Source of the DNA: Polaromonas sp. A23
GTDB taxonomy: Bacteria; Pseudomonadota; Gammaproteobacteria; Burkholderiales; Burkholderiaceae_C
Assembly: GCF_002001015.1 (NCBI RefSeq)
Contig: NZ_MUNO01000005.1
Span: 1-64,000 of the forward strand
Direction: 5' to 3'
Length of the DNA: 64,000 bases
The position numbers and the translations under genes are program-made. The notes beneath the pieces are model-generated. The model did no database searches. It saw nothing but the letters and a program-made list of their open reading frames with translations, and was not told the origin of the DNA. Shown here one piece after another: positions 1 through 64,000 of this stretch. Every line of letters starts with the position of its first letter. Positions within the stretch are counted from its first letter, which is position 1.

Positions 1-368
1 GCGCTTCAAGGACTCCGGATTGGGTATTGGTATTCGGTATTCCCCCCACCCGTCGGGCTGGGCCGAGGAGCGCAGCCGAAAGCGGATCAGGGCGAGCGAT
101 TGTCTGAGCGTAGCGAGTTCGAGCTCGACCCCGCTTTCGGCGAGCACCGCAGGTTGCCCGCAGCGAAGCGCAGGGACCCGGACCATCGGGTCGCCTTCTC
201 TTTGCTTACTTTCTCTTGGCGACGCAAGAGAAAGTGAGTCGCCCGCCGGGGCGAGACCCGGCTGGCTGGAAGACCCACAACCGCGAAAGCTTGCACTGGC
301 TTCGACAAGCTCAGCCCGAACGGACAACGCCAGCGTCCCGGACAGACCCGCCGGCAAGTCCAGAAAAT
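1..368. repeat. Gene-free left edge made of intergenic repeats
   Basis: I see no convincing gene here. It holds an 11-bp perfect inverted repeat, ACTTTCTCTTG (208-218) and CAAGAGAAAGT (225-235), around a 6-nt loop, and a stretch beginning TTCGACAAGCTCAGCCCG at 301 that I recognise as a common dispersed intergenic motif in proteobacteria. The open frames across it have biased, low-complexity translations and no family resemblance. In many relatives a transglutaminase-like gene follows the DUF58 gene; if present here it lies outside the window. Confidence 0.55.
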
Positions 369-1370
369 TCAACATAACGCCAAGGCCTCCAGACATTGCC
401 GCTTGTGCACCTCCCCACTACCAGGCTTGATCTGCAGCCCAGGCAGCCGCAAACCATAACGCAAGCCCAGTTTGTCGGCCTGCAGAATCCACGCACACAG
501 CCGCGATAGCCGCGCTTCGGTCCCCAGCGAGCCGGCTTGCAAAAAGTCGAGCCAGAGTTCATGCCGCTGGGCTTGCTGCGTGTCGCGCACCACCAGACCG
601 TTGCCCTGGTCGTCGGCCTTGGCTGCCTTTTTCCACATGACGAGTTTGAGCGGGTCGCCGCGCCGGTAGCCGCGTATGCCGTCGAACTCGCCGGCGCTTT
701 GCCAGCGGGCGGCCGCGTCGGCTCCACCTGAACGCGGCTCGCCGGGGGGGAGCGGTGGCGCGTACACCTCCGGTGCCGGATAGACCAGCATTTGCGCGGC
801 GGGACGCCAGATGGTCCAGACGCGAAAAGTGCCGAGTGGAAACCGGGTTTCGGCGGTCAGCGTGGGCAGGCGGTGCAGGCCGCGCTGTTTGGGTGTGAAG
901 GCTATCTGCACCGTGGCGCTGGCTTGTGCCGGCACATCGGTCCAGGCCCAGCGCGGCTGGTCCGGCCCGTCCGGCGAGGCCAGCACGCTGACCCCGATGC
1001 CGTAACGCACGGAACGCCGGTTGTTCGTGAGCTTGACGTCAAATATGGCCGCAGTCCCCGTGAAATGTGCAGGAGGTGCTATCAAATTCATGGCAAGGCC
1101 GCGCAGGGTGCCATGGCAGACATGCATGCCTGTTACGGCGCTGCCCGCCAGTAAAAAGGTCAACAGATAGCCCAGGTTGAGCTGGTAGTTGATGGACGCC
1201 ACCAGCAACACCATCAGGGTGAGGGCAAGCATCCATCCTGGGCGGGTTGGCAGGATGTAGACATTGCGCTGGGTCAACAGCACGCTGTCGGTCAGCGGCA
1301 GCCGGCTTTGCCACCAGTGCTGGAAGCGTCCGCGCACGAATTTGACAGGATTGAGCGTTGCGGCATTCAT
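369..1370 (-). CDS. DUF58 domain protein
   Basis: A 333-residue membrane-anchored protein of the DUF58 family. Two hydrophobic segments lie near residues 47-60 and 64-82, followed by a periplasmic or cytosolic beta-rich part and the DUF58 signature near residues 228-251 (EFDGIRGYRRGDPLKLVMWK). The family is routinely encoded next to MoxR ATPases and is thought to work with them in assembling or activating envelope or metal-dependent complexes; the exact substrate is unknown. It lies 68 bp downstream of the MoxR gene on the same strand, so the two are probably co-transcribed. The family assignment is firm, the role inferred. Confidence 0.9.
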   Translation of the reverse strand: MNAATLNPVKFVRGRFQHWWQSRLPLTDSVLLTQRNVYILPTRPGWMLALTLMVLLVASINYQLNLGYLLTFLLAGSAVTGMHVCHGTLRGLAMNLIAPPAHFTGTAAIFDVKLTNNRRSVRYGIGVSVLASPDGPDQPRWAWTDVPAQASATVQIAFTPKQRGLHRLPTLTAETRFPLGTFRVWTIWRPAAQMLVYPAPEVYAPPLPPGEPRSGGADAAARWQSAGEFDGIRGYRRGDPLKLVMWKKAAKADDQGNGLVVRDTQQAQRHELWLDFLQAGSLGTEARLSRLCAWILQADKLGLRYGLRLPGLQIKPGSGEVHKRQCLEALALC

Positions 1371-1438
1371 GATCTACTTTGCCGCGAAAGCCAGGCCGGG
1401 GAAACTGTGGCTGGCCGCATTGCGATAGCCAGAGGCTT

Positions 1439-2359
1439 TCATGGCAAAGGCACGGCCTCGACCATGGCACGCACCTGCTCGACCGAGCCACGTCCGGCGT
1501 CGCTGACCGGAATCAGCCGGTGCGCCACGGTTTGCGGCAGCACCGCCACGATGTCGTCCGGCGCCACATAGTCGCGCCCGCTCAGGAAAGCCTGGGCGCG
1601 CGCGGCACGTACCAAAGCAATGCCGGCACGCGGGCTCAGGCCCTGCAGGAACCAGCGCCCGGAACGGGTGGCCGCCACCAGGTCCTGCAAATAATTGAGC
1701 AAGGGCTCCGATGCATGAACCTGCAGCACCTGCTGCTGCAACTCCATCAAGTCATGGGGTGTCATCACGGTGACGAGTTTTTCCACCATCTCGCGACGAT
1801 CGCCGCCGCTCAGCAGCTCGCGTTCGGCGGCTCGGTCGGGATAACCCAGCGAGATTCGCATATGAAAACGGTCCAGCTGCGACTCGGGCAGCGCATAGGT
1901 GCCCAGCTGGTCGTGCGGGTTTTGCGTGGCAATCACAAAAAAGGGTACCGGCAGGGGGCGTGTTTCGCCCTCGACCGTGACCTGCTTTTCCTCCATGGCT
2001 TCCAGCAGGGCACTTTGCGTGCGCGGGCTGGCTCGGTTGATTTCGTCGGCCAGCAGAACCTGGGCAAAAATCGGCCCGGGATGGAAAATGAAACTTTCTT
2101 TCTGGCGCTCGTAAATCGACACTCCCGACAGGTCACTGGGCATCAAATCGGCGGTGAATTGCACCCGTGAGAATTGCAACCCGAAGGACCGCGACAGCGC
2201 ATGCGCCAGTGTGGTTTTGCCAACGCCTGGCACGTCTTCAATCAGCAAATGCCCGCCGGCCAGCAGGCAGGCCACACAGTCCTGGACCTGGGCAGGTTTG
2301 CCCACAATGACCGTGTTAAGCTGATTTAAAAGCGTCTGAATTTTTTGTTTCGCGTTCAT
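1439..2359 (-). CDS. MoxR-family AAA+ ATPase
   Basis: A 306-residue AAA+ ATPase of the MoxR branch, usual length. Walker A is at residues 41-50 (EDVPGVGKTT), Walker B at 101-110 (VLLADEINRA), followed by the polar segment ATQNP typical of sensor 1. MoxR proteins act as chaperone-like ATPases that mature or insert partner complexes, commonly with DUF58 and VWA proteins. It is the first gene of a two-gene unit with the downstream DUF58 gene, and is divergent from the deacetylase-like gene with only 29 bp between start codons, so the two promoters must overlap or lie inside the coding sequences. Confidence 0.93.
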   Translation of the reverse strand: MNAKQKIQTLLNQLNTVIVGKPAQVQDCVACLLAGGHLLIEDVPGVGKTTLAHALSRSFGLQFSRVQFTADLMPSDLSGVSIYERQKESFIFHPGPIFAQVLLADEINRASPRTQSALLEAMEEKQVTVEGETRPLPVPFFVIATQNPHDQLGTYALPESQLDRFHMRISLGYPDRAAERELLSGGDRREMVEKLVTVMTPHDLMELQQQVLQVHASEPLLNYLQDLVAATRSGRWFLQGLSPRAGIALVRAARAQAFLSGRDYVAPDDIVAVLPQTVAHRLIPVSDAGRGSVEQVRAMVEAVPLP

Positions 2360-2388
2360 GCCATCAACCTTACCGCAAAATTTCCGTT

Positions 2389-3342
2389 ATGCCTGCCACT
2401 GCCTATTTCACCCATCCGGATTGCCGCAAACATGAAATGGGTCCGGGGCATCCCGAGTGTCCGGAGCGGCTCGATGCTATTGAAGACTGGTTGCTCACAA
2501 CCGGCGTGGGCGATGCGCTGGATCGGCGCGAGGCGCCGCTGGCGTCGCTGGGCGACCTGGAACTGGGCCACGACCGCATGATGATCGCCGCCATCCGCGG
2601 TCTGGGTGACCAGCTTTCCGACGACGTGGAGGCGGGCGGGCCCCGGTATGCCCAGCTGGACCCGGATACCGCGATGAATGTGCATACCTGGAACGCGGTC
2701 TTGCGCGGCGCCGGCGCGGTACTTGCCGCCACCGATGCCGTGATGGCCGGCGAAATCGAAAACGCCTTTTGCGCGGTGCGGCCGCCCGGCCACCACGCCT
2801 GCCACGACCGGGCCATGGGTTTTTGCTTCTTCAACAATGTGGCCATCGCGGCCAAGTACGCGCTGGAGCGCCACGGCCTGAAACGGGTTGCGATCATCGA
2901 CTTCGATGTGCACCACGGCAACGGCACGGAAGACATCATCAGCGGCGATGAACGCATCCTGATGGCCAGTTTCTTCCAGCACCCGTTTTACCCGCACAGC
3001 GGCACCGAAGGCCGGGCGCAGAACATGGTGAACATTCCGGTGCCGGCCTACACCAAGGGCGCCGTCGTGCGCGAGCTGATCGAGTCGCTGTGGATCCCGC
3101 GGCTTGAGGAGTTCAAACCAGAGATGATTTTCATCAGTGCCGGTTTTGACGCGCACCGCGACGATGACCTGGGCCAGCTGGGCCTGGTGGAGCAGGACTA
3201 TGCGTGGATCACCCAGCGCATCAAGGATGTGGCCAAACGCCATGCCCATGGCCGCATCGTGTCATCGCTCGAGGGCGGCTACAACCTCAGTGCGCTGGCC
3301 CGCAGCGTGGAGGCGCACATTCGCGTGCTGGCCGATCTGTAA
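2389..3342 (+). CDS. Histone-deacetylase-superfamily protein (class II-like)
   Basis: A 317-residue zinc deacylase of the HDAC/AcuC/AphA superfamily. The catalytic features are in order: RPPGHHA with tandem His near 135-136, the DFDVHHGNG zinc-ligand motif near 171-179, a second Asp in SAGFDAHRDD, and the C-terminal GGYN tip. Bacterial members remove acetyl groups from acetyl-lysine, acetylpolyamines or similar amides; this sequence does not tell which. It is followed after 26 bp by the crotonase gene, so the three plus-strand genes to 5458 may form one unit. No strong ribosome binding site precedes this ATG. Confidence 0.92.
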   Translation: MPATAYFTHPDCRKHEMGPGHPECPERLDAIEDWLLTTGVGDALDRREAPLASLGDLELGHDRMMIAAIRGLGDQLSDDVEAGGPRYAQLDPDTAMNVHTWNAVLRGAGAVLAATDAVMAGEIENAFCAVRPPGHHACHDRAMGFCFFNNVAIAAKYALERHGLKRVAIIDFDVHHGNGTEDIISGDERILMASFFQHPFYPHSGTEGRAQNMVNIPVPAYTKGAVVRELIESLWIPRLEEFKPEMIFISAGFDAHRDDDLGQLGLVEQDYAWITQRIKDVAKRHAHGRIVSSLEGGYNLSALARSVEAHIRVLADL

Positions 3343-3368
3343 ACCTGTCGACGCTGTAGAGTCCCGCC

Positions 3369-4157
3369 ATGAATGATGTTTCGGCCCCCGTGCTGCATAC
3401 CCGCGATGAGCGTGGTGTGAACTGGCTGACCTTGAACCGTCCCGCTGCGTTCAATACCCTCAGCGAAGAGATGTTGGCTGCCCTGCAGACCGCGCTGGAT
3501 GCCGTAGCGGGGGATCCGAACGCGCGCATGGTGGTGTTGGCCGCGCAGGGCAAGGCCTTTTGTGCCGGCCACAACCTCACGGAAATGCGCGCGCAACCCG
3601 AGTTGGCTTACTACCAGAAGCTGTTTGCGCAATGCACGCGCATGATGCTGAGCATCCAGAACCTGCCGGTGCCTGTGCTGGCGCGGGTGCAGGGCCTGGC
3701 CACAGCCGCCGGCTGCCAGCTGGTGGCGCAATGCGACCTGGCGGTGGCCAGCACTGCGGCGAGCTTTGGCGTCAACGGCATCGATGTCGGCCTGTTCTGC
3801 GCCACACCCAGCGTGCCGCTGGTGCGCAACATACCCGCCAAGCAGGCCATGGAAATGCTGTTGACCGGCGGCTTTATCAGCGCCGAAGAAGCGCAGGCTC
3901 GCGGACTGGTCAACCGGGTGGTAACGCCGGAAGCTCTGGATGTGGAGATCGAGCAGATGCTGCAAGCCATTCTCGCGAAACCGCGTGAAGCCGTGGCCAT
4001 GGGCAAAGCCTTGTTCTACCGGCAGCGCGAGACCGGCATCGAGTCGGCCTATCAGCTGGCGGGCCAGACCATGGCCTGCAACATGGTTCACCCTGTAGCC
4101 CAGGAAGGTGTTCAGGCTTTTATTGAGAAGAGGAAACCGCAATGGCCGGTGCTGTGA
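3369..4157 (+). CDS. Enoyl-CoA hydratase/isomerase family protein, ECHDC3-like
   Basis: A 262-residue crotonase-fold protein. The oxyanion-hole segments are present (KAFCAGHNL and LATAAGCQLVAQ). The stretch after them, NGIDVGLFCATPSVPL, closely resembles human ECHDC3 and its bacterial orthologues, and lacks the Glu found at the usual hydratase position. Family membership is firm; a classical 2-enoyl-CoA hydration activity is doubtful because of that substitution. The gene overlaps the start of the mechanosensitive channel gene by 16 bp, suggesting translational coupling. No pathway is indicated by the neighbours. Confidence 0.88.
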   Translation: MNDVSAPVLHTRDERGVNWLTLNRPAAFNTLSEEMLAALQTALDAVAGDPNARMVVLAAQGKAFCAGHNLTEMRAQPELAYYQKLFAQCTRMMLSIQNLPVPVLARVQGLATAAGCQLVAQCDLAVASTAASFGVNGIDVGLFCATPSVPLVRNIPAKQAMEMLLTGGFISAEEAQARGLVNRVVTPEALDVEIEQMLQAILAKPREAVAMGKALFYRQRETGIESAYQLAGQTMACNMVHPVAQEGVQAFIEKRKPQWPVL

Positions 4158-5458
4158 CGTCCCGCGCTGATGCGCCTGCCCGTTTTGACAACCTCGAAGC
4201 GTGGTTTTCGGCATTGACCCAGCCGACAGCGTTGACCGAGCTGGCCGCGCTGGTGGCTTGTGTGCTGCTGGCCTGGTTGCTGGTGCGTGTGGCCAGCCGT
4301 GCCCATCTTGTGGCCGATGGAAATTCGATTCTTTTTGGCCGTCGCGTGATCGATGGTGTGTTGTTTCCCCTGCTTCTCCTGCTTTTTGCCTATGCCGTGC
4401 AGGCGCTGCTTGCCCGGTTGTTTCCGTTAGCCGTGTTCAAGGTGGCCATTCCGGTTTTGCTGTCCCTGGCCTTGATTCGCATGGGGGTCAAGGTGTTGCA
4501 GGTGGCTTTCAAGGACGCACCTCTGGTACGGGCGCTCGAACGCACCATTTCCTGGCTGGTCTGGCTAGCGGTTGTGCTGTGGCTGAGCGGTTTGTTGCCT
4601 GTGATTCTCGAAGAGCTGGACGGCATCAAATGGAAGGTCGGCAATTCAACCCTGTCGATTCGCACCATGCTCGAAGGCGCGGTGACGGCCGGCGTGGTGT
4701 TGCTGATTGCCCTCTGGATATCAGCGGCCATTGAAACGCGATTGTTGCGGGCAGCCACCGGGAACGAGCTGTCACTGCGCAAGGCCGCGAGCAATGCCAC
4801 GCGCGCGGTGCTGATGTTTGTGGGCCTTCTCATGGCGCTGTCGGCCGTTGGGATCGATCTGACGGCGTTGTCAGTGCTGGGTGGCGCGATTGGTGTCGGC
4901 ATCGGCTTTGGCCTCCAAAAGCTCGCCGCCAACTATGTCAGTGGTTTTGTGATGCTGGCCGAACGCAGTGTGCGCATCGGTGACAACGTGCGCGTCGACA
5001 ACTTCGAGGGCCGCATCACCGACATCAATGCCCGCTACACCGTGGTGCGTGCGACGAACGGCCGCGAGTCCATCGTGCCCAACGAGATGTTCATCAGCAA
5101 CCGCATTGAAAACCTGTCGCTGGCCGACCCTCGTGTGTTGCAGTCCACCGTGGTGTCGGTGGCGTATGACAGCGATTCCGAGTTGGTAATACGCCTGCTG
5201 ATCGAGGCGGCGCTCAAGCAGGAGAGGGTGTTGCGCGACCCTCTTCCAGGTGTGAATCTGACCAATTTCGGTGCCGACGGCCTGGAGTTCACGCTCAATT
5301 ACTGGATGGCGGATCCGGAGAACGGCCAGCAGAACCTGCGCTCGCTCATCAACCTGGCCATCCTCCAGGCCCTGCGCGAGAACGGCATTGAGATTCCCTA
5401 CCCGCAGCGGGTCATCCATACCCGACCCCAGGCCGTGCCGGAAAACAGGCCTTCCTGA
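4142..5458 (+). CDS. MscS-family mechanosensitive ion channel
   Basis: A 438-residue inner-membrane channel with several hydrophobic helices in its first 270 residues and the MscS pore/beta domain after it. The pore helix is Gly/Ala rich (GGAIGVGIGFGLQKLAANY), and the beta domain begins RIGDNVRVDNFEGRITDIN, with the conserved VPNE and NR motifs. It is larger than E. coli MscS (286 aa) because of extra N-terminal helices. Expected role: release of solutes on hypo-osmotic shock. The ATG overlaps the end of the crotonase gene by 16 bp. Confidence 0.93.
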   Translation: MAGAVTSRADAPARFDNLEAWFSALTQPTALTELAALVACVLLAWLLVRVASRAHLVADGNSILFGRRVIDGVLFPLLLLLFAYAVQALLARLFPLAVFKVAIPVLLSLALIRMGVKVLQVAFKDAPLVRALERTISWLVWLAVVLWLSGLLPVILEELDGIKWKVGNSTLSIRTMLEGAVTAGVVLLIALWISAAIETRLLRAATGNELSLRKAASNATRAVLMFVGLLMALSAVGIDLTALSVLGGAIGVGIGFGLQKLAANYVSGFVMLAERSVRIGDNVRVDNFEGRITDINARYTVVRATNGRESIVPNEMFISNRIENLSLADPRVLQSTVVSVAYDSDSELVIRLLIEAALKQERVLRDPLPGVNLTNFGADGLEFTLNYWMADPENGQQNLRSLINLAILQALRENGIEIPYPQRVIHTRPQAVPENRPS

Positions 5459-5481
5459 TCTGCCTGACCGCCTTATTCCGC

Positions 5482-5570
5482 TTCTAAATCATTCGTGAAC
5501 GCGAAGGCGAAGCGACGACAGTACAAACGTACGGCTAGCGAAGCCGACAAAGTGCAAGGATGATTTAGAA
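5482..5570. repeat. Inverted-repeat element between convergent genes
   Basis: Arms TTCTAAATCAT (5482-5492) and ATGATTTAGAA (5560-5570) are perfect inverted repeats enclosing about 67 bp that contain a smaller palindrome, GTACAAACGTAC (5521-5532). It sits between the converging channel gene and the TRAP permease gene. It may serve as a bidirectional terminator, a REP/MITE-like element, or both. The arms are far apart for a simple terminator and no T-run follows them, so I favour a small mobile palindromic element. Confidence 0.6.
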
Positions 5571-5576
5571 ATGGAA

Positions 5577-6869
5577 TTACTTCATGAAGGAAGGCAGCCA
5601 AAGGCTGAGTGACGGAAAGGCCAGCAGAATTCCGAGAGCTACCACCTGCATGAAGACGAAGGGCCAGACGCCGCGGAAGATGTTGCCCAGGCCCACTTTG
5701 GGCAGCAGGGTGTTGAGCACAAACAGGTTCATGCCCACAGGTGGGGAAATCAGGCCGATCTGGATCACCATGACGATCAGTACGCCGAACCAGACCGGGT
5801 CGAACCCCAGCGAAACCACAATCGGGAAAAACAGCGGGATGGTCAGCAGCACCATGGTGAGTTCTTCCATGACCGTGCCCAGTACCACGTAAATCAGCAT
5901 CATCGCGGCTACCACCATCACTGGCGATAGTCCGAGGTGGGTGATCCACTCTTTCAGCTCGCCGGGCATGGCGGTGAAGTTCACGAAATTGGCAAAAATG
6001 GTCGCCGCGATCAGCAGCGTGAACAGCATCGCCGTGGTGCGGGCCGACTCCACCAGCACCTCAAGCGTGGCCTTCACGGTCAGCCGGCGCCGCGCCAGCG
6101 CAAACAGGAACGCACCTGCGGCGCCTATGCCCGCGCCTTCGGTGGCGGTGAAGACGCCGCCATAGATGCCACCCAGCACCAGCACCACCAGCAACAACAC
6201 TCCCCAGATGCCGCGCAGGGCCTTCCACCGCTCGGGCCAGCTCGTTTTTTCACCGGCCGGTGCATGCTCCGGGTCCATGAAGGTCATGAAGAGCACAGCC
6301 ACCATCAGCAGCAGGGCGATCAGGATGCCGGGGATCACGCCGGCAGCAAACAACTTGCCAATGTTGGTTTCAGTCACGATGCCGTAGATCACCATGATGG
6401 TCGATGGCGGAATCATGATGCCCAGCGTGCCGCCCGCTGCAATCACGCCGGTGGACAGCGAGTCGCTGTAGCCCAGTCTTTTCATCGACGGATAGGCGAC
6501 TTTGCTCATGGTGGCTGCCGTCGCAATCGAGGAGCCGCAGATGGCGCCAAAGCCGGCGCAGGCAGCGATGGTGGCATGCGCCAAACCGCCGCGCAGGTGG
6601 CCAATGAACGCATAGGCCGCATGAAAGAGTTCGTGGGCCAGTCCGGCGCGGGCCACAAAGTTGCCCATCAGGATGAAAAGCGGGATGACCGACAGGGTGT
6701 AGGCAAAGCCAGTTTCGTGCACGACTTGCGCCGTGCTTGCGAGTGCTGGAATCCAGCCGCGCGTCAGGCCCATGCCGACAATGCCGACAAAGCCCATGGC
6801 AAAAGCCAGTGGCAGACGCAACAACGCCAGCACGAAGATTGCGGCAAAACCAAGCAGGGCTTCGGTCAC
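5577..6869 (-). CDS. TRAP transporter large permease (DctM)
   Basis: A 430-residue, very hydrophobic 12-helix permease of the TRAP family, the subunit that carries substrate with sodium-driven symport. It begins with the GTG at 6869, giving the normal N-terminus (VTEALLGFAAIF read as Met) and a 4-bp GTGA overlap with the stop of the small permease gene. Conserved Gly-rich segments such as AGFGAICGSSIATAATMSKVA and GTLGIMIPPS are visible. It is the last gene of the unit receptor, small permease, large permease. The substrate is unknown. Confidence 0.93.
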   Translation of the reverse strand: MTEALLGFAAIFVLALLRLPLAFAMGFVGIVGMGLTRGWIPALASTAQVVHETGFAYTLSVIPLFILMGNFVARAGLAHELFHAAYAFIGHLRGGLAHATIAACAGFGAICGSSIATAATMSKVAYPSMKRLGYSDSLSTGVIAAGGTLGIMIPPSTIMVIYGIVTETNIGKLFAAGVIPGILIALLLMVAVLFMTFMDPEHAPAGEKTSWPERWKALRGIWGVLLLVVLVLGGIYGGVFTATEGAGIGAAGAFLFALARRRLTVKATLEVLVESARTTAMLFTLLIAATIFANFVNFTAMPGELKEWITHLGLSPVMVVAAMMLIYVVLGTVMEELTMVLLTIPLFFPIVVSLGFDPVWFGVLIVMVIQIGLISPPVGMNLFVLNTLLPKVGLGNIFRGVWPFVFMQVVALGILLAFPSLSLWLPSFMK

Positions 6870-7369
6870 AGCGTGACTCCTTCGCCCGTTTCGGCTTCGC
6901 GCGTGGGGTGCAGGGCCATGCCGAGGTGAATCAAACCGGCGACCGCACACATGACCGCCATTCCGTAGATGAAGGGCGCCTTGAGGATTTTCAGCTGCGC
7001 CGTGGTTTCGCCGGTCTCCAGATACTGGCCGCCGGTTTGCCACATCAGCCAGGCCAGGCCCAGCAATGCAGCGCCGCACAGCACTTGCATGATTGCGCGC
7101 TGCGCTTTGCGAACCACTTCAGGCAGGTAATGGTCCAATGAATCGAACACGACATGCTCGCCGCGCAATGACACCAGTGGCAAGGCTGCAAAAATCACAA
7201 CCACCATCAGCAGCTCTGTGAGCTCCAGGGAGCCGGGGATGGAGTTCGACAGAAGCTTGCGGCCCCCGACGTCAAAAAAAGTCAGCGCCATGATGGCAAA
7301 CAGGGCAAGGGCAGCCAGCAGGCCGCAGACCCTCTCGATGAGTTTGTTCAATCCGTGTGCCTCAATCAA
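6866..7369 (-). CDS. TRAP transporter small permease (DctQ)
   Basis: A 167-residue protein with four hydrophobic helices, matching the DctQ subunit in size and pattern. The family-typical first helix ends in FFDVGGRKLLSNSIPGSLE, and the second begins TELLMVVVIFAALPLV. It bridges the receptor-bound substrate and the large permease. It starts 61 bp after the receptor gene and overlaps the large permease start by 4 bp, so the three are translated together. Confidence 0.92.
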   Translation of the reverse strand: MIEAHGLNKLIERVCGLLAALALFAIMALTFFDVGGRKLLSNSIPGSLELTELLMVVVIFAALPLVSLRGEHVVFDSLDHYLPEVVRKAQRAIMQVLCGAALLGLAWLMWQTGGQYLETGETTAQLKILKAPFIYGMAVMCAVAGLIHLGMALHPTREAETGEGVTL

Positions 7370-7430
7370 AAAAAAGCGCGGTCCTCATTGTCCATGAGGC
7401 CGCGCTACGAGTGCGCTGTCCGCCGGGGGC

Positions 7431-8444
7431 TTACTTTTCCTGCTTGGCGATTTCGGCGCGGAATTCTGCCAACACCTTGGCAGCATCCTTCAAGCCTTTG
7501 GCTTCAGCATCCTGGATCCACTTCTTCTCAAGGGGTGCAGTCTTGGCTTTCACGTCGGCCACAAATTTGGCGTCGGCCTTGACGATCTGCACATTGTTGG
7601 CCTGCATCAAGCCCATGGCGCGGCGATCCACGCGGTCCCAGCCGCGGCCGAACATGCGCGCAGCCACTTCACCTGAGATGGCATCGACGGCTTTCTTTTC
7701 CTCAGCCGAAAGTTTGTCGTATTTGGCCTGGTTCATTATGAAAACGAAGCTGGTGTTGTACAGGCCACCGGGGAAGGTAGTGGCATGCTTGATCAGCTTG
7801 TCGATCCGGAACGATTCGGTGGACTCAGCCGGAAACAGCGTACCGTCCATCACGCCGCCTGAGAGCAGCTCATACGAGTCGGGTGCGGGCTTGAGCGTCA
7901 CATTCATGCCCAATGTTTTCGCAATCTCGTTAACCATGCCCCCGCCGACGCGCCATTTCAGGCCGCCCAGCTCCGCCACATTGGTGACCGGCCGCTTGGT
8001 GTTGAACACCATGCCGGGGCCGTGGGTGAAGAAAGATATGACCTTCACGCCCTGGTGTTCGCCCTGGAACTGCGGATTTTTCATGGCCACCTTGTTGAAG
8101 GCGACGGAGATGGGTTCAGACGTGTTGCCCAGGAAAGAGAACTCGGCCATCTGCGTATAGAGGAAACGGCCGGGGGTATAGCCATGCACGGTATAGGAAA
8201 CGTCGGCCAGCCCGTTCTTGACGGCGTCCAGCGTGCCCGGGGGCGCTGTGACGCCACGCGGCAGGATGTTGCATTTCATCTTGCCGGCCGTGTTCTTTTC
8301 AAGCAGGTCGCACCATTCCTTCTGGGCCGTGCTCAGGGTGTGGCTGGGAGGCAGCCAGCTGGAAACCGTCAAGACGGTTTGGGCAGAAGCAAAACTGCTG
8401 CAAAGAGCGAGCAGGGCGGCGGCGGCAATTGGTTTGATTTTCAT
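7431..8444 (-). CDS. TRAP transporter substrate-binding protein (DctP)
   Basis: A 337-residue periplasmic receptor. The N-terminus has a clear Sec signal (KIKPIAAAALLALCSSFASA, cleavage after ASA near residue 22), and the mature part shows DctP hallmarks: VSSWLPPSHTLSTAQKEW early and the Arg-containing segment GGLKWRVGGG that contacts a substrate carboxylate. I chose the ATG at 8444, 10 nt after a GGAG, over a GTG two codons upstream. It is first in the TRAP unit and divergent from etfBA across a 379-bp regulatory gap. The ligand, probably an organic acid, cannot be named from sequence. Confidence 0.92.
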   Translation of the reverse strand: MKIKPIAAAALLALCSSFASAQTVLTVSSWLPPSHTLSTAQKEWCDLLEKNTAGKMKCNILPRGVTAPPGTLDAVKNGLADVSYTVHGYTPGRFLYTQMAEFSFLGNTSEPISVAFNKVAMKNPQFQGEHQGVKVISFFTHGPGMVFNTKRPVTNVAELGGLKWRVGGGMVNEIAKTLGMNVTLKPAPDSYELLSGGVMDGTLFPAESTESFRIDKLIKHATTFPGGLYNTSFVFIMNQAKYDKLSAEEKKAVDAISGEVAARMFGRGWDRVDRRAMGLMQANNVQIVKADAKFVADVKAKTAPLEKKWIQDAEAKGLKDAAKVLAEFRAEIAKQEK

Positions 8445-8582
8445 GAACACTCCGGGATGGTCAGTGGGCTGACCTGGTGACGTGATTGAGGACTGATTCA
8501 GTACCCTGGAAGGCCTGATTCATTCGGAAAACCCACTGTAAATCAGTCGCTGGCACCGGTCTGTCCTTAGTTACCCCAATTA

Positions 8583-8600
8583 ACCGACCAAACGGTCTGT
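8583..8600. promoter_or_regulatory. TetR-type palindrome, upstream copy
   Basis: The 18-bp sequence ACCGACCAAACGGTCTGT fits ACnGACC-N4-GGTCnGT, a palindrome of the kind bound by TetR-family repressors that govern acyl-CoA genes. It lies in the gap between the divergent TRAP receptor and etfB genes, 240 bp before the etfB start. The regulator is not in the window. This is a pattern match only. Confidence 0.45.
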
Positions 8601-8674
8601 TAATTGCCATTGCAATTGTCGCCCTGGCTACAGTGCTTTGGGGCTGTGCGTCTAATTCCGGCAGAACAGGTCCT

Positions 8675-8699
8675 TATAATGAAATAGAACGACCGTTCT
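8675..8699 (+). promoter_or_regulatory. etfBA promoter -10 with overlapping palindrome
   Basis: A consensus -10, TATAAT (8675-8680), is followed after 5 nt by AGAACG-AC-CGTTCT (8686-8699), a perfect 6+6 palindrome centred near the expected transcription start. No good -35 precedes it at normal spacing, so an activator or a weak promoter is possible. The palindrome is well placed for repression of etfBA. Its arms resemble TetR-family sites. Confidence 0.5.
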
Positions 8700-8823
8700 T
8701 TTTTCTCTTGCTCTCGAAGTGAATCCTCTGCCCGGGGTTGTTTTTCCGGGAAGGTCATTGACCACAGCATAGAATCAAAAGCTTTACGTGCACGTCAACT
8801 CAATCAACTCTGGAGCCCTGCAA

Positions 8824-9573
8824 ATGAAGGTCTTGGTACCCGTCAAACGCGTTGTGGATTACAACGTCAAAGTCCGCGTCAAATCCGATGGCACCGGTGT
8901 CGATATCGCCAACGTCAAAATGAGCATGAACCCGTTTGACGAGATAGCCGTCGAGGAGGCCACACGGTTGAAGGAAAAGGGTGTCGTGACCGAAGTGATC
9001 GCCGTGAGCTGCGGCGTCGCGCAATGCCAGGAAACCCTGCGTACGGCCATGGCCATCGGTGCTGACCGTGCCATCCTGGTCGAGACCGCCGAAGAGCTGC
9101 AGCCGCTGGCGGTGGCCAAGCTGCTCAAGGCCCTGGTCGATAAAGAGCAGCCGCAACTGGTGATCCTGGGCAAGCAGGCGATTGATGACGACTGCAACCA
9201 GACCGGCCAGATGCTGGCCGCGTTGCTGGGCTGGCCCCAGGCAACCTTTGCCTCCAAGGTCGATGTGGCCGACGGCAAAGCGGTTGTCATGCGCGAAGTC
9301 GACGGTGGCATGGAAACCCTGTCGCTGACGCTGCCCGCCATCATCACCACCGACTTGCGCCTGAACGAGCCGCGTTATGTGACCTTGCCCAACATCATGA
9401 AGGCTAAGAAAAAGCAGCTGGACAACTTCAAACCGGAAGACCTGGGTGTCGATGTCAAACCGCGCATCAAGACGCTCAAGGTCAGCGAGCCACCCAAGCG
9501 CAGCGCCGGCATCAAGGTGCCCGACGTCGCCACGCTGGTGGACAAGCTCCGCAACGAAGCCAAAGTAATTTAA
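8824..9573 (+). CDS. etfB: Electron transfer flavoprotein, beta subunit
   Basis: A 249-residue ETF beta subunit (FixA family). The start [19 protein letters not shown] at 8824 is the standard N-terminus, 8 nt after GGAG; an in-frame ATG 36 nt upstream would add a non-homologous tail. Visible motifs include [11 protein letters not shown] and the AMP-binding region around [14 protein letters not shown]. With EtfA it forms the soluble FAD/AMP heterodimer that carries electrons from acyl-CoA and related dehydrogenases to ETF:quinone oxidoreductase. It is 11 bp from etfA and upstream of an acyl-CoA dehydrogenase. Confidence 0.96.
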
Positions 9574-9584
9574 GGACTGATGAC

Positions 9585-10526
9585 ATGACCGCACTCGCAT
9601 CACTCGTCGTAGCAGAACACGACAACGCAACCATCCGCCCCGCGACCCTCAACACCGTGACAGCCGCCGCCCAGTGCGGCGGCGACGTGCATGTGCTGGT
9701 GGCCGGACTGAATGCCGGCGCAGCCGCCCAGGCTGCCAGCCAGATCGCCGGCGTCGCCAAGGTCATCCACGTGGATGGCGCGCATTTCGAACACGGCCTG
9801 GCCGAAAACATGGCGGCGCAAGTCATTGCGCTAGCCAGCAGCTATTCGCACATCCTTTTTCCGGCTACCGCTTCGGGCAAGAACATTGCGCCGCGCGTCG
9901 CTGCCTTGCTCGACGTCGGCCAGATCTCCGACATCACCAAGGTCGATGCAGTCGATACCTTCGAGCGCCCGATTTATGCCGGCAACGCGATTGCCATCGT
10001 GCAAAGCCTGGACGCGACCAAAGTCATTACCGTGCGCACCACCGGGTTTGACGCGGCAGCTGCCACGGGCGGCTCAGCGGTAGTAGAAACTGTGACCGGT
10101 GTCGCCGACAGCGGCAAGTCCACTTTTGTCGGCAGCGAAATCGCCAAGAGCGACCGCCCCGAACTGACAGCGGCGAAGATCATCGTCAGCGGTGGCCGTG
10201 CGCTGGGCAGTGCCGAGAAGTTCAATGAAGTCATGACGCCGCTGGCCGACAAGCTCGGTGCGGCACTCGGTGCTTCGCGTGCCGCGGTCGATGCCGGCTA
10301 CGCGCCCAATGACTGGCAGGTCGGCCAGACCGGCAAGATCGTTGCGCCGCAGCTCTACATTGCGGCCGGTATCAGCGGCGCGATTCAGCATCTGGCCGGC
10401 ATGAAAGACAGCAAGGTCATCGTGGCAATCAACAAGGATGCTGAAGCTCCGATTTTCAGCGTCGCGGATTACGGGCTAGAAGCCGACCTGTTTACGGCGG
10501 TGCCGGAACTGGTCGCGGCACTTTAA
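9585..10526 (+). CDS. etfA: Electron transfer flavoprotein, alpha subunit
   Basis: A 313-residue ETF alpha subunit. The C-terminal FAD-binding domain is intact: VVSGGRALGSAEKF, then GASRAAVDAG, the QVGQTGKIVAPQLYIAAGIS segment and AINKDAEAPIFSVADYG. Length is normal for the family. It accepts electrons from flavin dehydrogenases in partnership with EtfB, with which it is co-transcribed. A strong terminator follows 13 bp after the stop, so the etfBA unit ends here even though the acyl-CoA dehydrogenase gene follows on the same strand. Confidence 0.96.
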   Translation: MTALASLVVAEHDNATIRPATLNTVTAAAQCGGDVHVLVAGLNAGAAAQAASQIAGVAKVIHVDGAHFEHGLAENMAAQVIALASSYSHILFPATASGKNIAPRVAALLDVGQISDITKVDAVDTFERPIYAGNAIAIVQSLDATKVITVRTTGFDAAAATGGSAVVETVTGVADSGKSTFVGSEIAKSDRPELTAAKIIVSGGRALGSAEKFNEVMTPLADKLGAALGASRAAVDAGYAPNDWQVGQTGKIVAPQLYIAAGISGAIQHLAGMKDSKVIVAINKDAEAPIFSVADYGLEADLFTAVPELVAAL

Positions 10527-10539
10527 TTTCTGCCAATAG

Positions 10540-10568
10540 AAAAGGCATCGTTCGCGGTGCCTTTTTTT
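10540..10568 (+). terminator. Rho-independent terminator after etfA
   Basis: Arms AAAAGGCA (10540-10547) and TGCCTTTT (10558-10565) enclose a 10-nt loop and lead into a T-run to 10568. Position 13 bp after the etfA stop and the form are typical of an intrinsic terminator. Confidence 0.8.
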
Positions 10569-10618
10569 GCGCCGATCCGCCGGCGGATTGATTGACATCT
10601 GGACACTGGAGACAAGAC

Positions 10619-12409
10619 ATGAGCTACAAAGCCCCCCTCAAGGACATGCTGTTTGACATCAAACATCTCGCCAACATCGACGCGGTGGCACAGATGCCGG
10701 GTTTTGAGGAGGCTGGTTTTGACACCGCTCAAGCCGTGCTCGAAGAGTGCGCCAAGTTCAACGAGGGTGTGCTCGCGCCACTGAACCGCGAGGGCGATAT
10801 CAATCCGTCAAGCTGGAAAAACGGCGCGGTCACGACGACACCCGGCTTCAAGGAAGCCTACAAACAATACGCCGAAGGCGGCTGGCAGGGCTTGCAGCAT
10901 CCGCTGGACTTCGGTGGACAGGGCCTGCCCAAAACCATAGGTGCGGCCTGCGGTGAAATGCTGAATTCGGCCAACATGAGTTTTGCGCTGTGCCCGCTGC
11001 TGAGCGACGGCGCGATCGAGGCGCTGTTGACTGCCGGTTCGGACGAGCTCAAGGCCACCTATCTGGAAAAACTGGTTAGCGGCCAATGGACCGGCACCAT
11101 GAACCTGACCGAGCCGCAGGCCGGCTCGGACCTGGCCATGGTGCGCAGCCGCGCCGAGCCGCAGCCCGATGGCACTTACAAAATCTTCGGCACCAAGATT
11201 TTCATCACCTACGGTGAACACGACATGGCCGGGAACATCGTGCACCTGGTGCTGGCTCGGGTTACTGGCGCGCCGGAAGGCGTCAAGGGCATCAGCCTGT
11301 TCGTCGTGCCCAAGTTCATGGTCGGCAAGGACGGCGCGCTGGGTGCGCGCAACGACGTGCACTGTGTCAGCATCGAACACAAGCTGGGTATCAAGGCCAG
11401 CCCGACGGCCGTACTGCAGTTCGGCGACCACGGCGGTGCCGTCGGCTACATCGTTGGCCAGGAGAATCGCGGCCTCGAGTACATGTTCATCATGATGAAC
11501 TCGGCGCGTTACGCCGTCGGCATGCAGGGCATTGCGATTGCCGAGCGCGCTTACCAGAAGGCCGTGGCCTTCGCGAAGGACCGCGTGCAGAGCCGGCCCG
11601 TTGATGGCTCCATCGCCGCGAGCGCACCCATCATTCACCACCCCGACGTCAAGCGCATGTTGATGACCATGCGCGCTTACACCGAAGGCTGCCGTGCGAT
11701 GGCTTCGGTGGCAGCCGCCGCCTACGACGCTTCGCATCACCACCCCGACGCGGACGTGCGCAAGCAGAACCAGACCTTCTATGAATACATGGTGCCTCTC
11801 GTCAAGGGCTACAGCACAGAGATGAGCCTGGAAGTCACATCGTTGGGCGTGCAGGTGCACGGCGGCATGGGCTTCATCGAGGAAACCGGTGCGGCGCAGT
11901 ATTACCGCGACGCAAAAATCCTGACGATTTACGAAGGCACCACCGCCATCCAGGCGAATGACCTGGTGGGCCGCAAGACAGCACGTGATGGCGGCCAAAC
12001 GGCCAAGGCGATTGCTGCGCAGATTGAAAAGACGGAAGCCGAACTTGCCAAGCAGGGTAGTGCGGCGGCGAAAGCCGTCGCCAAACGCCTCAAGGCCGCG
12101 CGCGAGGCTTTTGTCGATGTGGTGAACTTTGTCGCCGGCAACACCAAGGCCAGCCCGAATGCGGTGTTTGCTGGCAGCGTGCCTTACCTGATGCTGGCCG
12201 GCAACGTGGTAGCTGGCTGGCAGATGGCGCGCTCGCTGCTGATAGCCGAGGAGCATCTGGCCCGCGGCGAAGACGCCGCCTTCATGCAGGCCAAGGTCAC
12301 CACCGCTGTTTTCTACGCCGACCATCTGCTCAGCAAAGTGCCGGGCATGCGCGACAGCATTGTTGAAGGTGCCGACAGCGTGACCGCGCTGGCGCTCGAG
12401 GCCTTCTGA
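10619..12409 (+). CDS. Acyl-CoA dehydrogenase (long, with C-terminal extension domain)
   Basis: A 596-residue FAD acyl-CoA dehydrogenase, longer than the 380-400 residues of classical members because of an extra C-terminal domain, as in the FadE-like group common in Burkholderiales. It begins MSYKAPLKDMLFDIKHL at 10619; the frame is open 27 nt further upstream but GGAG lies just before this ATG. Motifs include TGTMNLTEPQAGSDL (flavin contact) and VQVHGGMGFIEETG. It catalyses alpha,beta-desaturation of an acyl-CoA, passing electrons to the neighbouring ETF. Chain-length preference is not readable from sequence. Confidence 0.93.
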   Translation: MSYKAPLKDMLFDIKHLANIDAVAQMPGFEEAGFDTAQAVLEECAKFNEGVLAPLNREGDINPSSWKNGAVTTTPGFKEAYKQYAEGGWQGLQHPLDFGGQGLPKTIGAACGEMLNSANMSFALCPLLSDGAIEALLTAGSDELKATYLEKLVSGQWTGTMNLTEPQAGSDLAMVRSRAEPQPDGTYKIFGTKIFITYGEHDMAGNIVHLVLARVTGAPEGVKGISLFVVPKFMVGKDGALGARNDVHCVSIEHKLGIKASPTAVLQFGDHGGAVGYIVGQENRGLEYMFIMMNSARYAVGMQGIAIAERAYQKAVAFAKDRVQSRPVDGSIAASAPIIHHPDVKRMLMTMRAYTEGCRAMASVAAAAYDASHHHPDADVRKQNQTFYEYMVPLVKGYSTEMSLEVTSLGVQVHGGMGFIEETGAAQYYRDAKILTIYEGTTAIQANDLVGRKTARDGGQTAKAIAAQIEKTEAELAKQGSAAAKAVAKRLKAAREAFVDVVNFVAGNTKASPNAVFAGSVPYLMLAGNVVAGWQMARSLLIAEEHLARGEDAAFMQAKVTTAVFYADHLLSKVPGMRDSIVEGADSVTALALEAF

Positions 12410-12420
12410 TCTGCCTGTTT

Positions 12421-12474
12421 GCTATATTTTTTATAGCTGCTGTCGCCCGATTGACAAGGGCCGGGCTCACTTTT
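12421..12474 (+). repeat. Copy 1 of the GCTAT/ATAGCTGCT repeat family
   Basis: The stretch begins GCTAT-N7-ATAGCTGCT, continues with GCCC-N9-GGGC and ends CTCACTTTT. It matches seven other copies in this window in order and spacing. It lies between the acyl-CoA dehydrogenase stop and the next gene. Confidence 0.75.
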
Positions 12475-12510
12475 AACTATAAATTCTGCTGAAACCACAC
12501 CGGAGACACC

Positions 12511-13473
12511 ATGTCCAGACTTCCCGCGCCCCTGAACAGCCTGCCATTGCCCATCATCGGTTCACCGTTGTTCATCATCAGCAATCCCAAGCTGGTGATT
12601 GCCCAGTGCATCGCCGGGGTCGTGGGCGCCATGCCTGCCTTGAATGCCCGGCCTGCATCGCAGCTTGACGAATGGCTGGCCGAGATCACCGAGACGCTGT
12701 CGGCCTACAACAAGGCCAATCCCGACAAGCCCGCTGCTCCGTTCGCGATCAATCAGATCGTGCACAAGTCCAACGAGCGGTTGGAACATGACATGGAAAT
12801 GTGCGTGAAGTACAAGGTGCCTATCTATATCACCAGCCTGGGTGCGCGCGAAGACATCAACGCCGCAGCGCACAGCTACGGCGGTGTTGTGCTGCACGAC
12901 ATCATTAACAACAGGTTTGCCCGCAAGGCGATTGAAAAGGGCGCCGACGGCCTGGTGGCTGTGGCCGCCGGTGCCGGCGGCCATGCCGGCGTCAAGAGCC
13001 CGTTCGCGCTGATCCAGGAAATCCGCCAGTGGTTTGACGGCCCTCTGGCGCTGTCCGGTGCCATTTCTACCGGCGGCGCGGTGCTGGCCGCGCAGGCCAT
13101 GGGTGCCGATTTTGCCTATATCGGCTCGGCCTTCATTGCCACCGAAGAGGCGCGCGCCTCGGACGCCTACAAACAGTCCATCGTCGACAGCAACAGCGAC
13201 GACATTGTTTACTCCAGCCTGTTCACCGGTGTACATGGCAACTACCTCCGGCCTTCCATTGTTGCGGCGGGCATGGACCCCGACAACCTGCCCGATGGCG
13301 ACCTGAAGACCATGAACTTTGCCAGCGGCGAGGGCAGCAAGTCCAAGGCCTGGAAAGACATCTGGGGCTGCGGCCAGGGCATTGGCGCGGTGACCAAAGT
13401 GCAGAGCACCGCTGACTATGTCGCGCAACTCAAGCGCGAGTACCAGGAAGCGCGCCAAAGGGTCTGCGCTTAA
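12511..13473 (+). CDS. Nitronate monooxygenase / 2-nitropropane dioxygenase family protein
   Basis: A 320-residue FMN-dependent TIM-barrel protein of the NMO family. The phosphate-binding part AAGAGGHAG and the following SGAISTGGAVLAAQAMGADF are intact, as is IGSAFIATEEA. The ATG follows GGAGACACC. Members oxidise propionate-3-nitronate and similar nitronates, but many in this branch are annotated only by similarity, and location beside acyl-CoA genes suggests that an enoyl-reductase-like role is also possible. The family call is sure and the substrate is not. Confidence 0.85.
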   Translation: MSRLPAPLNSLPLPIIGSPLFIISNPKLVIAQCIAGVVGAMPALNARPASQLDEWLAEITETLSAYNKANPDKPAAPFAINQIVHKSNERLEHDMEMCVKYKVPIYITSLGAREDINAAAHSYGGVVLHDIINNRFARKAIEKGADGLVAVAAGAGGHAGVKSPFALIQEIRQWFDGPLALSGAISTGGAVLAAQAMGADFAYIGSAFIATEEARASDAYKQSIVDSNSDDIVYSSLFTGVHGNYLRPSIVAAGMDPDNLPDGDLKTMNFASGEGSKSKAWKDIWGCGQGIGAVTKVQSTADYVAQLKREYQEARQRVCA

Positions 13474-13493
13474 GCGCCTGAGCTTTTCGCTGC

Positions 13494-14567
13494 ATGGAGC
13501 CGACTGCCGCTGAACGGACGCTGTCGGCGCAGCGCCTGCCGGGCATTGATGCCCTGAAGGCGATGGGGTGCGTGCTGATCGTCTGGCACCACCTGGCTTT
13601 TTACGGCCCCATGAGTGACGTGGTCCACACCGCGGCACCGGGACTGGTGAACTGGCTGTATGACTACGGCCGCATGGCGGTGCAGATCTTTCTGGTGGTG
13701 GGTGGCTTTCTCGCCGCTGCGTCACTGGCGCCGCAGGGCAGGAGCGTGGTTCGCAATCCGCTTTCACTCATCCTGCGCCGCTATCGCCGGCTGGCGCTGC
13801 CGCTGATGGTGGCAGTAGCCGTCACCGTCGTTGTGGCCGCAAGCGTGCGGCCCTGGCTGCAACACCCCTCCGTTCCCGATGCGCCAAGCTTCTGGCAACT
13901 GCTGGCGCACCTGTTCTTGCTGCAGGACCTACTCGGCCAGGAGGCGCTCTCGGCTGGCATCTGGTACGTGGCGATTGACTTTCAGCTGTTCGTGATCAGC
14001 GTCGTGCTTCTCACGCTTTGGCCCGGCACACGCCACCGCTGGGCTGTGCTGGTCCTGGCGGCAGCGTCGCTGCTGGTCTTCAACCGCCACCCAGGGATGG
14101 ACATGACCGGGCTGTATTTCTTCGGGTCCTATGCGCTGGGCATGCTGGCCTGGTGGGCCTCGCGCAGTGCGCAGCCGTCACGCTGGCTGCTGGCCATGCT
14201 CGGGCTCGCCGGGATGGCATTGGCGCTGGATTTTCGCGGCCGTTTGCTGGTAGCGCTGCTGGTGGCGCTGGCCCTCGTCTGGCTGCAGCGCAGTGGCCAT
14301 GGTGCGGCCAGGCGCTGGCTGCAGACACCGTGGCTGCTCGGGCTGGGACAGATTTCCTATTCGGTCTTCCTGATCCACTTTCCGGTTTGCCTGCTGGTCA
14401 ATGCTGTGGTGACTCACTTGTGGCCGGTACAACTCGCGGCCAACAGCCTTGGACTCGTCGCTGCTTTCCTGTTGTCCTTGCTGGCTGGTTGGGGCCTGTA
14501 CCGGGGTGTCGAATCACCCGGCGCGCCCTGGCGCCGCGTGCGGCCTCCTGCATTTCTTCGTTCCTGA
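13494..14567 (+). CDS. Acyltransferase family 3 membrane protein
   Basis: A 357-residue integral membrane protein with about ten hydrophobic helices, fitting the acyltransferase_3 (OafA/NodX-like) family. The N-terminal GIDALKAMGCVLIVWHHLAF holds the conserved His in the first helix region. Such enzymes transfer acetyl or other acyl groups onto sugars of surface polysaccharides or other periplasmic acceptors. It starts 20 bp after the NMO gene, so it may be co-transcribed, though no functional link is evident. Confidence 0.82.
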   Translation: MEPTAAERTLSAQRLPGIDALKAMGCVLIVWHHLAFYGPMSDVVHTAAPGLVNWLYDYGRMAVQIFLVVGGFLAAASLAPQGRSVVRNPLSLILRRYRRLALPLMVAVAVTVVVAASVRPWLQHPSVPDAPSFWQLLAHLFLLQDLLGQEALSAGIWYVAIDFQLFVISVVLLTLWPGTRHRWAVLVLAAASLLVFNRHPGMDMTGLYFFGSYALGMLAWWASRSAQPSRWLLAMLGLAGMALALDFRGRLLVALLVALALVWLQRSGHGAARRWLQTPWLLGLGQISYSVFLIHFPVCLLVNAVVTHLWPVQLAANSLGLVAAFLLSLLAGWGLYRGVESPGAPWRRVRPPAFLRS

Positions 14568-14674
14568 GCGTCAGGATAGTTTCTCAGGCCGAAATGTGCC
14601 TTTTCCCCTTGTTCTGCGGGCGATGTTTGCTACTGATATGGTAGCAATGCATTCGACAGTTTAGAGATGCAGCC

Positions 14675-14719
14675 TTGCGTTGCCGTGGCGCAGGTGTATA
14701 CTGTTTATTCATACAGTAT
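14675..14719 (+). promoter_or_regulatory. SOS (LexA) box overlapping a sigma-70 promoter
   Basis: CTGTTTATTCATACAG (14701-14716) is a CTG-N10-CAG LexA box, and the symmetry extends to ATA...TAT (14698-14719). A -35 TTGCGT (14675-14680) and -10 TATACT (14697-14702) with a 16-bp spacer overlap it, so LexA bound here would cover the -10. The ATG of the radical SAM gene is 15 nt downstream. This is a strong pattern match to the Gram-negative SOS consensus. Confidence 0.85.
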
Positions 14720-14730
14720 TCGAGAAACCC

Positions 14731-15819
14731 ATGTCCGAGGCCTTCATTCCGCTGCACGCCATCAAGGGCCGTGGAACGGCCACGCGACTGGCCCACCGCT
14801 TTACCAAGGATGTGCGCGATGCCTGGGACGACGGATGGGGGACGCTGGAGGACGCAGCCCTGGACGAAAAACCGCCCGAGACCGAAGTGACGTTCGAGGA
14901 TGCCCGCAGCGCCATCGCCCGCAACGATTCGCCCGACATTTATTTCGACTACTCAGTCAACCCCTACCGCGGTTGCGAGCACGGCTGTATCTACTGTTAC
15001 GCGCGGCCGACGCACAGCTACCTCAATCTCTCGCCAGGGTTGGACTTTGAAACAAGGCTCATCGCCAAGCGCAACATCGCTGCGGTGCTGCGTGCCGACC
15101 TGGCCAAAAGCAGCTACCTGCCCAAGCTGATCAACATCGGCTCGGCCACCGATTGTTATCAGCCGATCGAACGTGAATTGCGTCTGACGCGCGGCCTGAT
15201 CGAACTGATGCAGGAAGTGCGGCACCCGCTGGCATTGGTCACCAAGTCCAGCGGTGTGGAGCGCGACCTGGACCTGCTGGCGCCCATGGCCGCGGACAAG
15301 CTGGCCGCGGTATACGTGACCATCACCACGCTGGACGGCGAACTCGCCCGCAAGCTGGAGCCGCGCGCGGCCGCGCCGCACCGGCGCCTGCGCACCATCC
15401 GGGCGATGGCCGACGCCGGTATTCCCGTGGGTGTGAGTGTGGCCCCGCAGATTCCGTTTGTGAACGACGACATGGAGCAGGTGCTGCAGGCCGCCTTTGA
15501 GGCCGGCGCACGCACGGCGTTTTACACCGTGGTCCGCCTGCCCTGGGAAGTGGCGCCGCTGTTCAGACAGTGGCTGGCGCTGCATTACCCCCAGCGTGCG
15601 GACCGCATCATGGCGCGCATCCAGGAGATGCGCGGCGGCAAGGACTATGACAGTGACTTCGCCTCGCGCATGAAAGGCAGCGGTCTGTGGGCCGACCTGA
15701 TCAAGCAGCGTTTTGAGAAAACCTGCCATCGGCTGGGCCTGAACCGCCAGCGCACCGAGCTTGACTTCAGCCGGTTCACGCCGCCGGTGCGGCCTTCCGC
15801 GCAGGGCAGCCTCTTTTAG
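14731..15819 (+). CDS. PA0069-family radical SAM protein, SOS-regulated
   Basis: A 362-residue radical SAM protein. The cluster-binding motif is CEHGCIYC with Cys at about 82, 86 and 89, preceded by NPYRGC, as in the PA0069 / Rv2578c group related to spore photoproduct lyase-like enzymes. The start is the ATG at 14731, just after the LexA box; upstream in-frame codons would run through that operator. The Fe4S4 cluster and SAM would generate a 5'-deoxyadenosyl radical; the substrate is not known. I recall that PA0069 of Pseudomonas aeruginosa is in the LexA regulon, which agrees with the operator here. A DNA- or nucleotide-damage role is inferred. Confidence 0.92.
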   Translation: MSEAFIPLHAIKGRGTATRLAHRFTKDVRDAWDDGWGTLEDAALDEKPPETEVTFEDARSAIARNDSPDIYFDYSVNPYRGCEHGCIYCYARPTHSYLNLSPGLDFETRLIAKRNIAAVLRADLAKSSYLPKLINIGSATDCYQPIERELRLTRGLIELMQEVRHPLALVTKSSGVERDLDLLAPMAADKLAAVYVTITTLDGELARKLEPRAAAPHRRLRTIRAMADAGIPVGVSVAPQIPFVNDDMEQVLQAAFEAGARTAFYTVVRLPWEVAPLFRQWLALHYPQRADRIMARIQEMRGGKDYDSDFASRMKGSGLWADLIKQRFEKTCHRLGLNRQRTELDFSRFTPPVRPSAQGSLF

Positions 15820-15822
15820 CCG

Positions 15823-16692
15823 TCACTCCGACAGCTGACGCGCGTGGTGGTTCAGGTGGTCGGCGATGAAGGTGGCGATAAAGTAATAACCGTGGTCGTA
15901 ACCCGCATGCCGGCGCAGCTGAAGGGCCTGCCCGGCCTGGGCGCAAGCGGCTTCGAACAGCTGCGGGTGCAGTTGCTCGGCGAGGAATTTGTCGGCCAGG
16001 CCCTGGTCGATCAGGATGCCGTCCGGGTAGGGTGCGGCGTGCAGCGCAGCCATCAGGGCCGAGGCATCGTGTGCGGACCAAGTGGCGGTGTCGGTGCCCA
16101 GATAGCCGGTGAAGGCCTTGTGGCCCCACGGGCACTGGCTGGGCGCGCAGATGGGCGCAAAAGCCGAGACCGACTTGAAAAGGCCGGGGTGACGGAGCGC
16201 CAGCGTCAGCGCGCCATGACCACCCATTGAATGACCGAAGATGCCCACGCGGCCGGCATCGATGGGCAGGACGCCGGTCACGAGCGCGATCAGCTCCGTC
16301 GTGATGTAGCTCTCCATGCGGTAGTGCCGCGACCACGGGGCCTCTGTGGCGTCGAGGTAAAAGCCCGCACCGGCACCGAAATCCCAGCTCTCGGTTTCAC
16401 CGGGAATGTTCGCTCCGCGCGGGCTGGTGTCCGGGGCGATCAAAGCCAGGCCGAGTGTGGCGGCCAGCCGCTGGGCGCCTGCCTTGGTCATGAAGGTTTC
16501 TTCATTGCAAGTGAGGCCTGCCAGGTAGATCAGCGCGGGCACTTTGCCGCCGGCTTTCTCGATTACTGTTTGGGGCGGCATGAACACCGAAAACTTCATT
16601 GGCAAGCCGATGACACTGGAGGCGTGCTGGTAAAAGCGCTGCGCGCCGCCGAAGCAAGCGTGTTCGCTGAGAAGCTCGAACGGCGTGCTCAT
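15823..16692 (-). CDS. fghA: S-formylglutathione hydrolase
   Basis: A 289-residue serine esterase of the esterase D / FghA family. The nucleophile is Ser155 in GHSMGGHGA, the acid Asp is near 229-234, and the His is 267 in GYDHGYYF; the N-terminal EHACFGGAQRFYQH is characteristic. It hydrolyses S-formylglutathione to formate and glutathione, the last step of glutathione-dependent formaldehyde oxidation. It is the last gene of the long minus-strand operon, overlaps the preceding hydrolase gene by 4 bp, and ends 3 bp from the convergent radical SAM gene. Confidence 0.96.
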   Translation of the reverse strand: MSTPFELLSEHACFGGAQRFYQHASSVIGLPMKFSVFMPPQTVIEKAGGKVPALIYLAGLTCNEETFMTKAGAQRLAATLGLALIAPDTSPRGANIPGETESWDFGAGAGFYLDATEAPWSRHYRMESYITTELIALVTGVLPIDAGRVGIFGHSMGGHGALTLALRHPGLFKSVSAFAPICAPSQCPWGHKAFTGYLGTDTATWSAHDASALMAALHAAPYPDGILIDQGLADKFLAEQLHPQLFEAACAQAGQALQLRRHAGYDHGYYFIATFIADHLNHHARQLSE

Positions 16693-17603
16693 GCAGTGAG
16701 GCGCTTTTGCACGAGCTCAAGCACAGCATCCGCAAACAGTTGCGGTTTTTCCTGGGGCAGGTTGTGGCCTGCACCGGGAATGATGCGGTGAGAGCGCGGG
16801 CCGGTGAAGAGGTGAGCGTGTTGCGCGGCAGCGGCCGGGGGGCGAACGCCGTCGTCGACGCCGTCGAAGGTGATGCTTGGCACAGTGATGGCCGGTTGCG
16901 TTGCCAGACGCTGTTCTATGGAGGCCAATGCCGGGTCACCCGGGACCAGCCCGAAGCGGTGGCGGTAGGAATGGATGACTACCTCGACAAAGTCCGGGTG
17001 ATCGAAAGCGGCAGCGCTGCGCTCGAAGGTGGCCGCATCGAACTGCCAGGTGGGTGACCACAACTTCCACAACAAGCGGCACAAGGCACGGCGGTCGGCT
17101 GTGAGGCCCGCGCGCCCGCGCTGGCTGTGAAAGTAATACTGGTACCAGAGGCTGCGCTCGTTCTCGGGCGTATCGGGCACCATGGCCTTGGCGATGTTCT
17201 GTATGTTGTAGCTGTTCAGTGAAACCAGGCCGGCGCAGCGCTCAGGCCAAAGGGCCGCCACAACACAGGCCGCACGGCCACCCCAGTCATAACCGGCCAG
17301 CACGGCACGCGGAACTGCCAGCGCATCCATCAGGGCCAGCAGGTCAGCGCCCAGGGCCGCCTGCTCGCCTGAACGCGGCGTGGTATCGCTCAGGAAGCGT
17401 GTGGCACCGTAGCCGCGCAGGTAGGGCACGTAAACACGGCAGCCCTGCGCTGCCAGCAGCGGCGCTACTTCGGCATAGGCATGGATGTCGTAGGGAAAAC
17501 CGTGCATAAGGAACACCGGCGGGCCATCGGCGGGCCCGGCTTCGTACAAGGCCACGTCAAGCACGCCTGCCTTTATCTGGCGCAGAGGTTCGAGCGTATT
17601 CAT
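16689..17603 (-). CDS. Alpha/beta hydrolase with Asp nucleophile (epoxide hydrolase / dehalogenase type)
   Basis: A 304-residue alpha/beta hydrolase. The oxyanion motif HGFP is at 34-37, the nucleophile elbow is GYDWGG with Asp106, and the catalytic His is near 280 in GAGHNLPQEKP. An Asp nucleophile followed by Trp is typical of epoxide hydrolases and haloalkane or haloacid dehalogenases rather than esterases. It sits between adhC (10 bp) and fghA (4-bp overlap), so it is co-expressed with formaldehyde oxidation. Its job there is unknown; it is not a standard pathway member. Confidence 0.88.
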   Translation of the reverse strand: MNTLEPLRQIKAGVLDVALYEAGPADGPPVFLMHGFPYDIHAYAEVAPLLAAQGCRVYVPYLRGYGATRFLSDTTPRSGEQAALGADLLALMDALAVPRAVLAGYDWGGRAACVVAALWPERCAGLVSLNSYNIQNIAKAMVPDTPENERSLWYQYYFHSQRGRAGLTADRRALCRLLWKLWSPTWQFDAATFERSAAAFDHPDFVEVVIHSYRHRFGLVPGDPALASIEQRLATQPAITVPSITFDGVDDGVRPPAAAAQHAHLFTGPRSHRIIPGAGHNLPQEKPQLFADAVLELVQKRLTA

Positions 17604-17613
17604 GCCGCGCCGC

Positions 17614-18720
17614 TCAGTACAGAACCACGCCGCGAATCGACTCGCCGCGTTTCATCAGGTCGAAGCCCTTGTTGATGTCTTCGAGCGGCATGGTGTGGGT
17701 GATCAGGTCGTCGATGTTGATCTTGCCTTCCATGTACCAGTCGACGATTTTCGGCACGTCGGTGCGCCCGCGTGCGCCGCCGAAAGCCGAGCCTTCCCAT
17801 TTGCGGCCGGTGACCAGCTGGAAAGGCCGCGTGCTGATTTCGGCGCCGGCCTCGGCCACACCGATGATGATGCTGCGGCCCCAACCCTTGTGCGTACATT
17901 CCAGTGCCTGGCGCATTACCTTGGTGTTGCCTATGCATTCGAAGCTGTAGTCGGCGCCGCCGTCAGTCAGCTGCACGATGGCGTCGACGACGTTTTCAGT
18001 TTCCTTGGGGTTGATGAAATGCGTCATGCCGAACTTGCGCGCCATCTCCTGGCGCGCAGGGTTGATATCCACACCAATGATCTTGTCGGCGCCCACCATC
18101 TTCGCGCCCTGGATCACGTTCAGGCCAATGCCGCCCAGGCCGAAAACCACCACATTGGCGCCGGCCTCGACCTTGGCTGTGAACAGCACCGCGCCTATGC
18201 CGGTGGTCACACCGCAGCCGATGTAGCAGACCTTGTCAAACGGCGCGTCCTCACGGATTTTGGCCAGCGAGATTTCCGGCGCAACCGTGTAGTTGCTGAA
18301 GGTGCTGGTGCCCATGTAGTGAAAGATGGGTTTGCCGTCCAGGCTGAAGCGGCTGGTGGCATCGGGCATCAGGCCCTTACCCTGCGTGCCGCGTATCAGC
18401 TGGCACAGGTTGGTCTTGCGCGACAGGCAGAACTTGCACTGGCGGCATTCCGGTGTGTACAGCGGAATAACGTGGTCGCCCTTTTTGAGCGTGGTTACGC
18501 CGGGGCCGACATCCACCACAATGCCTGCGCCCTCATGGCCGAGGATGGCCGGAAAGATGCCTTCTGGGTCGGCGCCCGACAGCGTGTAGTAATCGGTGTG
18601 GCAGATGCCGGTGGCCTTGATTTCCACCAGCACTTCGCCGAACTTCGGGCCCTGGAGGTCTACGGTTTCAATGGTCAGGGGCTCGCCGGATTTCCACGCG
18701 ACGGCTGCTTTGGTTTTCAT
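17614..18720 (-). CDS. frmA: S-(hydroxymethyl)glutathione dehydrogenase / class III alcohol dehydrogenase
   Basis: A 368-residue zinc alcohol dehydrogenase of class III. Catalytic zinc ligands Cys40 (ATGICHTD) and His62 (GHEGAG), structural zinc cysteines 92, 95, 98 and 106, and the NAD site [15 protein letters not shown] are intact. It oxidises S-hydroxymethylglutathione to S-formylglutathione with NAD. Length is normal. It follows the SRPBCC-Gfa gene by 24 bp in the operon. Its 5' 330-350 bp recur as a decayed fragment at 27975-28325. Symbols adhC, adhI and flhA are also used for this gene. Confidence 0.96.
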
Positions 18721-18744
18721 GATCTTTGGGTCTGCTGTTGTTGT

Positions 18745-19740
18745 TCAGGCCGCTGCGTGCAGCTTTACCTTGTGCCAGGCGATGATGGCCATGAGTTCGG
18801 GCGAAAAGGCGTCGTAGGCAGAGATGCCCGCCGCCGCCAACTGCCCACGCACGGCGTGCATCTGGCTGGGCTGGGTGCCGGTTTCGATCAGCGAGGACAG
18901 GAAGCCGGCGAACTCCGGCTTTGCGGCTTGGCCACCCTGAGCCAGTTCCGGATGGACGAAGTCGATTCCGTAGAAGTGATGGTCCGGATCACTCACGCGC
19001 CCGAACAGATGAACCCCGCATGTCTTGCAGGCGTAGCGCTGCACCTTCTGCGTCTCGTCTACCACCCGCAGCCTCTCCTCCCCCTTCAGGATCTCGAGCG
19101 TACCGGTGGGAACCACCGCGGTCTGGGCCAGCAATGCGCCTTCCGGTTTCCAGCATTTGCTGCAGCCGCATAGGTGGTTGTGGGCAATGTCCTCCGCCAG
19201 CTTCACCTCCACCGGATCAGCGCACTGGCAGCGCAGCGTCGCGCCGGCGAGGGATACAGCCCGGGACGGGCCGTTGACCGCGGGATGCAAGCTGACCTTC
19301 GTCCCTGCAATTTGCTCCGCTCTTTCCTTCAATCGCCGGTTCACCTCTTCGTAAGCGGCGCGTGTGTTGGTGTTGAGAGCGGGCCAACGCTCCTCGACCG
19401 CAGAGCCGCGGAAAATCTCGTCGTTATGGAAAGTGACGCCGCCGCCGTCACGCGGCTCAATGCGGAAGATGTGCTCGCCGCTGAAGGTGGTGGGGTCGGG
19501 CGCCTGTGTCATCCAGCGTAGTTCTCGCGCCGCGACAATGCGCGTGATCTTCGGAGAGATCTTCATCACCGGCGTGTTCGGGCGCACGAAGGTCGTCGTG
19601 AGCTGGCCTCCAACAGTGGTGCGGCCAGCAATATCAGGCAGCATCTGGTTCCAGTCCGGGTAGCTGGCCAGTTCGTCCAGTACCGCCCATACGGTCTCAG
19701 CCGGGGCATTGATGGCGATCGAAGTTTCAAGTAGTTTCAT
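18745..19740 (-). CDS. gfa: SRPBCC domain fused to S-(hydroxymethyl)glutathione synthase (Gfa)
   Basis: A 331-residue two-domain protein. Residues 1 to about 145 look like an SRPBCC (START/polyketide cyclase) domain, beginning MKLLETSIAINAPAETVWAV with a mid-domain W-rich strand. Residues about 148-331 are a complete glutathione-dependent formaldehyde-activating enzyme: zinc cysteines C171/C173, C191/C193/C196 (CGCSKCWKPEG) and C238/C241 (CKTCGVH), then FYGIDFVHPEL. Gfa condenses formaldehyde with glutathione to feed the dehydrogenase encoded next. Free-standing Gfa is about 190 residues, so the N-terminal domain is an addition. The two parts are joined in frame with no internal stop; a start inside, near residue 148, has no obvious ribosome binding site. 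Confidence 0.9.
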   Translation of the reverse strand: MKLLETSIAINAPAETVWAVLDELASYPDWNQMLPDIAGRTTVGGQLTTTFVRPNTPVMKISPKITRIVAARELRWMTQAPDPTTFSGEHIFRIEPRDGGGVTFHNDEIFRGSAVEERWPALNTNTRAAYEEVNRRLKERAEQIAGTKVSLHPAVNGPSRAVSLAGATLRCQCADPVEVKLAEDIAHNHLCGCSKCWKPEGALLAQTAVVPTGTLEILKGEERLRVVDETQKVQRYACKTCGVHLFGRVSDPDHHFYGIDFVHPELAQGGQAAKPEFAGFLSSLIETGTQPSQMHAVRGQLAAAGISAYDAFSPELMAIIAWHKVKLHAAA

Positions 19741-19749
19741 TGATGTTTC

Positions 19750-20961
19750 TCACATAAGGGTCTTGAGTGCAAAAGCAGGATCCGACGCCTGATCGGGCGT
19801 AGGCGAGATGCCGCGTTCGAGGAGTTTGCGGCTCCACATCTGGTCAACCGGTGCGTTCACCGACTCAACCGCGATTAGGTGGGAGCCTTCGTAGTGGAAC
19901 AAACTGAAGCTCGCCGGGGCCGCACCCGGCCGGCGGACAGCGCTTAGTTGCGGATGCCACAGGCCGGCCATCTGCAGCTTTGCTCCGCCCTGGTCCGACC
20001 AGAAATGCGGCGTCGGCCGGTAAGACGCTGCACGACCGAGCAAGGTTGCCGCGGCAATCTTTGCCTGATCATTCGCGTTCTGCACCGACTCGAGACGGAT
20101 TCGCCGCCCTTGGTAGTCGAAACTCGTGCAGTCGCCGATCGCGAGGATGTCCGGGTCCGACGTGACCATTGCGGCGTCCACGCAAATGCCGTTGTCAATT
20201 TGGAGGCCAGCCGTTCGCGCCAGCCCGACTTCGGGCATCGCTCCAATGCCAAGCAGCATCTCGTCGATAGCGAGCGGCTCGCCATCGACATGGAGATAAG
20301 CCAGCCGTTCGCCGCGGATCTCCGGCTCGCCGATGAGGGCGCCCAAGTCGACCCGCGTGCCCATTTGGCGGTGGTGCTCGAGGACGTAGGCCGACAGTTC
20401 CGGCGACGTCGAGCGTTGCAGCAGCCTGGGGGCGACCTCGATCACCCGCACGTCCCACCCGAGATGCTTTGCGCTAGATGCCACCTCCAAGCCGATAAAT
20501 CCGCCGCCAAGGACCGTGAGACTGCCGCCTCCTTCGCGCTGCAGCCGTTCCCTCATGGCCTGGGCATCGGCGACGTGGCGCAGCGACAGCACATTGTCGA
20601 GCGGGCGGTCCAACCAGGGCAAGGTACGAGCTAGGGTTCCAGTCGCCAGGACGAGTTTTGAGTAGGTAAGTTCCTCCCCCGACGCAAGCCGGACGTTGCG
20701 CTGAGAGGCATCAATACCGACCGCTGCATCTCGCAGATGCACCTGCACCTTGTGTAACGTATACCAGTCCGGGTCCCGATGCAGCTGCAGGGACTCATCG
20801 CGATTCTTAAGGAAGCCCTTGGACAGCGGCGGGCGCTGGTAGGGATGTGCAGCTTCCTCGCAGATGAGGTGAGTGCGTTCGCCCTGCCCAGCGTCCACCA
20901 GCGCTGCGCACAGCTGTGCGGCGGCGTGGCCCCCACCGATGATGATGATGGCGTCGCTCAT
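19750..20961 (-). CDS. NAD(P)H:ferredoxin reductase of the P450 system
   Basis: A 403-residue FAD oxidoreductase of the putidaredoxin / palustrisredoxin reductase type. The FAD Rossmann motif IIIGGGHAAAQL is at the N-terminus, the NAD motif TVLGGGFIGLEVASS is mid-sequence, and the second FAD motif is LAIGDC. It would pass electrons from NAD(P)H to the [2Fe-2S] ferredoxin encoded at 21585-21905, which reduces the P450 at 21916-23133. Its ATG overlaps the MarR stop by 4 bp, and 9 bp separate it from the SRPBCC-Gfa gene. Confidence 0.93.
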   Translation of the reverse strand: MSDAIIIIGGGHAAAQLCAALVDAGQGERTHLICEEAAHPYQRPPLSKGFLKNRDESLQLHRDPDWYTLHKVQVHLRDAAVGIDASQRNVRLASGEELTYSKLVLATGTLARTLPWLDRPLDNVLSLRHVADAQAMRERLQREGGGSLTVLGGGFIGLEVASSAKHLGWDVRVIEVAPRLLQRSTSPELSAYVLEHHRQMGTRVDLGALIGEPEIRGERLAYLHVDGEPLAIDEMLLGIGAMPEVGLARTAGLQIDNGICVDAAMVTSDPDILAIGDCTSFDYQGRRIRLESVQNANDQAKIAAATLLGRAASYRPTPHFWSDQGGAKLQMAGLWHPQLSAVRRPGAAPASFSLFHYEGSHLIAVESVNAPVDQMWSRKLLERGISPTPDQASDPAFALKTLM

Positions 20962-21554
20962 TCTTCTGTTGTCTTCTTGCGGCCGCGAGCCGCGTGGGGG
21001 TAATGCAGTGCCAGAAATTTGGACGTTGAGCTTTCTACTGCGGGCAAGTTGTCGTGCAAGCGCCGTAGCAACGACAGCAGCTGCTCGCGCTCTTCTGGCG
21101 CCAGAACCGACATCAGCGCGCGGTCGCGGACCAGCGCGATATCCAGGATCCGGTCGTGTATTTCACGTCCGGCGTCGGTAATGCTGGCGACACGCAGTCG
21201 CCCATCTTCGGAGTCCAGGCCAATAGTGATGAAGCCGCGGGCCTGCATGCTCTTGAAGGTGCGGCTGACCGATGCCTTGTCCATGCCGATAACCTTGCAA
21301 ATCCGCTGCGCGGACAGGGAGGGTTCAATTGCGAGCAAGACCAGCACCCGCCATGTCTCGATGCCCACATCAAACGCGGCCAAGTAAGCCTGCGAGGCGC
21401 CGCTAGACAGCTTGTTGGCGATCCAGGTGAAATAGGCAGGGGCGTAGTGCTCCAGATCCACGGCTTTGCGTGTGGGCTGCCTGCGTTGGGGAGTTGAGGC
21501 CTGTTTCGCGGAAACGGAAGAGCTTGAGACCTTGAAGGTGGTGGTGCGCGGCAT
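20958..21554 (-). CDS. MarR-family regulator inside the P450 operon
   Basis: A 198-residue MarR-type winged-helix protein with a basic 30-residue N-terminal tail and a basic C-terminal end. The recognition helix region is GMDKASVSRTFKSMQARGF and the wing is DSEDGRLRVASIT. It lies between the ferredoxin gene (30 bp) and the reductase gene (4-bp overlap), so it is transcribed with the genes it probably controls. A likely target is the palindrome upstream of the receptor gene at 27705-27718. Ligand unknown; an aromatic acid or its CoA ester is the usual kind. Confidence 0.9.
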   Translation of the reverse strand: MPRTTTFKVSSSSVSAKQASTPQRRQPTRKAVDLEHYAPAYFTWIANKLSSGASQAYLAAFDVGIETWRVLVLLAIEPSLSAQRICKVIGMDKASVSRTFKSMQARGFITIGLDSEDGRLRVASITDAGREIHDRILDIALVRDRALMSVLAPEEREQLLSLLRRLHDNLPAVESSTSKFLALHYPHAARGRKKTTEE

Positions 21555-21584
21555 GTTGATTCGGGGGGATGGTTGATCCGCTTA

Positions 21585-21905
21585 TTATTGCGTGCTCGGA
21601 AGGCGCACCGTCAGTCCATCGAGCTGCGGTGACAGCTTGATCTGGCAACTCAGGCGGCTCTCCGGGCGGCGTTCGTCGGCGGTGCACTCAAGCATCTCAA
21701 GTTCGGTCGCGAGCGGCTCAGGCAGCTTCTGGAGCCAAGGCTCCTGCACGTACACATGACAGGTGGCGCACATCGCGGATCCGCCGCATTCGCCGACGAT
21801 TCCGTGCACGCCAGCGGCGACCGCGGTCTGCATCAGGCTCTTGCCGTCGTCGGCCTCCAAAGTAAGTTGTGTTCCGTCGTGTTGGATCAGGTGGACTTTG
21901 GGCAC
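21585..21905 (-). CDS. [2Fe-2S] ferredoxin of the P450 system
   Basis: A 106-residue adrenodoxin / putidaredoxin-type ferredoxin. The cluster cysteines are C40, C46, C49 and C87 (GECGGSAMCATC then RLSCQI), the standard C-x5-C-x2-C-x37-C spacing. It carries single electrons from the reductase (19750-20961) to the P450 encoded 10 bp upstream. The closest functional analogue is palustrisredoxin of the CYP199A system. Confidence 0.95.
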   Translation of the reverse strand: MPKVHLIQHDGTQLTLEADDGKSLMQTAVAAGVHGIVGECGGSAMCATCHVYVQEPWLQKLPEPLATELEMLECTADERRPESRLSCQIKLSPQLDGLTVRLPSTQ

Positions 21906-21915
21906 GCGTCGCTCC

Positions 21916-23133
21916 TCAAGCTGGGGTGAGGCGCAGCGGCAAGGTGGCCAGTGCGCGCAAAGTGTTATTGAGCCGGCGTGTCGGTGCCCCGGACAGTTCG
22001 ATCCTTTTCACTCGCTTGGCGAGAGCGGTGAGGATCAGCTCGCCTTCAAGGCGAGCCACCACCTGGCCGACGCAGCCGTGGATACCCGAACCAAATGCCA
22101 TGTGCCCCGCCGGCTTGCGGTTGATGTCGTAGCGGTCCGGGTCCGGCCACTGCCGGGGGTCGCGATTGGCTGACGACAGGAAGGTGACGATCTTCTCGTC
22201 GGCGGGAATCCGTACTCCTGCCAGCTCCGTTTCCTTTGACGTGGTCCGGAAGAAGGTCTGGACTGTGGATTCGTAGCGCAAGGCCTCTTCGAAAGCAGGC
22301 CGCGCCAAGGTAACGTTCTCGCGCAGCTTCTCGAATTCCGCAGGATGGTTCGCCAGGCACAGCAAGGCGTTGCCGATCCCGTTGATCGTCGTATCCACTC
22401 CGGCAGACAGAAAGGAGCGAACTAGCATTGGTGCCTCGGCTTGCGTGATCTCTCCGCGGTCGGCTGCTTCGTAGATCTGCGCACCGAATCCATCGGGACT
22501 GAGCTTTTCCCGGTTGCAGTGGGACATGATCCATTCGGTCACTGGCTGCACCAGTTCCGCCGATTTCGCCAGCCGCTCGTTCCGCGGGCCGAACGAGTTG
22601 AAGATCATGTTGCCGTACAACAGGAGGTTTTCCCGGCCTTCCGCACCCAATCCCACTGCGTCGGGGAAAACCTTGAGCGGATAGAGTTCGGCGAGATCCA
22701 CGACACCGTCAACAGTGCCCTGCCTCGCGGCTTTTTCCATTACGCGGTCGAACAGGGCGTCGGCCTCCTGCTGGAAGGTCAGGCGGATCTGGGTCACCGC
22801 CTTGGGCGACAGGATGCGCGCCAGCACCGCGCGCACCTTGGTATGGTCCGGCGGATCCGCTTCAAGGATGATGCTCTTGGGGCGGAACGGCTTTTCACGC
22901 AGAAAGTTCGTCAGGCCAGCACCGGCCGACGAGATAAAGGTCACGTGGTCGTTCATCACCGCCCGGACCTCGGCATGCCTGGCCGCGGCATACATGCGGT
23001 ACTTTGGTATCCAGACCACGGGCCCCGCTTCGCGCATCAGCTCATGGCCGGGATATGGGTCCAGCAGAAATTCGTCGCTGTAGGGATCGATGTCCACGAC
23101 AGGGACGCCGGCCGGGGGATTGAAATCGTTCAT
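21916..23133 (-). CDS. Cytochrome P450, CYP199A-like (probable 4-methoxybenzoate-type O-demethylase)
   Basis: A 405-residue soluble P450. The I-helix is AGVDTT (244-249), ExxR is E283-R286, and the heme loop is FGSGIHGC with Cys354. Throughout, the sequence resembles CYP199A2/A4 of Rhodopseudomonas palustris, enzymes that demethylate 4-methoxybenzoate and release formaldehyde. From memory of CYP199A4, Arg92, Ser95, Arg243, Ser244 and Ser247 hold the benzoate carboxylate; the equivalents here, R84, S87, R239, S240 and S243, are all kept, as are the pocket Phe residues (F178, F181, F294/F295). The adjacent ferredoxin, reductase and formaldehyde genes fit this reaction. Exact substrate remains inferred. 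Confidence 0.93.
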   Translation of the reverse strand: MNDFNPPAGVPVVDIDPYSDEFLLDPYPGHELMREAGPVVWIPKYRMYAAARHAEVRAVMNDHVTFISSAGAGLTNFLREKPFRPKSIILEADPPDHTKVRAVLARILSPKAVTQIRLTFQQEADALFDRVMEKAARQGTVDGVVDLAELYPLKVFPDAVGLGAEGRENLLLYGNMIFNSFGPRNERLAKSAELVQPVTEWIMSHCNREKLSPDGFGAQIYEAADRGEITQAEAPMLVRSFLSAGVDTTINGIGNALLCLANHPAEFEKLRENVTLARPAFEEALRYESTVQTFFRTTSKETELAGVRIPADEKIVTFLSSANRDPRQWPDPDRYDINRKPAGHMAFGSGIHGCVGQVVARLEGELILTALAKRVKRIELSGAPTRRLNNTLRALATLPLRLTPA

Positions 23134-23156
23134 GGCTTATCCAGTTCTCCATTGGG

Positions 23157-23879
23157 TCAGGCGTGGGCATCTCCGGCCACACCGACGTATCGTTCAAGCA
23201 GGTCTTGCCGTTGTGCGAGCTCGCCGCTGTCGCTGCGATAGACCACTTCGCCGCGCTCCAGGACGACCGCGTCAGTGGTAAAGCGCAGCGCGTCATCGAC
23301 CTTTTGTTCCACCAACACGACGGTGACGCCGGTCGCGCGCGCCATCGTGTCGAATGTACGCATCAGCTCGTGGCAGATGATGGGTGCCAGTCCTTCGAGC
23401 GGCTCGTCCAGCAACAGCACCCTGGGCTTTCCGAGCAGCGTCCGGGCTACCGTCAGCATCTGCTGCTCACCGCCCGACAGTTGCGCTCCGCCGTTCCGGC
23501 GACGTTCGGCCAACCTGGGAAACATGTCGTAGGCCTCGGCGATGTCGCTCCTGGGCCTGCCCTTCAGTCCGGTGACCAGGTTTTCCTCAACGGTGAGTGA
23601 AGGGAAGATGTCGCGTGTCTGTGGTACATAGCCGATGCCGGCATGCGCACGTTCGCGCGCGGACAGCCGCGTAATGTCTTGCCCGAACAGACGAATCCGA
23701 CCTGAGTGGATGTCCGCCAAGCCCATGATCGCCTTCAGAAGTGTCGTCTTACCGACCCCGTTGCGACCGATCACGGCGATACGCCCCCCCGCGGGGAACT
23801 GCAGATCGACCTCATGCAGGATATTCACAGGGCCGAAACCGGCCGTAACTTTGTCGACGTGAATGGCTTGGATAGTCAT
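23157..23879 (-). CDS. Branched-chain-type ABC transporter ATPase (LivF)
   Basis: A 240-residue ABC ATPase of the LivF group. Walker A is GRNGVGKTT (38-46), the signature is LSGGEQQML and Walker B is VLLLDEPLEGL. The first gap residue pattern and length match LivF rather than LivG. It powers, with LivG, the importer encoded upstream, and overlaps livG by 4 bp. It is 23 bp ahead of the P450 gene, which ties transport to the P450 substrate, likely an aromatic acid rather than an amino acid. Confidence 0.93.
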   Translation of the reverse strand: MTIQAIHVDKVTAGFGPVNILHEVDLQFPAGGRIAVIGRNGVGKTTLLKAIMGLADIHSGRIRLFGQDITRLSARERAHAGIGYVPQTRDIFPSLTVEENLVTGLKGRPRSDIAEAYDMFPRLAERRRNGGAQLSGGEQQMLTVARTLLGKPRVLLLDEPLEGLAPIICHELMRTFDTMARATGVTVVLVEQKVDDALRFTTDAVVLERGEVVYRSDSGELAQRQDLLERYVGVAGDAHA

Positions 23880-24634
23880 ACAGCCTCCGTTCCGAGATAG
23901 GCTTGGAGGACCGCTGGGTGTCGCCGGATCTCGGCCGGGGGGCCTTCCGCCAGAACAGCGCCTTCGGCCAGCACGACAATCCGATCCGCGAAACTGAAGA
24001 TCAGATCCATATCGTGCTCGATCATCAGAAGCGCCAAGGTCGGCGGCAAGGTGTCCAGCGCTTTTAGTACGATGTCACGTTCGCCGCTGGGCACGCCAGC
24101 CATGGGTTCGTCGAGCAGCAGCACCTTGGGGCTGAGCGCCATGGCGATCGCAATTTCTACCAGCCGCTGTTGACCGTAAGCGAGGTCTACCGGTCGCCTG
24201 TCCGCGAGCTCGGACAGGTGAAGATGGCGCAGGATCTGCTGCGTTTCATCACGTACGGCGGGGTACGCGTCAACCGAGCGCCATTGGTTACGAACGGAAC
24301 CATCGCGCTCGTGGATCGCCAGTTCTACCTGGCTGCGCACGCTTAGCGTCGGTGCAAGCTGGGTGATCTGGAAGGTGCGGACCAGGCCTCGCTTGACGCG
24401 GGCGGCCTGGCTCATTGTTGTGACGTTGGTACCTTCGAGGTGCACAGAACCGGAGGACGGCGCGAGCACGCCGGTGATCAGATTCACGAGCGTGCTTTTA
24501 CCGGCTCCGTTTGGCCCGATCAGGCCGACGCGGTCGCCCGGGTTGAGCGTGAGGGCCACGCCACGCGTGACGTGCAGTCCGCCAAAGGACTTGTTCAATC
24601 CCTCGATCTGCAGCAATGCCCGAGCCGCGGTCAT
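23876..24634 (-). CDS. Branched-chain-type ABC transporter ATPase (LivG)
   Basis: A 252-residue ABC ATPase of the LivG group: Walker A GPNGAGKST (40-48), the LivG-typical signature YGQQRLVEIAIAMA and Walker B VLLLDEPMAGV. I begin it at the ATG at 24634, preceded by AAGGAGAAATC and overlapping the LivM stop by 4 bp; the frame is open about 300 nt further upstream but that part only shadows the permease gene. It couples ATP hydrolysis to import by the LivHM permease pair. Confidence 0.93.
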   Translation of the reverse strand: MTAARALLQIEGLNKSFGGLHVTRGVALTLNPGDRVGLIGPNGAGKSTLVNLITGVLAPSSGSVHLEGTNVTTMSQAARVKRGLVRTFQITQLAPTLSVRSQVELAIHERDGSVRNQWRSVDAYPAVRDETQQILRHLHLSELADRRPVDLAYGQQRLVEIAIAMALSPKVLLLDEPMAGVPSGERDIVLKALDTLPPTLALLMIEHDMDLIFSFADRIVVLAEGAVLAEGPPAEIRRHPAVLQAYLGTEAV

Positions 24635-25590
24635 GATTTCTCCTTCGGCATCAGCTGCGCCCGCAAGGCTGCCGCCCATCGCTCGCGCGGCACGAGCACC
24701 AGCACTACAAGCATGCCGCCGATGATGAACAGCCAGTGGTAGGGATTGATCGCCGCAGCTGCATGGTGCACGCTCATGAATATCGCTGTTCCGGCAATCG
24801 CGCCATACAGCGTTCCCGTGCCGCCAAGCACCAGCATCACTAGCGATTCCGCCGACAGTGTGAAGCCCAACGAGTCCAGTCCGACAATCTGGTTCACCTG
24901 GGCGGACAGTGCACCCGCGATCCCGGCGAAAGCACCCGCCCATACGTATAGTTTGAGTAGCGTAGGACGAATGCCGTCGCCCATGGCCGACATCCGCATA
25001 CGGTTTTGGTGAATGCCCAAGCAGGCCAGCCCGAAGGGTGAACCGATGAGACGCCGCATGATCCAGAAGGACAGGAGGAGTACCACCGAGCAGTAGATAA
25101 AAGCAACCTTGCCATACAAATCGAAAGAAAACACGCCAAGTAACTTGCCGACCGGGAAGCCGCTCAGCCCATCGTCGCCGCCAGTCCAGGTGCGCAGCTT
25201 TTTGGCGAGGTTGAGCACGATCTCAGCGATCGCAATGGTCAGCATCAGGAACGTGAGACCGTGATAACGCAGGAGGAAAAGGCCCGATAGCGCCGCCAGT
25301 GCGGCCCCGGACGCGGCACCGACCGCCAGGCCGAGCAGCGGATTGCCAGTGAGGTGCGCTGCCGTGATTCCCGTCGCGTATGCGCCGATCCCGAAGAAGG
25401 CTGCGTGGCCCAGCGTTGCCAGGCCGCCGATCCCGACGACCAGATCCAGCGACATCACCAGAATGGCCATTGTCACGATCCGAGCAGCTAGTCCGAGCTG
25501 GTCCGGCAGCAGAAAATAGACTGCGGCGCCGGCGGCTACCAGGACGATGTAAGGAGTGCCGCGAACGGCGATGGAGGGCCGGCTCATCAT
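24631..25590 (-). CDS. Branched-chain-type ABC transporter permease (LivM)
   Basis: A 319-residue permease with about nine hydrophobic helices. The LivM motif GGLATLGHAAFFGIGAYA is present, and the C-terminal part has LVMLVLGGTGTLYGAIAGT, a LivM landmark. The start is one of two adjacent ATG codons at 25590/25587, overlapping the livH stop, so translation is coupled. It forms the membrane channel with LivH. Confidence 0.92.
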   Translation of the reverse strand: MMSRPSIAVRGTPYIVLVAAGAAVYFLLPDQLGLAARIVTMAILVMSLDLVVGIGGLATLGHAAFFGIGAYATGITAAHLTGNPLLGLAVGAASGAALAALSGLFLLRYHGLTFLMLTIAIAEIVLNLAKKLRTWTGGDDGLSGFPVGKLLGVFSFDLYGKVAFIYCSVVLLLSFWIMRRLIGSPFGLACLGIHQNRMRMSAMGDGIRPTLLKLYVWAGAFAGIAGALSAQVNQIVGLDSLGFTLSAESLVMLVLGGTGTLYGAIAGTAIFMSVHHAAAAINPYHWLFIIGGMLVVLVLVPRERWAAALRAQLMPKEKS

Positions 25591-26459
25591 GTTCGTGCGC
25601 TCCGCGGCACCAGGATGCCGTTTGGCCGCCATCCCAGCAGGATCGCCACCGCTGCGAAAAAGAACAGACTGCCCCAGTCCGACGCCAGATACTTACTCGC
25701 GGTTTCCACGATGCCAAGCCCAACCGCCGCTGCAGCGGATCCCGCGATGTTGCCCATGCCCCCAACGGCAACGACAACCAGCACCAGCACCAGATACTTG
25801 ATCGGATAGAAGGGTTCGAGTGGCATGAGTTCGGCGCCCAGGATCCCCCCCAGCGCGGCCAGGCCCGCGCCGGCGGCGAACGTGATCGCATAGACCCACT
25901 GCACCGGAATGCCCAGCGATTCAGCGGCCGCCGTGTTGTCGACCGTCGCGCGAAGCCAAACGCCAAAGCGCGTCGTGTTCATAACCCAGTACACGCCAAG
26001 GAGAACGGCAACGCCGACCGCAATCACAAGCAGACGCTGTGCAGGAATTGTCCGGAAGCCCAAGTCCACTGACGAGGCGAGCCAGGCGGGCAGCGGGATC
26101 ATCTGCACCTGCGGCCCGAACACCAAATTGATCGTCGCGACGAACAGGAAAGTAAGGCCGATGGTGAACAGTACCTGCTGCAGCTCCGGCCGGCGGTAGA
26201 GTCGGCGCAACACCAGCGCTTCGAGCAGCGCCCCGATTGCGCCGGTGGTCGCGATCGCAGCCAGGATAGCTGGCAATAGCCCCCAGCCCTGCTTGCCCAT
26301 TAGCCAAGCTGCTACGTACCCGCCAGTCATGGCGAAGGCACCATGAGCGAGGTTGACGAAACGCATCAGACCCAGCGTGATCGTCAGGCCGACTGAGATG
26401 ATGAACAGCACCATGCCATAGGCGATGCCATCCATCAAAATGTTGATCAACAGGGTCAA
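25587..26459 (-). CDS. Branched-chain-type ABC transporter permease (LivH)
   Basis: A 290-residue permease with eight or so hydrophobic helices and the LivH signatures MDGIAYGMVLFIISVGLTI near the start and GMGNIAGSAAAAVGLGIVE near the end. It pairs with LivM. The gene is 34 bp from the receptor gene and overlaps livM by 4 bp. Confidence 0.92.
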   Translation of the reverse strand: MTLLINILMDGIAYGMVLFIISVGLTITLGLMRFVNLAHGAFAMTGGYVAAWLMGKQGWGLLPAILAAIATTGAIGALLEALVLRRLYRRPELQQVLFTIGLTFLFVATINLVFGPQVQMIPLPAWLASSVDLGFRTIPAQRLLVIAVGVAVLLGVYWVMNTTRFGVWLRATVDNTAAAESLGIPVQWVYAITFAAGAGLAALGGILGAELMPLEPFYPIKYLVLVLVVVAVGGMGNIAGSAAAAVGLGIVETASKYLASDWGSLFFFAAVAILLGWRPNGILVPRSART

Positions 26460-26493
26460 GTGGTCTCCTGGAATCTGATGTGTTTGCGTGGGC

Positions 26494-27657
26494 TTACTTC
26501 ACCAAGCCGTGGTCGACGTGCGCGCCGAAGTTCTGCACTTCCTTGTTGACCATAGCGCCGCCGGCGCCCTTTTCCACTGTGCGCAGGTACACGTTCTGGG
26601 TGATGTGCCGTGTTGCGGGATCAATGGAGACGGGACCGCGCGGGCTTTCCCACTTCAGCGCCTTGGCAGCGGTGATCGCTTTGTCGCCGTCACGCTTGCC
26701 GCCGGTCGCCTCGATCATCTTGTGGATCACATACATGCCGTCCCATGCGCCGACGGTCGCGTAGTTGGCCACCGCATCCTTGTTTTGCTTTGCGACGGCG
26801 GCAACGAAGGCCTTATTGGCCGGCGAATCATGCGCCGCCGAGTAGTGGAAGGCGGTGGTCAGCCCCAAGGCCGTATCACCGAACTTTTGGAGGTCAAATT
26901 CGTCGGTCTCGGCAGTGCCGAAGAACTCGATGCCGGTTTGGCGCAGTCCGTTCTGCTGATAGGCACGCACGAAGCCGAGGTTCGGCGGGCCGCCGGGCAG
27001 GAAGACGTAAACCGCCTGTGCTCCGCTGGCCTTGATGCGCTGCGCGAACGGGCCGAAGTCGGTGGTGGACAGAGGCATGCGGATGCTCTCCACCACTTGA
27101 CCGCCCTGTTTGGCGAATTCCGTCTTGAACGCATTCTCAGCGTCAATGCCCGGACCGTAGTCGGTGACGGCCGTGATAGCCTTCTTGACGCCTTTCTTGG
27201 CCACGTGCTGGGCCAATGGCACCGTCACCTGCCACAGGGTGTAGCTGGTGCGCACGTAAAAATCGGACTTGGTGGTGATGTCGGATGTGGCAGCGTTGAA
27301 GATCACGGCGGGTGTCTTCGATTCCTGGATCACCGGCGCGATGGCTGCGGCATTGGGCGTGAACACGAAGCCGCCGATGTAGTCCACCTTGTCCTTCACC
27401 ACCAGTTCCTGCGCCAGGTTACGCGCGTTCGCGGGATTGGGAGCGCCTTCGTCGCGGAAGATCAGCTCCACCGTCTGCCCCCCCAGCTTACCGCCTTGGC
27501 TGGCGACATAGGCTTCAGCGCCGGCTTTCATTAGCACTCCGTAGTGGGCGAACGGACCAGAGAACGGGGCAATGATGCCCACCTTCACCTGAGCCACGGC
27601 CCCGAAGGCGACGGTGGCCAGCCCGATGGCGAGAACGGTACTTCGCAAATCTTGCAT
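26494..27657 (-). CDS. Branched-chain-type ABC substrate-binding protein, first gene of P450 operon
   Basis: A 387-residue periplasmic receptor of the type I fold LivJ / Peripla_BP_6 family. The signal peptide is short (MQDLRSTVLAIGLATVAFGA, cleavage near VAQ), followed by VKVGIIAPFSGPFAHYG. I chose the ATG at 27657, 6 nt after GGAG. Receptors of this branch in Burkholderiales and Rhodopseudomonas often bind benzoate-type acids; that and the P450 downstream suggest an aromatic acid ligand. It is the first gene of the thirteen-gene minus-strand run that ends at fghA. Confidence 0.9.
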   Translation of the reverse strand: MQDLRSTVLAIGLATVAFGAVAQVKVGIIAPFSGPFAHYGVLMKAGAEAYVASQGGKLGGQTVELIFRDEGAPNPANARNLAQELVVKDKVDYIGGFVFTPNAAAIAPVIQESKTPAVIFNAATSDITTKSDFYVRTSYTLWQVTVPLAQHVAKKGVKKAITAVTDYGPGIDAENAFKTEFAKQGGQVVESIRMPLSTTDFGPFAQRIKASGAQAVYVFLPGGPPNLGFVRAYQQNGLRQTGIEFFGTAETDEFDLQKFGDTALGLTTAFHYSAAHDSPANKAFVAAVAKQNKDAVANYATVGAWDGMYVIHKMIEATGGKRDGDKAITAAKALKWESPRGPVSIDPATRHITQNVYLRTVEKGAGGAMVNKEVQNFGAHVDHGLVK

Positions 27658-27704
27658 GTTTGTCTCCAAAAGTGGTTTTTAGAATTCAGATTCTGTTCGA
27701 AGTG

Positions 27705-27742
27705 GTTGATATATCAACTAGTAGAAACACCAATAAGTTGAT
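27705..27742 (-). promoter_or_regulatory. Candidate MarR operator(s) ahead of the P450 operon
   Basis: GTTGATATATCAAC (27705-27718) is a perfect 14-bp palindrome, 48 bp upstream of the receptor start. A second inverted pair, ATCAACT (27713-27719) and AGTTGAT (27736-27742), uses the same half-site. The size and symmetry suit a MarR dimer, and the operon encodes one. The region is AT-rich, with a possible minus-strand -10 (TATATC) inside the palindrome. Confidence 0.6.
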
Positions 27743-27974
27743 TCTGCGGTTATAAGCAGCGCGCAAAGGTGGTCGTAGCGCGTGAGCCGGCCTGCGACTT
27801 TCTTGACCAGTTGGAAGGGATCGGGGCTCACCTCCGAACATCGCGTCATAGTTTTCACTGACATAACCCACGATAGATCGCAGGGTACATTTCGACGCGC
27901 GAGAAATAGCCTAGGGAATCAGAACGATCTCCCGTGCCTTAGCCTTGCGGACATAAAACGACGTAAGCAAGCAG
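27743..27974. other. Gene-free junction region between P450 operon and the frmA fragment
   Basis: I find no gene, tRNA or clear terminator here. Open frames are short and resemble nothing I know. It is the likely left border of the sequence that displaced or invaded an older frmA copy, because recognisable frmA similarity begins at about 27975. Confidence 0.4.
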
Positions 27975-28325
<351 letters not shown>

Positions 28326-28357
28326 GAAAGTCCGGATGAGGTTGGTTGAAGTTGAGC

Positions 28358-29584
28358 TTACTTTATCGCGGATGGCGAGGAGGGCGCGCCGTACAGATGC
28401 AGCTTGCGCACCAGCATGAGGCTGAACACTGTGGCCACCACGCCCACCAGCGCATTGCCCCAGTAGTGCTGGACCAGCCCTTGCGCGTCACGGCTGATGA
28501 TGAGGCCGCCGACAAAGGCCGCCGCACCCATGGCGGCCGATTGCACCGAAGAGTTGAGTGCCATGAAGGTCCCGCGCAACTGCGGGTTGGCGGCGCTGGC
28601 CACCAGTGCCATGCCCGGCACCATGCGGCCGTTCATGCCGATAAAAAGTGCAGTCGTCACCAGCAGGATGCCCCACACGCCGAAGCCGGCGGACTGGCTC
28701 AGTAGCAGCATGGGAATGACGGCGGCAATGGCCATGTAGCTGAACACCTTTGCCTTGCCGACCGAGTCGCTCAAACGTCCGATGAAGCGGGCGGTGACCA
28801 GTGTGGCCGCACCGCCGCACAGGTAAAGATACGGTACCTGCTGCACCGTGAATCCACCGTTGGCCGTGATGAAAATGGTGATGTAGGGAATCATCGCGAA
28901 GCCGCCGAACATCAGCAATGCGGTGAACACAAAAGCTTTCAGGTGGTTGGGATCCCGCAGAACCTGCACGATGCCGGCGATAGGTGAGCTGCGTTGGTGC
29001 TCCAGGTGGCCAGCCAGCGCCGGCAAGGTCAGCCACGCTCCGAGTGCCAGCACACCGCAGGTGGCGGCGATGGCGAAAAACGGCGCGTGCCAGCCAAACT
29101 GCGCGGCCAGAAACAGGCTGAGCGGAACACCGGCCACGGATGCCACGGAAAACGAGGACATCACGATGCCCATCGCGCGGCCACGCCGTTCGAACGGAAT
29201 CACATCGGCAATGATGGTTTGCGACAGGGCCGTCAGCACACCGCCAAAGGTGCCTGCGGCCACACGTGCCAGCAACAGGCTGTCGTAGCTGGGCGCAATG
29301 CCGCAGGCCAGCGTTGCGAGCGCAAACAGCACGTACAGCACCAGCAGCAGGTTTTTCCGACCGAAGCGGTCGACGTAGAGCGAGGCGAACAGGCCGGACG
29401 CCCCGGCAGCGAAGGTGTAGGCCGAAACCAGCAGGCCGAACTTCGCATCGCTGATCCCGAAGATCTGGGTGAACTGCGGGCCCAGCGGCATCATGACCAT
29501 GAAGTCCACGATATGGGTGAACTGGATGCCGGCCAGCGTGATGAGAAGCCAGAGTTCGCGTTTGGGGGAAAGGGAAGTGGTCAT
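28358..29584 (-). CDS. MFS transporter
   Basis: A 408-residue major facilitator with twelve hydrophobic helices. The MFS loop 2-3 motif appears as DRFGRKNLLL, and GRAMGIVMSSFSVASVAGVP is typical of the drug:H+ antiporter-1 / arabinose efflux-like group. The ATG at 29584 is used; a TTG one codon earlier is an alternative. It ends 33 bp from the start of the frmA fragment on the same strand and so was probably upstream of the ancestral frmA. Substrate unknown. Confidence 0.9.
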   Translation of the reverse strand: MTTSLSPKRELWLLITLAGIQFTHIVDFMVMMPLGPQFTQIFGISDAKFGLLVSAYTFAAGASGLFASLYVDRFGRKNLLLVLYVLFALATLACGIAPSYDSLLLARVAAGTFGGVLTALSQTIIADVIPFERRGRAMGIVMSSFSVASVAGVPLSLFLAAQFGWHAPFFAIAATCGVLALGAWLTLPALAGHLEHQRSSPIAGIVQVLRDPNHLKAFVFTALLMFGGFAMIPYITIFITANGGFTVQQVPYLYLCGGAATLVTARFIGRLSDSVGKAKVFSYMAIAAVIPMLLLSQSAGFGVWGILLVTTALFIGMNGRMVPGMALVASAANPQLRGTFMALNSSVQSAAMGAAAFVGGLIISRDAQGLVQHYWGNALVGVVATVFSLMLVRKLHLYGAPSSPSAIK

Positions 29585-29689
29585 CAAGAACAGCAGGAAA
29601 GTCGGCCCCCGACTTTATCGGAGCCCGGCTCTGTCTGCTGCGACCAAGAGCAACAACCTTGCCCGTCAACCGCGCTCAAGGCAGAAGTT

Positions 29690-29750
29690 GACATCAAATT
29701 GGCCATTTGCCCAAGCGATTCGGGCGTGACAAGCTACCAAATTGATAGCT
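29690..29750 (-). repeat. Copy 2 of the GCTAT/ATAGCTGCT repeat family (minus strand)
   Basis: Read on the minus strand it runs GCTATCAATTTGGTAGCTTG, then a GCCC...GGGC pair and GGCCAATTTG, matching the family in order. It lies between the MFS start and the dnaJ stop. Confidence 0.65.
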
Positions 29751-29773
29751 GGTCGAAGCTGGGTGCAGTTGCC

Positions 29774-30919
29774 TCAGGCGCTGAAGAAACCCTTGAGCTT
29801 GTCTGTCCAGGTTTCTTCGGTGGGCGAATGTTTGGCGCCGCCTTTTTTCAGGGACTCGTCGAGTTCCTTGAACAGTTTGCGCTGGTGCTCGGTCAGCTTG
29901 ACCGGTGTTTCCACGGTGATGTGGCAGTACAGGTCACCCGGATAGCTCGAGCGCACACCCTTGATGCCCTTGCCGCGCAGGCGGAACTGCTTGCCGGTCT
30001 GCGTGCCTTCAGGGATATCGATGGCGGCCTTGCCGGCCAGCGTCGGCACTTCGATCTCGCCGCCCAGCGCAGCCGCGGCCATGCCGATAGGCACCACGCA
30101 GTGCAGGTCGTCTCCGTCACGCTCGAAAATCTCGTGCTTCTTCAGCCTGATCTCGATGTACAGGTCGCCCGGCGGGCCGCCGTTGGTGCCGGGCTCGCCA
30201 TTGCCGGTCGAGCGGATACGCATGCCGTCGTCGATGCCGGCCGGAATTTTGACTTCCAGCGTTTTGTTGTTCTTGGTCTTGCCGACGCCGTGACAGGTGA
30301 CGCAAGGCTCGGGGATCAGTTTGCCGGTGCCTTTGCACTGCGGGCAGGTCTGTTGCACGCTGAAAAAGCCCTGGCGCATCTGAACCACGCCATGGCCGTG
30401 GCAGGTTGTGCAGGTGACGACCTTGGTGCCGGGCTTGGCGCCGCTGCCGTGGCAGGTGTTGCAGTCGTCCCAGCTCGGGATGCGGATCTGCGCGTCTTTG
30501 CCGGTAGCCGCTTCTTCCAGCGTGACCTCCATCGCGTAGCTGAGATCGCCACCGCGGTAAACCTGGCGTCCACCGCGCTGGCCGCCGCGGCCCTGCTGGG
30601 CGCCGAACACGTCGCCAAAAATATCGCCAAACGCTTCGGCAAAACCGCCGAAGCCTTCTGCACCCGGGCCGCCACCGCGGTTCGGGTCCACGCCGGCGTG
30701 GCCGTACTGGTCGTAGGCCGCGCGTTTCTGCGCGTCGGACAACATTTCGTAGGCCTCTTTGGCGTCCTTGAATTTTTCCTCGGCCGCCTTGCTGGTATCA
30801 CCCTGGTTGCGGTCGGGGTGGTGCTTCATCGCAAGCTTGCGATAGGCTTTCTTGATGTCTTCATCGCTGGCATTTTTGGGAACGCCCAGCGTGTCGTAAT
30901 AATCTTTTTTTATGGCCAT
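29774..30919 (-). CDS. dnaJ: Chaperone DnaJ
   Basis: A 381-residue type I J-protein. The J domain has HPD at 34-36 (KHHPDRNQG), then a Gly-rich linker, four CxxCxGxG zinc repeats ([32 protein letters not shown]), and the C-terminal substrate-binding domains. It stimulates DnaK ATPase and delivers unfolded clients. It is third in the grpE-dnaK-dnaJ order, 107 bp after dnaK with a hairpin between. Confidence 0.98.
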
Positions 30920-30967
30920 GGGAATTGCGTGTTCAGTGGAAAAGATTCCTGGGCTCCGGATGTGGCA

Positions 30968-31001
30968 AAGCGGAATGCGGGGAGAGCCCCCGATTCCGCT
31001 T
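30968..31001 (-). terminator. Hairpin between dnaK and dnaJ
   Basis: Arms AAGCGGAAT (30968-30976) and ATTCCGCTT (30993-31001) plus an inner CGGGG/CCCCG pairing around an AGAG loop form a long stem. No T-run follows on the minus strand, so it may be an attenuator or an RNA processing or stability element that lowers dnaJ relative to dnaK, rather than a full terminator. Confidence 0.5.
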
Positions 31002-31026
31002 CGCTGCCCGGGGCATCAAAAAAGAA

Positions 31027-32964
31027 TCAGCCCTTTTTGACTTCCTTGACTTCGGCGTCCACCACATTGTCGTCTTCTGCAGGTTTTGCCGAAGCATCTT
31101 CCGCGCCAGCTGCCCCGCCGGCTTGCGCAGCCTGGGAGGCCTGCATGTCGGCATACATTTTTTCGCCGAGTTTCTGGCTGGCATCCATCAGGGCGGCATT
31201 TTTCGCGTCAATGGCGTCCTTGCTTTCACCCTTGAGCGCTTCTTCCATGTCCTTGATGGCGGCCTCGATCTTTTCCTTCTCGCCGGCGTCCAGCTTGTCG
31301 CCGTATTCGGTCAGCGATTTTTTCACGCTATGCACCATGGCTTCGGCATTGTTCTTGGCCTGCACAAATTCAACGCGCTGCTTGTCATCGGCTGCGTGGA
31401 GTTCGGCGTCTTTCACCATCTGCTGAATCTCGGCTTCAGACAAACCGGAGTTGGCCTTGATCGTGATCTTGTTTTCCTTGCCGGTGCCCTTGTCCTTCGC
31501 TCCAACGTGCAGGATGCCGTTGGCGTCGATGTCAAACGACACTTCAATCTGCGGCGTACCGCGGGCGGCAGGGGGAATGCCTTCCAGGTTGAACTCGCCC
31601 AGCGCCTTGTTGCCGGAGGCCAGCTCGCGCTCGCCCTGGTAGACCTTGATGGTCACGGCCGGCTGGTTGTCTTCAGCGGTCGAGAAAGTCTGCGCAAACT
31701 TGGTCGGGATGGTCGTGTTCTTCTTGATCATCTTGGTCATCACGCCGCCCATGGTTTCAATACCGAGGGACAGCGGTGTGACGTCGAGCAGCAGCACGTC
31801 GGTACGGTCGCCCGACAGAACCTGGCCCTGGATGGCCGCGCCAACAGCCACGGCTTCGTCGGGGTTCACGTCCTTGCGCGGGTCCTTGCCGAAGAATTCC
31901 TTGACCTTGTCCTGCACCTTGGGCATGCGCGTCTGGCCACCGACCAGGATCACGTCATGGATGTCGTTGCCGCTGACGCTGGCGTCTTTCATGGCCACGC
32001 GGCAGGGCGCAATCGTGCGCTCAACCAGCTCTTCGACCAGTTGCTCCAGCTTGGAGCGGGTCATCTTGATGTTCAGGTGTTTCGGACCCGACGCGTCAGC
32101 GGTGATGTAAGGCAGGTTGATGTCTGTCTGGGCGCTGCTGGACAGCTCGATCTTGGCTTTTTCAGCGGCTTCTTTCAGGCGCTGCAGGGCCAGCACGTCG
32201 TTCTTGAGGTTGACACCCGATTCTTTCTTGAACTCATCAATGATGAAGTCGATGATGCGCTGGTCGAAGTCTTCGCCGCCTAGGAAGGTGTCGCCGTTGG
32301 TGGAGAGCACTTCGAACTGCTTTTCGCCGTCGACATCGGCAATCTCGATGATGGAGATGTCGAAGGTGCCGCCGCCCAGGTCATAGACCCCGAGCTTGCG
32401 ATCGCCCTTTTCCTGCTTGTCCATGCCGAAGGCCAGCGCCGCAGCGGTAGGCTCGTTGATGATGCGCTTGACGTCCAGGCCCGCAATGCGGCCGGCGTCT
32501 TTGGTGGCCTGGCGCTGTGCGTCGTTGAAGTAGGCAGGCACGGTGATCACGGCTTCGGTGACCGGCTCGCCGAGGTAGTCTTCGGCGGTTTTCTTCATCT
32601 TGCGCAGGATGTCGGCGCTGACTTGTTGCGGCGACATCTTCTTGCCGTGCACTTCAATCCAGGCGTCGCCGTTGTCGGCCGCCACGATCTTGTAGGGCAT
32701 CAGGTCGATGTCCTTCTGGACTTCTTTTTCGGTGAACTTGCGGCCGATCAGGCGCTTGACGGCGTACAGCGTGTTTTTAGGGTTGGTCACGGCCTGGCGC
32801 TTGGCCGAGGCGCCGACCAGCACTTCACCGTTTTCGAGATAAGCCACCACCGACGGGGTGGTGCGTGCGCCTTCCGAGTTTTCGATGACGCGCGGAACGT
32901 TGCCCTCCATCACAGCTACGCAGCTGTTGGTGGTGCCCAAGTCGATGCCAATGATTCTGCCCAT
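31027..32964 (-). CDS. dnaK: Chaperone DnaK (Hsp70)
   Basis: A 645-residue Hsp70. The N-terminal nucleotide motif [16 protein letters not shown] is intact, as are the [11 protein letters not shown] phosphate loop, the interdomain linker ([16 protein letters not shown]) and an acidic C-terminal tail ending [10 protein letters not shown]. It folds and protects proteins with DnaJ and the exchange factor GrpE. Length is standard. Transcribed from the sigma-32 promoter ahead of grpE, 127 bp upstream. Confidence 0.98.
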
Positions 32965-33091
32965 GGTTCTACTCCTGATTTTCTGATTGATTAAATCTGT
33001 CTGACTGTTGGATCAGCCGTTGTGAATGACTGTGTTGATGACTTGTGGATAACTTGTGATCTTTCAAGTGCATCGGCTTCATTTGTTGCGC

Positions 33092-33652
33092 TTATTTGGG
33101 GGCGGCTACCGTCACCAGGGCGGGGCGCAATACCCGGTCGGCAATCAGATAGCCCTTTTGCAGCACGCCGACCACGGTGTTGGCGTCCTGTTCAGCCGGC
33201 ACCATGCTGATGGCCTGATGTTGATGAGGATCAAACTTCTCGCCGGAAGCCGGGTTGATCTCGACCACCCGGTTGCGTTCAAGCGCGCTTTTAAGCTGTT
33301 TGAGCGTGGCCTCGGTGCCTTCGCGGATCTGCGCGGCGGTGGCGTCGGGTTGTTGCAGTCCGGCTTCCAGGCTGTCGGTCACCGGCAGCAGGCTTTCGGC
33401 AAAACTTTCCACGGCGAACTTGCGCGCCTTGGCGATTTCCTCGTCAGCGCGGCGGCGGGCATTTTCAGCCTCGGCCTTGGCGCGCAGGTAGCTGTCGGCC
33501 AGCTCCGTGTTTTTGGCTTGCAGGGCCGCCAGTTCTGACTGGGCGGCCGACAGTGCGTCGGCTTCGTTGGCGGCTTGCGCTGCTTCCAGCTCTTCCGGGC
33601 TCGGGGCACCGCTAAGTTCTTGATTTTGTTCGGATTGATTGTTGTCGGACAT
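33092..33652 (-). CDS. grpE: Nucleotide exchange factor GrpE
   Basis: A 186-residue GrpE: a long N-terminal coiled coil rich in Ala/Glu, then the family core around [19 protein letters not shown] and the C-terminal beta domain with [10 protein letters not shown] and [14 protein letters not shown]. It releases ADP from DnaK. I use the ATG at 33652; a TTG four codons upstream is possible. First gene of the heat-shock unit, with a sigma-32 promoter about 40 bp ahead. Confidence 0.96.
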
Positions 33653-33690
33653 GGTCGGAGACAAGTTGTTCAGAAGGACAAAGGCCTAGC

Positions 33691-33715
33691 TTGGGGCAGC
33701 AAAGCCCTTTTCAAG
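33691..33715 (-). promoter_or_regulatory. Sigma-32 heat-shock promoter of grpE-dnaK-dnaJ
   Basis: On the minus strand CTTGAA (33715-33710) is followed after 13 bp by CCCCAA (33696-33691), matching the sigma-32 pattern CTTGAA-N13/14-CCCCAT in sequence and spacing. The start of transcription would fall about 30 nt before the grpE ATG. Confidence 0.82.
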
Positions 33716-33781
33716 ACAAGGATTTGGGCCCTGGTGTGCGAAAGCGGTGCGAGGACCACTTTTTGCCGGTAGCGGCGTTCT

Positions 33782-33839
33782 GCTATGAAATACATAGCTG
33801 ACCGCACACATCAAAAAAGGGCGAGCGCCGATTTTAGGC
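33782..33839 (+). repeat. Copy 3 of the GCTAT/ATAGCTGCT repeat family
   Basis: It begins GCTATGAAATACATAGCTG and continues with AAGGGCGAG and GCCGATTTT, in family order. It lies between the grpE heat-shock promoter and the terminator of the winged-helix gene. Confidence 0.65.
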
Positions 33840-33872
33840 ATGAAAACCGGCTGGGCATGGCCGGGCCCAAAG

Positions 33873-33901
33873 AAAAAGACAGGCGCAGGGCCTGTCTTTT
33901 T
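33873..33901. terminator. Bidirectional intrinsic terminator
   Basis: AAAAAGACAGGC (33873-33884) pairs perfectly with GCCTGTCTTTTT (33890-33901) around a 5-nt loop. On the minus strand it ends the winged-helix regulator gene (stop at 33919) and insulates the grpE promoter. The symmetric A/T tails allow function on both strands. Confidence 0.88.
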
Positions 33902-33918
33902 GCTTGGCGCTGTAGCGC

Positions 33919-34242
33919 TTATTTCTTCTTGACGGCCGCTACCTTGGTCTGGCTGGCCGACCACTTGGCGGCGAATGCCTGCACGTCGTTCAGGCGCTTG
34001 AGCAAGTCGGTACCGAGGGCGGTGACGATGTAGCCGTCATTGCCATGGCCCATCAGGCCAGCGGCGCGCAGTTCCTTGATGCGGGTGTTCAGCGTGTTGG
34101 GAGTGATGTTGCCAATGCTGTCCTGGAGCAGCCGGAAAGTTTGCGGGTGGCCGTCTTTGAGTGCCCACAGTACGCGAAGGGCGTAACGCGATTCAAGCAA
34201 TTCAAACAGTTGTCCGACGGCGGCATTTTCTTTGGCACTCAT
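33919..34242 (-). CDS. Small winged-helix regulator, HxlR-like
   Basis: A 107-residue single-domain winged helix. The core LFELLESRYALRVLWALKDG and ITPNTLNTRIKELRAAGLM match HxlR-type regulators, but the Cys typical of HxlR/HypR sensing is absent. A Lys-rich tail (VAAVKKK) ends it. The ATG at 34242 has AGGAG 9 nt before it; an ATG three codons upstream abuts the AGGAG and is less likely. Single-gene unit with its own terminator. Target unknown. Confidence 0.8.
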   Translation of the reverse strand: MSAKENAAVGQLFELLESRYALRVLWALKDGHPQTFRLLQDSIGNITPNTLNTRIKELRAAGLMGHGNDGYIVTALGTDLLKRLNDVQAFAAKWSASQTKVAAVKKK

Positions 34243-34325
34243 GGGGGGCATCTCCTGGTCACGGTTTTGTCACAGTTAATCGGTAAGCACGCGCTTGAAG
34301 CGGAATATAGCGCAAATTTCTGACT

Positions 34326-34385
34326 GCTACTGGTTTTATAGCTGCCCGCGCCCGCAGGATGTAGGCTGAGAGCCAAAAAGGCTTG
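34326..34385 (+). repeat. Copy 4 of the GCTAT/ATAGCTGCT repeat family
   Basis: GCTACTGGTTTTATAGCTGC followed by CGCGCCCG and GAGAGCCAAAAAGGCTTG. It lies in the 230-bp gap between the winged-helix gene and the MarR gene, in which I see no other feature. Confidence 0.65.
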
Positions 34386-34473
34386 AAAAATCACGCCGGA
34401 TGCGCTAGTGCTGTGCTGGCCGTCGGGAGCACCCTGCGTGAAACGCCGGACCGGTTATACCGCCGTTGACGCG

Positions 34474-34956
34474 TCACAAATAGACTTTTTGCAGTAAGCG
34501 GATCAGTGTTTTGGCTTCGGTGGCCGACAGGCGGGAAGCGACATCGGCTTCCAACCCGACGGCCGTGGTTTCGGCCTCGCGCATGAGTTTCTTGCCGCTG
34601 GCGGTCAGGTGCAGGCCCATGGCCCGGCCATCGCGCGGATGCGGTTTGCGTGCGATCAACTCGCGTTTCTCCAGGGCATTGACCATGGCCACCAGGTTGG
34701 GCGGCTGGATGCCCAGCGCCGTGCAGAGCTGACGTGAGGTGATGCCGGGGTTGTGCGTGATCAGGGACAGCACCGAAAAATCCACGGGGCGCAGGGCGTA
34801 GGGGGCCATGCGCACCATGAACACTTCGATCACCGCCAGTGCCGCGCGGCGGGCGTTGTAACCGAGCAGGCCCTCGAGGTAGCTGGTATCGACTTGCTCC
34901 ACCGTGGCGGTTGTGGCTGCAGGGCGGGAAGGTTTGGGAAGGTCGCGGGCACTCAT
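34474..34956 (-). CDS. MarR-family regulator of the hydroxycinnamate locus
   Basis: A 160-residue MarR protein. The recognition helix is QLCTALGIQPPNLVAMVNAL and the wing is HPRDGRAMGLHLT. MarR regulators of this type (HcaR, FerC, CouR) repress hydroxycinnamate genes and respond to hydroxycinnamoyl-CoA; location at the end of the feruloyl-CoA synthetase / esterase / transporter gene series suggests the same here. It probably binds the 33-bp palindrome at 45485-45517. The assignment to that role is inference. Confidence 0.88.
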   Translation of the reverse strand: MSARDLPKPSRPAATTATVEQVDTSYLEGLLGYNARRAALAVIEVFMVRMAPYALRPVDFSVLSLITHNPGITSRQLCTALGIQPPNLVAMVNALEKRELIARKPHPRDGRAMGLHLTASGKKLMREAETTAVGLEADVASRLSATEAKTLIRLLQKVYL

Positions 34957-35001
34957 GGGCTGTGGGGGCTGTGGGTGGCAGATTGTGCGGTTAAAAATAT
35001 A

Positions 35002-36777
35002 TCAGCGCACCGTGCAGGTAAAACTGGCGGCACTTTCCGTATCACCACGGCCCGCGTAACGGGACACCTGTGGATAGGGGCAGAGAAGGCGGCTGCGCGT
35101 GGGGCTCCAGTTTGCAGGCACCTCCGGGTTGGGCACGGCCGATCCCGGCCCGCGCGCCTGGGCCACCACGGCGTTGGGCGCTTGCCCGCGCTCTACCCAC
35201 GCCACCAGCGCATCCACCATGTCCATCTGATCGGTGGCCGGCCCGCCCCGGCTGTGGGTCATGCCGGGCACCAGAAACAGGCGGGCATGGCGGTCGGCGG
35301 CGGCGCCATGAATGCCGCGGAAGGCGTCATGCCACGCGATGGTATCGAGGGCTGAGAACACCGGGTCTGCCGTGCCATGGAACACGAGCAGCTTGCCACC
35401 GTGGGCAACGAACTGGCGCATGCCGGTATCCGGAGGCGTCATGAAACTCATGGCCGACTCCCGGTAAGCGCCACTGGTGGCCCGGAGTTTGGGAAGGTCG
35501 GTTTCAAGATTGAAGCTCAGGGCGTAGTCAATCAGTGTGTTGCCTTGCCCGGTCATGACGGTGGGTGATGATGGCGGCGTGGTGAAAACGAAAGCCAGCG
35601 CAATCGCATCGCGCGGCCCGACGCTGTTGACAAATTTCCAGTTGGCCCAGTCACTGCCGGCGATACCCGGATCTGCGGGCAGGCCGGCGTAGACCGCGGC
35701 GCCTGCCTTGTCTTTGGGGCCCGCCAGCACCTTGGCCATTACGGATTTTTGCGCTGCGCTCAGGCAGGTTCCGGCAACCGGCGCGCCGGGCGCGCAAGAC
35801 ACGATATCGCGTTCTACATTGAAGGCCGCCTGGCAGGCCTGCAGGTCGGCCACCATGCCGTCTGCCACGCCATCCAGCGCATCGCAGCGGGTGAGGATGC
35901 TGCGCGCCACCAGTGCCATATCGGCGGGCGGGAAGGCCGTGCGCAGGTCGGGCCGGCCGGTGGCGGGGTTGGGGCGGGCGATGGATGCAAACTGCTGGGC
36001 GTCCCACACCTGCGCCACCGCTGCCAGAGGCAAACGATAGCCCGGTGTGCTCACCAGGATGCCGTTGTAGTCGCGCGGCAGGCGCGAAGCGGCCACAAAA
36101 CCGTGGCGTCCGCCGTTCGAGGTGCCGACCAGGTAGGAGGTGTCAGGCGGCTTGCCGTAGTAGGTTTGAATCAGCGCCTTGGCCATGGGCGTGAGTTGCG
36201 CCACGGTGTTGTAGCCATAGTCCAGCCGCGCCTGGGGGTCCAGCGCGAAGGTGGCACCGCCTATGGCCGAGCTGCGGTCAAAAGCGTGGCCGGCGTCCGA
36301 GCTGATGACGGCGAACCCCTTGAGCAAACCGTTGCTGGCCGGACCACCCCCGAGGATGTCTCCATACGCCGGCGTCTGAAAGCCATCCAGCCCGCCGTTG
36401 GCCTGGTAAAAGAAGCGACCGTTCCAGGCCGTGGGCAGCCGCATCTCGAACCCGATCGCATAGGGCTTGCCGTCGATCGGGCCGGTGCGCTCGTTCATTG
36501 CGCCCTTGATTACGCAGTGCTCGGGCATGGCTTGGGCTATGCCCGGCAACTTGAGCTGACCGGCTTCCACGCGCTGGGCCGACAGAAGCCGGGTACCGGC
36601 AAAGCTGAAACGGGCTGTCAGCGCGTCACAGGAAATGGCCGCATTGGCACCGCTGGCGGGCCGCACGGGCGTTGTCGGCGTGCTGACGCAGGCGGTCAGC
36701 GTCAGAACACAAGCCGACGCGGCTGCGACCTTTAGCTTGCGGGAACATGCTATGAGACGGTGAATGGCGGTTGGCAT
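35002..36777 (-). CDS. Tannase / feruloyl esterase family lipoprotein
   Basis: A 591-residue secreted esterase. The N-terminus has a hydrophobic stretch ending in a lipobox LTAC with Cys30, so it is probably a lipoprotein. The nucleophile elbow is GTSNGGRHGF, and the tannase-type CS-D-HC disulfide pattern is suggested by the paired cysteines. Family members release ferulate or gallate from plant esters. It lies downstream of the LivF gene and upstream of the MarR gene on the same strand, and supplies substrate to the cytosolic feruloyl-CoA pathway encoded further up. AGGAGAACCC precedes the ATG. Confidence 0.88.
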   Translation of the reverse strand: MPTAIHRLIACSRKLKVAAASACVLTLTACVSTPTTPVRPASGANAAISCDALTARFSFAGTRLLSAQRVEAGQLKLPGIAQAMPEHCVIKGAMNERTGPIDGKPYAIGFEMRLPTAWNGRFFYQANGGLDGFQTPAYGDILGGGPASNGLLKGFAVISSDAGHAFDRSSAIGGATFALDPQARLDYGYNTVAQLTPMAKALIQTYYGKPPDTSYLVGTSNGGRHGFVAASRLPRDYNGILVSTPGYRLPLAAVAQVWDAQQFASIARPNPATGRPDLRTAFPPADMALVARSILTRCDALDGVADGMVADLQACQAAFNVERDIVSCAPGAPVAGTCLSAAQKSVMAKVLAGPKDKAGAAVYAGLPADPGIAGSDWANWKFVNSVGPRDAIALAFVFTTPPSSPTVMTGQGNTLIDYALSFNLETDLPKLRATSGAYRESAMSFMTPPDTGMRQFVAHGGKLLVFHGTADPVFSALDTIAWHDAFRGIHGAAADRHARLFLVPGMTHSRGGPATDQMDMVDALVAWVERGQAPNAVVAQARGPGSAVPNPEVPANWSPTRSRLLCPYPQVSRYAGRGDTESAASFTCTVR

Positions 36778-36882
36778 GGGTTCTCCTTGATTTCAGTTTT
36801 GCTGGGAGTTGGATGAATGCTTCAAAATCTATAGCAAACTAGTTAATAACGACAAGGAAAAAATGCGTATTTCGTTCAAAGG

Positions 36883-37617
36883 TCACGCTTTTTTCCGTGC
36901 TGCACCCAGGTAGGTGTCCACCACGCGCGGATCGCTTGCCAGTTCGGCTGCCGGGCCGCTCAATCCAATCTCTCCCATCTCCAGAACGTAGCCGTGGTCG
37001 GCGGCTTCCAATGCAGCGCGCGCGTTCTGCTCGACCAACAAGGTGGTGACGCCGGTTTTGCGCAGCGCTTCGATGGTGTGGAAGATTTCCCGCACGATCA
37101 GCGGCGCCAGGCCCAGGCTGGGTTCGTCGAGCATCAGCAGCGATGGCCGCGACATCAGGGCCCGTCCGAGGGCCAGCATCTGCCGTTCACCGCCCGACAG
37201 CGTGCCGGCTTCCTGGGCGCGGCGCTCCTTGAGGCGTGGAAACAGGTCGAACACCACTTCCATCTGGTCGCGCCAGGCTTTGTTGCGCAAGCGCACCTGG
37301 CGGAAGGCGCCGAGCACGAGGTTGTCTTCCACCGACATGCTGCCAAACAGCTCGCGCTTTTCCGGCACCAGCGCGATGCCCAGCATGACGCGTTCTTCCA
37401 GCGGCAGACCAATGATGGACTGCCCCGCATAGTCAATGCTGCCGGTCGCGGGCAGGATGCCCATGAGGGCATTGAGCAAGGTGGACTTGCCCGCGCCGTT
37501 GGGGCCGATGACCGTGATGATGCTGCCGGCTTCGGCCTGCAGCTCGATGCCGCGCAGGACTTCGGCCTTGCCATAACCGGCATGGAGTTTTTTTACTGTA
37601 AGAAGGGGGGTGCTCAT
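36883..37617 (-). CDS. Branched-chain-type ABC transporter ATPase (LivF), hydroxycinnamate locus
   Basis: A 244-residue LivF-type ATPase: Walker A GPNGAGKST, signature LSGGERQML, Walker B LLMLDEPSLGL. I start it at the ATG at 37617, giving the typical MSTPLLTVKKLHAGYGKAE; the open frame upstream runs into a repeat element. It serves the importer encoded by the upstream fusion and LivH genes. A 164-bp MITE-like repeat separates it from the LivM-LivG gene. Confidence 0.93.
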   Translation of the reverse strand: MSTPLLTVKKLHAGYGKAEVLRGIELQAEAGSIITVIGPNGAGKSTLLNALMGILPATGSIDYAGQSIIGLPLEERVMLGIALVPEKRELFGSMSVEDNLVLGAFRQVRLRNKAWRDQMEVVFDLFPRLKERRAQEAGTLSGGERQMLALGRALMSRPSLLMLDEPSLGLAPLIVREIFHTIEALRKTGVTTLLVEQNARAALEAADHGYVLEMGEIGLSGPAAELASDPRVVDTYLGAARKKA

Positions 37618-37632
37618 GCGTGCCAGGCCTCT

Positions 37633-37794
37633 AGTAGGCTGAATAAGTGAAATCGCTAGCAAGCGGCTGTCCAGCGGTGTGCCAGGCAAGGCGCAAAGCA
37701 CAGGCGGGCCCGCAGGCCCGGCGCGCATTTGCAACGCCGCATGGCGCGGCGAGGGGCGGTCGAGTGACAGTGAATTTCATTGATTCAGCCTACT
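37633..37794. mobile_element. MITE-like element between livMG and livF
   Basis: Terminal inverted repeats of 21 bp, AGTAGGCTGAATAAGTGAAAT (given as 37633-37653) and its near-perfect complement at 37774-37794, 18 of 21 positions matching, bound about 120 bp of GC-rich, hairpin-rich DNA without a coding sequence. T at 37632 and A at 37795 extend the symmetry and could be part of a TA target duplication. The right terminus supplies the TAG stop of the upstream fusion gene. Confidence 0.65.
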
Positions 37795-39562
37795 AATGTT
37801 CTGTGCCAAGGTAAGCCGCGCGCACCGCCGGGCTGGCCTGGATCTCTTCAGGGGTGCCCTCGATCAGGCGGGTGCCGAACTCCATGACCACAATGCGGTC
37901 GGTGACCTGCATGACGAGGTCCATGTCGTGTTCGACCAGCAGGATGCTCATGCCCTCGGCCTTGAGCTGGCGCAGCACGTCGATCAGCGCCTGTTTTTCC
38001 AGGTAACGCAAACCGGCTGCGGGCTCGTCCAGCAGCAGCAGGGCAGGGTCGTTGCACAGCGCGCGCGCAATTTCCAGCAGCCGCTGTTGGCCCATGGCCA
38101 GGTTGCCCGCCAGTTCATGCAGATGGCTGCCCATGCCAACGCGGCGCAGCTGGTGTTCGGCCTCGCGCAACAGGCGTTGCTCTTCGGCGCGGTCCAGGCC
38201 CAGCATGGCCGCCGTGGCGCCCTTGCTGCCGCGCAGATGCGCACCCAGCGCAACGTTCTCGAGCACCGTCATGTCGGCAATCATCTTGACGTGCTGGAAG
38301 GTCCGCGAAATGCCGCGCTTGGCAATCTCGCGCGAGGGCAGGCTGCTGATGGTTTCGCCGCGGAAGGTCACGCTGCCGCGTGTCAGTGACAACACGCCGG
38401 TGATCAGGTTGAACGTGGTCGACTTGCCGGCCCCGTTGGGCCCGATCAGCCCGACGATCTGGCCGGAGGCCACCGAGAAGTTGATGTCGTTGACCGCGAC
38501 CAGCCCGCCGAACTCCTTGCGGATGTCGGTGGCCTGCAGCACGATTTCTCCGGTGGCGGGTTTGGCACGGTGCGGCAACGGGTCGGCGTCCTGCCAGTCC
38601 ACCTTGCGCGGTGGCTTGGGCAGCTTGCGGTCGACAAAGGCCCAGATGCCGTCGGGCGCGTACTTGAGCGTCAGCACCAGTAACACGCCGAACACGATGA
38701 TTTCGTAGCTGCCGCTGGTGCCGATGAGCCGCGGCAACAGCACCTGCAACTGGTCGGCCATGAGTTTGGTGATGGCCACGCCGGTGATGGCACCCCAGAC
38801 ATGGCCTGCGCCACCGAGCACCGCCATGAACAGGTACTCGATGCCCACATGCACGCCAAACGGGGAGGGGTTGACCGAGCGCTGGAAGTGCGCGTACAGC
38901 CAGCCGGACACTGAGGCAAACAGCGCCGCAATCAGGAAGATGCCGATCTTGAAGCGCAGGGTGTCGATGCCCATGGACTCGGCCATTTGCGAGCCCGTCT
39001 TGAGGGACCGGATAGCGCGACCCACCCGTGAATCGAGCAGGTGAATCAGCGCCAGCGTGCCCAGCAGCACAAGTGACCATGTCAGCAGCAGATAGACCCG
39101 CCCCTGGCCCAGCTCCCAGCCGAACAAAGACAGGCCGGTGACACCGAGGATGCCGTCGTATTTGCCCAGCGCGTCCAGGTTGCCCATGGTGTAGTACAGC
39201 GAGAGTCCCCAGGCCAGCGTGGCCAGTGGCAGGTAATGACCCGACATGCGCAGCGTGATCCAGCCCAGCACCACGGCGCAGGCCGCAGTCAGGCCCAGGC
39301 CGACGAGCAGCGTGACCCATGGCGAGAGCCCGGCGTTCACCGTCAGGTAGGCGCTGGTGTAGGCGCCTATGCCCACAAAGGCCGCCTGCCCGAAGGAGGT
39401 CAGGCCGCCAACGCCGGTCAGCAGGATCAGGCCCAGCACGGTCAGGCTGGAGATGCCGATGTAGTTGAGCTGGGTGATCCAGAACTCGGGCACGGGCAAG
39501 ACACAGACCAGCACCAGTGCGGCAACCAGGGCCCATGGCCCCCATTTTCGAATGGATGCCAT
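37793..39562 (-). CDS. ABC transporter permease-ATPase fusion (LivM-LivG)
   Basis: A 589-residue single chain. Residues 1 to about 325 are a LivM permease (GVGGLTSFGQAAFVGIGAYT and FMAVLGGAGHVWGAITG); residues about 345-589 are a LivG ATPase with Walker A GPNGAGKSTTF, signature MGQQRLLEIARAL and Walker B LLLLDEPAAGL. Fusions of this kind are known in the family. It imports a substrate with the LivH, LivF and receptor encoded beside it, probably a hydroxycinnamate. Its stop codon lies in the inverted repeat of the MITE-like element. Confidence 0.94.
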   Translation of the reverse strand: MASIRKWGPWALVAALVLVCVLPVPEFWITQLNYIGISSLTVLGLILLTGVGGLTSFGQAAFVGIGAYTSAYLTVNAGLSPWVTLLVGLGLTAACAVVLGWITLRMSGHYLPLATLAWGLSLYYTMGNLDALGKYDGILGVTGLSLFGWELGQGRVYLLLTWSLVLLGTLALIHLLDSRVGRAIRSLKTGSQMAESMGIDTLRFKIGIFLIAALFASVSGWLYAHFQRSVNPSPFGVHVGIEYLFMAVLGGAGHVWGAITGVAITKLMADQLQVLLPRLIGTSGSYEIIVFGVLLVLTLKYAPDGIWAFVDRKLPKPPRKVDWQDADPLPHRAKPATGEIVLQATDIRKEFGGLVAVNDINFSVASGQIVGLIGPNGAGKSTTFNLITGVLSLTRGSVTFRGETISSLPSREIAKRGISRTFQHVKMIADMTVLENVALGAHLRGSKGATAAMLGLDRAEEQRLLREAEHQLRRVGMGSHLHELAGNLAMGQQRLLEIARALCNDPALLLLDEPAAGLRYLEKQALIDVLRQLKAEGMSILLVEHDMDLVMQVTDRIVVMEFGTRLIEGTPEEIQASPAVRAAYLGTEH

Positions 39563-39570
39563 GTCAGTGT

Positions 39571-39636
39571 CCGCCCGGCCGCCCGAAGGGCACTGAGCGC
39601 CCCCTCAGGGGGCAGTGAACGAAGTGAACGTGGGGG
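39571..39636. repeat. GC-rich intergenic repeat inside the transporter operon
   Basis: The gap between livH and the fusion gene holds GCCCCCT (39599-39605) and AGGGGGC (39607-39613), a tight hairpin, followed by GAACGAAGTGAACGTGGGGG. I recognise this style of repeat from other Comamonadaceae genomes. It has no T-run and should permit read-through. Confidence 0.5.
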
Positions 39637-39645
39637 AATTTCATT

Positions 39646-40686
39646 TCAGTGCTCCTCGTCCGAATGGCCGCCCTTGAGCGAGCGCCAGAACAGCACGGGC
39701 AGGATCAGCGTGAAGACGATCACTTCCTTGAACGCACTCGCCCAGAAAGAACCAAAGGCCTCGATGATGCCCACGAGCAGCGCACCCACGGCCGCACCGG
39801 GGTAACTCGCCAGGCCGCCGATGACCGCGGCGACGAAACCCTTCAGTCCGATGAGAAAACCGGAGTCGTAAAACACCGTGGTGGTCGGGCCGATGAGCAG
39901 GCCCGAGAGTGCACCTATCAGCGCCGCCATCGCCAGCGTCAGCTGCCCGGCGGTCTGGGACGAGATGCCCATGAGGCGCGCGCCCAGGCGGTTCACCGCG
40001 GTGGCACGCAGTGCCTTGCCATACAGGGTGCGCTCAAAAAACAGCCACAGCAAAACGATCAGTGCCGTGGAGGCCAATGCAATGATCACGGCCTGCCCGG
40101 ACAGGTTCACGGCACCCAGGCTGAAGCGTTCATCCCAGAACGGCGGGTTGCGATACCCTTCAGCGCCGAAGAACAGCAGCCCCAGCCCGGTCAACGCAAA
40201 ATGCACGCCGACCGACACGATCAGCAGGACCAGTGAACTGGCGTCGGCCAGCGACTGGTAGGCCAGGCGGTACACCAGCGGACCGAAACAGGTCACGATG
40301 CAGACCGACAACAGGGCCTGCACCAGCAATGAAAACTGCTGGGGCGCGGCCCAGAGGGTGAGCAGCGACACCACTGCCGGCGCCGCCAGCACTTTGAACC
40401 CGGCCAGCAGCGCGCCTGCTGGCTGTCGGTGGCGCTTCCAGGTCTGCCAGGCCTCCGCCAGGGCTGCCAGGCCGGCGAGCAACAACAGCAGCCAGATGGT
40501 TCCAGGCACCTTGCCGGTTTGCAAGATGGCCAGGGTGAGCGCGCCATAGGTCACGAACTCACCCTGGGGAATGAAGATCACCCGGGTGACAGCAAACACC
40601 AGTACGGTGGCCAGGCCCAGCAGCGCGTAAATGGCGCCGTTGGTCAGGCCGTCGACCAGCAGGATGCTGGCAATTGAAAAATCCAT
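39646..40686 (-). CDS. Branched-chain-type ABC transporter permease (LivH), hydroxycinnamate locus
   Basis: A 346-residue permease with LivH motifs [20 protein letters not shown] near the start and [20 protein letters not shown] near the end. I start it at the ATG at 40686 ([14 protein letters not shown]), because the open frame upstream adds a non-homologous tail. It is somewhat longer than the LivH of the P450 operon because of a middle insertion. It pairs with the permease half of the LivM-LivG fusion. Confidence 0.92.
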
Positions 40687-40782
40687 AAATAACCTTAAGG
40701 GAACCTGTGAGAGGCCGGCGCCGGACAGGCGGGCATCAGGCATCAGCCCGCTCGTTCGGTCGCGCGATGCCGTGCCGGTGGA

Positions 40783-41919
40783 TCAGGGTTGCAGCTTCCA
40801 GTCGCCGCCCACGATTTTCATGATCACACCCGTGTCGTCGGTATAGCCCGCATGGTTGGTCGCGGTGTAGTTCACCGTGCCGTGGAACAGCGGAATCGGG
40901 CCGGCGTTTTCCAGGGCTGCCTTCAGCGCGCCGCGGAATTCCTTGGTGCCGGGTTTGGCGGTTTTCAGCGCGACAGGAATGATCTTCTGCAGGATCACGG
41001 ATGCGTCATAGGCATGGCCGGCAAACGGATTGCGGCTGTTGGGGCCGTAGACCTTTTCCCAGGCGGTCACGTGAGCCAGCGCAACTTTTTTGCTCGGGTG
41101 GTTGGCGGGCAGCTGTTCTGCCACCACGCCCGGGCCGGCGACCACAAACGCACCTTCCACGTCCTTGCCGCCGACGCGCATCAGGTCGCGCGAAGCCGCG
41201 CCATGGGTTTGGTAAATCTTTCCTTTGTAGCCGCGCTCGATCAGCGCCTTGTGCGGCATGGCAGCGCCGCTGCCGGAGGCGACGATCAGGATGGCGTTAG
41301 GGTTGCCGGCCGTCACCTTGAGAGCCTGGCCTGTCACGCTGGTGTCGGTGCGGGCAAAACGCTCTTCCGACACAAACTTCATATCGCTTCCCGTCATCTT
41401 GACTTTCATGTCGCGCAGAAAGAGTTCACCGAAAGCGTCGGCATAGCCGAGGAACCCGACAGTCTTGACGCCGGTTTTCTTCATGTGGGCCACGATGGCG
41501 TGAGACATGACGAGGGTGGACTGCGGCGTGTTGTAAGACCAGGGGGCTTTGGTGGTGGCAACATCAATGGGCGCAAAGGTCAGGTGCATGGTGCCGGTTT
41601 CCGCAGCCACTGCCGCCACCGCGTTGGCCGTCGGCGTAGCGGCCGATCCGAGGAGGATGTCTACCTTGTCTTCCGCTACCAGGCGGCGGGCATTCTTGGT
41701 GGCGTTGGTGGGATCGGTGGCATCGTCAAGAATGATCACGTTGAGTTTTTCACCGCCTATGCTCGTGGGCCACATGGCAATCGAGTTCTTGATCGGAATG
41801 CCCAGTGCAGAGGTCGGGCCTGTCAGCGGCAGACTGATACCAATGGTGACGTCAGCGAGGGCGGCGCTTGTGGCCGAGGCGGCCACTGCAATGGCGATAA
41901 GGGTTTTGGTGAAAGTCAT
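40783..41919 (-). CDS. Branched-chain-type ABC substrate-binding protein, hydroxycinnamate locus
   Basis: A 378-residue periplasmic receptor: Sec signal MTFTKTLIAIAVAASATSAA with cleavage after ALA, then VTIGISLPLTGPTSALGIPI. This branch of Peripla_BP_6 receptors includes those binding lignin-derived aromatics such as p-coumarate and ferulate (known from Rhodopseudomonas CouP-type proteins). Its place between the SDR/CoA-ligase genes and the permease genes supports such a ligand. Confidence 0.9.
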   Translation of the reverse strand: MTFTKTLIAIAVAASATSAALADVTIGISLPLTGPTSALGIPIKNSIAMWPTSIGGEKLNVIILDDATDPTNATKNARRLVAEDKVDILLGSAATPTANAVAAVAAETGTMHLTFAPIDVATTKAPWSYNTPQSTLVMSHAIVAHMKKTGVKTVGFLGYADAFGELFLRDMKVKMTGSDMKFVSEERFARTDTSVTGQALKVTAGNPNAILIVASGSGAAMPHKALIERGYKGKIYQTHGAASRDLMRVGGKDVEGAFVVAGPGVVAEQLPANHPSKKVALAHVTAWEKVYGPNSRNPFAGHAYDASVILQKIIPVALKTAKPGTKEFRGALKAALENAGPIPLFHGTVNYTATNHAGYTDDTGVIMKIVGGDWKLQP

Positions 41920-41994
41920 GTTGAGTCTCCTGCTTGTGGTTAGTGTCGTGAAAGGGTGCGGTATTGCCTGTATCAGGATCAGGGTTCCGGGGGC

Positions 41995-42759
41995 TCAGCG
42001 CGGCGCCATGCGCAGCGCGCCATCCAGACGGATCACTTCGCCGTTGAGATGCGCGTTGGTGACGATATGACATGCCAGCTGTGCAAACTCTTCGGGTTTG
42101 CCCAGGCGTGGCGGAAAAGGAATCGACGCAGCAAGCGATTGCTGAACCGGCTCGGGCAACTGCATCATGAGAGGCGTGGCGAACAGCCCAGGCGCGATGG
42201 TGCACACGCGAATGCCGTGTTGCGCCAGATCGCGCGCCATCGGCAGGGTCATGCCCACCAGCCCACCCTTGGACGCGCTGTAGGCCTGCTGGCCAACCTG
42301 GCCATCAAAGGCGGCGACTGAAGCCGTGAACATCATGACGCCGCGCTCGCCGCCTTCCAGTGGGTCCAACTTGGTGCACGCGGCGGCAAACAGGCGGCTG
42401 ATGTTGTAGCTGCCGATCAGATTCACGTTGATGACCCTGGCAAAGTCTTCCAGCGGTGCTGCGTTGCCGTCCTTGCCGACGATGCGTTTGGCGGTTCCGA
42501 TGCCGGCAATGTTCATCAGGATGCGTGCCGGGCCGTGGGCCGCCGTGGCTTTGGCGAGCGCTGCCGTCACGCTGTCGGTGTTGGTGATGTCGCATTGGCA
42601 GGCGATGCCGCCTATGTCGGCAGCGACCTTCTCGGCCAGCGCCATGTTGACGTCAAGCACGGCAACCTTGGCACCCAGGCGAGCCAGTTCGCGCGCGACG
42701 GCTTCGCCCAGGCCCGAGGCGCCACCTGTGACCAGCGCTGCGTGTCCCTGAATATTCAT
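41995..42759 (-). CDS. SDR-family 3-hydroxyacyl-CoA dehydrogenase
   Basis: A 254-residue short-chain dehydrogenase: NAD motif TGGASGLGEAVA at the N-terminus, the NIAG strand and the catalytic YSASK. It resembles HSD17B10-type 3-hydroxyacyl-CoA dehydrogenases. In context it would oxidise the beta-hydroxy acyl-CoA made by hydrating feruloyl- or coumaroyl-CoA to a beta-keto acyl-CoA. Its ATG overlaps the CoA-ligase stop by 4 bp. The reaction step is inferred from position and family. Confidence 0.88.
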   Translation of the reverse strand: MNIQGHAALVTGGASGLGEAVARELARLGAKVAVLDVNMALAEKVAADIGGIACQCDITNTDSVTAALAKATAAHGPARILMNIAGIGTAKRIVGKDGNAAPLEDFARVINVNLIGSYNISRLFAAACTKLDPLEGGERGVMMFTASVAAFDGQVGQQAYSASKGGLVGMTLPMARDLAQHGIRVCTIAPGLFATPLMMQLPEPVQQSLAASIPFPPRLGKPEEFAQLACHIVTNAHLNGEVIRLDGALRMAPR

Positions 42760-44648
42760 GCTTTTACTTTCGGCAAGATGGTGAAGGGCAGGGTGCCGCC
42801 GTGCAAGGCGTTGACCATCGCGTCACGGTGTTTGAGCACGGCGCGCTGGTTGATGGAGCCCTTGTCGGTTACTTCACCTTTGTCAATGGAAGGCGGCTCA
42901 TGCATCAGGTGCATGCGTGCGATGCGGTTGGCGCTGCCGGTACCGGACTTGGCCAGCTCGTCTGCCACTTTCTGGAAGTGCGCTTGAACGGGTGCGCTTT
43001 CGAGAGCTTGCTGCAGTGGCGCGTTGGCGGGCAACCCCGCCAGCTGGCGGACAGCTCCCGTCGGGAAAATCAGCGCACCGACTTCCTTCAGGTTGATGCC
43101 CGTCAGGACGGCGTCTTGCACATAAGGCGCGCCGGCCGCAATGATCTTGGCGCGCAGCGGCCCTACGCTGACAAAGGTGCCGGTGGCGAGTTTGAAGTCT
43201 TCGGCAATGCGGCCGTCGAACTTCAGGCCCTTGTGGATGTTGGCAGGGTCTATCCAGGCGACCGCATCGCCGGTGGAGAAGAATCCTTCCTCGTCGAATG
43301 ACTCCCGCGTGGCTTCCGGCGCACGCCAGTAACCGGGCGTGATGTTGGGGCCGCGGTAACGCACTTCGATCTTGCCGTCCACAGGCACCAGCTTGAGCTC
43401 CAGGCCGGGCGTCGGCACGCCCAGGTCGCCGGCGCGCACGTCCGGGCTGGTGACAAAAATGCCGAAGGGGCCAGACTCGGTCATGCCCAGGCCGGTACCC
43501 ATCACGATGCGCTCGCCAATTTCTGCTTCCTGCGTCTGGTGGAGGCTGTCCCAGACCGGCTGGGCCAGCGCGGCGCCGGCATAGAAAAACATCTTCACCC
43601 GTGACAGCAGGTTCTTGCGCAGCTGCGCGTCGCTTTTCATGGCGTGCGCAATTGCCTCGAAGCCGGTGGGCACGTTGAAGTACACCGTCGGCGCGATTTC
43701 GCGCAGGTTGCGCAGCGTTTCCTCCATCAGCGCAGGGGTCGGCTTGCCGTCGTCGATGTACAGCGTGCCGCCGTTGTAGACCGTCATGCCGAAATTGTGG
43801 TTGCCGCCAAACGTATGGTTCCATGGCAGCCAGTCGACAAGAACCGGCGGCTCGTCGGCCAGCACGGGCATGGACTGGCGCATCTGCTGCTGGTTGGCGC
43901 ACCACATGCGCTGCGTGTTGATCACGGCCTTGGGCAGCTTGGTCGAGCCCGAGGTGAACAGGAACTTGACGATGGTGTCCGGCCCGGTGGCCTGCATGGC
44001 TGCATCGACCGCTGCTGTCGCCGGTGTCGCAAGAAGTTGATCAAATGAGGTTGTGGCCCTCGTCAGCGCTGTGCCAGCAGCTACTGAATTCGTAGCAATT
44101 TCGACGTCATCAGCAACGGTGGCGGCAATCGCCTTGCCGTAACGCGCAGCGTCGCTGGCAAACACCAGGCCGGGCGTCAGCGTCGTCAATACATGGCGAA
44201 GCTTGTCGTAGTCCTGGCTGACGGTGGAGTAGGCGGGCGACACCGGGCAGTAGGGCACACCGGCGTAGATGCAGCCCAGGGCCAGCAGCGCATGCTCCAG
44301 GTCGTTTTCGCTGAGGATGACGACCGGCCGTTCCGCGTTCAGGCCGCGGTCCAGCAGCGCCTGCGCGATGTTGCGTGCGCTGGTCAGCGCCTGGGCATAA
44401 CTGATGTGGCGCCACTCACCCGAACTGCCATCAGTTTTTTTGAGGCGCCGCGCCATGAAGGTTTGCTCCGGCTGTGTCTGCGCCCAGTGAATCAGCCGGT
44501 CGGTGATGCGCATTGCGTGGTCGCTCAGCGCCTGGTCGGCCTTCAGGTATTGCACGCCGTTGGCGCCTTCGTTCAGCACCACACGTGTGACGCCAAAGGT
44601 CAGTGGCCGATAACTCGGCGCTTGGGGGGAGGTTTTTGTCTCGCTCAT
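42756..44648 (-). CDS. fcs: Feruloyl-CoA synthetase (AMP-forming)
   Basis: A 630-residue adenylate-forming enzyme of the feruloyl-CoA synthetase branch (CPVSPAYSTVSQDYDKLRH is diagnostic). The A3 core motif reads FTSGSTKLPKAVINT, with Lys where most members have Gly; A5 is MGTGLGMTESGP. It activates ferulate, coumarate or caffeate with ATP and CoA. Residues about 185-204 (ATNSVAAGTALTRATTSFDQ) are encoded by a copy of the genome's dispersed repeat, in a spot that is variable in length among homologues. It is 24 bp from the crotonase gene. Confidence 0.9.
   Translation of the reverse strand: MSETKTSPQAPSYRPLTFGVTRVVLNEGANGVQYLKADQALSDHAMRITDRLIHWAQTQPEQTFMARRLKKTDGSSGEWRHISYAQALTSARNIAQALLDRGLNAERPVVILSENDLEHALLALGCIYAGVPYCPVSPAYSTVSQDYDKLRHVLTTLTPGLVFASDAARYGKAIAATVADDVEIATNSVAAGTALTRATTSFDQLLATPATAAVDAAMQATGPDTIVKFLFTSGSTKLPKAVINTQRMWCANQQQMRQSMPVLADEPPVLVDWLPWNHTFGGNHNFGMTVYNGGTLYIDDGKPTPALMEETLRNLREIAPTVYFNVPTGFEAIAHAMKSDAQLRKNLLSRVKMFFYAGAALAQPVWDSLHQTQEAEIGERIVMGTGLGMTESGPFGIFVTSPDVRAGDLGVPTPGLELKLVPVDGKIEVRYRGPNITPGYWRAPEATRESFDEEGFFSTGDAVAWIDPANIHKGLKFDGRIAEDFKLATGTFVSVGPLRAKIIAAGAPYVQDAVLTGINLKEVGALIFPTGAVRQLAGLPANAPLQQALESAPVQAHFQKVADELAKSGTGSANRIARMHLMHEPPSIDKGEVTDKGSINQRAVLKHRDAMVNALHGGTLPFTILPKVKA
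44042..44096 (-). repeat. In-frame copy of the GCTAT/ATAGCTGCT repeat inside fcs
   Basis: On the minus strand it reads GCTACGAATTCAGTAGCTGC and continues without gaps against the intergenic consensus: shared TAGCTGCT, then AGGGC, A, A, C and ATTTG at the same spacing. It is translated in frame as residues about 185-204 of the CoA ligase. No stop is introduced. Confidence 0.65.
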
Positions 44649-44672
44649 TTTGTTCAGGGTGTGTTGCTTGGG

Positions 44673-45473
44673 TCAGCTCTTCGCGACCTTGTTGGCTTTG
44701 CCGTCGAGGAATGCCTTGACGCGCTGCTTGGCTTCCGGTGCGCTTTGCGCAATGGCAGCCATCAGGGCTTCTGTCAGGTAGCCCTGGTCGGCTGGCTGCT
44801 CTGCAATGCGGGGCAGGGCATGCATCAGCGCATAGTTCGTCAGGGGGGCGTTCTGCGCCACACGCACGGCGAGCTCCAGGGCTTTGGTAAACGCCTCGCC
44901 TTCGGGAACCAGGTACTGCGCAAAACCAGCGCGTTCACCGTCTTGCGCGTTGTAAACGCGGCCGGTGAGCATCATGTCCGTCATGCGCGCGACGCCGACC
45001 AGTTTGGGGATGCGAACCGATCCGCCGCCGCCGACAAAAATGCCGCGTGAGCCTTCAGGCAACGCATAAAAGGCGGACTCGTCCGCCACCCGGATATGGC
45101 AGGCGCTTGCCAACTCCAGCCCGCCGCCAACCACTGCGCCGTGCAGCGCAGCAATCACCGGCACGGGGCCATACTGCACCCGCTCCAGCGCGGCGTGCCA
45201 CATGCGCGAATGATGCATGCCCTGGCCAGCGTCGCGTTCCTGCAGTTCACCGAGGTCCAGGCCGGCACAGAAATGTGCGCCTTCGCCATGGATCACGGCC
45301 GCACCGACAGTCGAGGGCAGGTTTTCAAAAATGTCGCGCAGGGCCAGAATGAGTGCGTCGTTGAGCGCATTGCGTTTGGCGCCCCGGCTCAGGCGGATAA
45401 CGGCAACTTCCCGGTTGTCACCGTGAAAGTCGAGCTGAACGTCGGTCGAAGTAGGTTTGTATGTCATGGTCAT
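44673..45473 (-). CDS. Crotonase-family enoyl-CoA hydratase of the hydroxycinnamate locus
   Basis: A 266-residue crotonase. The oxyanion-hole segments HFCAGLDL and HGAVVGGGLELASACHIRVA are intact and a Glu is present in LPEGSRGIFVGGGGSVRI. It differs from the hydratase-lyase Ech that yields vanillin. Next to feruloyl-CoA synthetase and an SDR it is best read as the hydratase of the beta-oxidative route. First gene of the minus-strand unit, 116 bp from the divergent amidohydrolase, with a large palindrome between. Confidence 0.87.
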   Translation of the reverse strand: MTMTYKPTSTDVQLDFHGDNREVAVIRLSRGAKRNALNDALILALRDIFENLPSTVGAAVIHGEGAHFCAGLDLGELQERDAGQGMHHSRMWHAALERVQYGPVPVIAALHGAVVGGGLELASACHIRVADESAFYALPEGSRGIFVGGGGSVRIPKLVGVARMTDMMLTGRVYNAQDGERAGFAQYLVPEGEAFTKALELAVRVAQNAPLTNYALMHALPRIAEQPADQGYLTEALMAAIAQSAPEAKQRVKAFLDGKANKVAKS

Positions 45474-45484
45474 ATTTGCAAAGT

Positions 45485-45517
45485 GAATGAATTATTGTTA
45501 TAAACAATAACTAATTC
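45485..45517. promoter_or_regulatory. 33-bp palindrome, candidate MarR operator
   Basis: Core TATTGTT-ATA-AACAATA (45493-45509) is perfect; outward GAAT...ATTC extends it to 33 bp with 13 of 15 positions per arm matching (45485-45499 and 45503-45517). It lies 12 bp upstream of the crotonase ATG and 73 bp upstream of the amidohydrolase ATG, so one bound dimer could control both divergent units. Confidence 0.7.
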
Positions 45518-45589
45518 AATCGATTTCCCGGCCTGTTTTATTGGTGTTAACCCTTGATCGACGGAAAATCAGAACTATCAGGAGACAGC

Positions 45590-46459
45590 ATGGACTACCA
45601 AAACCTCATTGCCATTGACATCCACACCCACGCCGAAGTGAGCTGCTGGAACCCCTTTGACAACTATGGCGAGGAGTACGACCGCGCAGCCGACAAGTAT
45701 TTCAAGAACAGCCGGCGCCCGACCATTGAAGAAACCATTGCCTACTACCGGGAGCGAAAGATCGGGCTGATCATGTTCACCGTTGATGCCGAGACCCAGA
45801 TGGGCCGGCGCCGCATTCCGAATGAGGAAATTGCCGAAGCGGCAAAGAACAACAGCGACATGATGATGGCCTTCGCCAGCATTGACCCGCACAAGGGAAA
45901 AATGGGCGCCCGCGAGGCGCGCCGGTTGATCGAAGAGCACGGCATCAAGGGCTTCAAGTTTCACCCCACAGTGCAGGGCTACCATCCCTACGACAAGATG
46001 GCCTGGCCGATTTACGAAGTCATCAACGCCTACAAGCTCCCGGCAATTTTTCACACCGGGCACAGCGGCATCGGCAGCGGCATGCGCTGCGGCGGCGGTT
46101 TGCGCCTTGAGTACTCCAACCCCATGCACCTGGACGATGTCGCCATCGATTTCCCCGACATGCAGATCGTCATGGCCCACCCCAGCTTCCCGTGGCAGGA
46201 CGAGGCGCTCAGCGTGGCCACCCACAAGCCCAATGTCTGGATCGACCTTTCCGGCTGGAGCCCCAAGTACTTTCCCAAGCAGCTCGTGCAGTACGCCAAC
46301 ACATTGCTGAAAGACCGTATTCTGTTCGGCAGCGACTACCCGCTGATCACGCCCGATCGCTGGATGAAGGATTTTGAAGACGCCGGCTTCAAGCCCGAGG
46401 TGATGCCCGGCATCCTCAAGGGCAATGCGATGCGTCTGTTGGGCTTAGGCCAGAGTTAA
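45590..46459 (+). CDS. Amidohydrolase_2 family protein (probable beta-keto-acyl-CoA cleavage)
   Basis: A 289-residue metal-dependent hydrolase of the amidohydrolase_2 (ACMSD-like) group. Metal ligands are suggested by DIHTHAE near the start, the His in FHTGHSG and MAHPSFPW and the Asp in FGSDYPL. Members of this group sit in hydroxycinnamate clusters, where they are thought to cleave the 4-hydroxyphenyl-beta-ketoacyl-CoA (I recall CouO of R. palustris). Start at 45590 follows GGAG by 5 nt. Its last 15 bp overlap the convergent oxidoreductase gene. Confidence 0.85.
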   Translation: MDYQNLIAIDIHTHAEVSCWNPFDNYGEEYDRAADKYFKNSRRPTIEETIAYYRERKIGLIMFTVDAETQMGRRRIPNEEIAEAAKNNSDMMMAFASIDPHKGKMGAREARRLIEEHGIKGFKFHPTVQGYHPYDKMAWPIYEVINAYKLPAIFHTGHSGIGSGMRCGGGLRLEYSNPMHLDDVAIDFPDMQIVMAHPSFPWQDEALSVATHKPNVWIDLSGWSPKYFPKQLVQYANTLLKDRILFGSDYPLITPDRWMKDFEDAGFKPEVMPGILKGNAMRLLGLGQS

Positions 46460-47461
46460 GACTGCAGCGCCGCTGGTTGCTGATGTCATTAGCGCGGCAA
46501 TCAGCTGGTGCACCTGCAGGGCAGAGCGCCCTAACACGGCGGGCTCGCCGCCGTTGCGGATGGCGGCCACAAAGTCCTGCAGCACGGCGCGGTGGGCATG
46601 GTGGTCAAACGCCATCATGTTCGCGCCCGACCCTGATGTCTGTTTCTGCCCCGCGCTGATCTTTCGGCCGTCCATGAATTCTGCGTGGAGCTCACCGGCC
46701 TCCAGCGTGGCTGAACCCTTCGTGAACTGAAGCGAAATACGTTCGGGAAACCCAGGGTAAGCCGCGGTAGTGGCGTCGATGCTGCCAATGGCTCCATTCG
46801 GGTAGTGCAGCGCTGCGGCAACGGTGTCTTCACATTCCATGCGGTGCACCGCACTGGTACTCGCCATGGCGCTTACTTTGTCGGGCAGGCCCGTCAGGCA
46901 GAGCAGCAGGTCCAGCGTATGGATGGCCTGCGTCATCAGCACGCCGCCGCCGTCACGCGCCAGGGTGCCGCGGCCTGGTTCATCGTAATAACTTTGCGGG
47001 CGCCACCAGCGGATGCTGGCGGAGGCGCCCACCAGGCTGCCCATCTCACCGCCGTGCACCAGCTGCATCAGTGCGCGGGCCGCATCGCGCATTCTGTGCT
47101 GCAGCATCACGGCCAGCTTGACGCCGCTGTTGTGGCAGATGTCCACCATCTGCTGCGCCTTCTCCAGGCTGACTTCAAGCGGTTTTTCCACCAGCACGTG
47201 TTTGCCGGCCAAAGCCACCCGCTGAATGATTTCCAGATGGGTGTTGGGCGGCGTCAGCACCAGTACGGCTTCAACCGACTGATCTTCCAGCAAGTCTTCC
47301 AGGCGGGTGCTGACCTGTGCGCTTGCCGGCAACTTGAGCGCTGCCAGCCGTTCGTTGCTGCGCCCTATGACCCATGCCAGTTCCAGCTCGTTCTGCAGAT
47401 CACGCAAGCTTTGAAAATGCGGTGCGCTGGCCAGGCCCGCGCCAACCACCGCCACACGCAT
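46445..47461 (-). CDS. Gfo/Idh/MocA-family oxidoreductase
   Basis: A 338-residue NAD(P) oxidoreductase. The Rossmann motif is VAVVGAGLASAPHF, and the EKPLEVS segment (Lys-Pro of the active site) is present, with a C-terminal beta domain. Family members oxidise or reduce sugars, inositols or uronates. I use the ATG at 47461; a TTG at 47485 overlapping the receptor gene is the alternative. It follows the Bug receptor gene by 16 bp on the minus strand and is near the uronate regulator, so a sugar-acid role is likely. Confidence 0.87.
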   Translation of the reverse strand: MRVAVVGAGLASAPHFQSLRDLQNELELAWVIGRSNERLAALKLPASAQVSTRLEDLLEDQSVEAVLVLTPPNTHLEIIQRVALAGKHVLVEKPLEVSLEKAQQMVDICHNSGVKLAVMLQHRMRDAARALMQLVHGGEMGSLVGASASIRWWRPQSYYDEPGRGTLARDGGGVLMTQAIHTLDLLLCLTGLPDKVSAMASTSAVHRMECEDTVAAALHYPNGAIGSIDATTAAYPGFPERISLQFTKGSATLEAGELHAEFMDGRKISAGQKQTSGSGANMMAFDHHAHRAVLQDFVAAIRNGGEPAVLGRSALQVHQLIAALMTSATSGAAVLTLA

Positions 47462-47477
47462 TTTGGGGACTGGCTCT

Positions 47478-48464
47478 TTACTCAAGCTTGATGCCGGCCG
47501 CCTTGATGACTTGCGCCCATTTCTCGACTTCCGCCTTCTGGAAGGCCGCCACCTGCTCGGGCGTCCTGTTGGAAGGCTGCATGCCTAGGCTCTTGAGCCG
47601 GTCCTGCATTTCGGTGGTCTGCAGGATCTTCATGATCTCTTCGTGCAGCCGGTCAATGATGGGTTTGGGCACGCCGGCGGGCACAAAAATGCCCTGCCAG
47701 GACACCACTTCAAAGTCGGGCACACCCGACTCCGCAATCGTTGGCACGTTCGGCATGGACTCCAGGCGTTTGGCCGAGCTCACGGCAATGGCGCGCAGCT
47801 TGCCGCTCTGGATGTGGGGGCCGGCCACCACGGTGGTGTCAAACATCATGTCGACCTGCCCGCCGATCACGTCCTGAATCGCCGGCCCGCTGCCTTTGTA
47901 GGGAACATGGACGAACTGTGTGCCCGTCTTGAAGCCCAGCAGTTCAAGCGTCATGTGCTGCGAGGTGCCGTTGCCGGCCGATGCCGACGAAATGGTTTTC
48001 GGCTTGGCCTTCGCCGCAGCCAGCACGTCCTGCAATGTCTTGTAGGGGCTGTCCGCCTTGACCACCAGCACCACCGGGTTCGAGCCGATGAGCACCACAG
48101 GCGAGAAAGACTTGATCGGGTCATAGCCGAGCTTGGGGTACAGGCTCACGTTGATCGCGTGCGAGCTGATGGTGCCGCCCAGCATGGTGTAGCCGTCAGC
48201 GGGCGCGCGTGATGCGGCTTCCGAGCCGACACTGCCACCGGCGCCACCCTTGTTTTCAATCACGATGGTGGTGCCCAGCGCCGTGCCAAGTTTCTGGCCG
48301 ATCAGCCGACCAAGAATGTCAGTGGTGCCGCCCGCCGGAAAAGGCACAACGTAGGCGATGTTCTTCGACGGCCATTTGTCCTGCGCCCAGGCCATGCTGG
48401 TGCCGAGAACGGACGAGAGGGCGGCCGAAGCCAGGGTCGCTTGAAGCAATATGCGGCGTTTCAT
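47478..48464 (-). CDS. Bug-family (TctC) substrate-binding protein
   Basis: A 328-residue periplasmic receptor of the tripartite tricarboxylate transporter family: signal peptide MKRRILLQATLASAALSSVL, then the Bug motif IAYVVPFPAGGTTDILGRL and the Gly-Gly segment IENKGGAGGSVGSEA. There is no tctA or tctB gene nearby, as for most Bug proteins in Burkholderiales. A GntR-type motif lies about 120 bp upstream. The ligand is unknown; a sugar acid is suggested by the neighbours. Confidence 0.9.
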   Translation of the reverse strand: MKRRILLQATLASAALSSVLGTSMAWAQDKWPSKNIAYVVPFPAGGTTDILGRLIGQKLGTALGTTIVIENKGGAGGSVGSEAASRAPADGYTMLGGTISSHAINVSLYPKLGYDPIKSFSPVVLIGSNPVVLVVKADSPYKTLQDVLAAAKAKPKTISSASAGNGTSQHMTLELLGFKTGTQFVHVPYKGSGPAIQDVIGGQVDMMFDTTVVAGPHIQSGKLRAIAVSSAKRLESMPNVPTIAESGVPDFEVVSWQGIFVPAGVPKPIIDRLHEEIMKILQTTEMQDRLKSLGMQPSNRTPEQVAAFQKAEVEKWAQVIKAAGIKLE

Positions 48465-48581
48465 GAGTTGTCTCCTTCGTTGTGGTGGGTAAGTGTTCTG
48501 TGGCAGTCGCCTCCTCTTCAGCCGCGAGGACTAATTAAAGAGGAGGGGAGTAAAAAGACCTAAAAGACTGTTTAAAGATCA

Positions 48582-48594
48582 GTCATCGTACAAC
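48582..48594 (-). promoter_or_regulatory. Candidate GntR operator, receptor-gene side
   Basis: GTCATCGTACAAC matches GTCATCAGACAAC ahead of udh at 11 of 13 positions (GTCATC-N2-ACAAC). It lies upstream of the Bug receptor gene, just beyond the terminator of the GntR gene. Confidence 0.45.
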
Positions 48595-48602
48595 TTGAAA
48601 TG

Positions 48603-48631
48603 AAAAAAAGCGTCAGGGAATTCCCCGACGC
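48603..48631 (-). terminator. Intrinsic terminator of the GntR gene
   Basis: On the minus strand GCGTCGGGGAA/TTCCCTGACGC forms an 11-bp stem (48631-48610, one mismatch) followed by a run of seven T. It ends the regulator gene, whose stop is at 48655. Confidence 0.82.
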
Positions 48632-48654
48632 GCGATGGCGCCGCCCCTGGGCTC

Positions 48655-49425
48655 TCAGACCGAGGGCGTGCTCACAGACTCGGAAGTCTGGCCTTTGCGA
48701 AGCCGCTCGCGGCTGTTGGACAAATGTGTTCGCATGGCGGCCCGTGCCGCCTCGGCGTCCTGGCTGCGGATGGCGTTGTAAATGCTTTCGTGCTCACCGT
48801 TGACGCGCTGCAGGTAGCTCAGCCGGCCTTCGGGTGCGCTTTGAGGCGTGTTGACCCGGGTTCGGGGAATGATCATGGTGCCCAGGTAAGTCATCAGGTC
48901 CTCGAAGTGCCGGTTACCCGTGGCGCGGGCCACCTCCATATGGAACTGGAAGTCGGGCGGAACCGCATCGGAATCGGCGTGAATCGAGTCCTGAAACGCG
49001 CGAAGGGCAGTGGCCATGGCCTCCAGGTTTTCGGTGGTTCTCCTCTGTGCCGCGAGGCCCGCGGCCTCTGTTTCCAGGCTGATGCGCAACTCCAGCACCG
49101 AAATAACGTCGGCCACCGTCGCGAAGTCGGTCGCGGCGATTTTGAAATTACCGGCATCCCGGTTCTGGATCACAAAGGTACCAATGCCGTGCCTGGTTTC
49201 CACCAGCCCGGAAGCCTGCAGCTTGGAAATGGACTCACGCACCACCGTGCGGCTCACATCGAAGCGGGCCATGATTTCGGCTTCGGTCGGTAATTTGTGG
49301 CCCGGCTGGAGCTGGCCTTCGCGAATGCTGTTTGCCAGGCTTTCAACGATTTCAGTGACCAGCCCACGCGGCCTGCGCACACGCGGTGCCTCGTCAGCGG
49401 GGGTGGTGGTTAAGTTGGATTCCAT
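48655..49425 (-). CDS. GntR-family (FadR/FCD) regulator of the uronate locus
   Basis: A 256-residue GntR regulator: N-terminal winged helix (LQPGHKLPTEAEIMARFDVS and RTVVRESISKLQASGLVE) and a C-terminal FCD ligand domain with conserved Asp/His positions. Its place between two divergent groups of sugar-acid genes, and the shared motif GTCATC-N2-ACAAC upstream of both, suggest that it represses them and is released by an aldarate or uronate. I recall GguR-type regulators with this role in betaproteobacteria. Confidence 0.9.
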   Translation of the reverse strand: MESNLTTTPADEAPRVRRPRGLVTEIVESLANSIREGQLQPGHKLPTEAEIMARFDVSRTVVRESISKLQASGLVETRHGIGTFVIQNRDAGNFKIAATDFATVADVISVLELRISLETEAAGLAAQRRTTENLEAMATALRAFQDSIHADSDAVPPDFQFHMEVARATGNRHFEDLMTYLGTMIIPRTRVNTPQSAPEGRLSYLQRVNGEHESIYNAIRSQDAEAARAAMRTHLSNSRERLRKGQTSESVSTPSV

Positions 49426-49470
49426 CGGTTCGCTCGGATAGGGGTTTGCCTTGATATCGCCAGAAATTGC

Positions 49471-49516
49471 TTGACAGCAGAAGTCGCCTCACTAGAATTC
49501 CATGTCATCAGACAAC
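49471..49516 (+). promoter_or_regulatory. udh promoter with GntR operator at the start site
   Basis: -35 TTGACA (49471-49476) and -10 TAGAAT (49493-49498) with a 16-bp spacer form an excellent sigma-70 promoter. GTCATCAGACAAC (49504-49516), containing the palindrome TGTC-N4-GACA, lies over the expected transcription start, a position that suits repression. The udh ATG is about 105 bp downstream. Confidence 0.72.
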
Positions 49517-49609
49517 GTATAACTGATATCTTATTGGGTTCAGGCTACTTTAGCAAACCTGATGCAAAAGTCCAGCGTTTGTCCCGCCCCATTTCAACCA
49601 GAGACAAGA

Positions 49610-50419
49610 ATGACCATCCGGGTTCACGAAAAACTGCTTTTAACCGGCGCAGCCGGTGGCCTGGGCCGCGCGCTGCGCGAGCGCCTCAAGGCCAATTGCA
49701 AGGTATTGCGACTGTCAGACAGGGCCGACGTTGGTGCGGCTGGTCCAGGCGAAGAGGTTGTGCTCGGTGACCTGGCCGACCCTGTGGCTGTCGACGCCAT
49801 GGTGAAAGGCGTCCAGGCCATCGTCCATCTGGGCGGCGTGTCGGTCGAGGGGCCTTTCGGCCCCATCCTGCAAGCCAACATCCTGGGTGTCTACAACCTT
49901 TATGAAGCTGCCCGCAAACACGGCGTCAAGCGGGTGGTGTTTGCCAGCTCCAACCACGTGACCGGTTACTACCGCCAGAGCGAAACCATCAACGCCGACG
50001 CACCGCCCCGGCCTGACGGCTTGTACGGCGTCAGCAAGGCCTTCGGTGAAGACCTGTCCCGTTTTTACTTTGACCGTTATGGCATTGAGACCGCTTGCGT
50101 GCGTATTGGCTCTTCTTTTCCTGAACCCAAAGACCGGCGCATGCTGGCAACGTGGTTGAGCTTTGACGACCTGCACCGCCTGATCACCGCCTGCCTGACC
50201 ACGCCGGTGCTGGGGCACAGCATTGTTTTCGGCATGTCCGACAACGCCGTCACTTGGTGGGACAACAGCAAGGCACGTCACATTGGTTATGCGCCCCAAG
50301 ACAGCTCGGACATTTTCCGTGACGCGGTGTACGCCCGCACCCCCGAGCCTGACCTCACCGACCCTGCTGTGCAGTTTCAGGGCGGCGGCTTTGTCAAAGC
50401 CGGCCCTTTTACCGGTTGA
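49610..50419 (+). CDS. udh: Uronate dehydrogenase
   Basis: A 269-residue extended SDR. The NAD motif is TGAAGGLGR (12-20), the catalytic pair is Tyr139/Lys143 (GLYGVSK), and VFASSNHVTGYY and LSFDDLHRLI follow the Agrobacterium/Pseudomonas Udh pattern throughout. It oxidises D-galacturonate and D-glucuronate to their aldarolactones with NAD. Start at 49610 after GAGACAAG. First gene of the plus-strand uronate operon. Confidence 0.94.
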   Translation: MTIRVHEKLLLTGAAGGLGRALRERLKANCKVLRLSDRADVGAAGPGEEVVLGDLADPVAVDAMVKGVQAIVHLGGVSVEGPFGPILQANILGVYNLYEAARKHGVKRVVFASSNHVTGYYRQSETINADAPPRPDGLYGVSKAFGEDLSRFYFDRYGIETACVRIGSSFPEPKDRRMLATWLSFDDLHRLITACLTTPVLGHSIVFGMSDNAVTWWDNSKARHIGYAPQDSSDIFRDAVYARTPEPDLTDPAVQFQGGGFVKAGPFTG

Positions 50420-50499
50420 GGTGATGGGCATGAGCGCACACCCGCCTTTTTCAGTTTTCCGTCAGTAGCTTTTAAAACCATCCAACAAGGAGACAAACC

Positions 50500-51483
50500 A
50501 TGACTTTCCGCCGCCACCTCATTGCCGCCGCCGCGCTGGCTTCCTTCGCTTTTGCCCTGCCCATGGCGGCGCAGGCGCAAACCGTGCTCAAGGCATCTGA
50601 CACACACCCGGCAGGTTATCCGACGGTTGTGGCCGTCGAGAACATGGGCAAGAAGCTCGAAGCCCAGACCAGTGGCCGCATCAAGATGCAGATGTTCCCC
50701 GGTGCCGTGCTGGGCCAGGAAAAAGAAACCGTCGAGCAGACCCAGATCGGCGCGCTGCAGATCAACCGCATTTCGCTCGGCGTGATCGGCCCCATCGTGC
50801 CGGACGTTGACGTGTTCAACATGCCCTTCGTCTTCCGCGACATTGCGCACATGCGCAAGGTCATTGACGGCCCGATCGGCGACGAACTGCTGGCCAAGGT
50901 CACGGCCAGCCCGGCTCGTCTGGTGGCCCTGGGCTGGATGGACGGCGGCGCGCGCAGCCTGTACACCAAGAAGCTGGTCAAGTCCCCCGCCGACCTCAAG
51001 GGCGTGAAGGTCCGCATGATGGGCAACCCGCTGTTTGTCGACACCATGAACGCCATGGGCGGCAACGGCATTTCCATGGCCTACGGTGAAGTGTTCAGCG
51101 CACTGCAAACCGGCGTGATCGACGGTGCGGAAAACAACCCGCCCAGCATGTTCACCTCCAACCACTATTCCGCTGGCGCCAAGTATTACGCGCAGACCAA
51201 CCACCTGATCATTCCCGAACTGCTGGTGATGTCCAAGGTGGCATGGGACAAGCTCACGCCGGCCGACCAGGCCCTGGTCAAGAAACTCGGCCGCGAAGCG
51301 CAGCTGGACCAGCGCGTCTTGTGGGACAAGAGCGTGGAAGACTATTCGGCCAAGCTCAAGGCCGCCGGTGTCGAGTTTGTGCCGGTCGACCAGAAACTGT
51401 TCTTTGACGCCACGGCGCCTGTGCGTGCCAAGTACGGCGTGAAGTTTGCTGACCTGATGAAGCGCATCGACGCGACCAAGTAA
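50500..51483 (+). CDS. TRAP transporter substrate-binding protein, uronate type
   Basis: A 327-residue DctP receptor: signal peptide MTFRRHLIAAAALASFAFA with cleavage after AQA, then TVLKASDTHPAGYPTVVAVE. The Arg-containing segment KGVKVRMMGNPLFVDTM should hold the substrate carboxylate, and FSALQTGVIDGAENNPPS is typical of the uronate branch. I recall crystal structures of a very similar Polaromonas receptor with glucuronate and galacturonate. It precedes its two permeases and follows udh. Confidence 0.94.
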   Translation: MTFRRHLIAAAALASFAFALPMAAQAQTVLKASDTHPAGYPTVVAVENMGKKLEAQTSGRIKMQMFPGAVLGQEKETVEQTQIGALQINRISLGVIGPIVPDVDVFNMPFVFRDIAHMRKVIDGPIGDELLAKVTASPARLVALGWMDGGARSLYTKKLVKSPADLKGVKVRMMGNPLFVDTMNAMGGNGISMAYGEVFSALQTGVIDGAENNPPSMFTSNHYSAGAKYYAQTNHLIIPELLVMSKVAWDKLTPADQALVKKLGREAQLDQRVLWDKSVEDYSAKLKAAGVEFVPVDQKLFFDATAPVRAKYGVKFADLMKRIDATK

Positions 51484-51555
51484 GCGTTGCTCCCGGGCCC
51501 AGGCACGCTGCCGACGCAGCGCGCCTGGGCCATCTTGCTGTATTGCGGAATTCCC

Positions 51556-52083
51556 ATGAAACACCACACCCTTCGCTTCAACGACTGGCTGTACCTTGCG
51601 TGCATCTGGATCTCGGGCCTGTCGATTTTTGCCATGTCGCTAATCATTCCCTGGGGCATCTTCACGCGTTACGTGCTGGGCACCGGTTCGCAGTGGCCCG
51701 AGCCCATCTCCATTTTGCTGATGGTGATCTTCACCTTCTTCGGCGCCGCTGCCGGTTACCGGGCCAATGCGCATATTTCCGTTGCCATGGTCACCGACCG
51801 CATGCCCGAACAAATGCGCAGCGCCGTCGCCTGGATGATGGACATCCTGATGGCCGTGGTGTCCGTCTTTATGGCGTATTACGGCACCAAGCTCTGTATC
51901 CAGACCTGGGGCCAGAACATCGGCGAAATCCCGTGGATGCCGGTGGGTGCCACCTATCTTCCGCTGCCGATAGGCGGCGTGATCACACTCATCTTCGTGC
52001 TTGAACGCATGGCACTGGGTCACCAGGGCGGCCGCGAAGTTGTCACCTACGACCACGAGAAATTTGAAGGCGAGGCTCTCTGA
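51556..52083 (+). CDS. TRAP transporter small permease (DctQ), uronate type
   Basis: A 175-residue four-helix membrane protein (first helix LYLACIWISGLSIFAMSLII; FTRYVLGTGSQWPEPIS follows, as in DctQ). Start at 51556. Its stop TGA overlaps the ATG of the large permease by one base, so they are coupled. Confidence 0.92.
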   Translation: MKHHTLRFNDWLYLACIWISGLSIFAMSLIIPWGIFTRYVLGTGSQWPEPISILLMVIFTFFGAAAGYRANAHISVAMVTDRMPEQMRSAVAWMMDILMAVVSVFMAYYGTKLCIQTWGQNIGEIPWMPVGATYLPLPIGGVITLIFVLERMALGHQGGREVVTYDHEKFEGEAL

Positions 52084-53366
52084 TGGATGCGTTTGTTCTG
52101 CTGGGGTCTTTCCTCCTGCTCATGATTCTCGGCCTGCCGGTGGCCTACGCCCTGGGCCTGTCCGCGCTGGTCGGCGCCTGGTGGATAGACATCCCGCTCG
52201 ACGCGGTGATGATCGCCATTTCCAGCGGCGTCAACAAGTTCTCCTTGCTCGCCATTCCCTTCTTTGTGCTGGCCGGCGCCATCATGGCCGAGGGCGGCAT
52301 GTCCCGCCGGCTGGTGGCTTTTGCCGGTGTGCTGGTGGGTTTTGTGCGCGGCGGGCTGTCGCTGGTCAACATCCTGGCCTCCACTTTCTTCGGCGCCATT
52401 TCCGGCTCGTCGATGGCTGATACCGCTTCGATCGGCTCGGTGCTGATTCCCGAGATGGAGAAAAAAGGCTACCCGCGCGACTTCGCCACGGCCGTTACCG
52501 TCAGTGGTTCGGTGCAGGCCATCCTGATTCCGCCCAGCCACAACGCAGTGATCTATTCGCTGGCCGCCGGTGGTGGTGTGTCGATTGCGGCACTGTTCCT
52601 CGCGGGTGTTCTGCCGGGCCTGTTGCTGGGTTTGACGCTGGCCATCATGTGCCTGTTCATTGCAAAGAAGCGTGATTTCCCCAAGGGTGAAGTCATTCCC
52701 ATGCGGCAGGCGCTGAAGATCTGTGTCGATGCACTGTGGGGCCTGATGACCATGGTCATCATTCTGGGCGGCATTCTGTCGGGCATCTTCACCGCCACCG
52801 AGTCTGCGGCCATCGCCGTGATCTGGGCCTTCTTTGTCACCATGTGCATCTACCGCGACTACAAGTGGCGCGAGCTGCCCAAGCTGGTGCACCGCACGGT
52901 CAAGACCCTGTCCATCGTGATGATCCTGATCGCGTTTGCTGCGAGCTTCGGCTACATCATGACGCTGATGCAAATCCCGCAGCAGATCACCGGCATGTTC
53001 ACCAGCGTATCCAGCAACAAGTACGTGGTGCTGCTGATGATCAACGTGCTGCTGCTGATCCTGGGCACGCTGATGGACATGGCGCCGCTGATCCTGATCA
53101 TGACGCCCATCCTGCTGCCGGTGGTCACACAGCTGGGCGTGGACCCGGTGCACTTCGGCATGATCATGATGGTCAACCTCGGCATGGGCCTGATCACACC
53201 GCCGGTTGGCGGGGTGCTGTTTGTCGGCGCGGCGGTGGCCAAACTTCCCATCGAGAAAGTGGTGCGAGCGCTGTATCCCTTCTTCGGCGCGCTGCTTTTC
53301 GTGTTGTTCCTGGTCACCTACGTGCCGGCGCTGTCCCTGTGGCTGCCCAATCTGCTGCTGAAATAA
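52083..53366 (+). CDS. TRAP transporter large permease (DctM), uronate type
   Basis: A 427-residue permease with twelve helices. Motifs include FFGAISGSSMADTASIGSVL and SGSVQAILIPPSHNAVIYS, the central discontinuous-helix sequences of DctM, and MVNLGMGLITPPVGGVLFV near the C-terminus. It carries out sodium-driven uronate uptake with the receptor and small permease. Confidence 0.94.
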   Translation: MDAFVLLGSFLLLMILGLPVAYALGLSALVGAWWIDIPLDAVMIAISSGVNKFSLLAIPFFVLAGAIMAEGGMSRRLVAFAGVLVGFVRGGLSLVNILASTFFGAISGSSMADTASIGSVLIPEMEKKGYPRDFATAVTVSGSVQAILIPPSHNAVIYSLAAGGGVSIAALFLAGVLPGLLLGLTLAIMCLFIAKKRDFPKGEVIPMRQALKICVDALWGLMTMVIILGGILSGIFTATESAAIAVIWAFFVTMCIYRDYKWRELPKLVHRTVKTLSIVMILIAFAASFGYIMTLMQIPQQITGMFTSVSSNKYVVLLMINVLLLILGTLMDMAPLILIMTPILLPVVTQLGVDPVHFGMIMMVNLGMGLITPPVGGVLFVGAAVAKLPIEKVVRALYPFFGALLFVLFLVTYVPALSLWLPNLLLK

Positions 53367-53446
53367 CCGGGCTCTGCCAGATTCCCACTTTTTTTCGCCC
53401 ACGTATTTCCCATGAACCTGTTGTCATTCATCTCAAGGAGCGCTTC

Positions 53447-54538
53447 ATGTCTTCTCTCATTCGCCTTCGAAAGTACCTGCTCCTGCTCGCGGGGGCGGGC
53501 ATGATGGCTGCCTCCGGCGCGGCGTCGTCCGCCACCTGGGTGTATATCTCCAACGCCGACAGCCAGGACATCTCGGTGATGCAGCTGGATCGCGCGGCGG
53601 GCCAGCTCAAACCGGTGGCTACCGTGCCGGTGGGCGGCACGGCCATGCCCATGGTGGTGAGCAAAGACAAAAAATTTCTGTACGTGGCGCTGCGCTCGCA
53701 GCCCTTCCGTGTGGTCACTTTTGCCATCGACGGCAACACCGGCGGCCTGAAGAAACTGGGCGAATCCGCACTGGCCGACAGCGTGCCCAGCATTGACCTC
53801 GACCCGACGGGCAAGTGGCTGTTTGGCGCATCCTACGGCGGCAACAAGATCACCGTGAACAGCATCGGCAACGACGGCCTGGTGGGCGCGGTGCAGCAGG
53901 TGATCCGCACTTCGCCGAATGCCCATGCCATTCATGCCGACGCATCCGGCCGTTATGTGTTTGCCACCAGCCTGGGCGGCGACAACCTCTCGAGCTGGCG
54001 CTTCGACGCGGCCAGCGGCGTGCTGACTGCCAATGATCCCCCGCTGGTCAATGTGTCGCCCGCCAAAACCGGGCCGCGCCATTTCCTCTGGGACAAGGCG
54101 CAGAAATACATGTACCTGCTCAACGAGCTTGATGGCGGTGTGGATGTGTTCGCCTACGACGCCGCCAAAGGCGCCATGCGCCACCTGCAGCGCAGCACGG
54201 TGGTACCCCCGGGCTTTACCGGCAAGGTCTGGGCGGCCGACCTGCAGATATCGCCCGACGGCAAATTCCTCTATGGCTCGGAGCGCACCTCCAGCACGCT
54301 GACCACCTTCAAGGTCGATGCCGCCACCGGGCAGTTGCAGGTTGTCGGCCAGACGCCGACCGAAAAAACGCCGCGCGGCTTTGCCGTCGATTCGACCAGT
54401 CGTTTCCTCGTTGCTGCAGGCCAGGACTCGCACAGCGTCTCGCTGCATGCCATCGACAGTGCCACCGGCATGCCAGGTGCCGGCAAGAGCCAGCCCGCCG
54501 GTAAAAATCCGAACTGGGTCGAAATCGTCGACTTCTGA
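53447..54538 (+). CDS. Exported lactonase (6-phosphogluconolactonase-like beta-propeller)
   Basis: A 363-residue seven-bladed propeller of the lactonase / YbhE group: repeated blades with [27 protein letters not shown] and [13 protein letters not shown] and a conserved HFLWD. It begins with a signal peptide of about 29 residues (basic start, [19 protein letters not shown]). I use the ATG at 53447 with AAGGAG six nt before it. Such enzymes hydrolyse sugar-acid lactones; here galactaro- or glucarolactone formed by Udh is expected. A signal peptide puts it in the periplasm, unlike Udh. Its stop overlaps the garD start. Confidence 0.88.
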
Positions 54539-56124
54539 TGGAACCCACCAACGTCACCCCACTATTTATCCGCATGCACGATGCGGACAACGTCGCCATT
54601 GTTGCCAACGACGGCGGCCTGCCGGCGGGCGCAGTGTTTGCCGGTGGGTTGACGCTGGTCGAGCGCGTTCCGCAAGGCCACAAGGTGGCGTTGGTCGACT
54701 TGCCGCAGGGCAGTGCGGTGCTGCGCTACAACGTGCCGATTGGTTTTGCGCTGCGGAACATTCGCGCCGGAAGCTGGGTGCATGAGCGGCTGCTGGAGAT
54801 GCCGTCCGCGCGCGGGCTGGACAAGCTGCCTATGGCTACCGTCAAACCACCCGTGCCTGCGCCGCTGGAAGGCTACACCTTCGAGGGCTACCGCAACGCC
54901 GACGGCTCTGTGGGCACGCGGAACATCCTGGCCATCACTACCACCGTGCAGTGTGTGGCCGGCGTGGTTGATTTCGCCGTCAAACGCATCAAGAGCGAGC
55001 TGCTGCCGCGCTTTCCCAATGTCGACGACGTGGTGGGCCTCGAGCACACCTACGGCTGCGGCGTTGCCATTGACGCGCCTGACGCCATCATCCCGATACG
55101 CACGCTGCGCAACATCAGCCTGAACCCCAATTTCGGCGGTGAGGTCATGGTGGTGAGCCTGGGCTGCGAAAAACTGCAGCCCGAGCGTTTGCTGCCCCCG
55201 GGCACGTTTGCGATTGTTGATGAACGCAGCGTGGCCGACGTGGGCGGCAATGCGGACGCCGTTCTGGACGTGGTGTGCCTGCAATCAGAGAACCATGTCG
55301 GCTTCATGTCGATGATCGACTCCATCATGAAAACCGCCGAGCTGCACCTGGAGCGGCTCAATGCGCGCCGCCGAGAGACCGTGCCCGCCAGCGAGCTGGT
55401 GGTGGGTGTGCAGTGCGGCGGCAGCGATGCTTTTTCCGGCGTCACCGCCAACCCGGCTGTGGGTTTTGCGACCGACCTGCTGGTGCGGGCCGGCGCCACA
55501 GTCATGTTTTCTGAAACCACCGAGGTGCGCGACGGCATCGACCAGCTCACCTCCCGCGCCAGCACACCCGAGGTTGCCGAGGAAATGATTCGCGAGATGG
55601 CCTGGTACGACGCCTACCTGAAAAAAGGGCAGGTTGACCGCAGTGCCAACACCACGCCCGGCAACAAAAAGGGCGGCCTTTCCAACATTGTCGAAAAAGC
55701 CATGGGCTCCATCGTCAAGTCGGGCAGCTCGCCCATCAGCGGCGTGTTGGCACCCGGCGAGAAGGTGCGGCAAAAAGGCTTGATCTACGCCGCCACCCCG
55801 GCCAGCGACTTTATCTGCGGCACGCTGCAACTCGCCGCCGGCATGAACCTGCACATTTTCACCACCGGCCGCGGCACACCCTACGGCCTGGCCGAATGCC
55901 CCGTCATCAAGGTTGCCACCCGCAGCGACCTGGCCCGCCGCTGGCACGACCTGATGGACATCAACGCCGGCCGCATTGCCGACGGCGAAGCGAGTATTTC
56001 CGACGTGGGCTGGGAACTGTTTCACCTGATGCTGGAAGTAGCCAGCGGCCGCAAAAAAACCTGGGCTGAACACTGGAAGCTGCACAACGCGCTGGTGCTG
56101 TTCAACCCCGCACCGATCACCTGA
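54538..56124 (+). CDS. garD: Galactarate dehydratase
   Basis: A 528-residue iron-dependent dehydratase of the UxaA/GarD family, close to E. coli GarD in length. An N-terminal SAF domain (first 85 residues) is followed by the dehydratase domain with [30 protein letters not shown] and [14 protein letters not shown], and the Cys-containing [20 protein letters not shown]. It converts galactarate to 5-keto-4-deoxyglucarate. Start and preceding stop overlap (TGATG). Confidence 0.94.
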
Positions 56125-56183
56125 CCCCTATTCGCCTGCTGACGCCTGCTGACCTCATTCTTCTTTTTTACAAGCGACACCCC

Positions 56184-56966
56184 ATGACACAAGCCACTCC
56201 TTACCAATCTTTTCCCAACAGCTTCAAGCGTGACCTGCTGGCAGGCAAGAAGCTGATCGGCTGCTGGTCTTCGCTCTCCAACGCCATCACCACCGAAGTG
56301 CTGGGCGTGGCCGGCTTCGACTGGATCCTGCTCGACGGCGAACATTCGCCCAACGACATGGCCACCTACATTCCGCAGCTGATGGCGCTCAAGGACAGCA
56401 AGAGTGCGCCTGTGGTGCGCCCCACCAGCAACAACTCGGTCGAGCTCAAGCGCCTGCTTGACGCCGGTTTCTACAACTTCCTGATTCCCTTTGTTGAAAG
56501 CGCCGAGCAGGCGGCCAGCGCAGTGTCTGCCACGCGTTACCCGCCGCAGGGCATTCGCGGTGTGTCGGTGTCCCAGCGCAGCAACAAATACGGCACCGTG
56601 CCTGATTACCTCAAGCACATCAACGACCACATCTGCGTGATGGTGCAAATCGAAAGCATCGCCGGCACGGCCGCTGCGGACGAGATCGCCGCCACCCCGG
56701 GTGTGGACTGCATGTTTGTCGGCCCGTCCGATCTGGCCGCGGGCCTGGGCCACCTCGGCAATGCGAGTCACCCCGAAGTGCAGGCTGCGATGGTGAAGAT
56801 TTTTGCCGCCGCCAAGGCGCATGGCAAGCCGGTCGGCATCCTCGCGCCGGTCGAAGCCGACGCGCGCCGCTACATGGAAATGGGTGCGACTTTTGTCGGT
56901 GTCGGCAGCGACCTCGGCGTGTTCCGCGGCGCCACGCAAGCACTGCGCGACAAGTACCTCGCCTGA
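56184..56966 (+). CDS. garL: 2-Dehydro-3-deoxyglucarate aldolase (HpcH/HpaI family)
   Basis: A 260-residue class II pyruvate aldolase. The barrel motifs are [15 protein letters not shown] (metal/catalytic His and acidic residues), VVRPTSNN and [17 protein letters not shown], with [10 protein letters not shown] near the end. It splits 5-keto-4-deoxyglucarate into pyruvate and tartronate semialdehyde. It follows garD by 59 bp. Confidence 0.93.
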
Positions 56967-56979
56967 TTTTTTTTCTGTC

Positions 56980-57000
56980 ATCCCGGACTTGATCCGGGAT
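56980..57000. repeat. Short palindromic repeat between garL and garR
   Basis: ATCCCGGA-CTTGA-TCCGGGAT is a perfect 8-bp hairpin in the sequence GTCATCCCGGACTTGATCCG, a dispersed palindromic motif I recognise from other proteobacteria. It is preceded by a T-run after the garL stop and may serve as a processing site within the operon. Confidence 0.6.
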
Positions 57001-57067
57001 CCATGCCCCGCTTGCTGAAGGGTGGTGTGGGCCACAGCTATTTTTTAAACGAACAAGGAGTATTTTT

Positions 57068-57964
57068 ATGAGCAAGCTGGGTTTTATCGGCCTCGGCATC
57101 ATGGGCGCACCAATGGCGGCGCACCTGATCAAGGCCGGCCACGAAGTTTTTCTTTCCACCCGCAGCAAGGTGCCCGCAGATCTGCTGACCGGCAAGGCCG
57201 TGGCCTGCAGTTCGTCACAGGAAGTTGCCGAGAAGGCCGACATCATTTTCATGATGCTGCCCGACACGCCTGATGTGGCGAAGGTGCTGTTTGGCGAGAA
57301 GGGCGTTGCCGACGGCCTGAAGAGCAACGCCAAGGGCAAGACGGTTGTCGACATGAGCTCCATCTCGCCGATGGAAACCAAGGAATACGCGAAGAAAATC
57401 AACGCCCTGGGCTGCGACTACCTCGACGCGCCGGTTTCCGGCGGTGAAGTCGGCGCCAAGGCCGCCAGCCTGACCATCATGATCGGCGGCCCCGAAGCGG
57501 CCTTCGAGCGCGTCAAGCCACTCTTCGAGCTGATGGGCAAAAACATCACCCTAGTTGGCGGCAACGGCGACGGCCAAACCTGCAAGGTGGCCAACCAGAT
57601 CATCGTGGCGCTGAACATTGCCGCTGTGGGCGAAGCCCTGCTGTTTGCCAGCAAGGCCGGTGCCGACCCCGCCAAAGTGCGCCAGGCGCTGATGGGCGGT
57701 TTTGCTTCCTCGCGCATTTTGGAGGTGCATGGCGAACGCATGATCAAGCGCACCTTCAACCCGGGTTTCCGCATCGGCCTGCACCAGAAAGACCTGAGCC
57801 TCGCGCTGGCCGGTGCCCGCACGCTGGGCGTGGCACTGCCGCAAACCGCTGGTGCCGCACAACTCATGCAGGTCTGCAGCGCCAACGGCATGCAGGACCT
57901 GGACCACTCGGCGCTGGTGCGTGCGCTCGAGCTCATGGCGAACCACGAAGTCGCCAAAGCCTGA
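57068..57964 (+). CDS. garR: Tartronate semialdehyde reductase (2-hydroxy-3-oxopropionate reductase)
   Basis: A 298-residue beta-hydroxyacid dehydrogenase: NAD motif GFIGLGIMGAPMAAHLIKAG, the substrate motif DAPVSGGEVGA and catalytic Lys in GDGQTCKVANQIIVALN. It reduces tartronate semialdehyde to D-glycerate. Final catabolic step encoded in the operon, 101 bp after garL. Confidence 0.95.
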   Translation: MSKLGFIGLGIMGAPMAAHLIKAGHEVFLSTRSKVPADLLTGKAVACSSSQEVAEKADIIFMMLPDTPDVAKVLFGEKGVADGLKSNAKGKTVVDMSSISPMETKEYAKKINALGCDYLDAPVSGGEVGAKAASLTIMIGGPEAAFERVKPLFELMGKNITLVGGNGDGQTCKVANQIIVALNIAAVGEALLFASKAGADPAKVRQALMGGFASSRILEVHGERMIKRTFNPGFRIGLHQKDLSLALAGARTLGVALPQTAGAAQLMQVCSANGMQDLDHSALVRALELMANHEVAKA

Positions 57965-58051
57965 ACTTCCGCAGGCGTTGCCGCGCATTGCCGGGCATGG
58001 CCCCGGCAGCATTGCTTTTTGCTTTAGTACCCAACATCGACAGGAAACATC

Positions 58052-59020
58052 ATGACTCTCAATCGCCGCAAAGTTCTTGCTTCCACCCTGGCCATGGGCC
58101 TGGCCGCCTCCGGCGTTCAGGCGCAAGCCTGGCCGGCCAAGCCGATTCGCCTCATCGTGCCTTACCCACCAGGCGGCTCGTCAGACATCATTGCCCGCGC
58201 CATCAGCCAGCCGCTGTCTGACGCACTCAAGCAGCCCGTGATTGTTGAAAACAAGCCGGGTGCCAACGGCAACCTCGGCGCCGACTTTGTGGCCAAGTCC
58301 GCACCCGATGGCTACACCTTGCTGCTGTGCGACACCGGCGCGCTGGCCATCAGCCCATCGGTCTACACCAAGCTCCAGTTCGACCCGAGCAAAGACCTGC
58401 GCGGCGTGACCATGCTGGCCTATTCACCGCATCTGCTGGTGGTGCACCCCTCGGTGCCTGCCAACAACTTGAAGGAACTGGTGGCACTGTCGCAAACCAA
58501 GCAGCTCAACTTCGCCGTCACCGCCATGGGCAGCGCACCGCACCTGGCCGGCGTGGCTGTGGAGCGTGCCAGCAAAGCCAAGTGGCAATACATTCCGTAC
58601 AAGGGCGGCTCGCAAGCCATCACCGACACCGTGGGCGGCCAAACCCAGGTGCTGATGAACGGCATGCTCGCCACACTGCCCTTTGTGCAGAACGGCCAGC
58701 TCAAGATCCTCGGCGTGTCCAAGGCCACACGCATGCCGCTGATTGGCAACGTGCCCACGCTGCAAGAGCAGGGCATCACCGGTTTCGAGTCCGGCACCTG
58801 GCAGGGCGTTCTGGTCGCCAAGAACACGCCAGCAGCTGTCGTGGCGCGGCTCAACACCGAACTCATCAAGGTCATCCGCAGCCCCGAGATCCGCGCCCGG
58901 CTCAGCGGGCAGGGCGCCGAAGTGGCGACCATGTCGCCCACCGAGCAGGACAACTTTTTCGCCCAGGAGCGCAAGCGCTGGGCCGAAGTGGTGGCGGCTG
59001 CCGGCATCAAGCTGGACTGA
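58052..59020 (+). CDS. Bug-family (TctC) substrate-binding protein, end of uronate operon
   Basis: A 322-residue receptor: signal peptide TLNRRKVLASTLAMGLAASG with a cleavage after AQA, then IRLIVPYPPGGSSDIIARAI and VENKPGANGNLGADF. No tctAB partner is near. Its position at the end of the uronate operon suggests a sugar-acid ligand and perhaps a sensing role. 87 bp after garR. Confidence 0.9.
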   Translation: MTLNRRKVLASTLAMGLAASGVQAQAWPAKPIRLIVPYPPGGSSDIIARAISQPLSDALKQPVIVENKPGANGNLGADFVAKSAPDGYTLLLCDTGALAISPSVYTKLQFDPSKDLRGVTMLAYSPHLLVVHPSVPANNLKELVALSQTKQLNFAVTAMGSAPHLAGVAVERASKAKWQYIPYKGGSQAITDTVGGQTQVLMNGMLATLPFVQNGQLKILGVSKATRMPLIGNVPTLQEQGITGFESGTWQGVLVAKNTPAAVVARLNTELIKVIRSPEIRARLSGQGAEVATMSPTEQDNFFAQERKRWAEVVAAAGIKLD

Positions 59021-59073
59021 TAACCGGCTGTAGATGCCAGGAACTGGCAATGTCGGACTGAGGGAGATAGCCC

Positions 59074-59175
59074 ATTGGCCGTACGTTTGATGAGTTTGCA
59101 TTTCATACGGCCAATGTGGGACGGCGATGTTCCATTTGTTCGTCGAATGTTTGTAATCGACGAATAAATGGAACA
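59074..59175. repeat. Two tandem inverted repeats in the gap after the Bug gene
   Basis: First, ATTGGCCGTA (59074-59083) with TACGGCCAAT (59106-59115), a perfect 10-bp pair. Second, TGTTCCATTTGTTCGTCGA (59128-59146) with TCGACGAATAAATGGAACA (59157-59175), 18 of 19 matching around a 10-nt loop. Neither has a T-run in the terminator position and there is no gene in this 304-bp gap. Confidence 0.65.
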
Positions 59176-59212
59176 ACAGGCGATTCCGGTGGTTTGAGCT
59201 CTGCAGCGCTTT

Positions 59213-59278
59213 TACTATTGAATTAATAGCTGCTCGCGCCCGTGGAATAAGGGCTAGAGGCCGATTTGGCTCTATAAA
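59213..59278 (+). repeat. Copy 5 of the GCTAT/ATAGCTGCT repeat family
   Basis: TACTATTGAATTAATAGCTG, then GCGCCCGTGGAATAAGGGCT and GGCCGATTTGGCTCTATAAAA. It is almost identical over 60 bp to the copy at 60944, in the same direction; the two flank the receptor-permease gene. Confidence 0.8.
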
Positions 59279-59295
59279 ATCGGCAAAACAGCTGC

Positions 59296-59325
59296 AAAGG
59301 CCCCGTTTGGGGCCTTTCTCTTTTT
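59296..59325. terminator. Intrinsic terminator between convergent genes
   Basis: AAAGGCCCC (59296-59304) and GGGGCCTTT (59309-59317) around GTTT, followed on the plus strand by CTCTTTTT. It can end the uronate operon and, less strongly, the minus-strand transporter gene. Confidence 0.78.
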
Positions 59326-60896
59326 CAGGCCCTGCGTCGCCGCATTCCGTACTCCACCGCCTCAAACAGCGCTTCGCTCAGCAGCGCCAGCAAGGTGGCG
59401 GGCAGGGCGCCGGCCAGCAGCAGCTGGCCATCGTTGAGCGCCAGGCCGGTGACGATCCGCTCGCCGTAACCGCCCGCGCCTATGAAGGCGGCAATCGTCG
59501 CGGTGCCAATCGCAATCGAGGTGGCCGTGCGCACGCCGGCGATGATGGTGGGCAGTGCCAGCGGCAGCTCAATCAGGCGCATGCGCTGGCCCGCCGTCAT
59601 GCCCAGCGCTTCGCCGGCCAGGCGCAGGCCGCTTGACACCTCGCCCAGGCCCGCCACCGTGTTGCGCATGATGGGCAGCAGCGAATAAAGCATCAGCGCA
59701 ATCAGCGCGGGCACGGTGCCAATCACGCCCATCAATGAGATCAACATGGCCAGCAGCGCCAGCGAAGGCACGGTTTGTAGCAGGCCGGTGGCGCCCAGCA
59801 CCACGGCGCGCAGCCGCGGGTGCGGAAACACCAGCACCGCCAGCGGAATGCCAATCAGCGCCGCCAGGCCCACGGAGATGAATGTCAGCGCCAGGTGTTG
59901 GCGTGTCAGCCGCGCCAGGTCGGGCCCGAAGAGTTTGGCCCAGAAGCCGCGCTGGGCAGGATCGGCCGCGGCTGCCGTGCCGCCTGCAGCTTTGCCGGCC
60001 AGATGGTCGCGCGCAATCACGTCAAACGCCACGCCCTGCAGCTCGGCCCGCGCATTCATCGCAATCATCGCGTTCTCGTCAATGCTGCCGCCCAGCTTCT
60101 GCAGCGCCGCCCAGGCCTGGGGGAAGCGCGTCGGCACGTCCAGCCGGTAGAGCAGCACCGCGTCATAACGCGGAAAATAAGCCTTGTCGTCCGCCAGCAC
60201 GCGCAGGCCCAGGTGCTTGATTTTTGCGTCGGTGGTGTAGATGTCGATCACGTCCACCTGCTTCTGTGCAATCGCGTCATACGCCAGGCCGTGGTCCAGC
60301 GCGGTGGGTACCTGCGTGGCGCCGTAGCGCTGCGCCAGCCCGCGCCAGCCATCTGCGCGGCCAATGAATTCGTTGGACAGGCCCAGCTTGAGCTCCGCAT
60401 GTTTCGCCAGGTCGCTCAGCGATTTGATGCCCAGCCGCTGCGCATTGTCTTCACGCATGGCCAGCGCGTAGCCATCGTTAAAACCCAACGGCACCGCCAC
60501 GCCCAGGCCCAGCGGCGCCAGCGCCGCGTTCATCGCCTCCAGTGTCATCGGGGCAGGGCTTTTGAGAATCTCCAGGCTGATGGTGCCCACGTATTCGGGG
60601 TACAGGTCGATGCTGCCCGAGCGCAGCGCCTCATAAACAATGGCCGTATTGCCCAGCCCCTGCAACACCGAAGGCGGCGTGGGTGTGTGCGCCGCCGCCG
60701 TCTGCGCCAGCACCTGCGCCAGGATGTAAGACTCGGTGAAACGCTTGGAGCCTATGCGCAGCGTGTCGTTGGGGGCGTTGGCGGCAAGGGTGATGGTGCT
60801 GCCAATCAACAGCGCGAAGGCGATGCCGCTGGCCAGCAGCCTTCGCAGCCACCGAGCCGGGTGCGCATCGACCAAAGGGGGAAGTGGGCTCTGCAT
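59325..60896 (-). CDS. ABC transporter receptor-permease fusion, betaine/choline (OpuC) type
   Basis: A 523-residue fusion. After a hydrophobic N-terminal segment, residues about 45-310 are an OpuAC-like receptor (LRIGSKRFTESYILAQVLAQ, IDLYPEYVGT); residues about 330-523 are a permease with HLALTFISVGLAALIGIPLA and the EAA-like loop GEALGMTAGQRMRLIELPLA. It would bind and import quaternary ammonium or related compounds. The ATP-binding subunit is not encoded on either side. I use the ATG at 60896; a TTG at 60926 with GGGAG nine nt before it is a good alternative. Confidence 0.88.
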   Translation of the reverse strand: MQSPLPPLVDAHPARWLRRLLASGIAFALLIGSTITLAANAPNDTLRIGSKRFTESYILAQVLAQTAAAHTPTPPSVLQGLGNTAIVYEALRSGSIDLYPEYVGTISLEILKSPAPMTLEAMNAALAPLGLGVAVPLGFNDGYALAMREDNAQRLGIKSLSDLAKHAELKLGLSNEFIGRADGWRGLAQRYGATQVPTALDHGLAYDAIAQKQVDVIDIYTTDAKIKHLGLRVLADDKAYFPRYDAVLLYRLDVPTRFPQAWAALQKLGGSIDENAMIAMNARAELQGVAFDVIARDHLAGKAAGGTAAAADPAQRGFWAKLFGPDLARLTRQHLALTFISVGLAALIGIPLAVLVFPHPRLRAVVLGATGLLQTVPSLALLAMLISLMGVIGTVPALIALMLYSLLPIMRNTVAGLGEVSSGLRLAGEALGMTAGQRMRLIELPLALPTIIAGVRTATSIAIGTATIAAFIGAGGYGERIVTGLALNDGQLLLAGALPATLLALLSEALFEAVEYGMRRRRA

Positions 60897-60943
60897 CTGC
60901 GCAGTATCGCTGCCTCTGCAGAACAATGCCAGTAACTCCCGTG

Positions 60944-61008
60944 CGCTATTGATTTGCTAGCTGCTTGCGCCCGTGGAATAAGGGCTGGCGGCCAATTTGT
61001 CTCTATAA
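60944..61008 (+). repeat. Copy 6 of the GCTAT/ATAGCTGCT repeat family
   Basis: GCTATTGATTTGCTAGCTGC, then GCGCCCGTGGAATAAGGGCT and GGCCAATTTGTCTCTATAAA. It is the direct-repeat partner of the copy at 59213. Confidence 0.78.
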
Positions 61009-61075
61009 AAACGGCCAAACGCCTTTTAATGCCCTTTGAATGCCTTCAAGGGCCCGTCGAAGCCTCCCGCCAAAC

Positions 61076-62065
61076 TCACGCCGTGCGAATCACCGAGATG
61101 TGCTCCGTCCCACTCTCAGGCAACCACACCTCGCCAGCCCGCCCCAGAATCTGCCGCACATTCGTACTCTCACGCGGCATCGGGTAGCGCTCAAACTTCT
61201 CGGTGCGCGCGTCAAAGCTCACGATGGCGTTGCTGCCCCATTCGGCCAGCCACACCGTGTCGCGCTCGTCCACATACACCGCGTAGGTCTTGGGGCTGTC
61301 GCCGGGCAGCTTCCAGGTACGCCAGGTGTTGGCCTGCGGGTCGTGCATGGACACATTGCCGCTGTTCCACTCGCTCACCCAGATGCGGCCCTTGCTGTCG
61401 CTCCACACGCGGCGCGCGCCCTGCTTGGGTGTGGGCGGCTCCACCACGGTGGATTCACCCGTGCGCCTGTCGATGTGCGCAATGAACGAGCCCGCCAGCG
61501 AACACCACCACACCTCGCCGGCTGGCGTGGTGCAAATGCCGTAAGGCCCGCGGCCGCGCGGGGCCTGCTTCACAGACACCTCACCCGTCTTCACCGCCAC
61601 CTTGCCCACGTAGCCGCTCTGGCCGGTAAACCACAAATCGCCCGCGCCGTCGAAGGCGCAGGTGTTGAGGTTGGCGTAAGGCGTGCCCGCGGGCAGGGGG
61701 AAGGCCTGCACCTTCTGGTCGGGCCAGCTCACCCGCACGATGGCGTTCTGCCCGCCGTCAGTCACCCACGCCGCCTTGTCCGGCCCCTGAATCACGCCAT
61801 GCGGCGAAGAGCCCGAGCCAAGGGCAATCAGTTCCGTGCGGCCAGTCTTGGGCTCAAACCAGCCCAGGTGGCCACTGGCCTGCGCCGTAAACCACACGCC
61901 GCCATCAGGCGCAGGCGCCAGGTCATGAATGCCGGTGCGCCGCGAGGTGGCCAGCTTCCACGACTGCATCTTGCCGGGCTGCGCCAGCGCGGGAGAGGTG
62001 AGGGTGCCGGCAAGCGCCGTTGCGCCCAGGGCGCCGAGCATGTTGCGTCGGTTAAACAGAACCAT
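61076..62065 (-). CDS. Exported Vgb-like beta-propeller protein
   Basis: A 329-residue propeller of the virginiamycin B lyase / SMP-30-like group, with repeats such as APAPDGGVWFTAQASGHLGW and GAGDLWFTGQSGYVGKVAV. The N-terminus has paired Arg (FNRRNMLGALGATALAGTL) before a hydrophobic stretch ending ALA, so Tat or Sec export is expected. The ATG at 62065 follows AGGAGGTTCCC. Many such proteins are labelled streptogramin lyase, but a role in resistance is not supported here; lactone hydrolysis or binding is as likely. Confidence 0.85.
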   Translation of the reverse strand: MVLFNRRNMLGALGATALAGTLTSPALAQPGKMQSWKLATSRRTGIHDLAPAPDGGVWFTAQASGHLGWFEPKTGRTELIALGSGSSPHGVIQGPDKAAWVTDGGQNAIVRVSWPDQKVQAFPLPAGTPYANLNTCAFDGAGDLWFTGQSGYVGKVAVKTGEVSVKQAPRGRGPYGICTTPAGEVWWCSLAGSFIAHIDRRTGESTVVEPPTPKQGARRVWSDSKGRIWVSEWNSGNVSMHDPQANTWRTWKLPGDSPKTYAVYVDERDTVWLAEWGSNAIVSFDARTEKFERYPMPRESTNVRQILGRAGEVWLPESGTEHISVIRTA

Positions 62066-62167
62066 GGGAACCTCCTGTGGGGTGGGAGCTTTGTGATTCT
62101 TATACAAAGTGGAAGGGCTTGCCTGACAGATGCAACTGGCGGTTTGGCGGGGTGAGCCTGCTGAATC

Positions 62168-62227
62168 GCTATGAATTCAATAGCTTCTTGCGACCGCCGT
62201 ATATGGATTAGGGGAAGATTCGACATT
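62168..62227 (+). repeat. Copy 7 of the repeat family, degenerate
   Basis: GCTATGAATTCAATAGCTTC followed by TTGCGACCG and ATTAGGGGAAGATTCGACA. The first part is clear, the rest diverged. It lies in the 318-bp gap before hsdM, in which I see no other feature. Confidence 0.5.
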
Positions 62228-62383
62228 CAAAACGTATTCTGAGGCAGCTAACAGGGCGCTTGTAGCGTGTCCTCTCATTGGAGGAGGGTTCTTTGCAGGT
62301 GCTCACCTAGAATGGGCCAGAGGGAAGACTAATGACGCCAGAGCCTAAAGCCGGGGTCAACATTGACGCGCTATTTAAAGAGT

Positions 62384-64000
62384 ATGAACACCGAAGAACA
62401 ACAATTTCTCAATAACCTCGACAAGCAACTCTGGGCCGCAGCCGACCGTTTGCGTGCCGCCGTCAATCCCAGCGAATACATGCATGTTGTCTTGGGGTTG
62501 GTCTTCCTCAAGTACATCTCCGATGCATTCAAGGAGCGTCGTTTGGAACTTGAAGCTGCTTTCAATGATCCGGCTAACGATTACTACCTGGGCGAAGATT
62601 CGGCAGAGTTAATCGAGCAGGAGCTTGAAGCGCGCGACTACTACACCGAGACCAACGTTTTCTGGGTGCCTGCCCTGGCCCGCTGGGATTTCCTCAAAGA
62701 CAGCGCCAAAGTCGCCATCGACACAGTCCTCACCGTTAAAAACGGAAAAACTTTTCAGTACAAGTTCAAAGGCATAGGCCGCCTACTGGACGACGCCCTC
62801 GAAGCGGTGGAAAAGGACAACCCCAAACTCAAAGGCGTGCTCGACAAAAGTTACGCGCGCTGGCGTGTAGACGAAGCCTTGCCCGGTCTCATAGACGAGT
62901 TCTCCAAAATCCCGTTCAACCGCGGCGCGCTCAAGGCCAAAGACATTCTGGGGCACATCTACGAATACTTCCTGGGGGAGTTCTCTATTGCTGCTGGCAA
63001 GCGCGGCGGCGAGTTCTATACACCCAAGAGCATCGTCAGCCTGATTGTGGAAATGTTGGAGCCGTTTGAGGGTCGCGTGTACGACCCTTGCTGCGGTTCG
63101 GGTGGTTTCTTTGTGCAGAGCGAGCGCTTTGTGTTGGAGCACGGCGGCAAGATCGGCCAGCTCAGTATCTATGGGCAAGAGTTCAACCCCACCACCTGGC
63201 GCCTGGCCAGCATGAACATGGCCATCCGCGGCCTGGACTTTGACTTCGGCAAAGAGCCCGCTAGCACCTACTCCCGGCCCCAGCACCCCGACCTGCGCGC
63301 CGACTTCATCATGGCCAACCCACCCTTCAACATGAAGGCTTGGAAAGAGGGCGTGCGAGATGACGACCCGCGTTGGAAGTACGGCGTGCCGCCCGACGGG
63401 AATGCTAACTTTGCGTGGATGCAGCACATGATTCACCACCTGGCACCTCACGGCAGCATGGCCCTGCTGCTTGCTAATGGCTCCATGAGCAGCAACACCA
63501 ACAACGAAGGCGAAATTCGCAAAGCCCTCATCGAGGCCGATCTGGTGGAGTGCATGGTGGCCCTACCCGGCCAGCTGTTTACCAACACGCAAATTCCGGC
63601 CTGCATCTGGTTTCTCACGCGCAGTAAGGCCGAGCGCGCCAAAAAAGGTATCAGCCGTCGCCGCCATGGTGAAGTGTTGTTCATCGACGCCCGCCAGCTT
63701 GGGTACATGAAAGACCGCGTGTTGCGCGACTTCAAACCCGAAGACGTCGCCAAGGTGGCCGCCACGTTTCACGCCTGGCAACGCGGTACGAACTACGCTG
63801 ACGAAGCAGGCTTTTGCAAAACTGCCACGCTGGACGACATCCGCAAGGCCGACCACGTGCTCACCCCGGGCCGCTACGTGGGCGCCGCAGCGCAAGAGCC
63901 CGATGCAGAGCCTTTTGAAGAAAAGATGGCCCGTCTGACTACCTCCTTGGGGGAGCAGTTTAAGGAGAACGCTCGCCTGGAAGTAGAGATTCGCAAAAAT
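62384..64000 (+). CDS. hsdM: Type I restriction-modification methylase subunit HsdM (partial)
   Basis: At least 539 codons, running off the right edge. It starts MNTEEQQFLNNLDKQLWAAA with the HsdM N-terminal helical domain (YMHVVLGLVFLKYISDAF), then the SAM motif DPCCGSGGF at 234-242 and the catalytic NPPF of an N6-adenine methylase (FIMANPPFNMKAW). With HsdS it methylates the recognition sequence and with HsdR restricts foreign DNA; those genes should follow outside the window. No strong ribosome binding site precedes the ATG. Confidence 0.95.
   Translation, partial: MNTEEQQFLNNLDKQLWAAADRLRAAVNPSEYMHVVLGLVFLKYISDAFKERRLELEAAFNDPANDYYLGEDSAELIEQELEARDYYTETNVFWVPALARWDFLKDSAKVAIDTVLTVKNGKTFQYKFKGIGRLLDDALEAVEKDNPKLKGVLDKSYARWRVDEALPGLIDEFSKIPFNRGALKAKDILGHIYEYFLGEFSIAAGKRGGEFYTPKSIVSLIVEMLEPFEGRVYDPCCGSGGFFVQSERFVLEHGGKIGQLSIYGQEFNPTTWRLASMNMAIRGLDFDFGKEPASTYSRPQHPDLRADFIMANPPFNMKAWKEGVRDDDPRWKYGVPPDGNANFAWMQHMIHHLAPHGSMALLLANGSMSSNTNNEGEIRKALIEADLVECMVALPGQLFTNTQIPACIWFLTRSKAERAKKGISRRRHGEVLFIDARQLGYMKDRVLRDFKPEDVAKVAATFHAWQRGTNYADEAGFCKTATLDDIRKADHVLTPGRYVGAAAQEPDAEPFEEKMARLTTSLGEQFKENARLEVEIRKN

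Follow-up and report, generated by a model that had tools for sequence, protein, structure and literature searches.

SplB-like radical SAM genes have been linked to the SOS response more than once. LexA control of a gene named splB was predicted in 2012 by comparative genomics in Alphaproteobacteria and Betaproteobacteria, in a genome set that included Variovorax and Burkholderia; the control was interpreted there as photoreactivation, and the report states that the trait was not seen in Gammaproteobacteria (PMC3323433). A tie between such genes and SOS was drawn from gene neighborhood in 2013 (PMC3765255). Other studies describe a radical SAM gene as a core SOS member in Gram-positive bacteria and as part of the Balneolaeota LexA regulon, with binding assays (PMC7739468), find SplB-like genes in LexA regulons of Bacteroidetes (PMC8565304), and report a Streptomyces radical SAM gene bound by LexA (PMC9380542). 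In spore photoproduct lyase itself, the repair relay consists of C141 and Y99 in Bacillus numbering (PMC5368176). We found no SOS paper in full-text literature searches on PA0069 and Rv2578c, and the literature searched yielded no data on induction, footprints, or mutants, whether for the gene described below or for a close ortholog.

The gene lies in a stretch of 64,000 nucleotides from Polaromonas sp. A23, here called the window, and the coordinates of its features are collected in Table 1. Its product belongs to NCBIfam family NF033668 (rSAM_PA0069), scoring 462 bits where the cut-off is 360, with residues 12-362 aligned to profile positions 1-348; the PA0069-type identity assigned in a preliminary description, made from the sequence alone, is thereby upheld. 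The type protein of the family is PA0069 of Pseudomonas aeruginosa. The second-best NCBIfam match is the actinobacterial Rv2578c family (NF038135), at 204 bits over residues 50-292. Because this falls below that family's cut-off of 430, we treat it as a sister family; its LexA operator differs from that of the window gene. The match that follows is mobile-pair protein B. The three Cys residues of the cluster motif (C82, C86, and C89, in GCEHGCIYC) are invariant in 47 of 47 and in 81 of 81 aligned orthologs. The window gene ends 4 nt short of its neighbor (15823-16692), which is convergent, so the transcription unit is monocistronic and the gene is, as previously claimed, the only one behind its operator.

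That operator is a near-palindromic LexA box with the full CTGT-N8-ACAG core and both outer TA extensions; the sequence from 14697 to 14733 reads TATACTGTTTATTCATACAGTATTCGAGAAACCCATG. We scored it with a weight matrix built on a set of 17 E. coli SOS boxes, the identical matrix being used for all controls. The box reaches 25.6 bits and the runner-up place in the window 8.9. It also outscores the boxes, of the same type, of the genome's own lexA (21.6 and 20.8 bits) and recA (16.1 and 10.8 bits). While chance alone should yield the bare core about 0.6 times in 64 kb, a pattern search for the extended form, TACTGTN8ACAGTA, found four exact sites in the 4.58-Mb genome and none for the reversed control pattern. 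The other three all stand at gene starts, those of imuA (NF033429, 189 bits), radA (TIGR00416, 619 bits), and a gene that we take to be ORF6N-like, for which there was no NCBIfam match. The perfect box upstream of radA lies at C7:12408-12427, 10 nt from the ATG, and that of the ORF6N-like gene at C2:72084-72103. A second LexA-like S24 protein with a helix-turn-helix is encoded in the same genome (C15:32412-32783), without an E. coli-type box.

The preliminary description had placed this box, with its extended symmetry, over the -10 of a promoter 15 nt before the start codon. The box itself is confirmed, and the distance from its end to the ATG is 12 nt. Its overlap with a plausible TATACT also stands. 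Since the candidate -35 hexamer, separated from TATACT by a 16-nt spacer, is poor, and since a strict sigma-70 scan found no promoter, the promoter is to be read as plausible and its -35 and -10 as suggestions.

Table 1. Coordinates of features at the PA0069-type locus within the window.
Feature	Positions	Strand	Remarks
Possible -35 hexamer TTGCGT (weak)	14675..14680	+	Read from sequence
Possible -10 hexamer TATACT, partly within the LexA box	14697..14702	+	Read from sequence
LexA (SOS) box TACTGTTTATTCATACAGTA, extended consensus	14699..14718	.	25.6 bits; kept before orthologs
Possible ribosome-binding site GAGAA	14722..14726	+	Read from sequence
Gene, starting with ATG, of the 362-aa PA0069-family radical SAM protein	14731..15819	+	NF033668 462 bits, PF04055; start backed by orthologs
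Codons of CX3CX2C cluster motif C82-EHG-C86-IY-C89	14974..14997	+	Invariant in aligned orthologs
Codons of T140-D-C-Y-Q-P-I-E147, aligning beside the hydrogen-donor-Cys segment of the lyase	15148..15171	+	C142 not conserved
Codons of E210-P-R-A-A-A-P-H-R-R219, partly common to spore photoproduct lyase (EP...R)	15358..15387	+	

To survey LexA boxes ahead of orthologs, as the preliminary description had proposed, we scanned a stretch beginning about 220 nt before each matched start and ending just inside it, and used equally long segments of the same loci as controls. A site scoring 12 bits or more was present in 61 of 80 named orthologs and in 3 of 2131 control segments; the ortholog sequences share ancestry, so these counts are not independent events, and the change of operator between clades, described below, is the stronger argument. 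All Pseudomonas loci carry the box, nine of nine in the named set and five of five in a separate family sample, and PA0069 itself was reportedly placed in the LexA regulon of P. aeruginosa by Cirz et al. in 2006. Nearly all intact copies in Polaromonas likewise have it, with variation in its position and in the surrounding DNA. Eighteen of the 80 named orthologs lack an E. coli-type box, and in several families (e.g. loci L203, L205, L209, and L210) we saw no recognized operator.

The suggestion that LexA-type control extends from Betaproteobacteria to Pseudomonas is thus borne out by conserved SOS-type boxes. The view that this reveals a conserved role in DNA damage not yet assigned holds for the conserved SOS link; that link was already in the literature. 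The regulation is therefore not new, since SOS membership has been predicted in reports from 2012 onward. The gene called splB in PMC3323433 is, we infer, the NF033668 gene: both are SplB/COG1533 homologs behind LexA boxes of two clade types, in sets that include Comamonadaceae and Burkholderiaceae. What our sequence comparison adds, against the statement in that report, is that Gammaproteobacteria share the trait, because Pseudomonas and other gammaproteobacterial families carry E. coli-type boxes.

The family was found above cut-off in 205 of 397 sampled Pseudomonadota genomes, about half, and in 10 of 37 genomes of the window's genus. Being patchy within its own genus, the gene is not a core repair function. 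No neighbor kept across genera was found in the betaproteobacterial and gammaproteobacterial loci. We also considered spread by phages or plasmids and rejected it: phage matches to the protein are distant and partial radical SAM matches (27-37%), and plasmid matches covering at least 80% of the length are mostly to rhizobial, Paracoccus, and Azospirillum replicons of very large size, which sets the gene apart from typical mobile genes. Acidianus two-tailed viruses (KX607102.1, NC_007409.1, and others) encode a distant radical SAM relative, about 28% identical over 190 residues.

In other clades the gene stands behind other operators. The LexA motif of Alphaproteobacteria is GTTC-N7-GTTC, and it lies upstream of the gene in 30 of the 30 best alphaproteobacterial loci, against 1 of 328 control segments; 29 of these loci were scored at first, and the thirtieth was recovered after allowing for a contig edge. 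In a second sample, spread over families, it was present in 27 of 34 alphaproteobacterial loci. A third operator type appears in three loci of Gallionella-like genomes, in which a AGAACGWTCGTTCT-type palindrome precedes the PA0069-type gene. Sites of this type also precede recA (two genomes) and short lexA-like genes (three genomes), and further umuD, uvrD, a dinD-like gene, parE, and BRO-type genes, all named by eye from the sequence. These genomes (L136-L155; G049, G067, G068) thus appear to have an SOS operator of the AGAACGWTCGTTCT type together with a short lexA-like repressor. As the operator differs by clade and the gene stays behind it, the gene appears to have been retained in the damage regulon, under a third and probably a fourth type of operator that these comparisons would add to those already described.

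The candidate for the fourth type comes from Xanthomonadales (L246, L247-L306; G061-G066, G099, G158, G162, G248, G295, G405, G447, G504, G529, and G539). Orthologs there have no E. coli-type box, and nearly all have the element GTCGC-N5-CTGAGAC about 22 nt before the ATG. The exact element occurs 19 times in 13 genomes, against once for the reversed control. The excess is found mainly in two families and is near background elsewhere in Xanthomonadales, and many single sites are surely chance occurrences. Of the 13 sites that precede the PA0069-type gene, 12 are followed at exactly 10 nt by a hexamer of the form YANNNT or NANNST, as are 13 of 45 other sites; at other spacings the same hexamers were counted 0 to 6 times. 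Other genes behind the element are radA (two genomes), uvrA, the UDG-linked radical SAM gene of TIGR03916, a SymE-like gene, and a DEAH helicase gene, as well as nrdA, rmuC, and ssb, which were named by eye. From its sequence, GTCGC-N5-CTGAGAC-N10-YANNNT looks like a damage-type promoter with the element in the place of the -35; in the PafBC promoters of mycobacteria the regulatory element likewise occupies the -35 place. The motif possibly marks a DNA-damage regulon of a type other than that of LexA. The TIGR03916 family (rSAM_link_UDG) is another radical SAM family whose gene is tied to DNA-damage regulons (COG1573-COG4277, PMC8565304); it differs from the PA0069 family, and its partner is uracil-DNA glycosylase.

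The nature of the enzyme was approached through its fold. An AlphaFold model of the window protein has a mean pLDDT of 78 and is poor at residues 1-48 and 90-107. Its best six fold matches in the PDB are all spore photoproduct lyase, with E-values from 2e-7 to 1.4e-6, 16-18% identity, and moderate TM-scores of about 0.43-0.52. The lyase leads by one to two orders of magnitude over the other matches, which include NifB, SkfB, and further peptide and cofactor enzymes. At the level of sequence the resemblance is faint: a PDB search with the single protein returned nothing up to an E-value of 1, and a search with the family profile placed SkfB first (E-value 0.0009) and found no lyase chain at E-values up to 10.

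On the strength of the box and its conservation in three operator types, the family assignment, the cluster motif, the fold resemblance, and the absence of the lyase Cys discussed below, we estimate at roughly 60% the probability that the window gene encodes an SOS-induced SplB-like radical SAM enzyme for the reversal or modification of some DNA lesion distinct from the classical spore photoproduct. That PA0069-family proteins are DNA-damage enzymes we consider probable. The gene would constitute a single-gene SOS unit. LexA would bind the high-affinity box over the -10 and start region in vivo and block transcription; upon DNA damage, RecA-driven self-cleavage of LexA would free the promoter, as established LexA biology leads us to expect. 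As a radical SAM enzyme of the SplB-like group, to which the literature refers as COG1533, the product would draw on a [4Fe-4S] cluster together with S-adenosylmethionine to generate a 5'-deoxyadenosyl radical, and with it would most likely reverse or modify a damaged nucleobase in DNA.

The enzyme could instead be SOS-controlled and act on something other than DNA, modifying tRNA, protein, the nucleotide pool, or a peptide in a way that aids survival or a pause after damage. Radical SAM enzymes act on all such substrates, and the presence of NifB, SkfB, and other peptide and cofactor enzymes among the fold matches, with SkfB as the top match of the family profile, fits this explanation. We nevertheless hold it to be unlikely, though with an appreciable chance of being right, given the lead of spore photoproduct lyase in the fold search. 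Moreover, no peptide precursor or RiPP gene was seen adjoining the gene in the window, and outside Alphaproteobacteria the gene has no conserved neighbor, while the neighbor within that class is the gene of RNase HII.

It is improbable, in our judgment, that the protein is a true spore photoproduct lyase, induced by SOS for the repair of 5-thyminyl-5,6-dihydrothymine, as PMC3323433 puts forward for splB of Alphaproteobacteria and Betaproteobacteria. The scaffold does speak for such an enzyme. Apart from the radical SAM barrel and its six leading fold matches, an alignment to the Geobacillus lyase 4FHC pairs the three cluster Cys of CX3CX2C, Y88 with Y96 beside the cluster Cys, TK171-172 with TK173-174, EP210-211 with EP206-207, and R219 with R215; Y88 is invariant in the PA0069 family, and an AP motif is also common to both proteins. 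For this comparison we used 4FHC's own sequence, a Bacillus SplB query having served only to retrieve it. The catalytic residues do not follow the scaffold. At the hydrogen-donor Cys (C141 in Bacillus subtilis, C140 in Geobacillus) the matching family segment reads G-x-x-T-D-x-Y-Q-P, and among 47 aligned family members there is no invariant Cys outside the three of the cluster. The position of the relay Tyr (Y99 and Y98, respectively) is residue 90, which is Tyr in the window protein; across the family it is Phe in 29 of 47 members and Tyr in 18, so a relay Tyr is not a family requirement. The lyase model TIGR04070, which scores the 4FHC chain at 510 bits as a positive control, does not match the window protein at an E-value of 0.001. 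The lesion that dominates in spores is spore photoproduct, and the hosts of the PA0069 family considered here form no spores. Since the donor Cys is missing, the relay Tyr is not invariant, and neither TIGR04070 nor the profile search gave a match, the protein should not, on this sequence evidence, be filed as a spore photoproduct lyase in spite of its lyase-like scaffold, and the label "photolyase" for the family is weak. C142, within TDCYQP, was considered as a relocated hydrogen donor and rejected, being Cys in only 6 of 47 members.

As compared with the 2012 proposal, then, our analysis would add that the lyase label, and with it lyase chemistry, lacks support from the catalytic residues. 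Because the catalytic Cys and relay Tyr are not conserved, either the substrate or the radical-quenching step would differ from that of spore photoproduct lyase. A more specific version of our preferred reading, that of an enzyme acting on another DNA lesion, has in our estimate somewhat less than an even chance: the PA0069 family may form a class of its own among SOS-induced radical SAM enzymes of DNA repair, working on a non-spore-photoproduct lesion without a Cys hydrogen donor, whose damage control was kept through at least three operator changes (E. coli type, GTTCN7GTTC, and AGAACGWTCGTTCT) and, in Xanthomonadales, through the distinct GTCGC-N5-CTGAGAC-N10-YANNNT promoter that also stands before uvrA, radA, and further repair genes.

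In Alphaproteobacteria, rnhB, the gene of RNase HII and thus a neighbor from DNA repair, follows the PA0069-type gene in the same orientation in 29 of the 30 best loci, as it does in the two loci of this class in the named set, so that the order of LexA box, PA0069-type gene, and RNase HII gene is kept (L156-L185, L095, and L105). In locus L095 a CcrM-like methyltransferase gene comes after that of RNase HII. This arrangement could mean that the two enzymes act jointly on DNA containing ribonucleotides or oxidized sugars, with one LexA box serving both genes. Neither the window nor any of the other 78 named loci shows this adjacency, and where it occurs the two genes often stand several hundred bases apart, with a further gene in the gap, so we give joint action little credence. 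It is scarcely credible that the box is a chance match and that LexA does not control the gene: the bare core alone might well arise by chance in 64 kb, but the extended 20-mer occurs only at four gene starts in the genome and the site is conserved far above controls.

The enzyme matters beyond this locus. With about half of the sampled Pseudomonadota carrying it, and nearly every clade placing it behind a damage operator of its own, the comparative evidence for a role in repair or tolerance in non-sporulating bacteria is strong. Its present label rests on likeness to a spore enzyme, though the PA0069 family lacks the catalytic residues of that enzyme, and identification of the substrate would add a lesion to those that are reversed directly.

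An insertion of about 82 kb interrupts the PA0069-type gene of another Polaromonas genome just ahead of the codons for the cluster motif (G025, contig C28:179375-262822; L022, L025, L246, L307). The island end adjoining the N-terminal part encodes GmtY, GmtZ, and GmtX (464, 621, and 173 bits), so the element is a gamma-mobile-trio island that targets the PA0069-type SOS gene. The break in the gene of a second genome (G006, L023) falls almost at the same point, and the cargo there is similar. A Streptomyces phage integrates into the relative that belongs to the Rv2578c family (PMC12924846).
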